Below, piece by piece: positions 1 through 52,031 of a stretch of 52,031 bases of DNA. The notes below the pieces were generated by a model. It had not been told where the DNA came from. It did no database searches and saw only the letters and a list, made by a program, of their open reading frames with translations. The DNA lies in assembly GCF_016586355.1 (NCBI RefSeq), contig NZ_BLYI01000038.1, positions 1 to 52,031 on the forward strand, written 5' to 3'. How positions within the stretch are numbered: position 1 is the stretch's first letter; each line of letters starts with the position of its first letter. The position numbers were made by a program, and so were the translations under genes. This DNA comes from Anaerostipes butyraticus. Its GTDB lineage: Bacteria; Bacillota; Clostridia; Lachnospirales; Lachnospiraceae.

Positions 1-53
1 TCCATTAATTTCTGCCAAGTGCCGTATTTATGCGGCATAAGAGCATTTTTATT

Positions 54-101
54 CCCTGACTCTTAATCAGGGTGTCGAGGGTTCGAACCCCTCATCGCGT
101 A
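54..101 (+). tRNA. tRNA-Lys(CTT) 3' half (partial, probable attachment-site remnant)
   Basis: A perfect anticodon arm is visible (stem 55-59/67-71, seven-base loop with anticodon CTT at 62-64), then a five-base variable region, a perfect T arm (GAGGG/CCCTC around TTCGAAC), and a 3' acceptor strand ATCGCGT plus discriminator A. The matching 5' acceptor strand (ACGCGAT) and a normal D arm are absent upstream. Integrases that target tRNA genes leave this kind of 3' fragment at the distal end of an element, so it is probably an att site. A decayed tRNA pseudogene is the alternative. Confidence 0.75.
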
Positions 102-181
102 CTGAAGATGCTGTTTTTGGCGGAAGCCGGGGATGGCATTTTTTCTTGTACATATTTATTATGAATTCAGAAAGGCAGTAT

Positions 182-1111
182 ATGATCATCAATACAGGAA
201 ACCGGACAGATATCCCGGCTTTTTTCAGCGAATGGTTTTATAATCGAATCAAAGAAGGGTTTGTCCTTGTAAGAAATCCTTATCACCCGGAACAGATTAC
301 CAGGTATCGTCTGGATCCTTCTGTGGTGGACTGCCTTTGTTTCTGTACGAAAAATCCGGAGCCGATGCTGGAACGAATTTCAGAACTGGATGATTTCCGG
401 CAGCTGTGGTATGTAACGATCACACCTTACGGAAGAGATATAGAACCCTTTGTCCCGGAGTATTCCAAGGTGATCCGTTCATTTCAGAAATTATCTCAAA
501 AGAAAGGAAAAGAGAGGGTCATATGGCGGTATGATCCGATTTTTATGACAGAGAAGTATGATCTTCAATTTCACCTGGAAGTATTTCATGAAATGGCGGA
601 GAAGTTAAAAGGATATACCAAACGGTGCGTGATCAGTTTTATTGACCTGTATGAAAAGACCAGACGCAATTTTCCTCAGGCAGAGAGAGTTATGGAAAAG
701 GACCGTCTGGAGATCGGGAAAGCCTTTGTCAGGATTGGAGAAGAGAACGGAATCAGGATTATGACCTGCTGTGAAGGAAATGAGCTGGAACCTTATGGAG
801 CAGACTGCGGGGGATGCATGACCCAGGAAGTGATTGAAGAAGCCATCGGGGAATATCTGAAAGTGCCGGCTCAAAAGAAAAACATTCGGGAAGGGTGCAG
901 ATGTCTTCTTGGTGCGGATATCGGAGTGTACAATACCTGCGGGCATGGATGCCTTTATTGTTACGCAAACTATGACAGGGAATCTGTGGAATTTAACCGA
1001 AAATACCATGACCGCCGGTCCCCGCTTCTAATCGGACATTTGAACCGGGGAGAAATCGTGAAGGAAGCCCGTCAGGAATCATATGTGGATTATCAGCTAA
1101 GATTGTTTTGA
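182..1111 (+). CDS. DUF1848 family protein
   Basis: About 309 residues. The N-terminus (MIINTGNRTDIPAFFSEW) and the FCTKNP segment match the DUF1848 family, whose biochemical role is not established. The C-terminus carries CGHGCLYCYAN, a CxxxCxxC arrangement like that of radical SAM iron-sulfur sites, preceded by further Cys pairs (CGGC, CRC). ATG 182 is chosen because AGAAAGG lies just upstream and homologues start with this motif; an in-frame TTG at 146 has no comparable support. The downstream nitrilase gene begins 23 nt after the stop, so the two are probably co-transcribed. Confidence 0.85.
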   Translation: MIINTGNRTDIPAFFSEWFYNRIKEGFVLVRNPYHPEQITRYRLDPSVVDCLCFCTKNPEPMLERISELDDFRQLWYVTITPYGRDIEPFVPEYSKVIRSFQKLSQKKGKERVIWRYDPIFMTEKYDLQFHLEVFHEMAEKLKGYTKRCVISFIDLYEKTRRNFPQAERVMEKDRLEIGKAFVRIGEENGIRIMTCCEGNELEPYGADCGGCMTQEVIEEAIGEYLKVPAQKKNIREGCRCLLGADIGVYNTCGHGCLYCYANYDRESVEFNRKYHDRRSPLLIGHLNRGEIVKEARQESYVDYQLRLF

Positions 1112-1134
1112 ACGTTTTGCAGGGAGGTAAGAAG

Positions 1135-1929
1135 ATGGCGGTAAAAATTGCGCTGGCTCAGACAACATCAGGGAAAAAATGGGAAGTAAACCTGCGTAAA
1201 GCCTGGGAATATGCAGAAGAGGCATCTAGACAAAAAGCGGAGATGATTGTTTTTCCGGAATATTTTATGACTTATTATCCTATGGAAGAAGGAGATTATC
1301 AGAAGCAGGGGCAGAGCCTGGAAGGAGAGTTTGTACGGGAAATGGGCAGAGCTGCCAGAGAGACCGGGCTGTGGATGGTATTTGGAGTCAATGAAACGGG
1401 AAAAGACCGGAATTATAATACGATCGTTATTCTGGATGCGGAGGGGCAGCTCAGGGGAGATTACCGGAAAACACATTTGTTTGACGCCTACCGCTGGAAA
1501 GAGTCAGACGATACCATGGCAGGAGATGAGATTTTTTGTCCGGTGGACTCTCCTGCCGGGAAAATAGGAATCGGAACCTGTTATGATCTGAGATTTCCGG
1601 AACTGGCACGAATGGAGGCGCTGCAGGGAGCGCAGGTCATGCTGTATCCGTCTGCATGGGTCAAGGGAGAGAATAAGTTTATGCAGTGGGAGACTCTGCT
1701 TCGTGCAAGAGCCATTGAAAATGAGATGTATGTTTTTGGGTGCTGTCATTACAGCGAAAAACACTATATGGGAAGAAGTCTTGGATTTGATCCTTCAGGA
1801 AGAGAAATCCTGCGGGGAGGAGAAAAAGAAGAACTTCTGACCGGAGGGATCGAGTTAGAAGAGATTAAAAAGGTACGCCATGCCAATCCGGTGTTTTCGA
1901 ATCGAAGGGGAGATTTATATCATATCTGA
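1135..1929 (+). CDS. Carbon-nitrogen hydrolase (nitrilase/omega-amidase type)
   Basis: 264 residues of the nitrilase superfamily. The catalytic Glu (FPEYF), Lys (RKTHLFD) and Cys (GTCYDLRFPE) are all present in order, so an active cytosolic amidase is expected. The closest functional class by motif is the Nit2/YafV omega-amidase group, which hydrolyses 2-oxo acid monoamides; the exact substrate cannot be read from the sequence. ATG 1135 has GGAGGT eight bases upstream. It follows the DUF1848 gene closely and converges with a DUF554 gene, with only 27 nt between the stops. Confidence 0.88.
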   Translation: MAVKIALAQTTSGKKWEVNLRKAWEYAEEASRQKAEMIVFPEYFMTYYPMEEGDYQKQGQSLEGEFVREMGRAARETGLWMVFGVNETGKDRNYNTIVILDAEGQLRGDYRKTHLFDAYRWKESDDTMAGDEIFCPVDSPAGKIGIGTCYDLRFPELARMEALQGAQVMLYPSAWVKGENKFMQWETLLRARAIENEMYVFGCCHYSEKHYMGRSLGFDPSGREILRGGEKEELLTGGIELEEIKKVRHANPVFSNRRGDLYHI

Positions 1930-1956
1930 TCTTCCGGCACGGCGAAATAAAGCAAT

Positions 1957-2628
1957 TCAGAGAAAGAGGAAGAAAAGGATGGGAATCAGAAGAGACGGAA
2001 GCATGTTCAGTGTCTTCATATCCTTTACATTCAGGATGGACAATCCGGAGGCTGCGATCAGAAAGCCTCCGATGATGGTGATTTCTGTCATCAGCGGTCC
2101 GGTCAGGAAGGTCTGGAGGAAGGAAGCTCCCAGATAAATGCTGCCCTGCCAGCAAAAAAGCACAGGAGCGGCAAAGGCCATCCCGATTCCATAGGTGGAC
2201 GCAAGCACGGTGGAAGTTACGAAATCCAGAGTCGCATTGGTAAAGAGATAGGTGTTATCGCCGTACAGAGCGCTCTGCATCGGTCCGAGAATGGACAGGC
2301 TTCCAATGCAGAACAAAAGGATTCCCGTGGACAGTCCTTTGGCAAGTTCTGATTTTCCAAAATGTCCCACCAGGGCCTGAAATCTGTCCTCAAGATTCAG
2401 AATGGTTCCGGCAAGACTTCCGATGGCAAGGCTTACAATAAATAAAACCGGATATTTGCTGTCGGACATATTAGAAGTGACAGAATTGATTCCAAGGCCG
2501 AGAGCGGCCAGACCCATGGCATTATAGAGACAATTCTGATATTTTTCTTTGATTCCCTGCCGCAGAACGCTGCCCAGAATGCTGCCGGCAAGGATCGTTC
2601 CTGTATTCACAAAAGTTCCAATCATCAT
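1957..2628 (-). CDS. DUF554 family membrane protein
   Basis: 223 residues, very hydrophobic, with several membrane segments. The start (MIGTFVNTGTILAGSILG) and the pattern of Gly-rich helices match DUF554 (YdfK/YqgA-like), a family of inner-membrane proteins with no proven transport substrate. Two consecutive ATG codons (2628 and 2625 on this strand) follow an AGGAG site; either could be used. A minus-strand promoter TTGACC-N16-TATGAT (2697 to 2670) lies upstream. The gene is monocistronic. Confidence 0.85.
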   Translation of the reverse strand: MMIGTFVNTGTILAGSILGSVLRQGIKEKYQNCLYNAMGLAALGLGINSVTSNMSDSKYPVLFIVSLAIGSLAGTILNLEDRFQALVGHFGKSELAKGLSTGILLFCIGSLSILGPMQSALYGDNTYLFTNATLDFVTSTVLASTYGIGMAFAAPVLFCWQGSIYLGASFLQTFLTGPLMTEITIIGGFLIAASGLSILNVKDMKTLNMLPSLLIPILFFLFL

Positions 2629-2669
2629 AATTAAAAATATCTCCTGATCTTTTATGTTTTTTTCAGTAT

Positions 2670-2697
2670 ATCATAAAAAGCAGCTTCATACGGTCAA
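2670..2697 (-). promoter_or_regulatory. Sigma-A-type promoter for the DUF554 gene
   Basis: On the minus strand TTGACC (2697-2692) and TATGAT (2675-2670) are separated by 16 bases, about 40 nt upstream of the DUF554 start. Confidence 0.6.
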
Positions 2698-2774
2698 ATT
2701 CTTGAAAGGAATGAAAAAGTGCGGTGCATTCTGTGAAAAATCCTGATACAATAGGAAGCAGGAGGAATGGAAGA

Positions 2775-3263
2775 ATGAAAACAGTGGAAGAAAGCAAATA
2801 TGCCAAAGAAGCGGGCGAATTGTTTATGGAAGGATATAATTGTGCCCAGTCTGTTTTTTTGGCTTTTCGGGAATTTTATGATCTGGATTTTGAAACGGCG
2901 GCCAGGATCAGCTCCTCATTTGGAGGAGGTATGGGACGGCTGCGGGAAGTGTGCGGCTCTGTCAGCGGAATGTTTCTGGCAGCAGGATATATCTATGGAT
3001 ACGATGATCCAAAAGATTACGAAGCTAAGAAAGAACATTACGCCAGGATTCAGGAACTGGCGGAAGCCTTCAGAAAAGAAAATGGATCCATTGTGTGCAG
3101 GGAACTTCTGGGTCTTAAGCAGAAGAAGGATGATCCGGAGCCGTCTCACAGGACGAAGGAGTATTATAAGAAACGACCTTGCAGGAAATTAATAGAAATG
3201 TCTGCCGGTATTTTTCATGAATATCTGGAGAAAAATCCGGTCAGGACGGAAAAGAACGCTTGA
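2775..3263 (+). CDS. C_GCAxxG_C_C family (redox/metal-type) protein
   Basis: 162 residues. It has the signatures of the C-GCAxxG-C-C family: GYNCAQSV near residue 17, then FGGGMGRLREVCGSVSG, and a later Cys-containing segment (SIVCRELLG). Members are small cytosolic proteins thought to bind metal or act in redox chemistry; no reaction is established. ATG 2775 has GGAGG eight to nine bases upstream; an upstream in-frame start at 2724 would add residues unlike the family. The stop codon TGA overlaps the -35 element of the downstream PBP promoter. Confidence 0.82.
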   Translation: MKTVEESKYAKEAGELFMEGYNCAQSVFLAFREFYDLDFETAARISSSFGGGMGRLREVCGSVSGMFLAAGYIYGYDDPKDYEAKKEHYARIQELAEAFRKENGSIVCRELLGLKQKKDDPEPSHRTKEYYKKRPCRKLIEMSAGIFHEYLEKNPVRTEKNA

Positions 3264-3290
3264 CTTTAAATCTTACATATGTAATATTAT
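3260..3290 (+). promoter_or_regulatory. PBP promoter with embedded BlaI/MecI-type operator
   Basis: TTGACT at 3260-3265 is followed by a perfect 12-bp palindrome TTACATATGTAA (3273-3284) and TAATAT/TATTAT at 3282-3290. The core TACA-N2-TGTA is the established half-site arrangement for BlaI/MecI repressors, and it sits between the -35 and -10 where a repressor would block polymerase. No blaI or blaR1 gene is in this window. Confidence 0.7.
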
Positions 3291-3337
3291 AAAGAAAAGG
3301 GGATCAAGAAGATAAGGAAGGGAAAGAGAGGGAAAGT

Positions 3338-5281
3338 ATGGACAGGTTAAAAAAAATATGGATTGGAATCGCGGTTCTTCTGGCAGCGGCAGGGGCATTT
3401 TTGTTTTATAAGAATCATATTGCCAGCAATCCTGGAAGCCGTCTGGTTACGTATATGGAACTGCTGGATGAAGGCAGATATGACGAGATGTATGATATGC
3501 TGGACAAAGCCAGTCAGAAGAGCATATCAAAAAAAGATTTTATCAGGAGAAACCGGAATATTTATGAGGGAATTTCCATGAAGAATCTGGAAGTAGAGGT
3601 TACTACGAAAAAAAGAGAAGAAAATGTCGGTTATCAGGTACACATGGATACCAGTGCCGGTGAAATCAGTTATCAGACAGAAACAAAATTTGTGAAAGAG
3701 AAAGGTTCCTATCGTATGTGCTGGGATGATTCGGTTATTTTTCCTGATCTTACAGCGGAAGATAAAGTCAGAGTCGAAGTGCTTCATGCCCAGAGAGGAA
3801 CGATTACAGATAAAAATGGCAATCTGCTTGCAGGAGAGGGAAAGATCGATTCTGTGGGAATTGTCCCGGGGAAAATGGATAACAATACCATAAGCAGAAT
3901 GGCAGCGATTCTGGATATGGATAAAAAGGAAATACAGAAAGATCTGGATCAGACCTGGGTAACCGATGAATCTTTTGTACCAATCTGTAAGATGGATGGA
4001 TATCCGAAAGAACTTTTGTCAGTTGCAGGAGTTATGGTATCCAAGACAACGGAGCGGATCTATCCTATGGGGGAGGCAGCGGCGCATCTGATCGGCTACG
4101 TCCAGGATGGGGAAGGAAAAGCCGGACTGGAAAAACTGTATGACGGAACTTTAAAAGGCAGGGATGGAAGAAGAATCACTATCCAGGATAAAAATGGAAG
4201 GGTTAAGAAAAAGCTGGCTGTAAAGGCAGAAGAAGACGGAGAAAACATTCAGACTACCATCGACAGCAGCCTGCAAAAAGCATTATATGATCAGTTTAAG
4301 GATGACAAGAGCGCCCACGCAGCGATGAATCCGAAAACCGGGGAGATTCTGGCTCTTGTCAGCACACCATCTTATGACAGCGAGGCGCTTTCATGGGGAA
4401 TGAGCCAGGAACAATGGAATGAGTTGTCAAAAGATCCCGATCACCCGATGCAGAATCGATGGAAAGGAACCTGGTGTCCGGGATCATCCATAAAACCAAT
4501 CATTGGAGCCATTGGAGTGACAGAAGGAAAGTTTACCGCGGATGAGGATTTTGGAGATTCAGGAACCCGGTGGCAGAAAGATAAAAGCTGGGGCGGCTAT
4601 TTTGTGACGACGCTGCACAATTATAAGAAGCATAATCTTTCCAATGCTCTGATTTATTCTGATAACATTTATTTTGCAAAAGCCGCGTTAAAGATCGGAA
4701 AGGAAGTTTTAACACAGAAGCTCAACGACATCGGATTTGGAGAGAAGGTACCCTTTGAATTTGGGCTGACAGAGTCTTCTTACGGCGGAAGCGGCGGTTT
4801 TGAGACCGAAGTACAGCTGGCAGACAGCGGATATGGACAGGGAAAGATGATGGTGAATCCAATCCATATGCTTTCTATTTATTCTGCTTTTTCCAATGAT
4901 GGGAATATGCTTCGTCCAAGACTGGTGAAAGCAAAAAATTCCGGGAAAAAGGTGTGGAAATCCAAAGTATTTTCTCAGAAAGCGGTAAAAGAGATCAAAA
5001 GCGCCATGAAACTGGTGGTGGAAGATCCCAACGGAACCGCACATGCAGTGAAGATTGCAAAACTGGATATTGCGGGAAAGACGGGAACCGCGGAAATTAA
5101 GGAATCTAAAGAAGATACAAAAGGAACGGAACTGGGATGGTTTGTTACTTTTACGGGAAAAAACGGCGGAGATGATACAGTGGAAATGGTTTCTATGACG
5201 GAAGATGTAAAAGGCAGAGGAGGAAGCGGATATGTGGTCGATAAGACAAAGAAAGTCCTGGAAGCATATATGCAGAATTAG
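3338..5281 (+). CDS. Class B penicillin-binding protein, MecA-like architecture
   Basis: 647 residues. One N-terminal membrane segment (about 7-24) is followed by an NTF2-like MecA_N domain (about 30-135), a dimerisation domain (about 145-300) and a transpeptidase domain. Catalytic motifs are intact: SSIK with nucleophile Ser383, SDN at 441-443 and KTG at 581-583. It should cross-link peptidoglycan outside the membrane. MecA-type N-terminal domains occur in PBP2a and PBP3-type proteins that can have low beta-lactam affinity; affinity cannot be judged from sequence. A BlaI-type operator precedes it, and the next gene overlaps its 3' end by 50 nt. Confidence 0.93.
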   Translation: MDRLKKIWIGIAVLLAAAGAFLFYKNHIASNPGSRLVTYMELLDEGRYDEMYDMLDKASQKSISKKDFIRRNRNIYEGISMKNLEVEVTTKKREENVGYQVHMDTSAGEISYQTETKFVKEKGSYRMCWDDSVIFPDLTAEDKVRVEVLHAQRGTITDKNGNLLAGEGKIDSVGIVPGKMDNNTISRMAAILDMDKKEIQKDLDQTWVTDESFVPICKMDGYPKELLSVAGVMVSKTTERIYPMGEAAAHLIGYVQDGEGKAGLEKLYDGTLKGRDGRRITIQDKNGRVKKKLAVKAEEDGENIQTTIDSSLQKALYDQFKDDKSAHAAMNPKTGEILALVSTPSYDSEALSWGMSQEQWNELSKDPDHPMQNRWKGTWCPGSSIKPIIGAIGVTEGKFTADEDFGDSGTRWQKDKSWGGYFVTTLHNYKKHNLSNALIYSDNIYFAKAALKIGKEVLTQKLNDIGFGEKVPFEFGLTESSYGGSGGFETEVQLADSGYGQGKMMVNPIHMLSIYSAFSNDGNMLRPRLVKAKNSGKKVWKSKVFSQKAVKEIKSAMKLVVEDPNGTAHAVKIAKLDIAGKTGTAEIKESKEDTKGTELGWFVTFTGKNGGDDTVEMVSMTEDVKGRGGSGYVVDKTKKVLEAYMQN

Positions 5282-5909
5282 AGGATGGTGTCTTGCGGTG
5301 ATCCTGGCAGGGGCTGTGCTGGTGCTGGCAGGATGTGGAAAAAATACGGTGAAGAAGCCGGCAGGAAGTGAAAACCGGGAGAAAAGCAGCGGGACATGGA
5401 AGCCGATGAAGCTTTCGGAAGACGAAAAAAAGCAGGCGGAAAAGTCCGTACAGGAGGCTGCCGGGGCATATGGAAAAATTTATCCGTATCAGGAGCAGAA
5501 AGCCATCAGTGAAAAAGACAGAAAAAAAGTCGTAGAAGCGATGGGAAAAAAGGGACTGGCGGCAGTGGACTGTGCAGATGGTTCGGTGATGGAAAACAGC
5601 CGCAGGGCGGAAAAATTCTATGAAAAAGTCCAGGCCGGGAAAACAGCGGATATGACGATCATAAGAGTCAGTCCGTCCGGCGGCTTCAGCTGTATCTGGC
5701 TGAAAGCAGAAAATGGAAATGTGACCGGCATTCTGGCAACTGCGGTCTGGGACCAGAATGGATCGGTTTCCATCAGTGAATTGGTAAAATATAAAGTAAA
5801 ACAGCTGGAAATCACAGAAGATCATAAGATGATCTGTGAGTTTTATCTGTCAGACCAGGCGGAAATGCAAAGTGACGGTACCATGGAATTTGGTCTGCAG
5901 GATCTGTGA
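5232..5909 (+). CDS. Predicted lipoprotein overlapping the PBP gene
   Basis: 225 residues, function unknown. A basic N-region (RQRKSWKHICRIR), a hydrophobic stretch and the lipobox LAGC (Cys35) predict export and lipid attachment. ATG 5232 is favoured because GAGGAGG lies eight bases upstream inside the end of the PBP gene; the only in-frame GTG downstream (5298) would remove the basic N-region. The mature part has two short Lys/Glu-rich helices and a C-terminal half rich in beta strands. Overlap with the PBP implies translational coupling and a shared cell-envelope role. It resembles small clostridial lipoproteins without assigned function. Confidence 0.75.
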   Translation: MWSIRQRKSWKHICRIRGWCLAVILAGAVLVLAGCGKNTVKKPAGSENREKSSGTWKPMKLSEDEKKQAEKSVQEAAGAYGKIYPYQEQKAISEKDRKKVVEAMGKKGLAAVDCADGSVMENSRRAEKFYEKVQAGKTADMTIIRVSPSGGFSCIWLKAENGNVTGILATAVWDQNGSVSISELVKYKVKQLEITEDHKMICEFYLSDQAEMQSDGTMEFGLQDL

Positions 5910-5914
5910 AAAAG

Positions 5915-5957
5915 CCGTTGTCTGCGGGAGATGAATCCTGCAGACAACGGTTTTTTT
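5915..5957 (+). terminator. Rho-independent terminator after PBP-lipoprotein
   Basis: An 11-bp perfect stem (5915-5925 with 5940-5950, CCGTTGTCTGC arm) is followed by seven T residues. Confidence 0.92.
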
Positions 5958-5999
5958 CAATTCTAAAAATAAATTTATAAATTATTCATTTGTGTTTTA

Positions 6000-6061
6000 T
6001 TGACTTTTTTAAGGGCAGGGGGTATGCTCATGATTACAGAATTGATAACAGTGTTAACTAT
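6000..6061 (+). promoter_or_regulatory. marR promoter and adjacent dyad
   Basis: TTGACT (6000-6005), 17-base spacer and TATGCT (6023-6028) form a good promoter. Just downstream lies an imperfect inverted repeat, ATTGATAAC (6041-6049) and GTTAACTAT (6053-6061), matching at 7 of 9 positions. Its place around +6 to +26 fits autorepression by the MarR protein encoded next. Confidence 0.65.
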
Positions 6062-6088
6062 TTAGAGATCAGATAGGAAGTAAGGCCG

Positions 6089-6589
6089 ATGGAGCAAAAA
6101 GCTATGGAAGATGATCTGATCCGCCTGTTCCGCAAGATGATAAAAGTCGATTTTTCCGCGTATCTTCAAGGAATTTCCAGAGAAGAATTTTACATGATGG
6201 GAGTGATTGAGGAATATTTTAAACAGGAAGAAGAAGCGGAAGGAATAAAAGTATCAGCCATTGCGAAAGCACTGGATGTATCCTCACCGGCGGTGTCAAG
6301 AATGCTGCGGGGGATGGAACAGAAGGGATATATCATGAAGCGGATCAGCAGTCAGAATCGGAGAAATACTCTGGTGAGACTGACTGAGAAAGGGACCCAG
6401 GCGTATACACGCTCAAGAAGTGAGCTGGACCGTCTGTTGTCAAAAGTAATGGATTATATGGGACAGAGAGATATGGAGGAATTCTTAAGACTCTGGAATA
6501 AACTGGCCGGAGGATTTATCGAAGAGTACCGGCTCTGTCAAAATGCTGTATATGCCAAAGGAGATGATCAAGATGAGAGAAAAATTTAA
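6089..6589 (+). CDS. MarR-family transcriptional regulator
   Basis: 166 residues with a winged-helix MarR domain. The recognition region reads VSAIAKALDVSSPAVSRMLRGMEQKGY, followed by a wing (RISSQNRRNTLVRLTEKG) and a C-terminal dimerisation helix. It is the first gene of a probable operon running through the Hsp70 gene and overlaps the next gene by 17 nt. A dyad at 6041-6061 is the obvious candidate operator. The ligand is unknown. Confidence 0.88.
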   Translation: MEQKAMEDDLIRLFRKMIKVDFSAYLQGISREEFYMMGVIEEYFKQEEEAEGIKVSAIAKALDVSSPAVSRMLRGMEQKGYIMKRISSQNRRNTLVRLTEKGTQAYTRSRSELDRLLSKVMDYMGQRDMEEFLRLWNKLAGGFIEEYRLCQNAVYAKGDDQDERKI

Positions 6590-7004
6590 TCAATTTATGC
6601 AGGGAAGATATGGATACGATGATCTGAACCGGTTTTTATCGAAAGTGTTCTTTGTGGCTCTGATTCTGTCACTGATTGGAACATTTGCCGGAGGATGGAT
6701 TCCGGGAATCGCAGTTGTGTCAAGGGTTTTGTACTGGATTGCGCTGGTGTGCCTGGCATACTGTTATTTTCGTATGTTTTCCAGAAATATTTATAAGAGA
6801 TCAGAGGAAAATAATCGTTTTCTGCAGAGGACGGAAGGCGTCCGGAGCTTTTTCAGGAACAAAAAAAATATCATGGAACAGAGAAAATATTACCATATTT
6901 ATACTTGCCCCGGATGCAGACAGAAAATAAGAATTCCCAAAGGAAAAGGAAAGATCGAAGTACGCTGTCCGAAATGTGGAAAAACATTTATAAAAAGGAG
7001 TTAA
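6573..7004 (+). CDS. Small membrane protein with C-terminal zinc ribbon
   Basis: About 143 residues. ATG 6573 has AGGAG nine bases upstream; other upstream ATGs in frame are badly spaced. The N-terminus (MREKFNQFMQGRYGYDDLNRF) leads into two hydrophobic segments (about 25-70), then a basic linker and a zinc ribbon with two pairs, CPGC and CPKC, about 19 residues apart. This fits a two-pass membrane protein with a cytosolic metal-binding knuckle. It overlaps marR and is followed one base later by the DUF5685 gene, so it belongs to the same operon. Function unknown. Confidence 0.8.
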   Translation: MREKFNQFMQGRYGYDDLNRFLSKVFFVALILSLIGTFAGGWIPGIAVVSRVLYWIALVCLAYCYFRMFSRNIYKRSEENNRFLQRTEGVRSFFRNKKNIMEQRKYYHIYTCPGCRQKIRIPKGKGKIEVRCPKCGKTFIKRS

Positions 7005-7005
7005 G

Positions 7006-7851
7006 ATGTTCGGGTATATTATTGTCAATAAACCAGAAATGAAATTTAAAGAGTTTGATGTTTACCACGGATATTATTGTGGATTATGCAGGAAACTAAA
7101 AGAGCATTATGGAAAGATCGGACAGATGACTTTATCTTACGACATGACCTTTGTTGTGATGCTGCTTTCCAGTCTTTACGAGCCGGAAACAGAAAGAGGA
7201 GTGACAAAGTGCGCGGCACATCCGCTTCAGAAACATCCGACCAGGATCAATGAGATTACGGACTATGCGGCTCATATGAATGTGCTTCTGACATATTATA
7301 AATGCCAGGATGACTGGAAGGATGAGCGCAGACACAAGCAGCTGCTCATGGGAAAATTACTGTACAAAAGGTGTGGATTTTCAAAAAACTTTTACAGGGA
7401 AAAGTGGAGAAAGATTGAGAAACTGCTTCGAAAACTGTCAGAAGAGGAGAAGAAGAATAATCTGGATCTGGATTACATGTCAGGAATGTTTGGACAGATT
7501 ATGGCAGAGATCATGCTCTATCAGAGAGATGAGTGGGAGGAACTGCTGACAAGATGCGGTTTTTATCTGGGCAAATTTGTTTATCTGATGGATGCTTATG
7601 AAGATATTGAAGAAGACCTGAAAAAAGGAAATTATAATCCGTTTCGGGAAATGTACAAAGAGCCTGATTTTGATGATCAGTGCCATAATATTTTGATGAT
7701 GATGATGGCGGAATGTTCAAAGGCGTTTGAACAGCTTCCGCTGATCGATCATATCGAGATTCTGAGGAATATTCTGTATTCCGGAGTCTGGTACCGGTAT
7801 GATCAGGTAAGAAGCAAACGAGAAGAAAAAAAGGGAGAAAAAAATGGCTGA
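7006..7851 (+). CDS. DUF5685 family protein
   Basis: 281 residues, predicted cytosolic and largely helical. The start [20 protein letters not shown] and the [13 protein letters not shown] motif are typical of DUF5685, with further Cys in KCAAHP and KCQDDW; these could be metal ligands. The pattern of Asp residues ([12 protein letters not shown]) recalls all-helical isoprenoid-synthase-like folds, but that is only an impression. The gene overlaps the DnaJ gene by 8 nt (start 7844), so translation is probably coupled. The role within this chaperone operon is unknown. Confidence 0.82.
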
Positions 7852-8620
7852 TCCATATGAGATTCTGGGAGTATCGAGGGATGCTTCAGAAGAAGAAATA
7901 AAAAAAGCATATAAAAGACTGAGCCGGAAGTATCATCCGGATGCGAATCTGGACAATCCGAAAGCGGCTGAAGAAAAATTCAAACAGATACAGCAGGCAT
8001 ATCAGCAGGTAATGAAGGAGAAGACAGAAGGCTACAGCCAGAACAGCTATGGCGGCGGCGCTCAGAGCGGACCGTATGGAAATCAGGGAAATCCGTATGG
8101 AAACCAGGGGAATCCATATGGCGGCCAGGGAAATCCGTTTGATGATATATTTGGCGGTTTCGGCGGTTTTGGCGGCTTTGGAGGATACGGATACGGCGGG
8201 CAGCAGCAGAATACCAGTACCGGATATGAAAAAGACAATCATCTGCGTGCCGCGGGCAACTATGTAAGAAATGGATATTATCAGGAAGCAAGGACGGTCC
8301 TGGATGGAATGGAAGCAGGAAAGAGAAACGCCAGGTGGTATTATTACAGCGCCTGCGCCAATGCCGGTCTTGGCAACAATGTTACCGCAATGGAACATGC
8401 CCGGAGGGCGGCGTCCATGGAACCAAATAACTTGGAGTACAGGGCTTTGGTCAATCAGCTGGAAGGGAATGGAAACTGGTATCAGCAGAGACAGAGAAAT
8501 TATGAAAGCCCTTATGCGGCAGGCGGAGACTGGTGCATGAAGATGTGCATGCTAAGCGTTGCCTGCAATATATGCTGCGGCGGCAGTGGATTCTGCTGTG
8601 GAAGTCCGTACGGCATTTAA
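7844..8620 (+). CDS. J-domain protein with Gly-rich repeats and Cys-rich tail
   Basis: 258 residues. A J domain occupies about 1-65 with the Hsp70-activating HPD motif at 31-33. A low-complexity segment with tandem GNPYGNQ-type repeats and a Gly/Phe run covers about 70-125, followed by a helical, TPR-like region (about 130-205). The last 28 residues hold eight Cys ([17 protein letters not shown]), unlike the zinc fingers of canonical DnaJ. It has no canonical DnaJ C-terminal beta domains, so it is a specialised co-chaperone, presumably for the Hsp70 encoded immediately downstream. Confidence 0.85.
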
Positions 8621-8653
8621 CGGGAAGACTGGCTTGAATGGAGGAAGAAGAAA

Positions 8654-10387
8654 ATGAGCAAGATTATAGGCATTGATTTAGGAACAACAAATTCCTGTGT
8701 GGCGGTTCTGGAAGGCGGAAAACCTGTAGTAATCCCTAATGCGGAAGGACAGAGGACGACGCCGTCCATTGTTGCTTTTACCAAAAACGGAGAGAGACTG
8801 GTTGGGGATCCGGCGAAACGTCAGGCGGTAACCAATGTAGACAGGACAGTGGCATCTGTAAAACGTCAGATGGGAACTGACCGGAGAGTGAAGATTGACG
8901 GCAGAAAGTACAGTCCGCAGGAGATTTCCGCTATGATTCTTCAGAAGCTAAAAAAGGATGCGGAAGAATATCTGGGAGAACCGGTGGACCGGGCAGTCAT
9001 AACAGTTCCAGCCTACTTCAGCGATTCTCAGCGCCAGGCAACCAAGGATGCGGGAAAGATTGCCGGTCTGAAAGTAGAGCGTATCATCAACGAGCCTACG
9101 GCGGCAGCTCTGGCTTACGGACTGGATAAATCCCAGTCACAGAAGATCATGGTATACGATCTGGGAGGAGGAACCTTCGATGTATCAGTGATCGAGATTG
9201 GGGATGGAGTTGTGGAAGTTCTTGCGACCGCCGGGGATAATCATCTGGGCGGAGATGATTTCGATGCAAGGATCGTGGATTATCTGCTGAAAGAATTCCG
9301 GCAGCAGGAAGGAATCGATCTGTCTAAAGACCGCACAGCGGTACAGAGAATTATGGAAGAAGCGGAGAAAGCCAAAAAAGAACTTTCCTCTGCCATGACA
9401 GTACAGATCAATCTGCCGTTTATCGCAACAGACAGCAGCGGTCCAAAACATATGGATCTTACACTGACCAGAGCGAAATTCCAGGAACTGACCTATGATC
9501 TGATCGACCGCACATCGGGACCGGTCAGTCAGGCTCTGTCAGACGCAGACATCAGCGCGTCACAGCTGAACATGGTGCTTCTGGTGGGAGGATCTACCAG
9601 AATGCCGGCAGTCAGTGAAAAAGTAAAACAGCTGACGGGAAAAGAGCCAAGCAAAAATATGAACCCAGATGAATGCGTTGCGCTGGGAGCGGCGATCCAG
9701 GGCGGAAAGATGGCTGGAGAAGCAGGATTAAATGAAATCCTTCTGATGGACGTCACACCGCTGTCTCTTTCTATTGAAACGGCAGGAGGCGTGGCAACCA
9801 GGCTGATCGAGAGAAATACAACGATACCGACCAGATACAGTCAGGTATTTACAACGGCGGCCAATTTCCAGACAGCGGTTGATATTAAAGTCCTTCAGGG
9901 AGAGCGGGCCATGGCGAAAGACAATAAGCTGATCGGCAATTTCCGTCTGAAAGGAATCAAACGGGCGATGCGGGGAGTACCGCAGATCGAGGTAACATTT
10001 GATATCGATGTAAACGGTATTTTGAATGTTTCTGCCAAAGATCTTGGAACCGGAAAAGAGCAGTCGATTACGATCACGGCAAGTTCCAATCTGTCAGATG
10101 AAGAGATTGACCGGGCAATGGAAGAAGCCAGAGCGTATGAGAGCCAGGATCAGGAAAAGAAAGAAGCCATTGATATTTACAATGAGGCAGAGCGCAGCAT
10201 TTACAAGGGACAGCAGTATCTTACGGAGAAGAAAAAAGAACTGTCCAGAGAAGAAAAGGCAGAGATTAAGTCTGCGATCCGGGAACTGCAGAAGATCATG
10301 AAAAAAGTAAAACCGAAAAATATTACGGAAGAAGACGGGCGCAGGATCAAGGAAGCGAAGGACGCCCTGGATCAGATCATCTGGTAA
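8654..10387 (+). CDS. DnaK-type Hsp70 chaperone (paralogue)
   Basis: 577 residues. The ATPase domain is canonical ([13 protein letters not shown] at the start, [22 protein letters not shown]), followed by the linker, a beta substrate-binding domain and a helical lid. It is shorter than housekeeping DnaK (about 610-640 residues) and lacks the usual Gly-rich, acidic EVK-type tail, ending at DALDQIIW. The absence of hrcA and grpE, and linkage to a MarR gene and DUF5685, point to a second, dedicated Hsp70 rather than the heat-shock dnaK. Confidence 0.88.
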
Positions 10388-10435
10388 AAAGAACCGGAAA
10401 ATTTTCGGATATAAAGTGAAAAAACTGAAGATAAT

Positions 10436-10479
10436 AAAGACAAGGCGGGAAGATAAGTGAAAAAACTTCTCGTCTTTTT
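10436..10479 (+). terminator. Probable terminator after Hsp70 operon
   Basis: AAAGAC pairs with GTCTTT and GGGAAG with CTTCTC, with a five-base bulge between the helices, followed by a T5 run at 10475-10479. The stem is imperfect, so confidence is moderate. Confidence 0.5.
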
Positions 10480-10482
10480 GTA

Positions 10483-10535
10483 TGGACATTTTCTGCGATT
10501 CAGCGTATGATACATATTAGTTAGTTAAGGCTAAC
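10483..10535 (+). promoter_or_regulatory. DUF3793 promoter with GTTAG-N6-CTAAC operator
   Basis: TGGACA (10483-10488), 17-base spacer, TATGAT (10506-10511). The predicted transcription start falls close to a perfect GTTAG-TTAAGG-CTAAC element at 10520-10535, the same operator type found before feoA and the Fur-like gene. This geometry (two TTAG-like half sites six bases apart) fits the DtxR/MntR class of metal repressors. Confidence 0.72.
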
Positions 10536-10551
10536 CAAAAGGAGGAACCAG

Positions 10552-11163
10552 ATGAGGTATCAGGAAGAATTAAGCCAGGTAAAATGGAAAAAGAACATGC
10601 AGATGCAGATCGCAATGCACTGCGGTCCTGTATTTGCAGGAATCAAACCATCCAACACAGTGACTTTAGATTTTCACGATTCCCGAAAACTGATGGAAAC
10701 ATTTCGAGGGAGCGGCATCAAATGTGCTTTGATCTACGCAGGATCCCAAAAGTGCCTTTGGCTTCTGTACAGAGAGCAGGAAGTACAGGAGTATCTGATG
10801 AAGCCCGGACATAGAAAATTTTTAAAGGACTGCGGATATTCATCCTTTCAATTAAAAGACATTCTTCATGCGCTTAGGGAACGTTATCACTTATATAAAA
10901 CAAAACAACAGGAATTTCCACATGAGCTTGGCCTGATTCTTGGATACCCTCTGTGCGATGTGACAGGATTCATAGAATACCAGGGAAGGAATTATCTTTA
11001 TTCCGGCTACTGGAAGGTTTATGAAAACCTGGAAGAGACCAGAAAGCTGTTTGATCTTTATGATCATATCCGTTACTACATGGTAAAGCAGGTAGAATAC
11101 GGAAAATCCCTGGAACAGCTGATGGAGGCATATGGCAGGCGTCAGGTTCCGAATTATGCATAA
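10552..11163 (+). CDS. DUF3793 family protein
   Basis: 203 residues. The segment HCGPVFAGIKPSNTVTL is typical of DUF3793, a clostridial family of unknown biochemical function. AAGGAGG lies seven to eight bases before ATG 10552. The gene is followed 27 nt later by a flavodoxin gene. DUF3793 genes are commonly found next to flavodoxin and iron-transport genes, and the promoter here carries the iron-block operator, so expression under metal limitation is likely. That role is an inference from context. Confidence 0.82.
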   Translation: MRYQEELSQVKWKKNMQMQIAMHCGPVFAGIKPSNTVTLDFHDSRKLMETFRGSGIKCALIYAGSQKCLWLLYREQEVQEYLMKPGHRKFLKDCGYSSFQLKDILHALRERYHLYKTKQQEFPHELGLILGYPLCDVTGFIEYQGRNYLYSGYWKVYENLEETRKLFDLYDHIRYYMVKQVEYGKSLEQLMEAYGRRQVPNYA

Positions 11164-11190
11164 GGAAATAGTTCATAAGGAGGATATGAA

Positions 11191-11622
11191 ATGAACGAAA
11201 TTATAGTAGCTTACTGGACAGGAACAGGAAACACACAGACAATGGCGGAATATGTAGCGGAAGGAATCCGGGAAGGCGGAAAGACTCCGAAAGTTGTTTC
11301 GGTAGAAGAAATCAGCGCCGATGAACTGAAAGACGCGCCGGTATTTGCACTGGGCTGCCCTTCCATGGGAGTTGAGACTCTGGAAGAATCTGTTATGGAG
11401 CCTTTTGTGGAAGAAGTAACGGGATTTGCGGCAGGAAAGAAAATCGGACTGTTCGGATCTTACGGATGGGGCGACGGTGAATGGATGCGCAACTGGACAG
11501 ACCAGATGCAGGAAGCAGGAGCCGAAGTATACGGCGGAGAAGATGCGATCTGCCAGGAAGCTCCGGATGAAGATGCCCAGGATGATCTGAAAGAACTTGG
11601 AAAAGAATTAGCATCTTTATAA
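11191..11622 (+). CDS. Short-chain flavodoxin
   Basis: 143 residues, the usual size of a short flavodoxin. The FMN phosphate loop reads YWTGTGNTQTMAE near residues 8-18, and the two flavin-stacking loops (around GCPSMGVETLE and GSYGWGDGEW) are present. It should be a cytosolic one-electron carrier able to replace ferredoxin when iron is scarce. Location behind DUF3793 and a DtxR-type operator supports an iron-sparing role. AGGAGG precedes ATG 11191 and a terminator follows the stop. Confidence 0.92.
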   Translation: MNEIIVAYWTGTGNTQTMAEYVAEGIREGGKTPKVVSVEEISADELKDAPVFALGCPSMGVETLEESVMEPFVEEVTGFAAGKKIGLFGSYGWGDGEWMRNWTDQMQEAGAEVYGGEDAICQEAPDEDAQDDLKELGKELASL

Positions 11623-11633
11623 AATGATCAAAG

Positions 11634-11676
11634 GCTTCCTGCCCTGAAATTTTCCGGCAGGAAGCTTTCTCTCTTT
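11634..11676 (+). terminator. Terminator after flavodoxin
   Basis: A perfect 10-bp stem, GCTTCCTGCC (11634-11643) with GGCAGGAAGC (11656-11665), is followed by a T-rich stretch. Confidence 0.82.
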
Positions 11677-11730
11677 AGCGGAACCATATCCGGCTGTATC
11701 ATTGGACTTGCAAGGGAAAGGAAGGTTGTT

Positions 11731-12012
11731 ATGAGCGTTGTTATCATAGGAGGGCATGACCGGATGGTGTGCCAGTATAAACAGATCTGCAGACAGCACA
11801 AATGCAAGGTAAAGGTATTTACGCAGATGCCGTCAGCATTCAATAAAAAGATCGGGACGCCGGATCTTGTGGTGCTGTTTACCAATACGGTTTCTCACAA
11901 AATGGTAAAATGTGCTGTTGCGGAGGCAAAAAATAAAAAGATAGAGATTGTACGCAGCCATACAAGCAGCCAGGCTGCTTTAAAGGAAATTTTGGAAGAA
12001 AAAAGAAGATAA
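11731..12012 (+). CDS. DUF2325 family protein
   Basis: 93 residues. The start MSVVIIGGHDRMVCQYKQICRQ followed by a Rossmann-like fold and TNTVSHKMV matches DUF2325, small cytosolic proteins of unknown function that often neighbour metal and redox genes. AAGGAAGG lies upstream of ATG 11731. A terminator separates it from the flavodoxin, and the feo promoter region begins directly after its stop. No operator of the GTTAG type was seen directly before it, so regulation with the neighbours is uncertain. Confidence 0.8.
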   Translation: MSVVIIGGHDRMVCQYKQICRQHKCKVKVFTQMPSAFNKKIGTPDLVVLFTNTVSHKMVKCAVAEAKNKKIEIVRSHTSSQAALKEILEEKRR

Positions 12013-12015
12013 TGG

Positions 12016-12169
12016 TTGACAACAGAAAATAAATCTGATAATCTACAGTTGCGGTTAGAAGACGCTAACTTAGATTGGACTAACTAAAGATAAGTATGAA
12101 TTTATCAAAAATAGAATAAAAAAGACTAAAAAAGTTCTTGACGACTAACTTAAGTTAGCGTATACTAAC
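12016..12169 (+). promoter_or_regulatory. feoAAB control region: two promoters and three DtxR-type operators
   Basis: Promoter 1 is TTGACA (12016-12021) with TAATCT (12039-12044). Downstream are two overlapping operators, GTTAG-N6-CTAAC (12054-12069) and CTTAG-N6-CTAAC (12069-12084). Promoter 2 is TTGACG (12138-12143), 17-base spacer, TATACT (12161-12166); a third copy GTTAG-CGTATA-CTAAC (12154-12169) covers the -10 box, and a perfect 14-bp palindrome CTAACTTAAGTTAG (12145-12158) fills the spacer. The arrangement predicts tight metal-dependent repression of feoA-feoA-feoB. Confidence 0.78.
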
Positions 12170-12215
12170 GGATTGGAAAGAAGAATAATATCTATAAAGC
12201 GAAAAGAGGAATAAT

Positions 12216-12428
12216 ATGATGCCTTTGATTATGGTAAATACAGGTGAAAAAAATATCATCCGCAAAGTCGGCGGGAGCGGGGAGACCAGGAGGTTTCTGG
12301 AGAACCTGGGATTTGTCGCGGGAACTGAGATAGAAGTATTATCGGCAATCGGAGGAAATGTCATTGTAAATATTAAAGATTCCAGGGTTGCGATTAATAA
12401 GGATATGGCACGGCACATCATGGTTTAG
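12216..12428 (+). CDS. feoA: FeoA-domain ferrous iron transport protein (first copy)
   Basis: 70 residues forming an SH3-like FeoA domain (VGGSGETRRFLENLGFVAGTEI, then VNIKDSRVAINKDMARHIMV). FeoA proteins are small cytosolic partners that bind or tune FeoB. Two adjacent ATGs (12216, 12219) follow an AGAGGA site. It is the first gene of the feo operon, 47 nt before the second feoA. Confidence 0.88.
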   Translation: MMPLIMVNTGEKNIIRKVGGSGETRRFLENLGFVAGTEIEVLSAIGGNVIVNIKDSRVAINKDMARHIMV

Positions 12429-12474
12429 TGCTGGTTGTATTATAGATCATTGTGAAAAGAAAGGAGACATGGAC

Positions 12475-12702
12475 ATGACTCTAGGAGAAGCAGAGGTTGG
12501 AAGTACTGTCGTTGTAGCGAAGATCGAGGGCGACAGCGCGTACAAACGTCGGATTATGGATATGGGAATTACAAAAGGCAGTGAGCTTTACATAAGAAAA
12601 GTAGCTCCGCTGGGAGACCCGGTTGAAATCACGGTACGCGGGTATGAACTTTCTGTCAGAAAAAATGATGCCCAGTGCGTACAGGTAAAAGAGGTAAATT
12701 AA
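12475..12702 (+). CDS. feoA: FeoA-domain ferrous iron transport protein (second copy)
   Basis: 75 residues with a typical FeoA fold (MTLGEAEVGSTVVVAK, RIMDMGITKGSELYIRKVAPLGDPVEI). ATG 12475 has GGAG at the correct eight-base distance; ATG 12469 would be only two bases from it. The protein is more canonical than the first copy, with the conserved LGDP-type segment. It lies 50 nt before feoB. Confidence 0.93.
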   Translation: MTLGEAEVGSTVVVAKIEGDSAYKRRIMDMGITKGSELYIRKVAPLGDPVEITVRGYELSVRKNDAQCVQVKEVN

Positions 12703-12751
12703 TCTTATTCGTGCAGAGCCAAAGATGCAGATCAAAAGGGAGGGAAAAGAA

Positions 12752-14938
12752 ATGGCGATTAATATTGCACTCGCAGGAAATCCAAACTGCGGTAAGACAA
12801 CGATGTTCAATGCTCTGACCGGAGCAAACCAATATGTTGGAAACTGGCCGGGCGTAACAGTAGAGAAAAAAGAAGGAAAACTGAAAGGGAAAAGAAAAGG
12901 GGAAGACATTACGATTACAGACCTTCCGGGAATTTATTCTCTTTCACCATATACACTGGAAGAGGTTGTCAGCCGTGATTTTCTTCTGAATGAAAATCCG
13001 GATGTGATCATTGACCTGGTGGATGCGACAAATATTGAGAGAAACTTATATCTGACGACTCAGCTGATCGAGACAGGGATCCCGGTTGTAATCGCGCTGA
13101 ACATGGCAGATCTGATCGAGAAGAGAGGAATGAAGATTGATACGCAGCGTTTATCTATGCTGCTGAATTGTCCGATCATCGAGACATCTGCATTGAAACA
13201 GACCGGACTGGATGAACTGATCGATGAGGCTGTTCGTGTAGCCAATAAAAAGACAGTGGATCTTCCGAAAGAAATTTTCTCAAAAGAACTGGAGACAGCA
13301 GTTGAGGAAGTAAAGAAAGTCCTTCCGGGATCTGTCACAGAAGACAAGAGAAGATGGTATGCAGTGAAATTCCTTGAAAACGACAGCAAAGTAGCAGAAG
13401 AGATGCAGCTTTCTGCTTCAGGAAGATCACTGGTGGAAACGAATAGAAAGAAAATAGAAGAAGCGCATGATGATGATATGGAAAGTATCGTAACAGATCA
13501 GCGTTATCAGTTTATACAGAAAATCGTAAAAACAGCGGTAAAGAAAGGAAAAGATAAACTTACGGTATCTGACAAGATTGACCGGATCGTAACAAACCGT
13601 ATTCTCGGAATTCCGATTTTCATTGCGGTCATGTTCGTGGTATACTACATATCAGTAACGACCATCGGAACGATCGTAACCGACTGGACCAATGATGTCT
13701 TTGTTGTGGCAATCCAGGATGCAGTCAGCGGATTTCTTGGAAGCATCGGCGCAGGAGATCTGGTTGTCAGTCTTGTGGTAAACGGCATTATCGGCGGTGT
13801 GGGAGCAGTTCTTGGCTTCGTTCCTCAGATGGCGATTCTGTTCTTGTTCCTGTCTCTGCTGGAAGACTGTGGTTATATGGTTCGTATCGCATTCGTTATG
13901 GACCGTGTATTCCGCCATTTCGGATTATCAGGAAAGAGTTTTATTCCTCTTCTGATTTCTTCCGGATGCGGAATTCCTGGAATCATGGCTTCTAAGACCA
14001 TTGAGCAGGATAATGACAGACGATTAACGATCATGACAGCAACATTCATTCCTTGCGGAGCGAAACTTCCGGTAATCGCGCTGATGGGCGGAGTTATGGC
14101 AAGTTACACAACAGGAAGCTATGAAGCGGGAGGAATTATCGCTCCTGCCATGTATTTCATGGGAATTGCAGCGGTATTAGTGTCAGCCATCATCCTGAAG
14201 AAGACAAAACCGTTCTCAGGGAAACCGGCTCCGTTCGTTATGGAACTTCCGCAGTACCATATTCCGTCTGCTAAAACAGTTCTGCTTCATGTATGGGAGA
14301 GACTGAAAGGATTTATCATTAAAGCCGGAACAATTCTGTTCCTTGCCTGTGTTGTTATGTGGTTCCTGGGCGGATTCGGATTTGACGGAGGAAGCTTCGG
14401 AATGGTAGAAGACAGCGCCGACAGCCTCCTGGCTATGATCGGCGGAGTGATCGCTCCATTATTTGCGCCGCTTGGATTCGGCGAATGGCAGCCGGTGGCA
14501 GCTTCTCTTTCCGGATTTACGGCAAAAGAGGCAATCGTTTCTACAATGGGTGTTCTTGCCAATGTAGGAGCAGACGATGTGGAAAACGCGATCACAGTAG
14601 GTCAGGCAGTTCAGGGATGGTTCCCAAGTGCTCTGGCAGCGTTTACCTTCCTGGTATTTAACCTGCTTGATTCACCTTGCCTTGCGGCGATCGCGACAAT
14701 GGCTCAGCAGATGCAGTCCAGAAAATGGTTCTGGTTCGCAATCCTGTTCCAGAATATCTTTGCATATGTTGTATGCCTGTGCATTTATCAGATTGGATCA
14801 TTTGCGATGGGAGGAGAATTTGGAATTGGAACCGCAGCTGGAATTATCTTAGCGGTTGTGCTGCTCTTCCTGTTGTTCAGACCGGATCCTTACAAAAATC
14901 AGAAAGTTTATTCTAAGAGGTCTGTACAGTCAGTATAG
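12752..14938 (+). CDS. feoB: Ferrous iron transporter FeoB
   Basis: 728 residues. The N-terminal G domain has G1 GNPNCGKTT (9-17), G3 DLPG and G4 NMAD; a helical guanine-dissociation-inhibitor-like region follows, then the polytopic membrane domain with the two conserved Cys-containing segments (SSGCGIPG and FIPCGAKLP). It imports Fe(II) across the cytoplasmic membrane. GGGAGG precedes ATG 12752; an in-frame ATG at 12725 would add an unconserved tail. It is encoded with two FeoA genes under DtxR-type operators and is closed by a terminator. Confidence 0.96.
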   Translation: MAINIALAGNPNCGKTTMFNALTGANQYVGNWPGVTVEKKEGKLKGKRKGEDITITDLPGIYSLSPYTLEEVVSRDFLLNENPDVIIDLVDATNIERNLYLTTQLIETGIPVVIALNMADLIEKRGMKIDTQRLSMLLNCPIIETSALKQTGLDELIDEAVRVANKKTVDLPKEIFSKELETAVEEVKKVLPGSVTEDKRRWYAVKFLENDSKVAEEMQLSASGRSLVETNRKKIEEAHDDDMESIVTDQRYQFIQKIVKTAVKKGKDKLTVSDKIDRIVTNRILGIPIFIAVMFVVYYISVTTIGTIVTDWTNDVFVVAIQDAVSGFLGSIGAGDLVVSLVVNGIIGGVGAVLGFVPQMAILFLFLSLLEDCGYMVRIAFVMDRVFRHFGLSGKSFIPLLISSGCGIPGIMASKTIEQDNDRRLTIMTATFIPCGAKLPVIALMGGVMASYTTGSYEAGGIIAPAMYFMGIAAVLVSAIILKKTKPFSGKPAPFVMELPQYHIPSAKTVLLHVWERLKGFIIKAGTILFLACVVMWFLGGFGFDGGSFGMVEDSADSLLAMIGGVIAPLFAPLGFGEWQPVAASLSGFTAKEAIVSTMGVLANVGADDVENAITVGQAVQGWFPSALAAFTFLVFNLLDSPCLAAIATMAQQMQSRKWFWFAILFQNIFAYVVCLCIYQIGSFAMGGEFGIGTAAGIILAVVLLFLLFRPDPYKNQKVYSKRSVQSV

Positions 14939-14953
14939 AAAGAAAATAGTAAA

Positions 14954-14983
14954 AGCTGGATGCACACCTGCATCCGGCTTTTT
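14954..14983 (+). terminator. Terminator after feoB
   Basis: An 11-bp stem (14954-14964 with 14969-14979, one GU pair) with a CACC loop and a T5 run. The FeoB-associated peptide genes lie beyond it, so they depend on read-through or their own promoter. Confidence 0.85.
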
Positions 14984-15052
14984 GGCCATAAAACAGATAC
15001 AGTAAAATCAGCTGACGAAGCAGACAGAAGTTATAGAAAGGGGAAGTGAAAA

Positions 15053-15226
15053 ATGGCAGATATTATCATATTAATTCTTGTTTTAGGATACTGTGGATAT
15101 GTTATCTGGAACCGGCGTAAAAAAGCCAAAAACGGACAGACGTCCTGCGCCGGCTGCTCAGGGGGCTGTGCGGGCTGCTCAGGATGCAGCAGTTTTACTG
15201 TACAGGAAAAGAAGAAGAACGGATAA
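15053..15226 (+). CDS. FeoB-associated Cys-rich membrane protein
   Basis: 57 residues. One N-terminal membrane helix (about 4-19) is followed by a basic stretch and a cysteine cluster (SCAGCSGGCAGCSGC, six Cys in about 14 residues). This is the FeoB-associated Cys-rich membrane protein family, thought to hand over or sense Fe(II) at the inner face of FeoB, although this is not proven. GGGGAAG precedes ATG 15053. Confidence 0.88.
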   Translation: MADIIILILVLGYCGYVIWNRRKKAKNGQTSCAGCSGGCAGCSGCSSFTVQEKKKNG

Positions 15227-15238
15227 GGAGGCGGAAGA

Positions 15239-15376
15239 ATGGGAGATTCCACAGGCTCCATGTTTTATATGTTTGCGATTTTCATCGGTATCTATATTGT
15301 GGGAATGCTGCTTTATCAGGGATATCAGATGATCAGGAAGTGGTGCAGAAACCACCGCTCGAAGGATAAAGAATAA
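15239..15376 (+). CDS. Small single-pass membrane protein in feo cluster
   Basis: 45 residues: a short polar N-terminus (MGDSTGS), one strongly hydrophobic helix (about 8-26) and a basic tail (KWCRNHRSKDK). AAGGAGG lies about nine bases before ATG 15239, and it starts 12 nt after the preceding peptide gene and ends 16 nt before the HMA gene, so it is likely to be translated. I do not recognise a named family; position suggests a feo accessory peptide. Confidence 0.68.
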   Translation: MGDSTGSMFYMFAIFIGIYIVGMLLYQGYQMIRKWCRNHRSKDKE

Positions 15377-15392
15377 GGAAGGAGTGCTGAAA

Positions 15393-15758
15393 ATGGCAGA
15401 TACGATTATTGTTATCCTAATTGTTTTACTTATGATATTGGCCGCAAAACAGGCGGCAAAACATTTTCGGGGTGAAGGCTCATGCTGCGGCGGAGGTTCC
15501 GGAGCATCCAAGGTAACGATAAGAGAAAAGAAACTCGATGGACCGATCATCGGGAAAAAAACAATTGCCATTGAAGGAATGCATTGTGAACATTGTGCGC
15601 AGAATGTAACGGAGGCGATCAATAAAATTCAGGGAGTTTCCGCAAAGGTTTTCTTAAAAGAAAAGAAAGCCGTTGTATCCTATGAAAATGAAGTAAAAGA
15701 TGAGACTTTGAAACGGGCTGTAGAAGGAGCCGGATACAAAGTCCGTTCCATTATATAA
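15393..15758 (+). CDS. Membrane-anchored HMA-domain protein (FeoB-associated)
   Basis: 121 residues. A membrane helix (about 2-18) and a short Cys motif (SCCGGG) resemble the FeoB-associated peptides; a heavy-metal-associated domain follows (about 52-121) with the metal-binding GMHCEHC motif. HMA domains normally carry Cu(I) or Zn(II). The combination looks like a fusion of a FeoB-associated peptide with a metallochaperone domain. ATG 15393 has GGAG eight bases upstream; an in-frame GTG at 15384 overlaps that site. Confidence 0.85.
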   Translation: MADTIIVILIVLLMILAAKQAAKHFRGEGSCCGGGSGASKVTIREKKLDGPIIGKKTIAIEGMHCEHCAQNVTEAINKIQGVSAKVFLKEKKAVVSYENEVKDETLKRAVEGAGYKVRSII

Positions 15759-15768
15759 CATACAAAAG

Positions 15769-15818
15769 AATGCTGCAGGATCCATCCTCTGGATGATTTC
15801 TGCAGCATTGTTGTTTAC
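15769..15818. terminator. Bidirectional terminator between HMA gene and dtxR
   Basis: A 10-bp outer stem (AATGCTGCAG 15769-15778 with CTGCAGCATT 15800-15809) and an inner ATCC/GGAT helix lie between convergent genes, with a T-rich flank on the plus strand. Confidence 0.75.
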
Positions 15819-15827
15819 GTGAAAATA

Positions 15828-16217
15828 TCAGACGTCCTGTCCGTTACCGCTCTTTTTCTGGCGGATATGATCTTTAATGGCATTAAAACTTTCAGGACTG
15901 ATCACATGTTCCATACGGCAGGCATCCTGCGTTGCAATCTCCGGATCGACGCCCAGGTCGATCAGCATCTGAGATAATACCGTGTGCCGTTCATAGATGG
16001 TCTCTGCGATCTTACGCCCGGATTCCGTAAGGGCAATATGTCCGTCCGTGTCCATAACGATCAACCCTTTTTGCCTTAAATTCTTCATTGCAACACTGAC
16101 GCTGGGTTTTGAAAAATTCAGTTTATGGACGATATCAATAGAACGGACGGTATTTTGCGCCTGCCCCAGAATCAGAATGGTTTCCAGATAATTTTCAGCA
16201 GACTCTTGTACCTTCAA
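15828..16217 (-). CDS. DtxR-family metal-dependent repressor
   Basis: 129 residues. The N-terminal winged helix (ENYLETILILGQ, FSKPSVSVAMKNL) and helical dimerisation domain are present; the C-terminal SH3-like domain is absent, as in MntR-size proteins. Metal ligands H78, C100, E103 and H104 are visible. Cys at this position (Glu in Bacillus MntR) is the DtxR/IdeR pattern and favours iron sensing. The start codon is TTG at 16217 with AAGGAGG upstream. It is the best candidate to bind the GTTAG-N6-CTAAC sites in this window. Confidence 0.9.
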   Translation of the reverse strand: MKVQESAENYLETILILGQAQNTVRSIDIVHKLNFSKPSVSVAMKNLRQKGLIVMDTDGHIALTESGRKIAETIYERHTVLSQMLIDLGVDPEIATQDACRMEHVISPESFNAIKDHIRQKKSGNGQDV

Positions 16218-16267
16218 AAAAACTTCCTCCTTACATCAGTGTCTAAAAATAATTAAGTTTGTTCATG

Positions 16268-16296
16268 ATTATAGCATAGAAGAAAAAAACTGTAAA
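16268..16296 (-). promoter_or_regulatory. Promoter of the DtxR-family gene
   Basis: On the minus strand TTTACA (16296-16291), 17-base spacer and TATAAT (16273-16268). No GTTAG-type operator overlaps it, suggesting unregulated basal expression. Confidence 0.7.
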
Positions 16297-16335
16297 GCGG
16301 ATGGCTCCGGGGAAAAAGAAATGTAAAAAAGGGGG

Positions 16336-16388
16336 TTGACAAATTGGTTAGACAATGCTAACCTATAAATGAATTAGGAGTGACTAAC
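16336..16388 (+). promoter_or_regulatory. Fur-like gene promoter with two DtxR-type operators
   Basis: TTGACA (16336-16341), 17-base spacer, TAACCT (16359-16364). Operator GTTAG-ACAATG-CTAAC (16347-16362) covers the spacer and -10, and ATTAG-GAGTGA-CTAAC (16373-16388) follows. Repression by the divergently encoded DtxR protein is predicted. Confidence 0.72.
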
Positions 16389-16430
16389 CAATTCTTTTTG
16401 TATAGTAAATAATCAATTATGACAAAGCTG

Positions 16431-16458
16431 TGGATGAAGCACGGGAGTGCTTTATCCA
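16431..16458 (+). promoter_or_regulatory. Leader hairpin with GNRA tetraloop before the Fur-like gene
   Basis: A 12-bp uninterrupted stem (16431-16442 with 16447-16458, one GU pair) closed by GGGA. It has no T run, so it is not a simple terminator, and it ends about 30 nt before the likely start codon. It may stabilise the mRNA or act in post-transcriptional control. Confidence 0.6.
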
Positions 16459-16489
16459 TATGGCTGTGCAACAGGAGTCAAAGGGTGAG

Positions 16490-16747
16490 ATGAGTATGTG
16501 TCAACAAGATGTAGAAAAGGTATTACAGCAAAACGGCAAACGGATTACCAGGCAGAGAAAGATTCTGCTGGATGTCATATTAAACGGCAAATGGGAATGC
16601 TGCAAAGAAATCTATTATGAAGCGGTGAAACGGGATCCTTCTATCGGTATGGCCACAGTATACCGTATGATGGCAACCTTGGAAGAAATCGGCGTCCTGG
16701 AGCGCAGAAGCGTATTCCGTATGAAGGATGATGTACAGCACTGTTAG
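16490..16747 (+). CDS. Short Fur-family protein (DNA-binding domain only)
   Basis: About 85 residues from ATG 16490. The sequence GKRITRQRKILLDVIL ... GMATVYRMMATLEEIGVLER is the Fur winged-helix domain. The protein stops shortly after it, so the dimerisation domain with the usual zinc and iron ligands is missing (full Fur is about 140 residues). No frame-shifted remainder is visible downstream, so it may be a natural short form. Start is uncertain: AAAGGGTGAG precedes 16490; an in-frame GTG at 16430 lies inside the leader hairpin and is less likely. Promoter carries two DtxR-type operators. Confidence 0.75.
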   Translation: MSMCQQDVEKVLQQNGKRITRQRKILLDVILNGKWECCKEIYYEAVKRDPSIGMATVYRMMATLEEIGVLERRSVFRMKDDVQHC

Positions 16748-16785
16748 AAAATCCGCCGGAATAACAGAATATAAAAAAATTAAGA

Positions 16786-16823
16786 AAGTATTTGGTTTCT
16801 TTCAATGAAATCAGATACTTTTT
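16786..16823 (+). terminator. Terminator after the Fur-like gene
   Basis: A continuous 14-bp stem (16786-16799 with 16807-16820, two GU pairs) ends in T5. It covers an ATG at 16805 in the sortase frame, arguing against that start. Confidence 0.8.
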
Positions 16824-16861
16824 CTGTTATGATAAGAAACAAAAGGAAGGGAGGAAATGGT

Positions 16862-17584
16862 TTGAAGAAAACTCTGTTTGGCATTCTTCTGGCGTTATGT
16901 GCTGTGATATTTCTTTTCTGCGGATGGAAATTATACCAGTATTATCATGCATATCACCAGGCGGAAACGGAATATAACGAGATTCAAAAAGATGCCTCAT
17001 CTTCGGAAGAAGAGGGAAAGATTGATTTTCAGGAGCTTCGGAAGATAAATAAGGATGTTGTCGGCTGGGTCCGGGCAGATGGAACGAAGATTGATTATCC
17101 GATCGTAAAAAGTCATGACAATGAAGAATATTTAAGTCATACGTTTCAGGGAACCGAAAACCGTTCCGGAGCGATTTTTATGGACAAGAACTGCAGCAGT
17201 ACTTTTGATTCAGACAATAATGTCATTTACGGACATCATATGAGGGATGGATCCATGTTTGCGGATCTTCTGAAGTTCAGGGAAGAATCATTTCTGAAGG
17301 AAAATCAGGAGATCACAGTTTATACACCGGAAAAGACACTGCATCTGAAAGTGATTTCCGCATATGCGGCAGGCGGAGACACACTGATTCCAGTGACTTT
17401 TGCCAGTCAGGAGAAAAAAGAAGAGTATATATCAAAGATACTCAGGCAGAGTGATATATCTGCGGATATTTCAGAAGAGGACCAGAAAAAAATAGGAAAG
17501 CTGTATACTTTTGTTACATGCAGTTACGAAGAGGAGAATAATCGTACCTTTGTTCATGCGGTAGAAAGCGATGATATTACATGA
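16862..17584 (+). CDS. srtB: Class B sortase
   Basis: About 240 residues. One N-terminal membrane helix precedes a linker and sortase domain. The catalytic triad is visible: His in YGHHM (about 125), Cys in FVTCSY (about 220) and Arg in NNRTFV (about 228). It should anchor a surface protein to the cell wall; no substrate with a sorting signal lies in the window. TTG 16862 is the preferred start, with GGGAGG seven bases upstream; the ATGs at 16805 and 16829 fall in or beside the preceding terminator. It overlaps the GH25 gene by four bases (ATGA). Confidence 0.88.
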   Translation: MKKTLFGILLALCAVIFLFCGWKLYQYYHAYHQAETEYNEIQKDASSSEEEGKIDFQELRKINKDVVGWVRADGTKIDYPIVKSHDNEEYLSHTFQGTENRSGAIFMDKNCSSTFDSDNNVIYGHHMRDGSMFADLLKFREESFLKENQEITVYTPEKTLHLKVISAYAAGGDTLIPVTFASQEKKEEYISKILRQSDISADISEEDQKKIGKLYTFVTCSYEEENNRTFVHAVESDDIT

Positions 17585-18321
17585 GATTAAATAAAAGGAA
17601 CAAAAGAGAGCTGAAGAAAATCTGTCTGCTCCTTGCGGTGATCGGCGTTGTCTTTTTATGGGCAGTGGAGACCATAGGGTTTCCGATTACAACGAATATC
17701 CAGAGAGGGAGGATACAGGTTATAGACGTCTCGGTCTACAATGGAAGGATTAACTGGAAGAAGGTCAAAGATCAGAAGATCAATCACGCAATGCTTCGGA
17801 TCGGATCCGGGATCAACAGCAGGCGGAAGGGGAGTGAGGACAGCCGGTTTGCGTCTAACTACCGGAGTGCCTCCTATGCCTCCATCCATACGGGAGTGTA
17901 TTATTATTCTTATGCGTCAACGAAAAAACAGGCAAAGCAGGAAGCGGCGCACTGTCTTTCCCTGCTTCAGAAGTACGGCATTGAGCCGGGAGATCTGGAT
18001 CTTCCGGTAGCTTTTGACATTGAAGAAGAGCCGGTTTTAAAAACAGGAAGAGAAAATGTAACCGGCATTACGGAAACGTTCTGTGAAGAGATAAAAAAGG
18101 CAGGATTTACGCCAATGATATATTCCGGAGCTTCTGCCCTGAAAAGCTATTTTATTTATGATAAAATAAAGGACTATGAGATATGGGTGGCTCATTATAC
18201 AGAAGCAGCTGCTCCATCGATTCCATTTCCATATCGTATGTGGCAGTACACGAGTTCCGCATCTGTGGAAGGAGCTAATACGAAACAGGGACGATGTGAT
18301 GTGAATTATTATCAGGTATAG
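17581..18321 (+). CDS. Membrane-anchored GH25 lysozyme-like hydrolase
   Basis: 246 residues. A basic N-terminus and one hydrophobic segment (about 13-35) suggest a signal anchor. The rest is a glycoside hydrolase 25 domain: IDVSVYNG at about 48-55 gives the first catalytic Asp, and AFDIEEEP the Asp-x-Glu pair. GH25 enzymes cut the MurNAc-GlcNAc bond of peptidoglycan. Overlap with srtB suggests a joint cell-wall task. Confidence 0.9.
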   Translation: MRLNKRNKRELKKICLLLAVIGVVFLWAVETIGFPITTNIQRGRIQVIDVSVYNGRINWKKVKDQKINHAMLRIGSGINSRRKGSEDSRFASNYRSASYASIHTGVYYYSYASTKKQAKQEAAHCLSLLQKYGIEPGDLDLPVAFDIEEEPVLKTGRENVTGITETFCEEIKKAGFTPMIYSGASALKSYFIYDKIKDYEIWVAHYTEAAAPSIPFPYRMWQYTSSASVEGANTKQGRCDVNYYQV

Positions 18322-18336
18322 AGAAAGGATGAAAAA

Positions 18337-19281
18337 ATGAGAGAGATTAAGACAGCAGCGCTGATCGGTCTGGGCGCCATTGGAGGGTATGTGGCTCCAA
18401 GGCTGGAAACTGCGCTGGGACAGGAAGGATTTACTGTAATTGCAGGAGGGGAAAGAAAACGGCGTCTGGAGCAGGAAGGATGCTGCATTAATGATACTGT
18501 ATGGAAATTTCATATTGGAGATCCGGAAGAAGCAGAAGAACCGGCGGATCTGGTGATTTTTGCAGTAAAATATCATGGACTCAGACAGGCGGCCAGAGAC
18601 GCGGCAGGCTATATCGGGAAAAATACGATCCTTATGTCCCTGCTGAATGGAGTTGACAGTGAAGATATTTTAAGAGAATATTTTCCGGATCAGCATATTT
18701 TGTATTCAGTGATCCGCATTCCTTCCATTCATGAAAATGGGAAGATTTCCTATCCGGACGGATGGGGAGAGATTTCTTTTGGAGAAGCGGTAAATGCTCA
18801 GCTGTCACAGGAAGTGCAGGCAGTAAAAGATCTGTTTGAAAAAAGCGGGATCGGATATCAGATACCGAGAGATATGAAAAAGAATATGTGGCATAAGTTT
18901 ATGACCAATGTCAGTGAAAATCAGATTTCCGCAGTGCTTCGGATGCCTTATGGAATTTTCCAGGTCAGTGACACGATCAATCAGTTCAGAGAAAAAACAG
19001 CGAAAGAAGTGATTTCGATCGCCCAGGCAAAAGGCATCGACCTGACGGACAAAGATTTGGAAGAACAGAAGAAGAAAGTCGCATCATATCCGTTCTGGGG
19101 CAAAACATCCACAACGCAGGATATCCAAAATGGAAGAAAAACTGAAGTGGAGATGTTTGCCGGAACGGTGATACGGATGGGAAAAGAACTGGGGATACCG
19201 ACTCCGTGTAATGAAATGCTTTACCAGTGTATCCGGGCGCTGGAAGCATGGAACGATACCCCAAAAGAAGATAAGAAATAA
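18337..19281 (+). CDS. Ketopantoate reductase family (PanE/ApbA) protein
   Basis: 314 residues. The N-terminal Rossmann fold has GLGAIGGYVAPRL for NADPH; the central LMSLLNGVDSEDIL and KKNMWHKFMTNVSEN segments carry the conserved Asn and Lys of ketopantoate reductases, and the helical C-terminal domain follows. It probably reduces a 2-oxo acid; true PanE activity is not certain because this family has many paralogues. It begins 16 nt after the GH25 gene and ends two bases from the convergent CPBP gene. Confidence 0.85.
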   Translation: MREIKTAALIGLGAIGGYVAPRLETALGQEGFTVIAGGERKRRLEQEGCCINDTVWKFHIGDPEEAEEPADLVIFAVKYHGLRQAARDAAGYIGKNTILMSLLNGVDSEDILREYFPDQHILYSVIRIPSIHENGKISYPDGWGEISFGEAVNAQLSQEVQAVKDLFEKSGIGYQIPRDMKKNMWHKFMTNVSENQISAVLRMPYGIFQVSDTINQFREKTAKEVISIAQAKGIDLTDKDLEEQKKKVASYPFWGKTSTTQDIQNGRKTEVEMFAGTVIRMGKELGIPTPCNEMLYQCIRALEAWNDTPKEDKK

Positions 19282-19283
19282 AA

Positions 19284-20207
19284 TCAGGCAATCCGCATCA
19301 GAAGCTCTGTGGCTGCCGCAAAGAAAATGCAGATTCCGACAGCCGCAAAATAGGACAGGCTGGCTGCTTTCTCTTTGGGCCATGTGCTCCGGATCCGGGA
19401 AGAAAACCAGGTCTTTATATAGCCCAGACGTCCGTTCAGATGCGCAATGGCCATGATCAGAAGAACAGACAGGATCAGGCTGATCAAAGCTGCCGGAAGG
19501 AGAGCGGTCATGGATGCCAGGTTATTCTGAAAAGCGGAGCCAGACGTCTGTTCAGACGCAATGCGTGAGAAAGACGGCATAAGAGTCATCAGGTAAGTCA
19601 GGATCAGGGACGTACCGTTGAATACCGCATGCAGGAGCATGGAGGCGAACAGACTGTCTGTAGCTTCCACCAGGACTCCGAGAATGATTCCAAGAACAAA
19701 AGCATAGCAGAACTGCTGAAAATTCATGTGGGCAAGGCCGAAAAACAGGGAGGATAAAAGAATTCCCTTGATCGGGTTTGCCTTTCTCATGCCGGAATAA
19801 ATGACACCGCGGAAAATCAGTTCTTCCACGATTCCCGGAAGAAGAGCCGTGGAAAAGATCATAATTCCAAGTCCGTGGGACAGTTCCTCGGTAATGGAGG
19901 AGGAGACAATGTCCTGAAACAGCAGATTTCCGGCCAGACTGACAAATCCGGTCAGAGGCCGGATCACGGCAGACAGAACCAGGATCAGCAGCAGGGAGAG
20001 GACATTCACCTTATGAAGCCTTAATGTCTGCACAATGTTCCTGCCGCATAAAAGCAGATAGACCAAAGAGACAGCGGCAAGACAAAAATAAATAAGGATC
20101 GTGGTAATCTGACTGTTGCTGATAAATATGGAAAATGTAATATTTAAAAACCAGAAAATAAAGACAAAAAACAGGCAGAAAAAGCCCGATGATTTAAAAT
20201 ACGACAT
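19284..20207 (-). CDS. CPBP family intramembrane metalloprotease
   Basis: 307 residues with about eight membrane segments. The CPBP/Abi (Rce1-like) signatures are EELIFRG for the Glu-Glu-Arg motif, followed by SSLFFGLAHMNFQQF with the second motif His, and LLHAVFNG with the third. Members are intramembrane proteases; bacterial ones act in signalling or peptide self-protection. It lies 15 nt downstream of the CvfB gene on the same strand and is probably co-transcribed. Confidence 0.88.
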   Translation of the reverse strand: MSYFKSSGFFCLFFVFIFWFLNITFSIFISNSQITTILIYFCLAAVSLVYLLLCGRNIVQTLRLHKVNVLSLLLILVLSAVIRPLTGFVSLAGNLLFQDIVSSSITEELSHGLGIMIFSTALLPGIVEELIFRGVIYSGMRKANPIKGILLSSLFFGLAHMNFQQFCYAFVLGIILGVLVEATDSLFASMLLHAVFNGTSLILTYLMTLMPSFSRIASEQTSGSAFQNNLASMTALLPAALISLILSVLLIMAIAHLNGRLGYIKTWFSSRIRSTWPKEKAASLSYFAAVGICIFFAAATELLMRIA

Positions 20208-20222
20208 ATGCAGAAGTCTCCT

Positions 20223-21059
20223 TTACTTTTTCAAAATACCGGTTGGTGTGATCGTAATCTTTCCTTCTTTTAAAAGACGTCCTACGGCTCGTTTAAATGC
20301 GTTTTTGCTAAGTCCCAGTTCCCGTTCGATCACGGCAGGTTTTGCTTTGTCATTAAAAGGAAGGGCGCCGTCATAGCTCTCAATGGTGTCCATCACAAGT
20401 TTTGCGTCACGGTCCATCTGCAGATAGGCTTTTTCGTGAAGGCTTAAGTTCAGTTTTCCATCGGAAGCGACGGAAGTGATCCTCATGCGGAGATGGTCTC
20501 CCACGGAAAGTTTTTCGTGGATTTCCTGTTTGGGGATCCTGCCCAGGTACTGATCTTCTACCGCCACAAAAGCGCCGTGATCCGGATGGATGTTATAGAT
20601 TGTTCCCAGAACCCAGTCGCCGGCGTGATAGGAATGGTCGGTGGACAAAAGTTTTCCAATCTTCATGGTAGCGCATAAGCGGGAACTTTTATCAATATAC
20701 AGAGATACGAGATATTCCCTGCCGGGACGGATGTGGCCGATCTGTTCTTTAAAAGGAAGGAAGAGATCTTTTTCCAGCCCCCAGTCCAGAAAAGCGCCGA
20801 TGGAACTTACATCTTTGACCCGGAGAGGACGGATTGCCCCAAGGGTGATCTTTGGAACATGAACCGTAGCGATCGGTCGGTCTTCGGAATCCTTGTAGAC
20901 AAAGCAGGAGATCCGGTCTCCGATGCGGGCGTCTTTTGGAACCTGTTTTGCAGGGAGCAGGATGCTTCCGTCATCTGCATCTTTTTTATCATTGACATAG
21001 ACGCCGAAATCCTTTCTTTTTACAATATATAAATCCTGAAATTTTCCTAATTCAATCAT
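20223..21059 (-). CDS. cvfB: CvfB-like S1-domain RNA-binding protein
   Basis: 278 residues. Several S1-type OB folds (GDRISCFVYKDSEDRP, SSIGAFLDWGLEKDLFLPFKEQ, GAFVAVEDQYLGRIP) and a C-terminal winged helix (LPFNDKAKPAVIERELGLSKNAFKRAVG) match CvfB, a cytosolic RNA-binding regulator of expression and virulence in Gram-positive bacteria. It diverges from mazG, with about 90 nt between the starts. Confidence 0.88.
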   Translation of the reverse strand: MIELGKFQDLYIVKRKDFGVYVNDKKDADDGSILLPAKQVPKDARIGDRISCFVYKDSEDRPIATVHVPKITLGAIRPLRVKDVSSIGAFLDWGLEKDLFLPFKEQIGHIRPGREYLVSLYIDKSSRLCATMKIGKLLSTDHSYHAGDWVLGTIYNIHPDHGAFVAVEDQYLGRIPKQEIHEKLSVGDHLRMRITSVASDGKLNLSLHEKAYLQMDRDAKLVMDTIESYDGALPFNDKAKPAVIERELGLSKNAFKRAVGRLLKEGKITITPTGILKK

Positions 21060-21149
21060 ATGTATCCTCTTTCTATCATAATTATTTTGTTCTAGTATAA
21101 CATAGTTTGTTCGGATTGTGGTAGAATATGAAAAGGAGGATAAAACAGG

Positions 21150-21554
21150 ATGGAAGAAAAAGAAACATACACATTGAAAGATCTGACGGAGATCGTGTCA
21201 GACCTCCGGGGTGAGAGAGGATGTCCGTGGGATCAGAAGCAGACTCATGAGTCTTTGATTTCCTGTATGGAAGAAGAATGTCAGGAAGCGGTGGATGCCA
21301 TCCGGAATCAGGATATGGAGAATCTTCAGGAGGAACTGGGGGATGTTCTGCTTCAGGTTGTAATGCATGCTCAGATCGCGGCAGAAGAAGGAGTTTTTTC
21401 TATCCATGAGGTGATCGATGGAATCTGCCGGAAAATGATACGGCGTCATCCTCATGTATTTGGAAACGCGGTATTTTCCAGTGAGGAAGAACTGAAGAAA
21501 AACTGGCGTGAAATCAAAGAGATGGAAAAACAGGAAAGAAATCATGAAGAGTAG
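21150..21554 (+). CDS. mazG: MazG-type nucleoside triphosphate pyrophosphohydrolase
   Basis: 134 residues: a single MazG domain, about half the length of two-domain MazG. The GCPWDQKQTHESL motif and the metal-binding Glu/Asp pattern (EEECQEAVDAI, EELGDVLLQVVMHAQIA) are intact. It should hydrolyse (d)NTPs to NMP and pyrophosphate. AAAGGAGG precedes ATG 21150. It starts the conserved mazG-hup-S4-yabPQ-divIC neighbourhood. Confidence 0.92.
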   Translation: MEEKETYTLKDLTEIVSDLRGERGCPWDQKQTHESLISCMEEECQEAVDAIRNQDMENLQEELGDVLLQVVMHAQIAAEEGVFSIHEVIDGICRKMIRRHPHVFGNAVFSSEEELKKNWREIKEMEKQERNHEE

Positions 21555-21584
21555 CATAAAAACGTGGGTTTCGAATATTTTTAC

Positions 21585-21613
21585 TTGACTAACATTACGA
21601 AAGACTATAGAAT
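21585..21613 (+). promoter_or_regulatory. hup promoter
   Basis: TTGACT (21585-21590), 17-base spacer and TAGAAT (21608-21613), leaving a leader of about 60 nt before hup. Confidence 0.75.
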
Positions 21614-21678
21614 TATCTTATGCGAATTCAAGAGCATAACATTCATTATGTTTGATGTGAGATTAGGAGGAAGAATGA

Positions 21679-21954
21679 ATGAACAAGACAGAATTAGTTG
21701 CAGCAATTGCAAAGAGAACAGAATTGTCTAAAAAAGATGCAGAAAAGGCTTTAAAAGCATTTACAGATGTTGTAGCAGAAGAATTAAAGAAAGGTGAGAA
21801 GATCCAGCTCGTTGGATTTGGAACTTTTGAGGTTTCCCACAGAGCCGCAAGAGAAGGAAGAAATCCTCGCAGCGGCGAGATCATGAAAATTGCTGCTTCT
21901 AAGGCTCCAAAATTTAAAGCAGGAAAAGCTTTAAAAGATATCGTAAACGAATAG
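21679..21954 (+). CDS. hup: DNA-binding protein HU
   Basis: 91 residues, the usual HU size. The N-terminal helices (MNKTELVAAIAKRTELSKKDAEKAL, shown in part), the beta arm and the signature GFGTFEVSHRAAREGRNPRSG with the intercalating Pro are intact. It is the abundant nucleoid protein. Own promoter upstream and terminator downstream suggest strong monocistronic expression. Confidence 0.95.
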   Translation: MNKTELVAAIAKRTELSKKDAEKALKAFTDVVAEELKKGEKIQLVGFGTFEVSHRAAREGRNPRSGEIMKIAASKAPKFKAGKALKDIVNE

Positions 21955-21971
21955 TCAGTTCATTTGACGTG

Positions 21972-22010
21972 AAAACTGCTGGTTGCTTTTGAACCGGCAG
22001 TTTTGTTGTT
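21972..22010 (+). terminator. Terminator after hup
   Basis: A 13-bp stem (21972-21984 with 21992-22004, one GU pair) and a T-rich tail. Confidence 0.88.
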
Positions 22011-22082
22011 TTATGGGAGATTTTTGTAAATCCTGAAGATAGAACAACAGGTCAGAAGAACAGAAGAATCAGGAGGAGAGAC

Positions 22083-22322
22083 ATGAGATTAGATAAATAT
22101 TTAAAAGTGTCCAGGCTGATCAAGAGAAGAACTGTTGCCAATGAGGCCTGCAGCGGCGGAAGAGTGACAGTGAACGGAAAGACAGCGAAGGCAGGAACCA
22201 ATGTAAAGCCGGGGGATGAGATCCGCATTCAGTTCGGAAACCGGGAGGTAGCAGTGGAAGTGCTTGCTGTAATGGATACAGTGAAAAAGGATCAGGCGGC
22301 CGAACTATATCGGTATTTATAG
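22083..22322 (+). CDS. rqcP: S4-domain RNA-binding protein (RqcP/YabO-like)
   Basis: 79 residues consisting of one S4 domain (MRLDKYLKVSRLIKRRTVANE, shown in part; VNGKTAKAGTNVKPGDEI). In Bacillus this protein, YabO/RqcP, works with RqcH in ribosome-associated quality control by adding Ala tails to stalled chains. Location next to yabP and divIC matches the Bacillus order. AGGAGAG lies upstream of ATG 22083. Confidence 0.88.
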   Translation: MRLDKYLKVSRLIKRRTVANEACSGGRVTVNGKTAKAGTNVKPGDEIRIQFGNREVAVEVLAVMDTVKKDQAAELYRYL

Positions 22323-22377
22323 GCATGTTTTTATTTCCCCTTTCATATGATATACAAAATTGAAAGGAGAAGATGCT

Positions 22378-22665
22378 ATGATCGAAGATAGACAACCTGT
22401 AAAGGCACATAAGGTAAGTCTTTTAAACCGGTCTCTGGGGGTGATCACAGGAGTCAGGGATGTGGTATCCTTTGATTTAAATGAGATCATCCTGGATACA
22501 GAACAGGGTCTTTTGATGATTAAGGGGATAAACCTGCACGTGAAGCGGCTGCTGGTAGAAAAAGGAGAAGTCGAGATTGACGGAAAGGTCGAGAGTTTTC
22601 TGTACTCTAATGTGGACGAGTCATCCAGCCGCAGGGAAGGGTTCCTGGGAAGGCTGTTTAAGTAA
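22378..22665 (+). CDS. yabP: Sporulation protein YabP
   Basis: 95 residues. HKVSLLNRSLGVITGVRDVVSFD and GINLHVKRLLVEKGEVEIDG identify YabP, a sigma-E-period spore-coat/cortex protein family related to YqfC. ATG 22378 follows AAAGGAG; an upstream in-frame TTG at 22360 overlaps that site and is rejected. The stop overlaps the yabQ start by one base. Confidence 0.93.
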   Translation: MIEDRQPVKAHKVSLLNRSLGVITGVRDVVSFDLNEIILDTEQGLLMIKGINLHVKRLLVEKGEVEIDGKVESFLYSNVDESSSRREGFLGRLFK

Positions 22666-23144
22666 TGAGAGAAGCAGTGATCGGGCAGATCAGTTTTTTT
22701 GGAGCGTCTGTTTTATTTGGAGGAATTCTGCTGGCGGTATATGATGTCATCCGGGGGATCCGCAGGACATGGGTACATAAAAGCAGCTGGGTGGCAGCAG
22801 AGGATCTGATCTTCTGGCTGTTTGTCGGAATTGCCAGTTTTGTTTTTCTCTGCCGCTACAATCAGGGACAGCTGAGAGGCTTCTTTTTTCTGGGACTTTT
22901 GCTGGGGATGGCAGTGTATTACTGGAAAGGAAGCCGTTTTGTCCTTGGGTGGATGGTCAGGATATTTGGCTGGATCCGAAGGATTACGGACCGGGGAGCC
23001 GCCCTGGTCCAGAAACCTGTGGTACGTGTCAGGAGAAATATAAAATGGAAATTGAAAAAAGAGAAGCAATCCATTAAAATGATATTTAAGAAAGGGAGCA
23101 AAAGAGGTGATTTCCATGAAGAGAAGAAGAAAAAGAACCGCTAA
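22665..23144 (+). CDS. yabQ: Spore cortex biosynthesis protein YabQ
   Basis: 159 residues. An N-terminal membrane region with about four hydrophobic segments (FFGASVLFGGILLAVYDVIRG onward, shown in part) and a basic C-terminal tail match YabQ, needed for spore cortex formation in Bacillus. It overlaps yabP by one base and the divIC gene by 29 bases, giving a tightly coupled cluster. Confidence 0.9.
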   Translation: MREAVIGQISFFGASVLFGGILLAVYDVIRGIRRTWVHKSSWVAAEDLIFWLFVGIASFVFLCRYNQGQLRGFFFLGLLLGMAVYYWKGSRFVLGWMVRIFGWIRRITDRGAALVQKPVVRVRRNIKWKLKKEKQSIKMIFKKGSKRGDFHEEKKKKNR

Positions 23145-23424
23145 GAAGATAGATCAGAGGACGAAGATCGTTCTGTTTTTTGTGCTGGTCTTCGTAATTG
23201 CCATGTCTGTATCTTATGCCGGTCTTTATCAGAAATCACGTGCCGTTGCCAGGGAAGAACAGCAGGTGGAGGCTGACATTGAAGATGCCAAAGATGAAAA
23301 GGAAAAACTCGAGGAGAAGAAAGAGTATGTAAAAACAAAAGAGTTCGTTGAGAAGATTGCAACGGAAAAATTCGGCCTCTTATATCCGGGGGAATATCTC
23401 TTAAAAGGAGATGAAGAGAAATAA
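23116..23424 (+). CDS. divIC: Septum formation initiator DivIC/FtsB-like
   Basis: 102 residues: a very basic N-terminus (KRRRKRTAKK), one membrane helix (about 19-38), a coiled coil rich in Glu/Lys (about 45-80) and the C-terminal KIATEKFGLLYPGEYL motif typical of DivIC. It takes part in the divisome with FtsL and DivIB. ATG 23116 is chosen because GAGGTGA serves as its ribosome site; a GTG at 23107 lies within that site. A strong terminator follows. Confidence 0.92.
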   Translation: MKRRRKRTAKKIDQRTKIVLFFVLVFVIAMSVSYAGLYQKSRAVAREEQQVEADIEDAKDEKEKLEEKKEYVKTKEFVEKIATEKFGLLYPGEYLLKGDEEK

Positions 23425-23456
23425 CAATTGAATCAATTTTATAAACTGATGGCAGG

Positions 23457-23502
23457 AAAACTCCAGACAGATGTAGGAATGCATCTGTCTGGAGTTTTTT
23501 TT
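23457..23502 (+). terminator. Strong terminator after divIC
   Basis: A stem of at least 14 perfect pairs (23460-23473 with 23482-23495), extended by A/T pairs, is followed by T8. Confidence 0.95.
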
Positions 23503-23541
23503 GTGCAATAAGCCCGGCAAATGCCGGCAGTATCGCAGGGA

Positions 23542-23646
23542 CAGGTCAGGGATCCTGCCCTGGATGATCATTAAAAATAAGACTATTTATTTCCGCTTAA
23601 GGCGGAAAAAGGTGAACTATATTCCAGGAATGAAAATACATATAAT
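23542..23646 (+). promoter_or_regulatory. Putative activator sites and promoter of the PTS operon
   Basis: Two inverted repeats lie upstream of the PRD regulator: CAGGTCAGG/CCTGCCCTG (23542-23562, 8 of 9 paired) and the 19-bp palindrome TTTCCGC-N5-GCGGAAA (23590-23608). A perfect TATAAT is at 23641-23646 without a good -35 at 17 bases. A consensus -10 with a poor -35 and an upstream dyad is what an activator-dependent promoter looks like. Confidence 0.45.
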
Positions 23647-23668
23647 TTAGGACAGAAGGAGAAAAGGA

Positions 23669-25630
23669 ATGGAATTATCAAACAAACGTTGTATCCGGAT
23701 TTTGCATTTGCTGTTAAAAAGCAGGGATACGGTAACGGGGGAGAACCTGGGTGTTTCCATCGGCGTTTCATCAAGAACGATACGCAATGACATCAAAGAA
23801 CTAAATCAGATTCTGAAAGATTATGGAGCGTGTGTCGTTTCAGAGATCAGTCAGGGATATCATCTGAGAATTGAAGATCAGGAAAAATTTTCAGGCTTTC
23901 TCAAAGGTCTGGAACGCCAGAAAAAGGGGAGAGATTTTCAAAATATCATACCTTCAGAGCCGGAAGACCGGGTGCGGTATATCATCTCAAAACTTTTGCT
24001 CGCTTCACTTAATGGAAGTCAGGAAATCATAGATTTTTTTGACCTGGAAGAAGAACTGTTTATCAGCACTTCGACTTTGAAAAAGGATTTCCGGACGATA
24101 GATCATATTTTAAATGATTATGGACTGAGAGTCAGCATTACGAAGAAAAAGGGGGTCCATATTGTTGGAGACGAACAGAAGATCCGGTATTGTATTTCAG
24201 AATATATTTTCAACAGTGGAGGATACTTTGGGGCAGAAGAAAATGAATTTTATGCCAGTGTCTTTACACAGAAAGAAATGGAAGATCTGAGGAAAATCCT
24301 GCTGGATGCAATGTCACGGCACGATCTCAGACTTACGGATATTGCTTTTAAGAATGTGCTGGTCCACAGCCTGATCATGCTGAAACGGTTCGCCGGGCAG
24401 CAGAGTGTAACTTATAAAAAAAGTGATATAGAAGAATTTGAGTCAAAAAAGGAGTTTGGATGTGCCAAAGATATCGTAGAACAGATTGAGGAAATGTTTG
24501 GAATGGATCTGGGAAATGAAGTTTACTATCTTACGCAGCATCTGCTTTCCAGCCAGAGATTTCTGATCGATGATCCGGAAGATGATTATAAATACAAACC
24601 GGAAATTGAGAAGATTTTAAAGACGATCCGGGATGAGACGAACATCGATCTGTCAGATGACAAACAGCTGATCAACGGACTGGCCATGCATCTGGAAGCC
24701 GCGCTGCAGAGACTTCGATTTGATATGAACATTCGGAATGAGTTTTTAGACTCCATCAAAAATATGTACCCGTTAGCCTTTGAGCTTGCGGTGCTTGCCA
24801 GCCAGGTGATTGAGGATACCTACAATTTTAAAACGAAAGAAAATGAGATCGGATTTCTGGCCATGCATTTCGGAGCGGCTCTGGAGAGAAAGGGATTGAA
24901 CCGGAAACCGAAAAAGCCTAAAAAGGCAGTGATTGTCTGCATTGCAGGCGTGGCAACGGCGATGCTCCTGAAAGAAAAAATACAGAAACATTTTGGACAG
25001 AAGATTAAGATTGAGAGAACCTGTCCCCAGCAGGAGGTGACACAGGAGCTGATCGATTCGGTAGATCTTGTGCTGACAACGGTGGAACTGACCGGTTTTT
25101 CTTCCCCTAAAATCAAGAAGATCAATTTGTTTTTAGAAGAGGAGGATATGAGAGCGATCCAAAATGCCATAGAAGAGAAACCCAATGGCGAAATCGTGGA
25201 CTACCGGGCAATTTTCCCAAAGGACTTGTTTTTTCCGGAAGGAAGTTTCCGGGACAAAACAGAGGCAATGGAATATATGACAGAAATCATGAAAAAGAAG
25301 GACTACATAACCGAGAGTGTAAAACAGTCCATTTTCAAGAGAGAGGAAATGGCAACAACGGAGCTGGGAAGTCTGGTGGCAATTCCGCATGCGCTGCTTA
25401 ATAACACCCAGGAAGCGGTTGTGTCGGTAATGATTCTGAATAAACCGATTCTTTGGGAGAACGAAAAGGTGCAGGTGGTTCTGCTGTTAAATATTCCAAA
25501 GGATAAATATGCCATATGGGAAGTGGTCTTTAAACGGCTGTATCAGTATCTGATCGGCGAGCAGGGGGTAACCCGGCTGATTCGAAATAGAAACTACGAA
25601 GAATTTATCGGCTATCTGGAACAGGGATAG
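23669..25630 (+). CDS. PRD-containing PTS-regulated transcriptional activator (BglG/MtlR type)
   Basis: 653 residues. Order of domains: HTH_11 (about 5-60) and a second helix-turn-helix region (about 85-170), PRD1 (about 190-290; His in VHSLIML and TQHLLSS), PRD2 (about 305-410; His in AMHLEAAL and AMHFGAAL), an EIIB-like domain with VCIAGVATA (Cys phosphosite, about 420-505) and an EIIA-like domain (AIPHALLNN, about 510-650). Such proteins activate PTS operons when dephosphorylated by sugar transport. The linked EIIABC genes are the likely target. Confidence 0.93.
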   Translation: MELSNKRCIRILHLLLKSRDTVTGENLGVSIGVSSRTIRNDIKELNQILKDYGACVVSEISQGYHLRIEDQEKFSGFLKGLERQKKGRDFQNIIPSEPEDRVRYIISKLLLASLNGSQEIIDFFDLEEELFISTSTLKKDFRTIDHILNDYGLRVSITKKKGVHIVGDEQKIRYCISEYIFNSGGYFGAEENEFYASVFTQKEMEDLRKILLDAMSRHDLRLTDIAFKNVLVHSLIMLKRFAGQQSVTYKKSDIEEFESKKEFGCAKDIVEQIEEMFGMDLGNEVYYLTQHLLSSQRFLIDDPEDDYKYKPEIEKILKTIRDETNIDLSDDKQLINGLAMHLEAALQRLRFDMNIRNEFLDSIKNMYPLAFELAVLASQVIEDTYNFKTKENEIGFLAMHFGAALERKGLNRKPKKPKKAVIVCIAGVATAMLLKEKIQKHFGQKIKIERTCPQQEVTQELIDSVDLVLTTVELTGFSSPKIKKINLFLEEEDMRAIQNAIEEKPNGEIVDYRAIFPKDLFFPEGSFRDKTEAMEYMTEIMKKKDYITESVKQSIFKREEMATTELGSLVAIPHALLNNTQEAVVSVMILNKPILWENEKVQVVLLLNIPKDKYAIWEVVFKRLYQYLIGEQGVTRLIRNRNYEEFIGYLEQG

Positions 25631-25648
25631 AGAAAAGGAGGAAAAGTT

Positions 25649-26086
25649 TTGGAAGGATTGGTATTGACAGAAAAAAATGTAAAGCTGCAGGTTTCGGCAG
25701 ACAGCTGGGAAGAGGCGGTCCGGATCGGAGGGCAGCTTCTGGTGGAACAGGGATGCGCAAAACCTTCTTATGTGGAGGGAATTATCAGGGCGGTAAAAGA
25801 ACTGGGACCGTATATTATCATATCTGACGGGCTTGCGATGCCTCATACGAGACCGGAAGAAGGGGCAGCAGCCATCGGGTGCAGCCTGATTACTTTGAAA
25901 GAACCGGTTTTGTTTGAAGGAGATGACTGTCCGGTAAAAGTAATGATCTGCTTTTCTGCTGTGGACAGCGAAAGTCATATGGATATTCTCAAGATGATCG
26001 TTGAGTTTGTAGAACGCGGACTCATTGATGATATAGCGAAGGCAGAGACTTATGAGGAACTGCTGGAGATTATTAAAACAAAGTAA
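25649..26086 (+). CDS. PTS sugar transporter subunit IIA (ascorbate/mannitol type)
   Basis: 145 residues. The phosphoryl-accepting His66 lies in GLAMPHTRPEEGA. The fold belongs to the EIIA-2 (mannitol/fructose/ascorbate) group. The start is TTG 25649, with AAAGGAGG seven to eight bases upstream; no ATG occurs near the N-terminus. It lies 18 nt after the PRD activator and 30 nt before the EIIB gene. Confidence 0.9.
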   Translation: MEGLVLTEKNVKLQVSADSWEEAVRIGGQLLVEQGCAKPSYVEGIIRAVKELGPYIIISDGLAMPHTRPEEGAAAIGCSLITLKEPVLFEGDDCPVKVMICFSAVDSESHMDILKMIVEFVERGLIDDIAKAETYEELLEIIKTK

Positions 26087-26116
26087 CCATTTATCAACAA
26101 GAAAGGAGGAAAAATT

Positions 26117-26407
26117 ATGCTGCAGATTTTAACTGTATGCGGAGCAGGACTGGGAAGCAGTTTTGCATGTCAGATGAGCATTGATGCCGTATTGAAAGAA
26201 CTTGGGGTGGAGGCCAAACTGGACCATACGGATATTTCCAGTGTAGGAGGCGCTAAAGCTGACATTATTCTTTCCGGAAAGAATTTTGAGAAACAGTTTG
26301 AACGCTATAATCTGGACTGCCCAACGATTTTCCTGGATCGTCTGGTAGATAAAAATGAAATTCGGGAAAAGCTGACGCCGGTATTAAAAGAACTGGGAGC
26401 GCTGTAA
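26117..26407 (+). CDS. PTS sugar transporter subunit IIB (ascorbate type)
   Basis: 96 residues. The phosphocysteine loop VCGAGLGSSFACQM contains Cys8, typical of the lactose/ascorbate (SgaB/UlaB-like) EIIB fold. It passes phosphate from EIIA to the sugar carried by EIIC. AAAGGAGG precedes ATG 26117. Confidence 0.92.
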   Translation: MLQILTVCGAGLGSSFACQMSIDAVLKELGVEAKLDHTDISSVGGAKADIILSGKNFEKQFERYNLDCPTIFLDRLVDKNEIREKLTPVLKELGAL

Positions 26408-26438
26408 AACGAAAGAAAAAAGAGAGTGAGGAGAAAAA

Positions 26439-27716
26439 ATGCAAATATTAAACTTTATTATTCAGAACATCCTGACCCAGGCGGCGGTCGTTATTGGTCT
26501 GATCGCATGCCTTGGACTGGCACTGCAGAAAAAATCCATCGGAGCAATTGTATCCGGAACCATGAAAACAATTCTCGGATTCCTTGTATTATCTGCAGGT
26601 TCCAGTGTGATCCAGGCGTCTCTGGCAATCTTTGGAGACTTATTTAACAAAGCATTCGGATTGAAAGGTCTGGTTGCTTCTATTGAAGGAATCAATGGAC
26701 AGGCAATGACAGATCTTGGACTGGGATCAGAAATTGCGATCACTCTGGCAGGTATTTTCATTGTAAACATTGTTCTGGCCAGAGTCACGAAGTTTAAATA
26801 CATTTTCCTGACAGGACAGGCCTTATTATGGGAATCTACACTGTGCGTTGTGTTTGCTTATTTCTGCGGACTGCGAGGAGTGCCGCTGATCCTGGTAGGA
26901 TCTATCGTCGGCGGTGCATTTGCAACCTTAATGCCGGCATTTGCCCAGCCGATCATGCGTCAGATTACAGGAAGCGATGATATCGCGCTTGGACATTTCT
27001 GTACATTTGGATATATGTTCACTGCCCTGATTTCCAAGATCACAGGAAACAAGAGCAAATCAACGGAAGACATTAATCTTCCAAAGAGCCTTGAATTCTT
27101 ACAGGATACATACCTTTCCGTTATGGTTGTCATGGTTCCATTCTATCTGATCGTGGCAATCGCGGCAGGACCGGAAACATGTGCCCAGTACTGCGGAGAT
27201 ACAAACTATATTGTATATATGTTCCTTCAGGCGCTGCAGTTTGTAACCGGACTTTATGTACTGATGTCAGGTGTCCGTCTGCTGCTGGCAGAACTGGTAC
27301 CTGCATTCCAGGGAATTTCCATGAAACTGGTACCGGATTCCAAACCGGCTTTAGACTGCCCGGTATTGTTCCCATATGCGCCAAACGCAGTTATCCTTGG
27401 ATTCATCTTTACAACCATCGGATCTATTATCGGTATGTTTTTAACACCAATGCTTGGACTTCCTATGATTCTTCCGGGAGTTATGAGCAACTTCTTTGCC
27501 GGAGGTACCGCAGGAATCTTTGCAAATCAGGTAGGAGGCCGCCGGGGCGTTGTGATCGGATGTATCGCACATGGAATTTTTATCATGATTCTGCCGGCGC
27601 TGCTGTCACCAATGCTTGGACAGATTGGATTCCAGAACATGACATGTACAGATGTGGATACCGTAGTAACAGGTTTCTTCTTCATGATCATCAAATCAAT
27701 TACAGGAATTTTCTAA
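26439..27716 (+). CDS. PTS sugar transporter subunit IIC (UlaA/SgaT type)
   Basis: 425 residues, about ten membrane segments. Motifs GTMKTILGFLVLSAGSSVIQ and LPGVMSNFFAGGTAGIFAN match the ascorbate-specific EIIC (UlaA/SgaT) family. In this family the native substrate is often not L-ascorbate; the associated class II aldolase and PfkB kinase here, and the absence of UlaD/E/F genes, point to a phosphorylated sugar or polyol route instead. Confidence 0.92.
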   Translation: MQILNFIIQNILTQAAVVIGLIACLGLALQKKSIGAIVSGTMKTILGFLVLSAGSSVIQASLAIFGDLFNKAFGLKGLVASIEGINGQAMTDLGLGSEIAITLAGIFIVNIVLARVTKFKYIFLTGQALLWESTLCVVFAYFCGLRGVPLILVGSIVGGAFATLMPAFAQPIMRQITGSDDIALGHFCTFGYMFTALISKITGNKSKSTEDINLPKSLEFLQDTYLSVMVVMVPFYLIVAIAAGPETCAQYCGDTNYIVYMFLQALQFVTGLYVLMSGVRLLLAELVPAFQGISMKLVPDSKPALDCPVLFPYAPNAVILGFIFTTIGSIIGMFLTPMLGLPMILPGVMSNFFAGGTAGIFANQVGGRRGVVIGCIAHGIFIMILPALLSPMLGQIGFQNMTCTDVDTVVTGFFFMIIKSITGIF

Positions 27717-27756
27717 TCTGACAGGGGAAACAGTCATCGGATAGGAGGGATAACCC

Positions 27757-28134
27757 ATGTTTTTCTTTAAGAAAAAGGAGAAGAAAAAAGAATCAGAAGC
27801 CCCGTCTGTCAATAAAGAAGAGTTGATTGCTCAGGCAGAAGGCAGGATAAAAGAACTGGAAGGAAAGGAAGGCAATGACCGTGTTTCACTTCTGAATGAA
27901 ATTGGTTCTCTGTTTACACAGGCAGAAGAAACAGATCAGGCGATCCGTTATTATGAAGAAAGCCTGGAAATCTGCAAACAGCACGGAAAAGCTTCTACGG
28001 ACCTTATGAAACTTTACAACAAAAAACGTCAGCAGGCTGCAGAAGCAAAAGATGACGAAAAAGTGAAAGAGTATATGGATAAAGTACAGAGCCTCATGCA
28101 AATGTCAAAAGACATGATTCGGGGAAATGTGTAG
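27757..28134 (+). CDS. Small TPR-like helical protein
   Basis: 125 residues. A Lys-rich N-terminus (FFFKKKEKKKE) precedes about two TPR-like helix pairs (LLNEIGSLFTQAEETDQAIRYYEES contains the Ala/Gly pattern, shown only in part) and a C-terminal Met-rich helix (QSLMQMSKDM). Probably cytosolic or peripheral on the membrane. It sits between EIIC and the aldolase with gaps of 40 and 18 nt, so it is part of the operon, but PTS operons do not normally carry such a protein. Function unknown. Confidence 0.72.
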   Translation: MFFFKKKEKKKESEAPSVNKEELIAQAEGRIKELEGKEGNDRVSLLNEIGSLFTQAEETDQAIRYYEESLEICKQHGKASTDLMKLYNKKRQQAAEAKDDEKVKEYMDKVQSLMQMSKDMIRGNV

Positions 28135-28152
28135 AAAAAGGAGACAGACAAA

Positions 28153-28998
28153 ATGTATAAAAATTTGATTGACTTATTTAAAGAAAATGAAGGAAAAGGA
28201 GCAGTCGGAGCATTTAACCTCCATTGTTTTGAAATGCTTCCATCTATGATCCATGCAGCAGAAGAACTGGATGTGCCGATCATCATCCAGACTTCTCTTG
28301 GAACCGCCGAATATATTGGGTTTGAACCACTGATCGCGGCAGTAAAAGCCCTGGCGGAAAAATCATCTGTCAGCGTAGCGCTTCATATGGATCACTGCAA
28401 AGATGTAGAAGCTTTGAAAAAAGCCATTGATCTCGGGTATTCTTCAGTAATGTATGACGGATCTGCTCTTCCAATCGAAGAGAATATCAAAAATACCAAA
28501 GAAGTAGTTGCCTATGCACATGAACATGGAGTATCTGTAGAAGGTGAAATCGGATCCATCGGAGGAGCAGAAGAAGGTGTAGTTGTGGAAAAAGACGCTG
28601 CAATGTACACAAAACCGGAAGATGCGCTTCATTATGTGGACGAAACTCATGTAGACGCTCTTGCGGTATCCATTGGAACAACCCATGGACAGTTTAAATC
28701 AAAGGCAAAGATCAATTATGAACTTCTGACAGAACTCAAGTCAAAATTAGGAGATGTAGGACTTGTGCTTCATGGAGGAACCGGGGTATCAGATGAGGAT
28801 ATGAAACGCTGTGTTCGTGAAGGAATGAAGAAAATCAATGTAGGAACGGAATTAAATAAAAACTACATTGAAGTAGTCAGCAGGACATTCACAGCAGATG
28901 ATGTAACACCTTTGACTTCTTTAAGAAATCTTCTTGGACCGGCAAATGACCGAATCAAAGAAATTGTAAAGGAAAAGGCTTCTTTATTCAGATTATAA
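28153..28998 (+). CDS. Class II ketose-bisphosphate aldolase
   Basis: 281 residues of the FbaA/GatY/KbaY family. Zinc and substrate residues are visible in LHMDHCKD, VEGEIGSIGG and LHGGTGVSDEDM, followed by KINVGTELN. It should split a ketose 1,6-bisphosphate or related substrate into DHAP and an aldehyde. The length and context (PTS plus PfkB kinase) suit a tagatose- or fructose-type bisphosphate; exact specificity is unclear. Confidence 0.92.
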   Translation: MYKNLIDLFKENEGKGAVGAFNLHCFEMLPSMIHAAEELDVPIIIQTSLGTAEYIGFEPLIAAVKALAEKSSVSVALHMDHCKDVEALKKAIDLGYSSVMYDGSALPIEENIKNTKEVVAYAHEHGVSVEGEIGSIGGAEEGVVVEKDAAMYTKPEDALHYVDETHVDALAVSIGTTHGQFKSKAKINYELLTELKSKLGDVGLVLHGGTGVSDEDMKRCVREGMKKINVGTELNKNYIEVVSRTFTADDVTPLTSLRNLLGPANDRIKEIVKEKASLFRL

Positions 28999-29021
28999 AT
29001 AAGGAAATGAAGGTAAGAGCA

Positions 29022-29045
29022 GCGGCGGGGAGGAATCCCCGCCGC
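29022..29045 (+). promoter_or_regulatory. GC-rich intercistronic hairpin
   Basis: A 10-bp stem of almost only GC pairs (29022-29031 with 29036-29045) closed by a GGAA (GNRA) tetraloop, with no T run. It lies between the aldolase and kinase genes and may protect the upstream mRNA or lower downstream expression. Confidence 0.6.
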
Positions 29046-29064
29046 CGCTGGGTTATGGAGGAAA

Positions 29065-29676
29065 ATGATGAAGAAAACAATCGTACTTTTGGCAGGTTAT
29101 CCGGCAACCGGAAAAAGCTATCTGTGCCATAAGATTCTTGAGAAACTGCCGGATTTTGTCGTTGTATCTCAGGATGAGATGAAAGAAAAACTGTTCGACC
29201 AGTATGGATTTGACAATATGGAAGAAAAAGTTCAAATTGAAAACAAAAGCTGGACGATGTATTATGAAACCATGGAAAAATGTCTGAAAGCAGGAGAGTC
29301 CATTATTTCGGATTATCCATTCAGCGATAAGCAAAAGGGAAGGATTGCCGCCCTTGCAGAGACTTATGATTATCAGGTGGTAACATTCCGTCTGATTGGT
29401 GATCTGGATGTTTTGTATGAAAGATCCAGAAAAAGAGATCTGGATCCGGGCAGACATTTAAGCCATCTGGTGTCCAGGTACCACAAAGGAGATGTGCTGG
29501 AAGACCGGACAAAAGCAGATTGTCTGGTGACCTATGATATTTTTATGGACCGGTGTAAGAACAGGGGCTACGGTACATTCGAGCTGGGACATCTGATTGA
29601 GATCGATGTGACAGATTATGAAGCAATTGATTATCCGAAGATCATACAGGAACTTTGCGGCCTGGTAGAAGAATAA
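29065..29676 (+). CDS. P-loop (AAA_33/zeta-toxin-like) kinase
   Basis: 203 residues. The Walker A is AGYPATGKSYL near the N-terminus; DEMKEKLF and SDYPFSDKQKGR follow, with a lid-like Arg-rich segment (YERSRKRDLDPGR). This pattern fits small-molecule kinases of the AAA_33 group, which phosphorylate sugars, nucleosides or polynucleotide ends. Given the operon, a sugar or sugar-derivative substrate is likely. GGAGG precedes the adjacent ATGs 29065 and 29068. Confidence 0.8.
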   Translation: MMKKTIVLLAGYPATGKSYLCHKILEKLPDFVVVSQDEMKEKLFDQYGFDNMEEKVQIENKSWTMYYETMEKCLKAGESIISDYPFSDKQKGRIAALAETYDYQVVTFRLIGDLDVLYERSRKRDLDPGRHLSHLVSRYHKGDVLEDRTKADCLVTYDIFMDRCKNRGYGTFELGHLIEIDVTDYEAIDYPKIIQELCGLVEE

Positions 29677-29690
29677 GAAGGAGTGTGCGT

Positions 29691-30605
29691 ATGGGAAAGA
29701 TTTTTTGTATTGGCCAGTCTGCCTATGATATTACGATCCCGCTGTCAGGGCCGATTGTGGAGAATCAGAAATACAGGGTGGAAGAAAAAATAGAATGTGG
29801 GGGAGGCCCTGCATTTAACGCTGCCTGTCTGTGCGGCATCTGGGGAGCGGATGTGTGCCTGATCAGCCGCCTGGGTCAGGATGAGTACGGGAAGAAGCTT
29901 CATCAGACTGCAGAGGAGTGCGGTATAAACGTGAAATATCTGATTCCGGATCCGGATCTGGAAACCCCTCACAGTTATATTTTTTCCAATAAAATCAATG
30001 GTTCCAGGACCCTGTTTAATTTTCCGGGAAATCCGGGGAAGGTGGATTACAGATTCCCGGAGGAAGATGTTTCTGTTATCTTAAGTGATGGGCATGAACC
30101 GGAAATCACTCTGGGGGCGGTACAAAAATATCCTCACGCCTTTTCTCTGGTGGATGCAGGAACCTGCCGGGAAAGTACACTTCTTGTGGCAGAAAAAGTA
30201 GATTATCTGGTGTGCTCTGAGGATTTCGCGTGTCAGTATACCGGTAAAAAGATAGATCTGGATGACTGGGAGGCGTGCAGAGAAATTTTCCATGAAATCG
30301 AACAGATCAACGGAAAATACGCAGTGATTACTCTGGGAGAAAAAGGTCTGTTATACCGCACCTGTGGAGAAATGCGCCGGCTGCCTGCATACCCGGCAAA
30401 AGCAGTGGATACAACGGGAGCAGGTGATATCTTTCACGGGGCATTTGCCTACGGACTTTGGAAAGGAATGCAGCTGATCGATATCCTGAAGCTTAGTTCC
30501 ATGGCGTTATCTCTTTCTGTCAGAAGAGCGGGAAGCCAGACATCCATTCCGAAACTCCCGGAAGTTGAAACGGAACTAAAAAAATATAAAATCAATACTA
30601 AATGA
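29691..30605 (+). CDS. PfkB-family carbohydrate kinase
   Basis: 304 residues. ECGGGPAFNAACLCG gives the N-terminal Gly motif and DTTGAGDIFHGAFAYG the C-terminal signature with the catalytic Asp. Ribokinase-like fold; likely substrate is a sugar or sugar phosphate produced by the PTS route, as a 1- or 6-kinase feeding the aldolase. ATG 29691 has AGAAGGAG upstream; an in-frame start at 29655 lies within the previous gene and lacks family similarity. Last gene of the insertion operon on this strand. Confidence 0.9.
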   Translation: MGKIFCIGQSAYDITIPLSGPIVENQKYRVEEKIECGGGPAFNAACLCGIWGADVCLISRLGQDEYGKKLHQTAEECGINVKYLIPDPDLETPHSYIFSNKINGSRTLFNFPGNPGKVDYRFPEEDVSVILSDGHEPEITLGAVQKYPHAFSLVDAGTCRESTLLVAEKVDYLVCSEDFACQYTGKKIDLDDWEACREIFHEIEQINGKYAVITLGEKGLLYRTCGEMRRLPAYPAKAVDTTGAGDIFHGAFAYGLWKGMQLIDILKLSSMALSLSVRRAGSQTSIPKLPEVETELKKYKINTK

Positions 30606-30657
30606 CGAAAGAAAGCAGGATAAAGGAAAATCTTTTTGAAATTTTATAAAAAATATA

Positions 30658-30686
30658 TTGAACATTTGACAAAATCAGTTTATTAT
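30658..30686 (+). promoter_or_regulatory. Orphan promoter before a strong terminator
   Basis: TTGAAC (30658-30663), 17-base spacer and TATTAT (30681-30686), with no plus-strand gene before the terminator at 30716. A transcript starting near 30693 would be about 70 nt, so this could drive a small RNA. Confidence 0.45.
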
Positions 30687-30715
30687 GAACATGTAAATAC
30701 ACTCATATAATTTTC

Positions 30716-30770
30716 AAAGGTTAGGGGCGGAGAATTTTTTCTCCGCCCCTAACCTTTGTTGTTTGTTTTT
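30716..30770. terminator. Strong bidirectional terminator
   Basis: A perfect 18-bp stem (30716-30733 with 30740-30757) with a six-base loop; T-rich sequence follows on the plus strand. It separates the sugar operon from the convergent MBL gene. Confidence 0.93.
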
Positions 30771-30806
30771 CAGGAAACCGTCTTTCTGTGAAATAAAAAC
30801 GCTCCG
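30771..30806. repeat. Dispersed palindromic repeat, copy 1 (degenerate)
   Basis: Contains CTGTGAAATAAAAACGCTCC (30786-30805, plus one further matching base), identical to 37185-37205, preceded by CAGGAAAC as in the second copy. The hairpin it forms is imperfect here (TTTCAGGAAA against TTTCTGTGAAA). Confidence 0.7.
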
Positions 30807-30807
30807 T

Positions 30808-31632
30808 TTATGTATGGGAGGTCTCTTCCGGAAAAAGAAAAATATCCTGATCATCCGGAACATACAGGTTTCCGTGGTAATACTGCTGTCCTTCCAGGAG
30901 ATAGGACTGCTGCCGGTGAGAGAGATCCTTATCTTCAGTATGCCAGAGAATCAGATTCTTTACAGAAAGAGACTCTGCCAGGGAACAGGCATCTTTGACG
31001 GTGCTGTGACTTTTTTCATAGGGATGGAAGATATCCTTCTGACGGTAAAGGCAGAAAGCTTCGTGAAGCAGCCAGTCTGTTTCCCGGACATAAGGAATCA
31101 GATGATCCCGGCACGGTTCGTCTCCAAGAAAGGCCAGGGTGGTGCCGCGTTCCATGTTCATGGAAAAGGCGAACTGCTTTTCTTTGACTGACCGGATATC
31201 AAAGAAGGTAACCTGGTCTCCAAGGATATTTTTGGAATCTCCGTCCGCTGCAATATGAAACAGCATTCTTTCGTCAAAATGCTGATAGAATTTTTCCCCT
31301 ACAGTGAGGGTGGTCAGAGTGCGGATCACAGGCTCCAGTTCTTTGTGGCAGTAAATATGAAGACTGCCCTCATAGCGCCCCTGATTCATGGAAGCGCCGA
31401 TCATACGGATCATCCATACCATACCGAGGATATGATCATTGTGGGCGTGTGTGATAAAAATGTGGTGGATATGTTCCAGAGGAATCCCAGCCTGCTCCAG
31501 AGCAGACAAAATCCCGTTTCCGCCGCCGGCATCCACGAGAAAATACTCCCTGCCCTTTTGCATGGCAAAACAGGTGTTGTAGCAGTGGATGGCCTGCGCA
31601 TTTCCGGTTCCTAAAACAATTAATTTTTCCAT
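30808..31632 (-). CDS. MBL-fold metallohydrolase (RNase Z-like)
   Basis: 274 residues. The metal motif THAHNDH, a preceding VDAGGGNG and a C-terminal LWHTED support a metallo-beta-lactamase fold of the RNase Z/PhnP type, binding two zinc ions. The substrate is unknown; PhnP-like phosphodiesterase activity on a sugar cyclic phosphate would fit the neighbours. The start is the ATG at 31632 with GGAAAGGAG upstream; the open frame extends 46 codons further without family similarity. Confidence 0.85.
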   Translation of the reverse strand: MEKLIVLGTGNAQAIHCYNTCFAMQKGREYFLVDAGGGNGILSALEQAGIPLEHIHHIFITHAHNDHILGMVWMIRMIGASMNQGRYEGSLHIYCHKELEPVIRTLTTLTVGEKFYQHFDERMLFHIAADGDSKNILGDQVTFFDIRSVKEKQFAFSMNMERGTTLAFLGDEPCRDHLIPYVRETDWLLHEAFCLYRQKDIFHPYEKSHSTVKDACSLAESLSVKNLILWHTEDKDLSHRQQSYLLEGQQYYHGNLYVPDDQDIFLFPEETSHT

Positions 31633-31702
31633 AAAAACTCCTTTCCGGCAGATGAATGCTGATAGCAAAACATTTTCAAGAAGTATATCATTTCTTTCAC
31701 GC

Positions 31703-31736
31703 ATCGACAAATATTTTTGAAGAGAAACTTTATGAT
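31703..31736 (+). promoter_or_regulatory. spoIIE promoter with Spo0A-like box
   Basis: ATCGACAAA (31703-31711) is the reverse complement of TTTGTCGAT, one base from the 0A-box core TGTCGAA. TCGACA (31704-31709) as -35 and TATGAT (31731-31736) as -10 are 21 bases apart, the unusual spacing known for Spo0A-activated sigma-A promoters of B. subtilis spoIIE and spoIIG. The resulting leader would be very short. Confidence 0.5.
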
Positions 31737-31757
31737 AGGTGAGAGGAGGAATGCAGT

Positions 31758-33155
31758 ATGGAAATCGCAAGAAAAAGGGAAGCGGAGGAAAGCCGCCTGC
31801 TTCAGGAATTTCATGAAATGATCGACTATAACATGAAAGAGATGCAGCAGTGTCTGGTTGCGGCAGGAAAACTGTTTTGCAATTATGAAAAAGATTCAGA
31901 GAACAGGCAGTGCGCCCGGGAAATAGTAGAAAGTGTGATCCTGAAAGAATGTGTTGGATGCCAGGAGAGAAATTCCTGTCGTTTTACTGTGGAAGATAAA
32001 GACAGACTGGGACAGATGATGGAAGAACAGGGAGGGCTCAGTGTTGCTGATTTTCGCAGATGTCATACCTGTCAGAAAGCCCAGGATTTTGTAGAGGAAG
32101 CCAATCGTATTTATGAGAGGGAACTGTTTTCTAAATCGATGGAGCGGGGGATTCTGCAGATGAGGCAGATGGTGGGAAAGCAGTATATAGAAGCGGGACA
32201 GATGCTGGGAGAATTTTCAGGAGGCCAGTTTCGCTCCTCAGAGGAAAACCGGAAATACTATGGAAAGATTCTGAAAGGATTTGCCAGGAGCAGCATGAAA
32301 GTAAAAGAGGTGTACTTTTATGAGAATCAGGAGAGAGGGAAACAGATCTATCTGTATGTAAAAAAAAGAAAGGGGAAAGAAATTTCGGCCAGACAGGCGG
32401 CGGCCCTGCTGTCAGAGATCGTTGAGATGAAAATGGAACTTCTGCCAGGACAAAAAAAGATCATCGGACACAGATATGAGATGCTGGGATTTGCTCCGGC
32501 AGCCAAATTTCATGTTTTGGGCGGTGTTTTGTCCAGACCGTACAGAGAAGGAAGTCCGAATGGAGATAGTTTTTCCATGGATAACATGGGAAAGAAGCGG
32601 TTTGTATCCATGATTTCTGATGGAATGGGGACGGGGGCGGCAGCCAGCGCAGAGAGCAAACGTGCAATTGAAATTCTGGAAGAACTTCTGGGAGCAGGAA
32701 TTCATGAAGACCAGGCTATCCGGATGTGGCAGTCCATGTTTTCTTTTTGGACAGAAAAAGAAAGATATGCTACTCTGGATTATTTTCAGCTGGATTTGTT
32801 CGCAGGAGTCGGAACATTTTTAAAGATTGGTGCGTGTCCGTGCTTTCTGAAACGAAAAGGAAAAGCAGAGATGATAGAGACGGAAAGCCTTCCGGTAGGA
32901 TTTAGCGGAAGTCAGCTTCCATTTTACCGTAAAAAGCTGGAAAGTGAGGATCTGATCCTTCAGATCAGCGACGGGGTGCTGGATGCTCTGGGAGAAGGAG
33001 CTCAGGAAAAAATCAGAAATTATATGGAAGAAATCCGGGCAATCCGGCCTCAGGCATTTGTGGAACAGCTGTTTCATAAAATAGAAATGGCGGAAGGGTA
33101 TGAAAAAAGTGATGATATGACAATGCTGGCGCTGGGAATTTGGGATAAGTATTGA
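31758..33155 (+). CDS. spoIIE: SpoIIE-family serine phosphatase lacking the membrane domain
   Basis: 465 residues. The C-terminal PP2C domain has MISDGMGTG (Asp288), LQISDGVLDALGE and KSDDMTMLAL for metal binding. The N-terminal half has a helical start and a Cys-rich segment (ECVGCQERNSC, RCHTCQ) typical of the region just after the membrane helices in clostridial SpoIIE. No membrane segment exists, whereas canonical SpoIIE (about 800 residues) has ten. Expected role: dephosphorylate SpoIIAA to activate sigma-F. Its position before tilS-hpt-ftsH matches the native spoIIE locus. Confidence 0.88.
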   Translation: MEIARKREAEESRLLQEFHEMIDYNMKEMQQCLVAAGKLFCNYEKDSENRQCAREIVESVILKECVGCQERNSCRFTVEDKDRLGQMMEEQGGLSVADFRRCHTCQKAQDFVEEANRIYERELFSKSMERGILQMRQMVGKQYIEAGQMLGEFSGGQFRSSEENRKYYGKILKGFARSSMKVKEVYFYENQERGKQIYLYVKKRKGKEISARQAAALLSEIVEMKMELLPGQKKIIGHRYEMLGFAPAAKFHVLGGVLSRPYREGSPNGDSFSMDNMGKKRFVSMISDGMGTGAAASAESKRAIEILEELLGAGIHEDQAIRMWQSMFSFWTEKERYATLDYFQLDLFAGVGTFLKIGACPCFLKRKGKAEMIETESLPVGFSGSQLPFYRKKLESEDLILQISDGVLDALGEGAQEKIRNYMEEIRAIRPQAFVEQLFHKIEMAEGYEKSDDMTMLALGIWDKY

Positions 33156-33186
33156 ATGAAAAGTCCGGGAATGATAAAGTTATCCT

Positions 33187-34572
33187 ATGGAAAAAGTAAT
33201 AAAATTTATAAAAAAGAAATCATTGATACAGGAGGGCGATTTTGTCGTAGCCGGTGTTTCCGGAGGAGCGGATTCTGTTTATCTGCTTCTGGTACTGTGC
33301 CGTCTTAGAAAGGAAATGAAGATAGATATTTTGGCGGTACACGTAAATCATCAGATCCGGCAGGAAGCGTATGAGGATCAGCATTTTGTAGAGACGCTTT
33401 GCAGAAATCTGAATGTACCGTGCAGAGTTGTATCCGAGGATGTAGCGGCCAGAGCAGGCAGAAGAAAGATGACGCTGGAAGAAGCAGGCCGGGAGGCCAG
33501 ATACGAGGCATTTTATAAAGAGCTGAAAGGAAAGAAAAATGGTAAGATCGCGGTCGCTCATCATCAGAATGATCAGGCAGAGACATTTTTGTTCCGAATT
33601 GCCAGAGGAACCGGACTGGAAGGCGCCAAAGCCATGAGAGCGGACGATTTTCCTGTGGTTCGTCCACTGCTGTGCATGAAAAAACAGGAAATCAAGGATG
33701 AACTGGAAAAAACAGGACAGACATGGGTGGAAGATGCCAGCAATGAAGATACCGCCTATGCGAGAAATCAGATTCGTCATTACGTAGTGCCGCCTCTTGA
33801 GAAGGTAAATGAAAAGGCGGTAAAGCATATTGCATCCTTAACCGAGGATCTGCAGGAAGCAGGCGCTTTTCTGGAAGAAGAAATCAAAAAAGCTTTTCAG
33901 GAAGCAGTGACCAGGCAGGATGGAAGAAGGATCATTGACACCGGCATTTTGAAGGAAAAGCATCTGTGGATTCAGAAACAGGTCATAAAAAGGACGCTGG
34001 AAGAGACTGCGGGAAGAAAAAAAGACATTGAAAAACGTCATATCCTGCAGGTGCTTGATCTGGCGCAGGGAGAGACCGGAAGACAGATTTCTCTTCCATA
34101 TAAAATCACAGCTGAGAAAAGTTATCAGTTTCTTTTTTTGTATCAAAAAGGGAAAGAAGAAGAAAAAGGCATAAAGGGACGCCTGATTCAGGAGAAAATG
34201 AAGGATTTTTTAAATATCAGTGAAAAAGATTGTATCAAAATCATTGATTATGATAGAATAGAGAAAGGTATTCAATTACGCTGCCGGCAGCCGGGAGATT
34301 ATTTTACATTTGGCCCCCGGGAGAAGAAGAAGTCACTGAATCGATATTTTATTGATGAGAAAGTTCCAAGACATCTTCGGGACCGGATACCGCTGGCTGC
34401 GGATGGAAGCCATATTGTATGGATCATTGGCAGAAGAGTCAGCAGCCATTATGAGGTTTCAGATGCGACCAGGCATTATCTGAAACTGGAGTTCAAAGGA
34501 GAAGGAGATGAAGTACATGCCGAAAATCAGGGAGTTGATCTCAGAGGAGAAAGTAAATCAGAGGATTGCTGA
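33187..34572 (+). CDS. tilS: tRNA(Ile)-lysidine synthetase
   Basis: 461 residues. The PP-loop VSGGADSVYLLL near residues 24-35, the VNHQIR and AHHQNDQAETFLFRIARGTGLEG motifs, and the C-terminal TilS domain (RQPGDYFTF, KKKSLNRYFIDEKVPRHLRDRIPL) are all present. It adds lysine to C34 of tRNA-Ile(CAU), making it read AUA; essential. Starts 31 nt after spoIIE and overlaps hpt by 65 nt. Confidence 0.95.
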   Translation: MEKVIKFIKKKSLIQEGDFVVAGVSGGADSVYLLLVLCRLRKEMKIDILAVHVNHQIRQEAYEDQHFVETLCRNLNVPCRVVSEDVAARAGRRKMTLEEAGREARYEAFYKELKGKKNGKIAVAHHQNDQAETFLFRIARGTGLEGAKAMRADDFPVVRPLLCMKKQEIKDELEKTGQTWVEDASNEDTAYARNQIRHYVVPPLEKVNEKAVKHIASLTEDLQEAGAFLEEEIKKAFQEAVTRQDGRRIIDTGILKEKHLWIQKQVIKRTLEETAGRKKDIEKRHILQVLDLAQGETGRQISLPYKITAEKSYQFLFLYQKGKEEEKGIKGRLIQEKMKDFLNISEKDCIKIIDYDRIEKGIQLRCRQPGDYFTFGPREKKKSLNRYFIDEKVPRHLRDRIPLAADGSHIVWIIGRRVSSHYEVSDATRHYLKLEFKGEGDEVHAENQGVDLRGESKSEDC

Positions 34573-35032
34573 GATGGGAGAACAGATCAGCAGAGATTAT
34601 GAAGGAAAAGAGATTCATCTGATCGCGATCTTAAAGGGAAGCGTGTTTTTTGCCTGTGAACTGGCAAAAAGAATCACGATCCCGGTAACGATGGATTTTA
34701 TGTCTGTTTCCAGTTATGGAGATTCCAGAGAATCTTCAGGAATTGTCAAGATTGCAAAAGATCTGGATGAACCGATTCAGGATAAAGAAGTGCTCGTAGT
34801 CGAAGATATCATTGATTCCGGAAAGACATTAAACCACTTAAAGCCGATGCTTTTGAGCAGAGGGCCAGCGTCACTGAAGCTGTGTACACTTCTGAACAAG
34901 CCGGAACGCAGAGAAGTAGAAGTGGAAGTAGAATATATCGGATTTGATGTGCCGGATGAATTTGTCGTGGGATACGGACTTGACGTAGCACAAAAATACC
35001 GCAACCTGCCGTATATCGGAGTTGCGGAATAG
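34508..35032 (+). CDS. hpt: Hypoxanthine phosphoribosyltransferase
   Basis: 174 residues. The PRPP-binding loop VLVVEDIIDSGKTL and the KGSVFFACELAKRI and GFDVPDEFVVGYGLD motifs identify HPRT of purine salvage. AAAGGAG lies six bases before ATG 34508; ATG 34517 (MPKIRELI) is an alternative. The 65-nt overlap with the end of tilS is long and suggests translational coupling. Confidence 0.95.
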   Translation: MKYMPKIRELISEEKVNQRIAEMGEQISRDYEGKEIHLIAILKGSVFFACELAKRITIPVTMDFMSVSSYGDSRESSGIVKIAKDLDEPIQDKEVLVVEDIIDSGKTLNHLKPMLLSRGPASLKLCTLLNKPERREVEVEVEYIGFDVPDEFVVGYGLDVAQKYRNLPYIGVAE

Positions 35033-35050
35033 TAGAGAGGAGACATAATT

Positions 35051-36871
35051 TTGAACCCGAAGAGAAGCAGTAATGGATTTTTGATCATTATACTTCTGCT
35101 TGCAATTGGAATATATTATTTTTCAAGTACATTGCATACAGGAAGCAGTGATTATTCTTATCAGACTTTTTTAAATGATGTGAAAAATGAAAAAGTCCAG
35201 AGCATAACCATTGAGCAGAATAAGGAAGTGCCTACGGGAAGCCTGACTGCCGAGTATAAAGGAGATGAGTATAAGACCTGTCAGCTGACGGATGTAAATC
35301 AGGCGCTGGATGATATTGAAGAAGCATCGCCGGATCTGGCGGCAAAGGTTAACTTAAAAGGAATCGACCGCAGCGGAGAGATGATCTCGAATCTTCTGAG
35401 CGTTGTCCTGCCGGTGGGAATCGTGATTTTCTTTATGGTGATGATGATGCGTCAGAATGGCGGCGGGAACGGCAAGATGATGGATTTTGGAAAGAGCCGG
35501 GCTAAACTTGCGAATCCTAATGGCAGGAAAGTAACCTTCCAGGACGTAGCCGGACTGGATGAAGAAAAAGAAGAACTGGCAGAGGTTGTGGAATTTTTGA
35601 AAAATCCAGCCAAGTTTATTAAGATCGGAGCAAGGATTCCGAAGGGCGTCCTTCTCGTGGGACCTCCGGGAACCGGTAAGACCCTGCTTGCCAAAGCAGT
35701 GGCAGGAGAGGCCAATGTGCCGTTCTTCAGCATTTCCGGATCCGATTTCGTGGAAATGTTCGTTGGTGTCGGAGCGGCCCGTGTCCGTGACCTGTTTGCC
35801 GAGGCAAAGAAGAACGCTCCGTGTATTGTATTTATTGACGAGATTGACGCGGTGGCAAGACGGAGAGGTTCCGGTCTTGGAGGCGGACATGATGAGAGAG
35901 AACAGACTCTCAACCAGATGCTGGTAGAGATGGATGGTTTCGGAGTGAATGAAGGAATCATCATGATCGCGGCAACCAACCGTGTGGACATCCTGGATCC
36001 TGCGATTCTGCGTCCGGGACGTTTTGACCGAAAAGTTGGTGTCGGACGTCCGGATATCAAGGGAAGAGAAGAGATTCTGAAAGTACACTGCCGGGAGAAG
36101 CCTCTGGGAGATGATGTGGATCTTCATGAGATCGCAAGGACGACAGCGGGATTTGTCGGAGCGGATCTTGAGAATCTTATGAATGAAGCGGCAATTCAGG
36201 CTGCCAGGGAAAACAGGGCCTATATTGTAAAAGAAGATATCGATAAAGCATTTATCAAAGTGGGAATCGGAACAGAGAAGAAGAGCCGTATTGTGCCGGA
36301 CAGCGAAAAGAAGATCACAGCTTATCACGAGTCAGGTCATGCGCTGCTGTTTCATCTGCTGCCGGATGTGGGACCGGTCTATACGGTTTCTATCATTCCG
36401 ACCGGCACCGGAGCAGCCGGCTATACCATGCCGCTGCCGGAGAACGATAATGTGTTTATGACCAAGGGCAAGATGCTTCAGAATATCATGGTAAGTCTGG
36501 GTGGACGTATTGCCGAGGAACTGATCTTTGATGATGTAACTACAGGAGCATCTCAGGATATCAAACAGGTAACCCAGTATGCCAGAGCCATGGTGACGAA
36601 ATATGGAATGTCCGATGAACTGGGACTGATCAGCTATGACAGCGGGGAAAGCGATGAAGTCTTCTTAGGTAAGGAAATCGGACAGCAGAGACCTTACGGC
36701 GAGGATACGCAGGCAGTGATCGATAAAGAAGTCAAGAGGATTGTAAACCAGTGTTATAAAGATGCAAAAGCTATGATTGAGGAACACATGGATATCCTTC
36801 ACAAATGTGCACAGAGACTTCTGGAAAAAGAAAGAATCGACAGAACAGAATTCGAATCACTTTTTGAGTAA
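35051..36871 (+). CDS. ftsH: ATP-dependent zinc metalloprotease FtsH
   Basis: 606 residues. Two membrane helices (about 9-25 and 112-132) flank an external domain; AAA domain with Walker A GPPGTGKT (204-211) and Walker B IDEID (262-266), then the zinc protease motif HESGH (426-430). It degrades membrane and regulatory proteins. The start codon is TTG 35051, with GAGGAGA upstream and no ATG near. Last protein gene of the conserved tilS-hpt-ftsH block. Confidence 0.96.
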
Positions 36872-36887
36872 AATTTTATAAAAAGAC

Positions 36888-36935
36888 TTGCAATTTACCT
36901 GACAATGACGTATAATTCGTAGTTGTCAGGTAAAT
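36888..36935 (+). promoter_or_regulatory. tRNA-Tyr/Leu promoter inside a perfect 13-bp dyad
   Basis: TTGCAA (36888-36893), 17-base spacer, consensus TATAAT (36911-36916). A perfect inverted repeat, ATTTACCTGACAA (36893-36905) and TTGTCAGGTAAAT (36923-36935), is centred on the -10 box with a 17-base loop. There is no T run, so it is not a simple ftsH terminator; it looks like an operator. Confidence 0.72.
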
Positions 36936-36940
36936 ATTCC

Positions 36941-37022
36941 GGTGGGATTCCCGAGTGGCCAAAGGGGGCAGACTGTAAATCTGTTGGCAACGCCTTCGAA
37001 GGTTCGAATCCTTCTCCCACCA
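36941..37022 (+). tRNA. tRNA-Tyr(GTA)
   Basis: 82 nt. Acceptor GGTGGGA pairs with TCCCACC, long variable arm of a class II tRNA, anticodon GTA in loop CTGTAAA, T loop TTCGAAT, discriminator A. CCA is not encoded. Confidence 0.97.
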
Positions 37023-37029
37023 TTCGCTG

Positions 37030-37115
37030 GCCGCAGTGGCGGAACTGGCAGACGCGCGGGACTTAAAATCCCGTTCGAGTTAAATCGAGTACCGGTTCGA
37101 TTCCGGTCTGCGGCA
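37030..37115 (+). tRNA. tRNA-Leu(TAA)
   Basis: 86 nt. Acceptor GCCGCAG pairs with CTGCGGC, anticodon stem CGGGA/TCCCG with loop CTTAAAA (anticodon TAA), long variable arm, T loop TTCGATT, discriminator A. It follows tRNA-Tyr by seven bases and shares its promoter. Confidence 0.97.
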
Positions 37116-37130
37116 TTAAATAGAGATGAG

Positions 37131-37163
37131 AGAAACGTTTGTGATATCAGCGTTTCTTTTTTT
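37131..37163 (+). terminator. Terminator after the tRNA pair
   Basis: AGAAACG (37131-37137) pairs with CGTTTCT (37151-37157), followed by T6 or more. Confidence 0.82.
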
Positions 37164-37205
37164 ATTTCACAGGAAACTTCGTTCCTGTGAAATAAAAACG
37201 CTCCG
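37159..37205. repeat. Dispersed palindromic repeat, copy 2 (intact hairpin)
   Basis: A 17-bp perfect hairpin (37159-37175 with 37182-37198, six-base loop) whose right side continues into CGCTCCG. CTGTGAAATAAAAACGCTCC plus one base (37185-37205) repeats at 30786-30806. Confidence 0.72.
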
Positions 37206-37312
37206 CGAGAATCACACTGCGGCGGAACGGAAGATGCTGTATATTTATTTACTCGTGTCAGGGTGATTGCTATAATAAGGGAAAGAGGAAAAACTTAGAA
37301 AGGAAGAATCGT

Positions 37313-38254
37313 ATGAGAAAAAGTTTTATTTTAGCATTGTGTCTGAGTCTGTCTGTTTTTGCGGCCGGATGCAGCCGTTCCGGCAGCACAGCAGCCCATA
37401 AAAGCGGTGGAAGCCAGACGGCCCGGACAACGACAGAGGCGGAGGGAACGGAATATGAGGCTTCGTCAGAGACAACAACAGCATCCGCCAGCTCTGCCAG
37501 CACATCATCTGCCGGCTCCCTTTATGGAAGCCAGTCGTCTTCCAGTGATGTGACAGATACTTATCCGGTCAGCCGTCTGGAAGGAGCAAATGGGTTTTAT
37601 CGTCTGGAATCTGATGGTGATACGGCAGCCAGCCTGTGGCAGAATACGGCAGAGAGGACAAAGGTGAAAAGCTTCAATGGAAAAGACTATGGGTACCGCT
37701 CATGGGAAGGCGCTTATCTTTGCGCAGGTGAGAGAGATCCGCTGAGAATCAATGTAAGCGGCGGTCAGAACCTGTTGTTTGTCTATTCGAAGTATAATTA
37801 TCAGCCGGAAGCACTGAAACTGTATCCTCTCTCTCAGATTGGCTATGGAAATGAAGCGATATTCCACAAATACAGAATCCACAATCTTGACACGTTTGAA
37901 GGAATAGATGTTTCCGAAGCAAATAAAAGTACAGAAAGTTTTAATAAAGCGGTCAGAAGCACAGGTGTGCAGGCCTATCCATATGAGACGTCAGCCAATT
38001 ATGAATATGAAGCCTTGCTGACAAAGACAAAAAATAAAATGATACGATATGGACAGTACAGCGGAACGAATTATCAGGAAGAAGAGGCTGAGATGTATTA
38101 CACGTATTATATTGCAGAGGTAAAAAACGAAGTGGAGGCGCCGCTTCAGAAGACAACCAAAGGATACTTTACGACAGATTTTTCCAACGTGCCGAAAGGC
38201 CAGTATCTGTTATATGACCGGGTGCTTGGAAGTTATCTGATCAATGTACAGTAG
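37313..38254 (+). CDS. Predicted lipoprotein, unknown function
   Basis: 313 residues. A signal peptide with lipobox FAAGC (Cys20) predicts lipid anchoring outside the cell. A Ser/Thr/Ala-rich low-complexity linker covers about 21-85, probably spanning the cell wall, followed by a compact domain rich in Tyr (about 90-313). I do not recognise a family. The gene has its own AAAGGAAG site and a terminator, so it stands alone. Confidence 0.75.
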   Translation: MRKSFILALCLSLSVFAAGCSRSGSTAAHKSGGSQTARTTTEAEGTEYEASSETTTASASSASTSSAGSLYGSQSSSSDVTDTYPVSRLEGANGFYRLESDGDTAASLWQNTAERTKVKSFNGKDYGYRSWEGAYLCAGERDPLRINVSGGQNLLFVYSKYNYQPEALKLYPLSQIGYGNEAIFHKYRIHNLDTFEGIDVSEANKSTESFNKAVRSTGVQAYPYETSANYEYEALLTKTKNKMIRYGQYSGTNYQEEEAEMYYTYYIAEVKNEVEAPLQKTTKGYFTTDFSNVPKGQYLLYDRVLGSYLINVQ

Positions 38255-38259
38255 ATATA

Positions 38260-38299
38260 AGACTTCAGATTTGTGATTGCAGGTCTGAAGTCTTTTTTT
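38260..38299 (+). terminator. Terminator after the lipoprotein gene
   Basis: A 10-bp perfect stem AGACTTCAGA/TCTGAAGTCT (38260-38269, 38284-38293) and T7. Confidence 0.92.
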
Positions 38300-38393
38300 G
38301 AGAAATAAAATAGCCGGGAGTCTTTTGCATTTCAGCGATTCTGTTATATAATGAACGATATGTAAGAATTTCAGAAAAGATAAGGAAGAAGAT

Positions 38394-39353
38394 ATGTTGG
38401 AAATTCAATATAGAGAAATGAAAAACAAAGGGATTGAGATCCTGCGGTGTTTCGGAAAAGATGTTTCCGTGCGTCTTCCGGAGGAAATCAACGGAAAACC
38501 TGTGCTGAAAATCGGGGATTATGCATTCTCCGGGCATAAACGAAAAGAAGATGAGGCGGAGACGATCCGGATCGGAGAGGATCTTTTTGAGGAAGAGAAT
38601 CCGGAGATGATCTGCGGCCCAAGAGTAGAGGAAGTATATCTGCCGGTGCATGTGGAAGAGATTGGACGATATGCTTTTTACGGATGTGTCAATCTGCGGT
38701 GTCTGGGATTTTCAGATTCTCTGCTGAGAACCGGAACCGGTATTTTTACAGGATGCAAGCTTCGGGAAATCCGGCTGGATCTGTATCATGGAGAAAAGAC
38801 GGCGCTGAAAGATGTAGTGGGAGATACCAGATTTCCGGTAACGGTCAGAATCCGGGATCATCAGGACGGCCACGAGGCCTCTCTGTTTTTCCCAGAATAT
38901 TATGAGGAGTCGGTGGAAAATACACCAGCCAGGATCGTGGAACTTCATTTTCACGGAACCGGGTACCAGTACCGCCAGTGCTTTTTCCAGGGAAAACTGG
39001 ATTATGAAAAATACGATGCGCTGTTTCCGGTGGCTTCTGTACAGGAAGATCCGGAGATTGCATGGGAAATTGCCCTGGGAAGGATGCTGCAGCCGTATCG
39101 GATGACGGAGGAACATAAGAAGCGATATCTGGATTACATGAGAGAAAATCTGGATCAGATCCTGGAGCATCTGCTGACGGAGGAAAATCTTCCGGCATTT
39201 CACATGTTTGCGAAAGAGAATGTCTGGACCAGAGAAACGATAGAGGCAGCGATTGAAAAAGCGTCAGCAGGGAAGAAAACCGGAATTTTAAGTGTTCTAA
39301 TGGATGAGCAGAACCGCCGGTTTCCAAGGAAGAAGAAAACATTTGATTTATAG
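38394..39353 (+). CDS. Leucine-rich repeat (BspA-type) protein, first gene of MoxR-VWA unit
   Basis: 319 residues, no signal peptide, so cytosolic. BspA-like LRR_5 repeats lie in the first 120 residues (IGDYAFSG, VEEIGRYAFYGCVNLRCL, TGIFTGC). The C-terminal 150 residues are helical, with no recognised domain. The gene ends 14 nt before the VWA gene, so it opens the five-gene unit. BspA-type LRRs are usually surface adhesins; a cytosolic one beside a MoxR/VWA pair suggests a substrate- or partner-binding adaptor, which is an inference. Confidence 0.8.
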   Translation: MLEIQYREMKNKGIEILRCFGKDVSVRLPEEINGKPVLKIGDYAFSGHKRKEDEAETIRIGEDLFEEENPEMICGPRVEEVYLPVHVEEIGRYAFYGCVNLRCLGFSDSLLRTGTGIFTGCKLREIRLDLYHGEKTALKDVVGDTRFPVTVRIRDHQDGHEASLFFPEYYEESVENTPARIVELHFHGTGYQYRQCFFQGKLDYEKYDALFPVASVQEDPEIAWEIALGRMLQPYRMTEEHKKRYLDYMRENLDQILEHLLTEENLPAFHMFAKENVWTRETIEAAIEKASAGKKTGILSVLMDEQNRRFPRKKKTFDL

Positions 39354-39367
39354 CAGAGGGAAAAACA

Positions 39368-40690
39368 GTGGAAGAAAATATTAATGAGAGTCTCAGCCGG
39401 CTGGGACGGAGGATCCTTGAGATGGCAAGGAATGAATTGTATATCCATATGCGGTTTCTGGATGTAGCTCTGAGCAGTTTTCTGTATGAGCCTGATCCGT
39501 CCATCCGGTGCGTTGCCACCGATGGGATCCATATGTTTTATCATCCGGTCATGCTGGGAAATGTATTTCAGAAAAACCGAATCTGGGTTAACCGAAGCTA
39601 TCTTCATATGGTGCTGCATTGCATTCTGCATCATGTGACGCGGCGAGGAAAGAGAGAAAAAACCTTATGGAATCTGTCCTGCGATATTGCAGTGGAATCC
39701 ATCATTGATCACTGGTATTTAAAATGCGTGCATTTTCCTCAGACGAGACTTCGGAAAGATACGTATGGGCAATTGTCAAAAGCCATGAAAGTGCTGACGG
39801 CGGAAGGCATTTACCGCCAGCTGGCAGGCTGGAATCTGCCTGAGGATAAGGTCAGGGAACTGGCTGCGGAATTTCAGAAAGATGAGCATGGTTACTGGCC
39901 GGACGATCCAAAGCAGGAAATGCATCAGGAAGTAGAAAACCGCTGGAAAAACATCAGTGAAAAGACAGAGACTGATATGGAGACATTTTCCAGTGAGCAG
40001 TCCAGCCAGGCAGGGGATCTGATGGGACAGATCCGGGTAGAAAACAGAGACCGTTATGACTACCGGGAATTTTTGCGGAAGTTTGCGGTAATGCGGGAAG
40101 AAGTGACGGTGGATCCGGATTCTTTCGACTATGTATTTTACAGCTATGGTTTGTCCATGTATGGAAATATGCCCCTGATCGAGCCTCAGGAATGGAAAGA
40201 AGTCAAGAAGGTGCAGGAATTTGCCATTGTGATCGATACTTCCATGTCCTGTTCCGGAGATCTGGTAAAAAAATTTCTGGAGGAAACCTACGATATCTTA
40301 AGTGAAGAAAACAGCTTTTTCCATAAAGTCAATATTCATATCATTCAGTGTGATGAGCAGGTGCAGAATGATCAGAAGATTACAGATGAGAAAGAGCTGA
40401 AAGAATATATGGAACATCTGGAGCTTCGGGGTGAGGGAGGCACGGATTTTCGTCCGGCCTTTGCCTATGTAAATAAGCTGATGGAAACAGGACAATTTCA
40501 GGATTTAAAGGGGCTTATTTATTTTACCGATGGGAAAGGCGTGTATCCAAAGAAAATGCCGCCTTATGAAACTGCCTTTATTTTTATGGAAGAAGAATAT
40601 GAGGATGTGGATGTTCCGCCCTGGGCAATGAAACTGATCGTCACAGGGGAAGAGGATTTGAGTGAAGGAGAACAGGAAAATGAACATTAA
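39368..40690 (+). CDS. VWA-domain protein with degenerate metallopeptidase-like N-terminus
   Basis: 440 residues. The N-terminal domain resembles the putative metallopeptidase region of DUF2201 proteins, but the motif reads HCILHH (84-89): the catalytic Glu of HExxH is Cys, so protease activity is doubtful. The C-terminal VWA domain has a complete MIDAS: DTSMS (290-294), Thr359 and Asp388. VWA proteins partner MoxR ATPases to remodel or metallate targets. The start is GTG 39368. It overlaps the AAA gene by 11 bases. Confidence 0.88.
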   Translation: MEENINESLSRLGRRILEMARNELYIHMRFLDVALSSFLYEPDPSIRCVATDGIHMFYHPVMLGNVFQKNRIWVNRSYLHMVLHCILHHVTRRGKREKTLWNLSCDIAVESIIDHWYLKCVHFPQTRLRKDTYGQLSKAMKVLTAEGIYRQLAGWNLPEDKVRELAAEFQKDEHGYWPDDPKQEMHQEVENRWKNISEKTETDMETFSSEQSSQAGDLMGQIRVENRDRYDYREFLRKFAVMREEVTVDPDSFDYVFYSYGLSMYGNMPLIEPQEWKEVKKVQEFAIVIDTSMSCSGDLVKKFLEETYDILSEENSFFHKVNIHIIQCDEQVQNDQKITDEKELKEYMEHLELRGEGGTDFRPAFAYVNKLMETGQFQDLKGLIYFTDGKGVYPKKMPPYETAFIFMEEEYEDVDVPPWAMKLIVTGEEDLSEGEQENEH

Positions 40691-42179
40691 ACGAGCAAAA
40701 CAGGAAATCAAAGATTCCATTGAAGCATATCTGAAGAAAAATGAATACGGAGAGTATGAGATTCCGTCCATCCGTCAGAGACCGATTCTTTTGATGGGGC
40801 CTCCGGGAATCGGAAAAACACAGATCATGGAGCAGATTGCCAGGGAATGCGGCATTGGGCTGGTTGCCTATACGATCACTCATCATACGAGACAGAGCGC
40901 CATCGGACTTCCGTTTATCAGAGAAAAAGAATATGGCGGGACTACATTTTCTGTTACGGAATATACCATGAGTGAGATCATTGCGTCTGTATATGAGAAG
41001 ATGGAGAAAACAGGGAACAAGGAAGGAATTTTATTCATTGATGAGATTAACTGTGTGTCCGAAACTCTGGCGCCGACCATGCTGCAGTTTCTGCAGTGTA
41101 AAATGTTTGGAAACCAGAAGATACCGGATGGATGGATGATTGTTGCCGCAGGAAATCCGCCGGAGTACAATAAATCTGTCCGGGATTTTGATGTGGTAAC
41201 ACTGGATCGTATTAAAAAGATTGATGTGGAAGCGGATTACGGAGTGTGGAAGGAATATGCTTATCAGGCAGGAATCCATCCGGCTATTCTGGCCTATCTG
41301 GAAATCCGCAAGGAATATTTTTACCGGATGGAGACGACGGTGGATGGAAAGGCATTTGTGACAGCCAGGGGATGGGAAGATTTGTCCCGGCTGATCCAGG
41401 TATATGAAGAGCTGGGAAAGGAAATCGACCGGGAAGTAGTCCATCAGTATCTGCAGCATGGGAAAATTGCCAAGGATTTTGCCAATTATTACGCTCTGTA
41501 TAAGAAATACAAAGAAGATTATGGGATTGAGCGGATTCTGCAGGGACAGTTCCAGCCGGAAACGATCCAGAGACTGAAATTTGCGGCCTTTGATGAAAAG
41601 TTAAGTGTAGTAGAGCTGTTAAATGGAAAATTAAGTGAGTTGTTTAAAAACTGCTGGAAGACGGATACGTATGTAACCCAGCTGTTCTCCTGGCTGAAAC
41701 AGATGAAGGCCAGGGAATCTGTGGAAGAGATTGTAAAAGAAGCAAAAGAAGGGCTGGAACAGAGAAAACAGGCGGAACAGATCGGCAAAGAGGAGGAATA
41801 TATCTTCAAGGATGTGATTGCGGATCTGGAAGGCTACAGCCGGATGCAGCAGAGAGAACATCTGGATTTCCCGGCAGCTTTTGAAAAAATAAGAGAAGAT
41901 TTCCAGGAAAAGACACGAAAGAGAGAACGGGAAATCGAAGAAACCCAGGAAGCTCTTTATCATGCCTTCGAGTTTATGGAAGAGGCCTTTGGAGAGAGTC
42001 AGGAAATGGTAGTCTTTGTAACAGAGTTAAATGTAAATTATTACAGCATTCAGTTTATCAAAGAAAATGGATGCGACAAATATTATCAGTACAACAAAGG
42101 ACTTCTGTTCGATGAACAGCAGGAAGCGATTTCAACGGAGTTAGAAAATCTGAAACAGAAAATGAGGCTGAGTGAATGA
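40680..42179 (+). CDS. MoxR-type AAA+ ATPase
   Basis: 499 residues. Walker A GPPGIGKT (40-47), Walker B LFIDEIN (Asp121, Glu122), and a C-terminal region of long helices with coiled-coil character (about 340-470). Together with the VWA protein it forms a pair like RavA-ViaA, NorQ-NorD or CbbQ-CbbO, which use ATP to open or metallate partner proteins. ATG 40680 follows GGAG by ten bases; an upstream GTG at 40662 overlaps that site. It overlaps the next gene by four bases (ATGA). Confidence 0.88.
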   Translation: MNIKRAKQEIKDSIEAYLKKNEYGEYEIPSIRQRPILLMGPPGIGKTQIMEQIARECGIGLVAYTITHHTRQSAIGLPFIREKEYGGTTFSVTEYTMSEIIASVYEKMEKTGNKEGILFIDEINCVSETLAPTMLQFLQCKMFGNQKIPDGWMIVAAGNPPEYNKSVRDFDVVTLDRIKKIDVEADYGVWKEYAYQAGIHPAILAYLEIRKEYFYRMETTVDGKAFVTARGWEDLSRLIQVYEELGKEIDREVVHQYLQHGKIAKDFANYYALYKKYKEDYGIERILQGQFQPETIQRLKFAAFDEKLSVVELLNGKLSELFKNCWKTDTYVTQLFSWLKQMKARESVEEIVKEAKEGLEQRKQAEQIGKEEEYIFKDVIADLEGYSRMQQREHLDFPAAFEKIREDFQEKTRKREREIEETQEALYHAFEFMEEAFGESQEMVVFVTELNVNYYSIQFIKENGCDKYYQYNKGLLFDEQQEAISTELENLKQKMRLSE

Positions 42180-42955
42180 CGAAAACTGTCAGACAAAGAG
42201 AAAAAGAAGATTATCTTGGAACAATGTATGCCATGAAACGGAAGGATCATCAGATCATAAAGGCAGAGATTGCCAGAGAACTGGGAGTATCTGCCGCAAA
42301 AGTAGACCGGCTGTCCCGGGAACTGACAGAAGAAGGCTATCTGCAGAGGGATGGAAGCAGAGGGCTGTTTCTGACTCCGTTTGGCCTGAGCAAAGGACAG
42401 GAATGGATGGAGAGAAAACGATGCCTGACAGAATTTTTGTGCCTGGTATCCGGAGTGGACCGGAGTCTGGCGCAGGAAAATGCCTGTGCCATAGAACATA
42501 TCCTGGATGAGAGAGTTCTTATGGGAATCCGTATGTTTATGCAAAGCAGGCATACGTATTCTTACACCATGCGCGAAAGTGATCTGAATCTGATGTTCCC
42601 CGAAGGAAAGAGGGAATTTCCGGCGGCTTTCTTTGAAAAAGGGACAAGTCATCCAAGAATCCTGTCAGAGGAATACTGGGACTTTGAGAAGAAAGCAAAG
42701 GCAGTAATCTGCAGGGAGAGTTTTCTGTATCTTTGTCCTGCGGCTGAAAAAACGGAAATCAGAGCGCTGGAGTATTCAGAGAAAGATCGTTGGGAGAGAG
42801 CTGTCAGAGAAAAAAACGGATTTGCAGTTCCTGCAAGAACGCTGCATTGCATTTTAAGACAGAGCGGAAGGATATCAGAAGGAACTGTACCAATCAGGAC
42901 GTTAAAAGAGAACGGACAATGGCATGAATGTATTCTGGCGGTTTCACTGATATGA
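42176..42955 (+). CDS. DtxR-like winged-helix protein 1 in MoxR-VWA unit
   Basis: 259 residues. The first 110 align by eye with DtxR/MntR: EDYLGTMYAM, an HTH (AEIARELGVSAAKVDRLSREL), a wing, and ENACAIEHIL giving the Cys104-x-x-Glu107-His108 metal site. The His of the other site (RH in DtxR) is replaced by RKRC. The C-terminal 140 residues have no family I know. Overlap with the ATPase gene makes it part of the unit rather than a separate regulator; it could regulate it or be a metal-binding client. Confidence 0.75.
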   Translation: MTKTVRQREKEDYLGTMYAMKRKDHQIIKAEIARELGVSAAKVDRLSRELTEEGYLQRDGSRGLFLTPFGLSKGQEWMERKRCLTEFLCLVSGVDRSLAQENACAIEHILDERVLMGIRMFMQSRHTYSYTMRESDLNLMFPEGKREFPAAFFEKGTSHPRILSEEYWDFEKKAKAVICRESFLYLCPAAEKTEIRALEYSEKDRWERAVREKNGFAVPARTLHCILRQSGRISEGTVPIRTLKENGQWHECILAVSLI

Positions 42956-42968
42956 CCGGGAGGATGAA

Positions 42969-43808
42969 ATGGAAAAAAGCAATCACCCTAATGTGTTCTG
43001 GCTGAGATGTCTGCAGGATGTGAAATATCAGACAGAGGAAAAAGGGAAATATAATGAAGCAGAAACAGCCCGGAAGCTGGGAGTTAACCGTTCCACCATA
43101 TCCCGCTGGATGAAAAAAAGCCAGGAGCAGGGGTTTGTTTCAGGAAGTGAAAAGAAACTGACGAAAAAGGGAGAAGAATACCTTCGGTTTTATGATGAAA
43201 TTGAGAAGGATCTGATGGAATATTTTGAGAATCTGGGAGTGGAAGAAGGAAATCGGAGTCAGGCGGCTGCCGGTATGATCGATTCGGTGGATCCGGCAGT
43301 CATTAGAAAAATGTGCCAGAAAGAGAAAAAGCACCTTCGGTATGATAAGATTGGTGAAAATGAAGGAAAAGAAATAAGACAGGTTCCGTATGAACAGCTG
43401 AAAGATTTCCTGAAAGCCGGCACGTATCCGGTGGATTTTGCACTTTACCGGCAGGGAAAAGACAGGCAGACTCTTTCTATGGCGGATATGGGATTTCAGA
43501 AGCCGGGATATCTTGTGTACGAAGAAGACCGGCAGTATCTGGAACTGGCCATACAGGAAATCAGGGCGTATACGAAAGGCGGAGTCCTGCTGTCCGGTCA
43601 TGTTCAGAGTATAAAATACAGAAATCGACAGGATGTGATTGAGGAACTGCCTTTTATGGAATCGAAAGTAAGGATTCCTCTGCAGGCGTTCTGGTTTGAA
43701 ACTTTGTCTGAATGGGAAATGAGCGGGCAGGTCCAGCTGTTTATGACCAGCAGTGTAGGAGAACGAAGAATGCCGGAGAGTTCAGCTGTGCTGATCCTGA
43801 GGTTTTAA
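42969..43808 (+). CDS. DtxR-like winged-helix protein 2 in MoxR-VWA unit
   Basis: 279 residues, a diverged paralogue of the preceding gene: HTH AETARKLGVNRSTISRWMKKS, wing, then the position of the metal motif reads AAAGMIDSVD, so Cys, Glu and His are all lost. The C-terminal halves of the two proteins share a similar layout of strands ending in a hydrophobic strand (SAVLILRF; ILAVSLI). Loss of ligands in one copy suggests a heteromeric or structural role. It starts 13 nt after gene 1 and is followed by a terminator. Confidence 0.7.
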   Translation: MEKSNHPNVFWLRCLQDVKYQTEEKGKYNEAETARKLGVNRSTISRWMKKSQEQGFVSGSEKKLTKKGEEYLRFYDEIEKDLMEYFENLGVEEGNRSQAAAGMIDSVDPAVIRKMCQKEKKHLRYDKIGENEGKEIRQVPYEQLKDFLKAGTYPVDFALYRQGKDRQTLSMADMGFQKPGYLVYEEDRQYLELAIQEIRAYTKGGVLLSGHVQSIKYRNRQDVIEELPFMESKVRIPLQAFWFETLSEWEMSGQVQLFMTSSVGERRMPESSAVLILRF

Positions 43809-43895
43809 TTGAAAACAATTTTCAATAAGAAGAAAAATGTTGCAGGGGTGCAGCAAAAATAAGGAAGACAGGAAAAGAAAGAAAATATTGAGAAA

Positions 43896-43928
43896 AATCC
43901 ATCTTTCAGATGAAAGGTGGATTTTTTT
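43896..43928 (+). terminator. Terminator closing the MoxR-VWA unit
   Basis: A 12-bp stem (43896-43907 with 43912-43923, one GU pair) with an AGAT loop and T7. Confidence 0.92.
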
Positions 43929-43966
43929 ATGATCATTTTTTTAGAAAATCGAGGAAAATCCTGCTG

Positions 43967-44027
43967 TTGACAGGGGAAACTTTTCTATGGTACATGTTAG
44001 ATGCCTTTTGAGTTACACAAAACTAAC
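43967..44027 (+). promoter_or_regulatory. YbaN-ABC operon promoter region with variant DtxR-type operator
   Basis: TTGACA at 43967-43972, with a weak -10 (TACATG, 43991-43996, 18-base spacing). GTTAC-ACAAAA-CTAAC at 44012-44027 matches the GTTAG-N6-CTAAC element at all but one position. A further isolated GTTAG lies at 43996-44000. Confidence 0.5.
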
Positions 44028-44049
44028 CAAAGCGGATAAGGAGATATCT

Positions 44050-44454
44050 ATGAAAAAACAGCCATCACGAATTTTTTGGATTTTGATCGGATTTATAAGC
44101 CTGGGACTGGGAACCGTGGGGATCCTGCTTCCGATTCTGCCGACTGTGCCGTTTTACATGGCGGCGGCCTTTTGCTTTGCAAAAAGTTCCCCAAGACTGC
44201 ATCAGTGGTTTCTTGGAACCGGACTTTATAAAAAACATCTGGAAAGTTTTGCAGAAGAAAAATCAATGACCATGAAAACCAAGTGTTCCATCGTTGGAAC
44301 CGTTACTGTTGTTATGCTGGCCGGATTTCTGGCAATGCACCGCGTGCCGGCAGGCCGGATTTGCATTTTGATCGTCTGGATCTGTCATATCCTGTATTTC
44401 TTTTTCAAGGTGGAAACAAAGAAAACAGGACATAAGGAGGCAGCTTATGATTAA
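44050..44454 (+). CDS. DUF454 (YbaN) family inner-membrane protein
   Basis: 134 residues with three to four membrane segments. [35 protein letters not shown] (quoted in part: [12 protein letters not shown]) is the DUF454/YbaN hallmark, function unknown. ATG 44050 has AAGGAGA upstream; the frame is open back to 43987 but that part covers the operator. It overlaps the ABC gene by eight bases. Confidence 0.85.
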
Positions 44455-46210
44455 GACAAGGCTTCTGGCTTTACTATCCGAAGGGAAAAAATACATCATA
44501 TATCAGGTGCTGTGGCAGTGGGCCGTGCTCCTTGGACAAATCATATCGGTGTTTGCGATTGGAAATCTGGTACAGAAAATCCTGGAAGGCAGAGGAAATA
44601 AGGAAATCGTATTTCTTACATTGTGGATCCTGATTTTAATGACGGCTCTGAGATTTCTGGCAGACCAGATGGCGGCACGAATGTCTTACGCAGCCAGCGC
44701 CGGTGTAAAAAGGATTCTGAGAGACAAGATTTATGAAAAGCTTCTGAAACTGGGCGCATCCTACCGGGAACGAATTTCATCAGCAGAGGCGGTGCAGATG
44801 AGCGTGGAAGGCGTAGAACAGCTGGAGACTTATTTTGGACGGTATCTGCCTCAGTTATTTTACAGTATACTGGCGCCTGTCACACTTTTTTTCTGCCTGA
44901 AGCCCATCAGTTTAAAAGCAAGTGCGGTTTTGCTGATCTGTGTCCCTTTGATTCCTATATCCATCGTGGCGGTACAGAAAATCGCAAAAAGACTTCTCCA
45001 GCGTTACTGGGGAATGTATACACAGCTGGGAGACAGCTTCCTGGAAAATCTCCAGGGGATGACGACACTGAAAATTTATCAGGCGGATGAACAGAAAGCG
45101 GCTGAAATGGATGAAGAAGCCAGCCGGTTCCGAAAGATTACGATGAAAGTTCTGACCATGCAGTTAAATTCCACCAGTGTGATGGATATCATCGCCTATG
45201 GCGGCGCGGCAGCAGGAATGATTCTGGCGGTCAGAGAGTTTATGGCAGGAAATGTATCTTTCGGCGGAGCCCTGGTCATAATCCTGCTGGCGGCAGAATT
45301 TTTCATTCCCCTGCGTCTGCTGGGATCCTTTTTTCACATCGCGATGAATGGAATGGCGGCCAGTGATAAGATTTTTGCCCTTCTGGATCAGGAAGAACCC
45401 AGACAGGGGACCGAAGATTTCCCGGAAGATGATTTTGGCATTCATATAAAAAATGTGAGCTTTTCTTATGATGGGAAGCGGCAAATCCTGAAAGATATTT
45501 CCATGGAATTTCCGTCTGGAAGCTTCATTTCCCTGGTGGGAGAATCCGGATGCGGGAAAAGCACCATTGCAGGAATTCTGGCCGGAAAAAATAAGAATGA
45601 TCAAGGGGAGGTCTGCATTGGACAGACTCCGCTTGAGAACATCAGGGAAGAGGAAAGGATGAAGCACATCACCCTGGTAACACATAACAGTTATCTGTTC
45701 CAGGGAACTGTGGAGGAAAATCTCAGAATGGCAAAGCCGGACGCGGAATTGTCTGAAATGCGGGAAGCGCTGCAGGCAGTGAATCTGCTGGACTTTTTAA
45801 ATGATCAGGACGGCCTGCAGACAAAACTGACGGAAAAAGCAGAAAATTTCTCCGGAGGGCAGCGTCAGAGGCTGGCGCTGGCACGAGCTTTGCTTCACGA
45901 TACCCCGATTTATATTTTTGATGAAGCGGCGTCGAATATTGATGCCGAAAGCGAAGAAATGATCATGGATGTGATCCGGAAACTGGCAGAAACAAAAACA
46001 GTGCTGCTGATTTCCCACAGACTGTCCAATGTAACAGAATGTGACCGGATTTATATGATGGAAGGCGGTCAGATAAAAGAACAGGGAACCCATGATCAGC
46101 TGATTTCCAGGGAAGGAAAATACAAAATGTTATATCAGGAACAGAGAGAACTGGAACAATACGTCCGGATACCGGATGCAGGAGAGGAGGCACAGGATGC
46201 ATCACAATAG
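44447..46210 (+). CDS. ABC transporter, fused permease-ATPase (first half)
   Basis: 587 residues: six-helix permease domain (about 1-310) and ATPase domain with Walker [10 protein letters not shown], signature [16 protein letters not shown] and Walker [10 protein letters not shown]. With the next gene it forms a heterodimeric type IV exporter-fold transporter resembling CydDC or IrtAB. IrtAB-type proteins import siderophores; the DtxR-type operator upstream would suit iron or haem traffic, but the substrate is not readable. Confidence 0.9.
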
Positions 46211-47858
46211 AAGAAGTGCCATAAAAATCATGAGCCGTCTGATTGTGCTGGTCAGACCGCTGATTCATCTGATGGTTCTGGCGGTGCTGCTGGGAAGCGC
46301 AGGATATCTGTGCGCCATTTTCCTTACGATCGCAGCTGCGTACGGCTTGTTAAGAGAACTGGCAGGGATAACGGCCGGAAGTATTTTTATCGGTATGGGA
46401 GTTATGGCGGTTATGAGGGGAATCCTTCATTATGCAGAACAATACTGCAATCATTATATTGCGTTTCGTCTGCTTGCCATCATCCGGCATAAGGTATTTG
46501 CAGCACTGCGCAGATTATGTCCGGCGAAACTGGAAGGCAGGGAAAAAGGAAATCTGATTTCCATTATTACTTCGGATATTGAACTGCTGGAAGTATTTTA
46601 TGCTCATACAATTTCACCGGTTTGTATCGCGGTTCTTACATCTCTGATCATGATCATCTTTATCGGACGATACCACTGGGCGGCGGGAGCATTTGCAGCC
46701 GCAGCCTATATCATAGTGGGAGCAGTGATTCCTTTATGGAATGGGAAAAAGGGAGCTGCCACAGGCATGGAGTTTCGTGACGGACTGGGACATCTCAACA
46801 GTTTTGTTCTGGATTCCCTTCACGGAATCGATGAAACCATCCAATACGGCCAGGGAAGGAAACGGAAACAGGAGATGATGGAGCGGTCCAGAAATCTCGG
46901 AAACCTGCAGAAACATTTAAATCGTATGGAAGCAGGACAGAAAGCGGTTACAAACCTGGTGATTCTGGCGGCCTCGTTTCTTATGCTGTTTATGACATGG
47001 AACCTGTATCAGACGGGACAGCTTCGTTTTGAAGGTATGGTGCTTGTTGCGACTGCCATGATGGGGTCATTTGGACCGGCTGTAGCTTTATCGAATCTGT
47101 CCAATAACCTTCATCAGACGCTGGCATGCGGAGAACGGGTTCTTTCTCTGCTGGAAGAAGAGCCGGCGGTGGAAGAAATTCCGGACAGAGAAGAAGCGAA
47201 GATGGATTTTAGTGGAGCCAGTGCGGAGAATGTTACATTTTCTTATGGGGAAGGGGAGACTCTAAAGGACTGTACGCTTGAAATACCGAAGGGAAAGGTT
47301 GTAGGGATTTATGGAAAAAGCGGTTCCGGAAAATCAACGCTATTAAAACTTCTGATGCGGTTTTGGGAGACAGATCAGGGAGAAATCCGGATATCCGGAC
47401 AAAAGATCAGGGAAATACCGACGCGGAGGCTTCGGAATACTCAGTCTTATGTAACACAGGAAACACAGATATTCCATGACACGATTGCAGGAAATATCTC
47501 GGTCGGAAAACCAGGGGCATCCAGAGAAGAAATTATAGAAGCAGCTAAAAAGGCGTCTCTCCATAAATTTATTGAGTCACTTCCCAATGGCTATGATACG
47601 AATGCAGGAGAGCTGGGGGATTGTTTATCCGGCGGAGAAAAACAAAGGATCGGAATTGCCAGGGCGTTCCTTCATGACGCCCCGATGATGCTTCTGGACG
47701 AGCCTACCAGCAATCTGGATTCGTTAAATGAAGGAATGATTTTAAAGTCACTGGAGAAGGAACGGAATCAGAGAACTGTGGTTCTTGTATCTCACAGACA
47801 GTCTACGATTAGTTTTGCGGATACTATTTATCAGATGAAGAGCGGGAGGATGTCTTAG
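46197..47858 (+). CDS. ABC transporter, fused permease-ATPase (second half)
   Basis: 553 residues. Six-helix permease (about 15-300), then ATPase with Walker A GKSGSGKST, signature LSGGEKQRIGIARAFL and Walker B MMLLDEPTS. ATG 46197 has GAGGAGG upstream; an in-frame ATG at 46176 precedes that site. It overlaps its partner gene by 14 bases. In the first ATPase the Walker B Glu is followed by AAS and here by PTS, as is usual in asymmetric pairs. Confidence 0.9.
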   Translation: MHHNRRSAIKIMSRLIVLVRPLIHLMVLAVLLGSAGYLCAIFLTIAAAYGLLRELAGITAGSIFIGMGVMAVMRGILHYAEQYCNHYIAFRLLAIIRHKVFAALRRLCPAKLEGREKGNLISIITSDIELLEVFYAHTISPVCIAVLTSLIMIIFIGRYHWAAGAFAAAAYIIVGAVIPLWNGKKGAATGMEFRDGLGHLNSFVLDSLHGIDETIQYGQGRKRKQEMMERSRNLGNLQKHLNRMEAGQKAVTNLVILAASFLMLFMTWNLYQTGQLRFEGMVLVATAMMGSFGPAVALSNLSNNLHQTLACGERVLSLLEEEPAVEEIPDREEAKMDFSGASAENVTFSYGEGETLKDCTLEIPKGKVVGIYGKSGSGKSTLLKLLMRFWETDQGEIRISGQKIREIPTRRLRNTQSYVTQETQIFHDTIAGNISVGKPGASREEIIEAAKKASLHKFIESLPNGYDTNAGELGDCLSGGEKQRIGIARAFLHDAPMMLLDEPTSNLDSLNEGMILKSLEKERNQRTVVLVSHRQSTISFADTIYQMKSGRMS

Positions 47859-47884
47859 AAAAACTTGACAGAAGGAGAAAAAAC

Positions 47885-48268
47885 ATGACATTTTTAAATA
47901 TGATACTGCCATGGTTTGTTACACTTTGCATCGTTTTATTATCACTGAATTATCCTGTACGAAAATATTGCCAGAGACGCTGCCTGGCATCCCGGGATAT
48001 ATCTTACAAGGGATACCGGTTTTTAAGAAAAAGCCACAGAGTATTAGGAATCCTGACGATCATCCTTACCTTTCTTCACTGCCGGCTGTCCTCTGCGGGT
48101 CCCGGCATGAATATAGGAAAAATCAGCTTTTTGATTTTACTGCTGATGTTTATCATACATTTATTTCGTAATACAATGAAAAAGAAGTGGATTATTCTTC
48201 ATCGGATGCTGGCAGTACTGCTATGGGTAACGATCATCGTACATATCGTACAGGAAGTATGGATGTAA
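47885..48268 (+). CDS. Small ferric-reductase-like (cytochrome b-type) membrane protein
   Basis: 127 residues with about four membrane helices. Paired His residues inside helices (SHRVLGILTIILTFLH and HLFRN, then LHRMLAVLLW and VHIVQE) resemble the bis-haem core of ferric reductase-like transmembrane domains. No FAD/NAD domain is attached. It could reduce a ferric ligand or pass electrons for the upstream transporter. AAGGAG precedes ATG 47885. Assigned by His pattern only. Confidence 0.65.
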   Translation: MTFLNMILPWFVTLCIVLLSLNYPVRKYCQRRCLASRDISYKGYRFLRKSHRVLGILTIILTFLHCRLSSAGPGMNIGKISFLILLLMFIIHLFRNTMKKKWIILHRMLAVLLWVTIIVHIVQEVWM

Positions 48269-48279
48269 AAAAGTGCAGG

Positions 48280-48311
48280 GCGGAGAATTCCTTTTGGAGT
48301 TCTCTGCTTTG
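48280..48311 (+). terminator. Probable terminator of the YbaN-ABC operon
   Basis: A 12-bp stem (48280-48291 with 48296-48307, two GU pairs) with a TTTT loop; the following T run is short (TTT). Confidence 0.6.
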
Positions 48312-48369
48312 TGAAATTTCAGGCGAAAAAAGGAATAGAATAAGAAAATAAAAAAATATGAAAAAAAGG

Positions 48370-48398
48370 TTGACAAAGAAGAAATTATACGGTAGAAT
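48370..48398 (+). promoter_or_regulatory. tRNA-Gly(GCC) promoter
   Basis: Consensus TTGACA (48370-48375), 17-base spacer, TAGAAT (48393-48398). Confidence 0.88.
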
Positions 48399-48428
48399 CA
48401 TCATTGTTCTGAAAAACACAGAACATAT

Positions 48429-48501
48429 GCGATAGTGGCGTAGCTGGTAACGCGCAACCTTGCCAAGGTTGAGACCGCGGGTTCGAACCCCGTCTATCGC
48501 T
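48429..48501 (+). tRNA. tRNA-Gly(GCC)
   Basis: 73 nt. Acceptor GCGATAG pairs with CTATCGC, anticodon loop TTGCCAA (GCC), T loop TTCGAAC, discriminator T as usual for Gly; CCA not encoded. Confidence 0.97.
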
Positions 48502-48513
48502 CTATTACAAATC

Positions 48514-48553
48514 GCCGTAAACCATAGGTATACTTAAGGTTTACGGCTTTTTT
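48514..48553 (+). terminator. Terminator after tRNA-Gly
   Basis: A 10-bp perfect stem GCCGTAAACC/GGTTTACGGC (48514-48523, 48538-48547) with T6. Confidence 0.92.
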
Positions 48554-48639
48554 CTTTTCTTAAAATGATATTACACTTGTTACACTTTCAGGCAGCAGGA
48601 AAAGCTGAACCTGTTTTCCGATCCTGATTTTTATAAAAT

Positions 48640-48719
48640 GAAAAATGACAAAAGCCCCAATTCAGATGTTCTGGATCGGGGCTTTTGCGGAACATGGAAT
48701 CCCGGAACACACCGGGAAT
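48640..48719 (-). terminator. Tandem hairpins, probable minus-strand terminator
   Basis: CAAAAGCCCC (48650-48659) pairs with GGGGCTTTTG (48679-48688), with an inner CAGA/TCTG helix; read on the minus strand it is followed by TCATTTTTC. A second stem TCCCGG/CCGGGA lies at about 48700-48718. These would end a transcript coming from the minus-strand peptide gene. The rest of 48554-48780 shows no gene. Confidence 0.6.
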
Positions 48720-48782
48720 GGAAACGTTATAAAATAAACAGTAAAAGATAAAAGAGCTTGTCATTAAAATCGGCCTTTAAAA

Positions 48783-48833
48783 CTACTTGGTTCGTTTAAA
48801 GAGACTGAAAAGCCATGCCAGCCATGCAAACAT
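48783..48833 (-). CDS. Candidate 16-residue hydrophobic peptide
   Basis: An open frame for MFAWLAWLFSLFKRTK starts with ATG at 48833 and ends with TAG, with GAGGTGG five bases upstream and hairpin terminators downstream. The peptide is an amphipathic or membrane-inserting helix with a basic tail, as in small type I toxins or phenol-soluble-modulin-like peptides. No family is known to me. The promoter is unclear (A/T-rich TATATTATAAG on this strand). Support is limited to ribosome site, terminator and composition. Confidence 0.5.
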   Translation of the reverse strand: MFAWLAWLFSLFKRTK

Positions 48834-48930
48834 ATTACCACCTCGTATTCTTTCGAAAAACGTTTCTCTATACTTATAATATACTACGTTATGAGATCGT
48901 TATACAGTTAAAAATCTGTGAAAAAACAAC

Positions 48931-49425
48931 TTATATAAAATCGCGGATTTTTTGATTCAGATGTGCAAGGTCTTCTTTATCAGGATGAGTCAGAGCCTGA
49001 TCAAAGTTGGCAATCAGCTGTCTGGCTTTTTCCGGTTCCTGAGACATCATGGCCTCGTAGCGTTTCCGTACAGAATCCGGCATTTTTCCCTGACACATAA
49101 ATGTACCGGTTACCTGACAGGATTTTGGAATCTGTTCCCTGACTCTGGATAAAATCTGTTCAAAGTAAGCATCGCTTTGTCCAAATCCGGCAGTGCCAAA
49201 TAAAAAGATTTTTTTGCTGCTCAGCAGAGTAAGAAAATCGGTTACTGTTTCATCGCAGCAGCCCTTATCAGTCCAGAAACCAAGGAAGATCAGATCGGCT
49301 TCTGCAGCCTCGGCAGATGGTTTTCCAAAGTAGATGACGGAATCATCCGGAAGGCTGGATTTTAAATGTTCTGCAAGAAGTTTTGTATTGCCGGTACGGC
49401 TGCTGTAAACAATAGAATACTTCAT
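48931..49425 (-). CDS. Flavodoxin-family protein, BilS-like
   Basis: 164 residues. The FMN phosphate loop is YSSRTGNTKLLAEHL; LGFWTDKGCCDE and FLFGTAGFG form the flavin loops, and TFMCQGKMPDSVRKRYE follows. The FWTDKG and MCQGKMP motifs resemble BilS, the flavodoxin-like partner of bilirubin reductase BilR; that assignment is from memory of the family and bilR is not in this window. ATG at 49425 follows AGGAGA. Confidence 0.82.
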   Translation of the reverse strand: MKYSIVYSSRTGNTKLLAEHLKSSLPDDSVIYFGKPSAEAAEADLIFLGFWTDKGCCDETVTDFLTLLSSKKIFLFGTAGFGQSDAYFEQILSRVREQIPKSCQVTGTFMCQGKMPDSVRKRYEAMMSQEPEKARQLIANFDQALTHPDKEDLAHLNQKIRDFI

Positions 49426-49525
49426 ATTATATCTCCTGTTATGTAAAAATAATAGTTATCAGGTTTTTGAATAGAAATAGTATAGGATGACGGATAGGAA
49501 CTGTCAAAGGGCGGCAGCGGAAAAT

Positions 49526-49558
49526 GGCCGTACCCGGAGATTCGCAGCGGATACGGCC
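49526..49558 (-). terminator. Terminator after the DUF378 gene
   Basis: GGCCGTA (49526-49532) pairs with TACGGCC (49552-49558), extended by CCG/CGG after one mismatch; on the minus strand ATTTTCC follows. Confidence 0.6.
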
Positions 49559-49574
49559 TGATTTTTGATGCTGC

Positions 49575-49784
49575 CTAAGGATTTTTTCTGCCGCAGTAGC
49601 GGTAAAAGCTCAGCAGATACAATCCGCAGATACCAACGAGATCATAGATGATCCGGGAAACTACACTCATGTTTCCGAAAAGAAAGGCGACAAGATCGAA
49701 CTGAAAAAAGCCGATCAATCCCCAGTTAATGGCACCGATGATCACGATGGTTAACGCTGTACAATCTAAAAATTTGTTTCCCAT
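49575..49784 (-). CDS. DUF378 family membrane protein
   Basis: 69 residues, two membrane helices. The segment IIGAINWGLIGFFQFDLVAFLFG is the DUF378 hallmark (quoted only in part elsewhere: GAINWGLIG). Function unknown. The ATG at 49784 has AGGAGG upstream; an upstream in-frame ATG at 49802 overlaps that site. Confidence 0.88.
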   Translation of the reverse strand: MGNKFLDCTALTIVIIGAINWGLIGFFQFDLVAFLFGNMSVVSRIIYDLVGICGLYLLSFYRYCGRKNP

Positions 49785-49846
49785 AAAGAACCTCCTTTTC
49801 ACTTTGATCAGGAATCAGTGAATAGTATGGCGGGAAATGAAAAAAA

Positions 49847-50506
49847 TTATTCAGGAAGTAATTCGCGGAACGAACGAATGATTTTTAAAACTCCGGGTTT
49901 TCCTTCAAATTCAGAAAAATCTTTTTCGGCGGCCATCACAATAATGTTAGGACATCCGGATTCGTAAGCATTTCGAATACCGGAGCCGGAATCTTCAAAA
50001 ATCAAAGAATGTTCTGGATCAGATCCGAGGATTCGGCATGCGTCACGAAACATATCGATCTTGTTTTCATAAGAGCCATCATCATAGACAAAGTTCTCGC
50101 GCGGAATCCAGCGGTCCAGATGGAAACTGTCAATAAAAAAATCAACGTTTGGCTTTATGGAGGCAGTCGCGATCGTAAAAGGAATATTTTGAGATTTCAG
50201 GTAATCAAAATATTCTTCCGCCCCGTCAACCAGATGAAAATGTTCCGTGTCTTCCAGACATTTTTCACGGTAAACAGCTTCCTTTTTCTGAGAATAAAAT
50301 TCAATCTGTTCCGGACTGTAAGTGCCGTTGGACAGGAAAGAAATTGTCTTCTGGTTGGGAACGCCGTTAATATTCTCATGAAGTTCTTCCGGCGTAATGC
50401 CTATGCCCCGGATTTCTTTTGAAATCTGATTCCAGGCTGCAACATGTTTGTCATCATCAAAAAACAAGGTTCCGTTAAAATCAAAAATAACACAGTTAAA
50501 ATTCAT
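49847..50506 (-). CDS. HAD-family hydrolase (beta-phosphoglucomutase/phosphatase-like)
   Basis: 219 residues. Motif I is FDFNGTLFF (Asp nucleophile; the second Asp of the usual DxDGT is Asn), motif II IATAS, and motif IV FEDSGSGIRNA. The helical cap between I and II places it in the subfamily of sugar-phosphate phosphatases and mutases. Asn in place of the general-acid Asp would be expected to weaken simple phosphatase activity. The ATG at 50506 has AAGGAG six bases upstream. Confidence 0.85.
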   Translation of the reverse strand: MNFNCVIFDFNGTLFFDDDKHVAAWNQISKEIRGIGITPEELHENINGVPNQKTISFLSNGTYSPEQIEFYSQKKEAVYREKCLEDTEHFHLVDGAEEYFDYLKSQNIPFTIATASIKPNVDFFIDSFHLDRWIPRENFVYDDGSYENKIDMFRDACRILGSDPEHSLIFEDSGSGIRNAYESGCPNIIVMAAEKDFSEFEGKPGVLKIIRSFRELLPE

Positions 50507-50740
50507 TGCATACTCCTTATATATAGGGTGGGTATTTGATATCATTGTAGCATGAAAGAGGGAAATCGTAAATGAAAGAAAAGGATCTGCATTTACAATC
50601 TAAAGGAGAAATAGTATAATAAGAACGATTTAGAACGGGTCTGCTGAAGGAGTATAGTATAGTGAAAAGAGGATTTCTTAAAAGTATGGAAAATGTGTGG
50701 TCGAAAGTGCAATGCAGTTGCCATGAAGGAGGAAGGCAGA

Positions 50741-51256
50741 ATGAAAGTTATTTTTCTGGATGTGGATGGCGTGTTGAATTCTCAGGACTTGTTTGAAAGA
50801 TGCGGTGATGAACTGGTTCCGATCGATGAAGAGAATATTCGCTGCCTGAAGGAAATTGTTGATGCAACTGGAGCTGAGATTGTTTTATCATCATCCTGGA
50901 GATACGGATGGACAGAACATCGGGATGAAGTCCAGGACTGGTGCCAGCTTTTGGTAGAAACTCTGGAAAAATATCAGATGAAGATCATTGACAAGACGGA
51001 GTATTTCAGCAGCGGACGACGGGAAGACGAGATCAAGGACTGGCTGGAAAAATGTCCGGAGAAGGTAGAGAGTTTTGTAATTCTCGATGACGGTGATTAT
51101 GACTGGTACCGCCATGGATATGATAAGCATTTGGTAAAGACAGATTTTTGTACAGGAGGGCTGCGCAAAGAACATGTGGAGCGCGCGATCAGGATTCTGA
51201 ACAAAAAGCATTTTTGGAGATTCTTTAAGAACAGGAAGAGAGGAGCGGAAAGATGA
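50741..51256 (+). CDS. HAD-domain protein (SAK-type)
   Basis: 171 residues. MKVIFLDVDGVLNSQ carries motif I (DVDGV), LSSSWR motif II and LDDGDYDW motif IV. This matches the HAD domain first described in Swiss Army Knife RNA-repair proteins and found alone in many Firmicutes; the substrate is unknown. ATG 50741 has GGAGG upstream. It overlaps the HD gene by four bases, implying coupling. Confidence 0.85.
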   Translation: MKVIFLDVDGVLNSQDLFERCGDELVPIDEENIRCLKEIVDATGAEIVLSSSWRYGWTEHRDEVQDWCQLLVETLEKYQMKIIDKTEYFSSGRREDEIKDWLEKCPEKVESFVILDDGDYDWYRHGYDKHLVKTDFCTGGLRKEHVERAIRILNKKHFWRFFKNRKRGAER

Positions 51257-51747
51257 CAGCGGGAGACTTGGTAAAAGAGATGATCTCCTATTATGAAGGG
51301 GATCCGAAGCGGATCCAGCATTTTTTAAAAGTATATGCTTATGCCAAGATTATTGGTGAAGGAGAAGGTCTGGATGAAGAGACACAGGATATTTTAGAGA
51401 CTGCGGCAATTACCCATGATATTGGGATTAAATTAAGTGAGAAAAAATATCAAAGCAGCAGCGGAAAATATCAGGAGATCGAGGGACCGGCAGAAGCAGA
51501 AAAAATGCTGACCAGGCTGGGATACGACAAAGCGCGGATGGAGAGAGTCTGTTATCTGATTGGACATCATCATACCTATGATCATATAGATGGTATGGAT
51601 TATCAGATTCTTGTAGAAGCAGATTTTCTGGTGAATCTTGCGGAGGAACATGCAAAAGAGGAAACAATATGCAGCGTTAGAGACAAAATCTTTCGTACAG
51701 GAACCGGAAAATTTATGCTGGAAAAAATTTTTTCAAAAAAATCTTGA
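51253..51747 (+). CDS. HD-domain phosphohydrolase
   Basis: 164 residues. An HD motif (AAITHDIGIK) with an upstream His (RIQHFLKVYAYAK) and downstream LIGHHHTYDHIDG and EADFLVNL give the metal ligands of the HD superfamily. Such small proteins hydrolyse phosphate esters of nucleotides; substrate unknown. It overlaps the HAD gene, and its stop codon lies within the promoter of tRNA-Phe. Confidence 0.85.
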   Translation: MTAGDLVKEMISYYEGDPKRIQHFLKVYAYAKIIGEGEGLDEETQDILETAAITHDIGIKLSEKKYQSSSGKYQEIEGPAEAEKMLTRLGYDKARMERVCYLIGHHHTYDHIDGMDYQILVEADFLVNLAEEHAKEETICSVRDKIFRTGTGKFMLEKIFSKKS

Positions 51748-51772
51748 TATCTTCCGGATGATGTGGTAAAGT
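51744..51772 (+). promoter_or_regulatory. tRNA-Phe/Gly promoter
   Basis: TTGATA (51744-51749), 17-base spacer, TAAAGT (51767-51772). Confidence 0.6.
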
Positions 51773-51805
51773 ATAGGAGTCGCAGAAATACGACAAAAGA
51801 CAGGA

Positions 51806-51878
<73 letters not shown>

Positions 51879-51882
51879 TTGT

Positions 51883-51953
51883 GCGGGTGTAGTTCAATGG
51901 TAGAACTCCAGCCTTCCAAGCTGATCACGTGGGTTCGATTCCCATCACCCGCT
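51883..51953 (+). tRNA. tRNA-Gly(TCC)
   Basis: 71 nt. Acceptor GCGGGTG/CACCCGC, anticodon loop CTTCCAA (TCC), T loop TTCGATT, discriminator T. It follows tRNA-Phe by four bases. Confidence 0.97.
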
Positions 51954-51965
51954 TAGAAGACAGAG

Positions 51966-52008
51966 GCATGTAGAAGTAAGATACTTTTACATGCTTTTCT
52001 CTTTTTCA
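51966..52008 (+). terminator. Terminator after the tRNA-Phe/Gly pair
   Basis: A 13-bp stem (51966-51978 with 51982-51994, one GU pair), three-base loop, then T4 and a second T5 run. Confidence 0.88.
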
Positions 52009-52031
52009 GGAACAGGAGAGAAAATAAAATG

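Follow-up and report, generated by a model that had tools for sequence, protein, structure and literature searches.

The five closely spaced genes described here almost certainly mark the junction of two units: an LRR-VWA-AAA+ triad (unit A), a three-gene system conserved in Clostridia, and a block of regulator and transporter genes, the DX block (unit B). They lie in a window of 52,031 nt, the whole stretch analysed, from Anaerostipes butyraticus (contig NZ_BLYI01000038.1). An ORF check of the window confirmed all five reading frames on the + strand and, as a preliminary description had stated, they follow one another with overlaps or gaps of at most 14 nt. The features are as follows.

38259-38294, +: terminator-like stem that follows the gene before the triad and bounds the triad upstream (scanner call, 16-bp stem and T5)
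38394-39353, +: LRR protein gene, ORF of 319 aa; BspA-type LRR solenoid at about residues 1-130, beta module at about 149-187, helical part at 204-309, tail at 310-319
39321-39350, +: segment encoding the ten C-terminal residues of the LRR protein, including the conserved FxL-COOH tail (FDL here)
39368-40690, +: VWA protein gene, GTG start, 14-nt gap after the LRR gene
40680-42179, +: ATPase gene, ATG start, 11-nt overlap with the VWA gene
42176-42955, +: DX1 gene, 4-nt overlap with the ATPase gene
42969-43808, +: DX2 gene, 13-nt gap after DX1
43808-43826, unstranded: candidate operator, a perfect inverted repeat of 8-3-8 layout (ATTGAAAACAATTTTCAAT) in the stretch that separates DX2 from the transporter genes
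about 43895-43924, +: hairpin followed by T's, 3' of the five genes, found by eye
43987-47858, +: genes for a DUF454 protein and two ABC exporter proteins (Pfam), members of the DX block
48429-48502, +: tRNA-Gly (gcc), right border of the DX block

The longest ATPase ORF opens at a GTG at 40662. The terminator previously placed at the end of the five genes is recognisable by eye as the hairpin above, but the scanner made no + strand call there; the terminator-like sites in the scan (5, versus 4.6 in shuffles) were no commoner than chance. The close spacing of the five genes permits their co-transcription in this genome.

The DX block, comprising DX1, DX2, the DUF454 gene and the two ABC genes, occupies about 6.2 kb between the triad and the tRNA-Gly gene. 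In the congeners L147 and L151 the whole block is absent, and the triad and tRNA-Gly are separated by 79 and 116 bp. DX genes adjoined the triad in none of the 40 fetched family loci; among 145 loci they did so in two, from the congeners L142 and L143, which share the DX-bearing arrangement at least in part. In L142 the DX2 gene is in two pieces and in L143 both DX genes are shortened, with the triad ORFs whole, and in the congener G539 a distance of 350 kb separates the DX pair from the triad. VWA was found in 5 of the 12 genomes with DX2, showing no association (Fisher p 0.55), and in the five genomes with both, DX2 and VWA are either on separate contigs or 384 kb from each other. The tight same-strand spacing, the overlap of the DX1 start with the ATPase stop and the same adjacency in L142 and L143 would fit a single system of all five genes, with DX1 and DX2 as the clients or sensors of its ATPase. 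This reading is nevertheless very improbable in view of the 143 loci without DX genes beside the triad, the lack of association with VWA, the missing block in L147 and L151, and the split or shortened DX genes beside intact triad ORFs. The five-gene unit of the preliminary description is thus a true adjacency in this genome and not a conserved unit, and the same counts speak against a partner or client role for the DtxR-like proteins. Across genomes LRR, VWA and ATPase stay together, whereas DX1 and DX2 do not stay with them.

The triad is common in Lachnospiraceae and relatives. The VWA gene was present in 79 of 150 Lachnospiraceae genomes, and also beyond the family and beyond the class. Among 145 loci, mostly picked as best matches, 128 have an LRR gene within four genes of the ATPase, before or after the VWA-ATPase pair and at times doubled; of the other 17, three have an LRR gene further away, and not many are visibly truncated at the edge of a contig. 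A strong LRR match (E 1.6e-46 or better) occurred in 52 of the 149 other family genomes, and VWA in all 52 of these (hypergeometric P 4.6e-21, uncorrected for the relatedness of the genomes). Twenty-six of the 78 other VWA genomes had no strong LRR match, and examples such as L070 and L071 have a diverged LRR gene adjoining the VWA-ATPase pair. In G119 the LRR gene is on a separate contig from VWA, and the partner is therefore retained without adjacency. An LRR gene is lacking for the two VWA relatives of intermediate similarity, L120 and L121. The triad neighbours examined were varied housekeeping and transport genes, among which no conserved client gene was found and no protease family stood out; a candidate gene that we take to be MntP-like was near 6 of 140 loci. 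A literature search found no name or description for the triad, in keeping with the earlier proposal of an undescribed system, which for its MoxR, VWA and LRR part holds across Clostridia.

The VWA protein exceeded the gathering scores of Pfam DUF2201_N (9.9e-12; 45.5 versus 23.2 bits) and DUF2201 (8.2e-14; 52.2 versus 26.4 bits), and consists of a pseudo-metallopeptidase-like DUF2201_N domain followed by the VWA domain; C-terminal to the latter, no Pfam domain was found in the window protein. A full MIDAS (D290-x-S292-x-S294, T359 and D388), as the preliminary description had recognised, is invariant in 64 of 64 VWA sequences, and so are H80, H84, H89, E110, D172 and H174. The HExxH motif is broken, as had been noted, but at H80-MVL-H84 (H80xxxH84xxxxH89) rather than at HCILHH, which begins one His after H80. 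Glu is absent at position 81 in all 64 sequences (alignment A5; Met in the window protein), and HExxH is kept in 1 of the 40 rows of alignment A1 (L060); with the catalytic Glu this rare, DUF2201_N here does not look like a metallopeptidase. In the structure model, of low confidence in its last 14 residues, the VWA part matched the NorD chains of solved NorQD complexes at PDB ranks 34 and 46, behind many other VWA domains. The ATPase, the most conserved triad member, was over the Pfam cut-offs for AAA (3.1e-9) and AAA_5 (1.9e-7) and below those for the MoxR-type models bpMoxR (PF20030, 8.4e-4) and AAA_3 (PF07726, 0.06). It carries the motifs GPPGIGKT, DEINC and AGNPPEYNKSVR, with Walker residues G43, G45, K46, T47, D121 and E122 invariant in the 31 rows of alignment A3, and, by reading, a helical extension at the C-terminus. 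The assignment of the ATPase-VWA pair to the general MoxR/VWA kind is supported.

The LRR protein is the fastest-diverging component of the triad: it was the lowest-identity member in 36 of 36 genus pairs, with an overall identity of 31.7%, versus 48.1% and 54.7% for the other two. It matched Pfam LRR_5 (4.7e-9), no signal peptide was evident by reading, and its structure model (mean pLDDT 95.7) matched LRR chains. The protein ends in KKKTFDL, with the tail placed beyond the last helix in this confident model. The ending [FYW]-x-[LFIM]-COOH, mostly FEL or FDL, closes 100 of 115 non-redundant LRR copies, and was found in 20 of 1218 neighbouring ORFs, 2 of 144 VWA proteins and 1 of 146 AAA proteins. 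The pattern was defined from the first 38 LRR sequences and is post hoc for those; in loci fetched after the motif had been seen, it closes 62 of 73 LRR proteins. The exact ending is absent from 15 of the 115 copies, the middle residue is acidic in just 69, and at least two Lys/Arg immediately precede the tail in 91. Mean conservation was highest in the last 10 residues among the eight stretches compared. Outside the class, two of three LRR proteins (1174 and 1177 aa) end in YEL and the third does not have this kind of ending. Judging from these sequences, the tail probably contacts the VWA protein or the ATPase; that the MIDAS specifically is its docking site we infer with somewhat less than even confidence.

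Overall, the two units are probably best read as a motor-receptor triad and a metal/heme regulator block. In the triad, the AAA+ ring would form a NorQ/NorD-type motor with the VWA protein, in which DUF2201_N would serve as a metal-binding, non-peptidase docking domain. The VWA MIDAS would capture an acidic residue or the free carboxylate of the FxL-COOH tail, and ATP-driven movement would remodel or release the cytosolic LRR protein, the fast-changing solenoid surface of which may recognise a lineage-specific target. That the LRR protein does the recognising, as proposed in the preliminary description, is plausible because it is the fastest-diverging component. More doubtful is the further reading of the triad as a new class of ATP-driven receptor, in which the LRR protein is tethered via FxL-COOH to the MIDAS metal and the AAA+ ring, acting after the receptor meets its fast-changing target, resets or releases it, with a cytosolic DtxR-NEAT heme sensor alongside. 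It is poorly understood how MoxR/VWA motors choose their targets and move them. The likely partner of the present motor is encoded alongside it and has a conserved, short tail at its C-terminus, which means that recognition could be tested with a ten-residue peptide.

Several known systems share the core of the triad. RavA-ViaA also consists of a MoxR ATPase and a VWA partner; we know of no LRR partner in that system. The classical DUF2201 pairs (L127-L130) combine a VWA relative with an AAA partner, but in the order AAA-VWA, with no LRR gene seen alongside and with HExxH intact in the four relatives inspected. NorQ/NorD, a metal-insertion chaperone, has a MoxR AAA+ and a VWA protein with full MIDAS, as the triad does. 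It is quite conceivable, though less likely than not, that the triad is a maturation chaperone for metal insertion or complex assembly, with an unlinked enzyme client and the LRR protein as adaptor: the engine is of the NorQD sort, the VWA model matches NorD chains, the VWA N-domain has an invariant His/acidic site, and the presumed MntP-like gene is near a few loci. The NorQD twisting model in the available part of PMC13036017 agrees with this. However, unlike in NorQ/NorD, the triad VWA domain is preceded by DUF2201_N, no linked client was found, and the third component is an LRR protein with a conserved tail; moreover, there would be little reason for the adaptor to change fast if its client were fixed.

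The tail might instead be a degron or pore-threading signal, such that the ATPase pulls the FxL end and the VWA protein merely plugs the ring. The hydrophobic C-terminus behind a Lys/Arg-rich stretch is consistent with this, but the ring pore of NorQD already contains a finger of the VWA protein (PMC13036017, as far as available), leaving little room for a threaded tail; together with the lack of a prominent protease family among the neighbours, this makes threading unlikely. An anti-phage or conflict function, with the LRR protein as invader sensor, is likewise improbable. The available parts of PMC7159879 and PMC8195603 describe ternary systems with a MoxR-vWA core and VMAP, iSTAND, FtsH, beta-propeller or TERNS3 as third component, and the MoxR-VWA core, fast-diverging third component, scattered presence and occasional doubled LRR genes of the triad would fit such a function. 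In the triad, however, a BspA-type LRR protein takes the place of these third components, and no effector domain was recognised in the window VWA protein. Among 58 LRR relatives, 57 matched LRR_5, eight LRR_8 and one, a stray match, RFC1, with no match to FtsH or a beta-propeller, nor to VMAP, iSTAND or TERNS3, for which Pfam may hold no models; the LRR protein has no assigned domain in its C-terminal half. PADLOC returned nothing for LRR and VWA and, on the remaining proteins, matches that were all weak, of the AAA, CARF/Csa3, mad and other HTH types (best 5.2e-6); one weak relative turned up in viral contigs, and the neighbours of the triad are of the housekeeping and transport kind. For the ternary systems the available parts of the two papers name mainly multicellular groups, whereas the triad was found here in Clostridia and in a small number of other members of the phylum.

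In unit B, DX1 is a DtxR/MntR-like regulator with a C-terminal extension: it passed both Pfam DtxR models (Fe_dep_repress 4.7e-7 and Fe_dep_repr_C 2.6e-8, winged helix and dimerisation domain), had an NCBIfam match and matched MntR in the PDB (1.5e-9). Its C-x-x-E-H motif (C104-x-x-E107-H108) is retained in 3 of 3 sequences (alignment A7), as the preliminary description had read it. DX2 alone is weakly DtxR-like (Fe_dep_repress 0.02); a profile of 14 relatives matched MntR structures along some 100 residues (5.5e-12), and the DtxR likeness of both proteins thus survived profile comparison. The two had been called paralogues; pairwise they are barely alike, the best BLASTP piece being 27 residues of the helix-turn-helix. 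The positions that we take to be the DtxR/MntR metal ligands are replaced in the DX2 profile, which also matched a NEAT chain (3sik, 6.4e-6). Unlike MntR/DtxR regulators or NEAT heme domains, DX2 seems to unite both in one protein, a DtxR-like helix-turn-helix and dimer region followed by a C-terminal NEAT-like domain with the motifs SMA[D/N]xGF and MPES. NEAT was found at E<=0.01 in 6 of the 14 relatives (best 5.1e-7), below the Pfam gathering score (best 30.6 versus 32.8 bits); the final part of the domain does not align to NEAT, and no signal peptide was seen by reading. DX2 homologues are adjoined by DUF454 or ABC genes in L251, L252 (a fragment), L256, L259, L260 and L264, and their neighbours include NEAT-FIVAR (L253, L262), Shp (L263) and DUF454 (L256) genes. 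From its domain content, DX2 is likely to be heme-responsive. DX1 would sense metal and DX2 heme via its cytosolic NEAT-like domain, and both may control transporter or heme genes; if so, a domain that is known to capture heme at the cell surface becomes a cytosolic sensor. The candidate operator is the sole perfect copy of its inverted repeat in the genome.

The five plus-strand open reading frames of the preliminary description (38394-43808) were present and spaced as it had reported, and its names for genes 1 to 4 agreed with the domain scans. A hairpin 3' of the set was read by eye. The features are as follows.

38259-38294, terminator-like stem upstream of the five-gene set
38394-39353, plus strand, gene 1, LRR protein (Pfam LRR_5)
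39368-40690, plus strand, gene 2, VWA protein (Pfam DUF2201_N and DUF2201, a VWA)
40680-42179, plus strand, gene 3, ATPase (Pfam AAA)
42176-42955, plus strand, gene 4, DX1 (both DtxR Pfam domains)
42969-43808, plus strand, gene 5, DX2 (alone, weak helix-turn-helix matches and a weak NEAT match)
43808-43826, perfect inverted repeat ATTGAAAACAATTTTCAAT, overlapping the DX2 stop and the sole perfect copy in the genome

Another DtxR-like ORF lies on the minus strand at 15861-16208.

The five genes had been proposed as one candidate system, to be checked by whether they stay together across Lachnospiraceae. Only part of this held: the LRR, VWA and AAA genes do stay together, but neither DX1 nor DX2 lay beside any of 40 family loci. 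VWA relatives were present in 79 of 150 family genomes, with the window's own counted (E<=1e-5), and 40 VWA loci, the best matches first and then hand-picked ones, were taken as stretches of at most 18 kb. Of these 40, 38 contained an LRR relative, usually in the order LRR-VWA-AAA. A search of the class Clostridia with the VWA protein matched 39/391 genomes at 1e-10, and 20 of these matches were fetched. Among the 11 strong or intermediate loci fetched from other families of the class, an LRR relative adjoined the pair in nine and was not found beside it in two (L120 and L121, family f14), nor was it found beside the AAA-VWA pairs of four weak loci (L127-L130). In the phylum Bacillota, 7/398 genomes matched at 1e-30, three of them from outside the class, and the LRR relative adjoined the pair in all three. 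When named genomes were scanned with the ATPase, at least 585 stretches were confirmed, and the best 80 of them were retained; among the matches listed, nearly all were from Clostridia or relatives, with one from Paenibacillaceae. After re-annotation, in which labelled ORFs were kept first, 128/145 loci had an LRR gene no more than four genes from the ATPase; the loci are mostly best matches, and such fractions do not represent random sampling. The order was LRR-VWA-AAA in 114, VWA-AAA-LRR in six and other in eight; in the remaining 17 loci no LRR gene was found within this distance, and three of them have one farther away.

LRR matches counted as strong (E of 1.6e-46 or lower, a threshold placed at a gap in the list after the list was seen, with some matches covering part of the model) were present in 52 of the 149 family genomes other than that of the window. 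All 52 were among the 78 other VWA genomes, a co-occurrence whose P value ignores relatedness; the other 26 of the 78 had no match of this strength. In genome G119 the LRR and VWA genes are on separate contigs, and thus the partnership does not need adjacency. Taken together, three of the five genes, LRR, VWA and AAA, belong together. Two loci, L113 and L115, carry one VWA-ATPase pair with two LRR genes; in L115 both LRR genes are downstream of the pair and each encodes more than 800 aa.

The proteins of this triad were compared in five alignments with hand-chosen rows (A1, 40/41; A2, 38/39; A3, 31/40; A4, 58/71; A5, 64/78), the excluded rows mostly being of odd length. In the VWA protein, the metal site (MIDAS) residues D290, S292, S294, T359 and D388 were identical in 64/64 relatives, as were H80, H84, H89, E110, D172 and H174. 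The preliminary description had noted a broken HExxH motif, HCILHH; the catalytic Glu is indeed lost, but the motif as written starts at the second of three His. M, S, V, L, I, T, A or C occupies the catalytic Glu position in 64/64 relatives, whereas HExxH is intact in all four of the classical DUF2201 relatives that were inspected, and the N-terminal domain is therefore likely to be a metal-binding pseudo-peptidase. In alignment A1, one row of 40 (L060) has E at this position. The VWA model (mean pLDDT 84) matched VWA domains generally, the best being complement C2 and collagen VI, with NorD in NorQD complexes at ranks 34 and 46 and MDN1 MIDAS with ligand at rank 37.

The LRR protein is the most divergent of the three: the mean pairwise identity over 38 triads was 31.7% for LRR, 48.1% for VWA and 54.7% for the ATPase, and LRR was the lowest in 36/36 within-genus pairs. 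In Clostridia, complete copies are 264-841 aa long; the longest from outside the class has 1177 aa. The ending [FYW]-x-[LFIM] followed by the stop was noticed in the first alignment (34/38), and the counting came afterwards. It was present in 114/130 copies, most commonly as FEL (39) or FDL (24, the latter being the window's own). LRR sequences with X or running off a contig end were dropped, leaving 127 distinct ones, and removal of copies at least 70% identical left 115, of which 100 have the tail. Among loci outside the first set and less than 70% identical to it, the count was 62/73; outside the class, two of three LRR proteins end in YEL and one lacks the pattern. As controls, the pattern ended 20/1218 of the other ORFs at these loci (mechanical ORFs with a minimum length of 100 aa, not annotated genes), 2/144 VWA proteins and 1/146 ATPases.

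In the 58-row LRR alignment, the last three columns had the top mean conservation of eight stretches (0.58), with some single columns elsewhere outscoring them, and the helical stretch 253-309 had the lowest (0.32). The predicted LRR structure has a mean pLDDT of 95.7 (81 for the last block), and its last ten residues are outside any helix or strand. Foldseek with this model returned BspA-type LRR chains (five matches at E<=0.001) and no convincing match for the helical half. That the end is conserved while the folded body diverges, as seen in the alignments and the model, suggests that the tail is a binding motif.

The triad motor is of a known kind. In NorQD, as described in two reports, the AAA+ ring carries the VWA, a finger of which reaches into the pore; the proposal there is that ATP use twists the VWA relative to its N-terminal domain and that the MIDAS takes a sixth ligand from the target protein (PMC13036017, PMC9976466). 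By analogy with NorQD, the LRR tail would be the ligand for the VWA MIDAS, and the ATPase would reset or release the LRR protein. Sequence shows both the motor and the tail; the contact between tail and VWA, and its outcome, are inferred from the analogy. We keep two rivals to this reading, in which the triad would be a conflict system or a chaperone. With its tailed LRR component and its probable pseudo-peptidase VWA, the triad is a variant of this known kind. We found no description of an LRR-VWA-MoxR triad in the open-licence literature, which is not proof of absence.

Clusters of neighbouring genes at 41 and 140 loci led us to reject a client gene conserved beside the triad; most were widespread families (transport, HAD, response-regulator and housekeeping), and the biggest cluster covered 19/140 loci. 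One type of membrane protein gene, which from its sequence we take to be MntP-like, occurs no more than four genes away from the ATPase at 6/140 loci, at varying positions (L036, L037, L038, L041, L057 and L154). A phage-borne triad was also rejected: 41 pattern stretches yielded one weak relative with 21% identity.

The two DtxR-like genes are a unit separate from the triad. They had been put forward as partners or clients of the ATPase, a proposal we abandon since they lie beside the triad in 2/145 loci, both from congeners; the occurrence of DX2 versus that of VWA and the absence of the block in congeners also count against it. The last triad base in the window is 42179, and a tRNA-Gly begins at 48429. 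At L147 and L151, a tRNA-Gly with the same anticodon starts 79 and 116 bp after the ATPase end, L147 is flanked on the other side by tRNA-Tyr and tRNA-Leu as in the window, and DNA comparison left about 42132-48361 of the window without a match in L147. Thus, these congeners are missing at this site a block that consists of DX1, DX2, a DUF454 gene, two ABC genes and an ORF of 127 aa, the last with a ferric-reductase match below threshold. Most of the block persists at L143, where both DX genes are shortened and identity past the first 240 bases of DX1 is 77-81% (87% in the triad stretch); L142 retains parts, with DX2 split in two pieces. Because the block is absent beside the triad in 40/40 family loci, gain by this group is favored over loss by its relatives. 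In genome G539 the DX pair is about 350 kb away from the triad.

The DtxR-likeness of DX2, whose disappearance in profile comparison would have refuted the preliminary description, stood: across the first 100 residues, a profile of 14 DX2 proteins matched structures of MntR (5.5e-12). Part of the remainder matched NEAT chains (6.4e-6), and a pairwise profile comparison with NEAT-type domains encoded by adjacent genes at related loci gave 93.6% over 71 columns, covering the first half of the domain only. Pfam NEAT matched 6/14 DX2 proteins at E<=0.01, the best being under the cut-off. Judged from its sequence, DX2 is more than a decayed DtxR. DX2-type matches occurred in 16/200 family genomes, with the window's own counted; one of them (G091), once inspected, looked like an ordinary DtxR gene.

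The Pfam scan around 10 DX2 loci covered 15 neighbors, a part of those present. These included NEAT-FIVAR proteins (L253, L262), an Shp protein (L263), DUF454 adjoining an FtsX permease (L256), ABC exporter genes (L251, L259, L260, L264; a fragment in L252) and, in L251, also a NEAT match under the cut-off. L254 had FIVAR/Big_2 only among those scanned, and three small neighbors in L253 and L254 had no Pfam match. The profile matches and these neighbor genes make a heme-related role of DX2 likely. No description of a DtxR-NEAT regulator was found in the open-licence literature, again not proof of absence. The DX2 family (window 42969-43808 and L251-L264) has conserved SMA and MPES motifs, often with heme or ABC genes near.

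The repeat ATTGAAAACAATTTTCAAT has, besides its perfect copy, 15 near copies in the genome, giving 16 forward versus three for the reversed control. Further DtxR-like genes of the same genome (L144:6191-6953 and L145:5706-6224) lie close behind ABC exporter-sized gene pairs, one gene of which was confirmed by Pfam.
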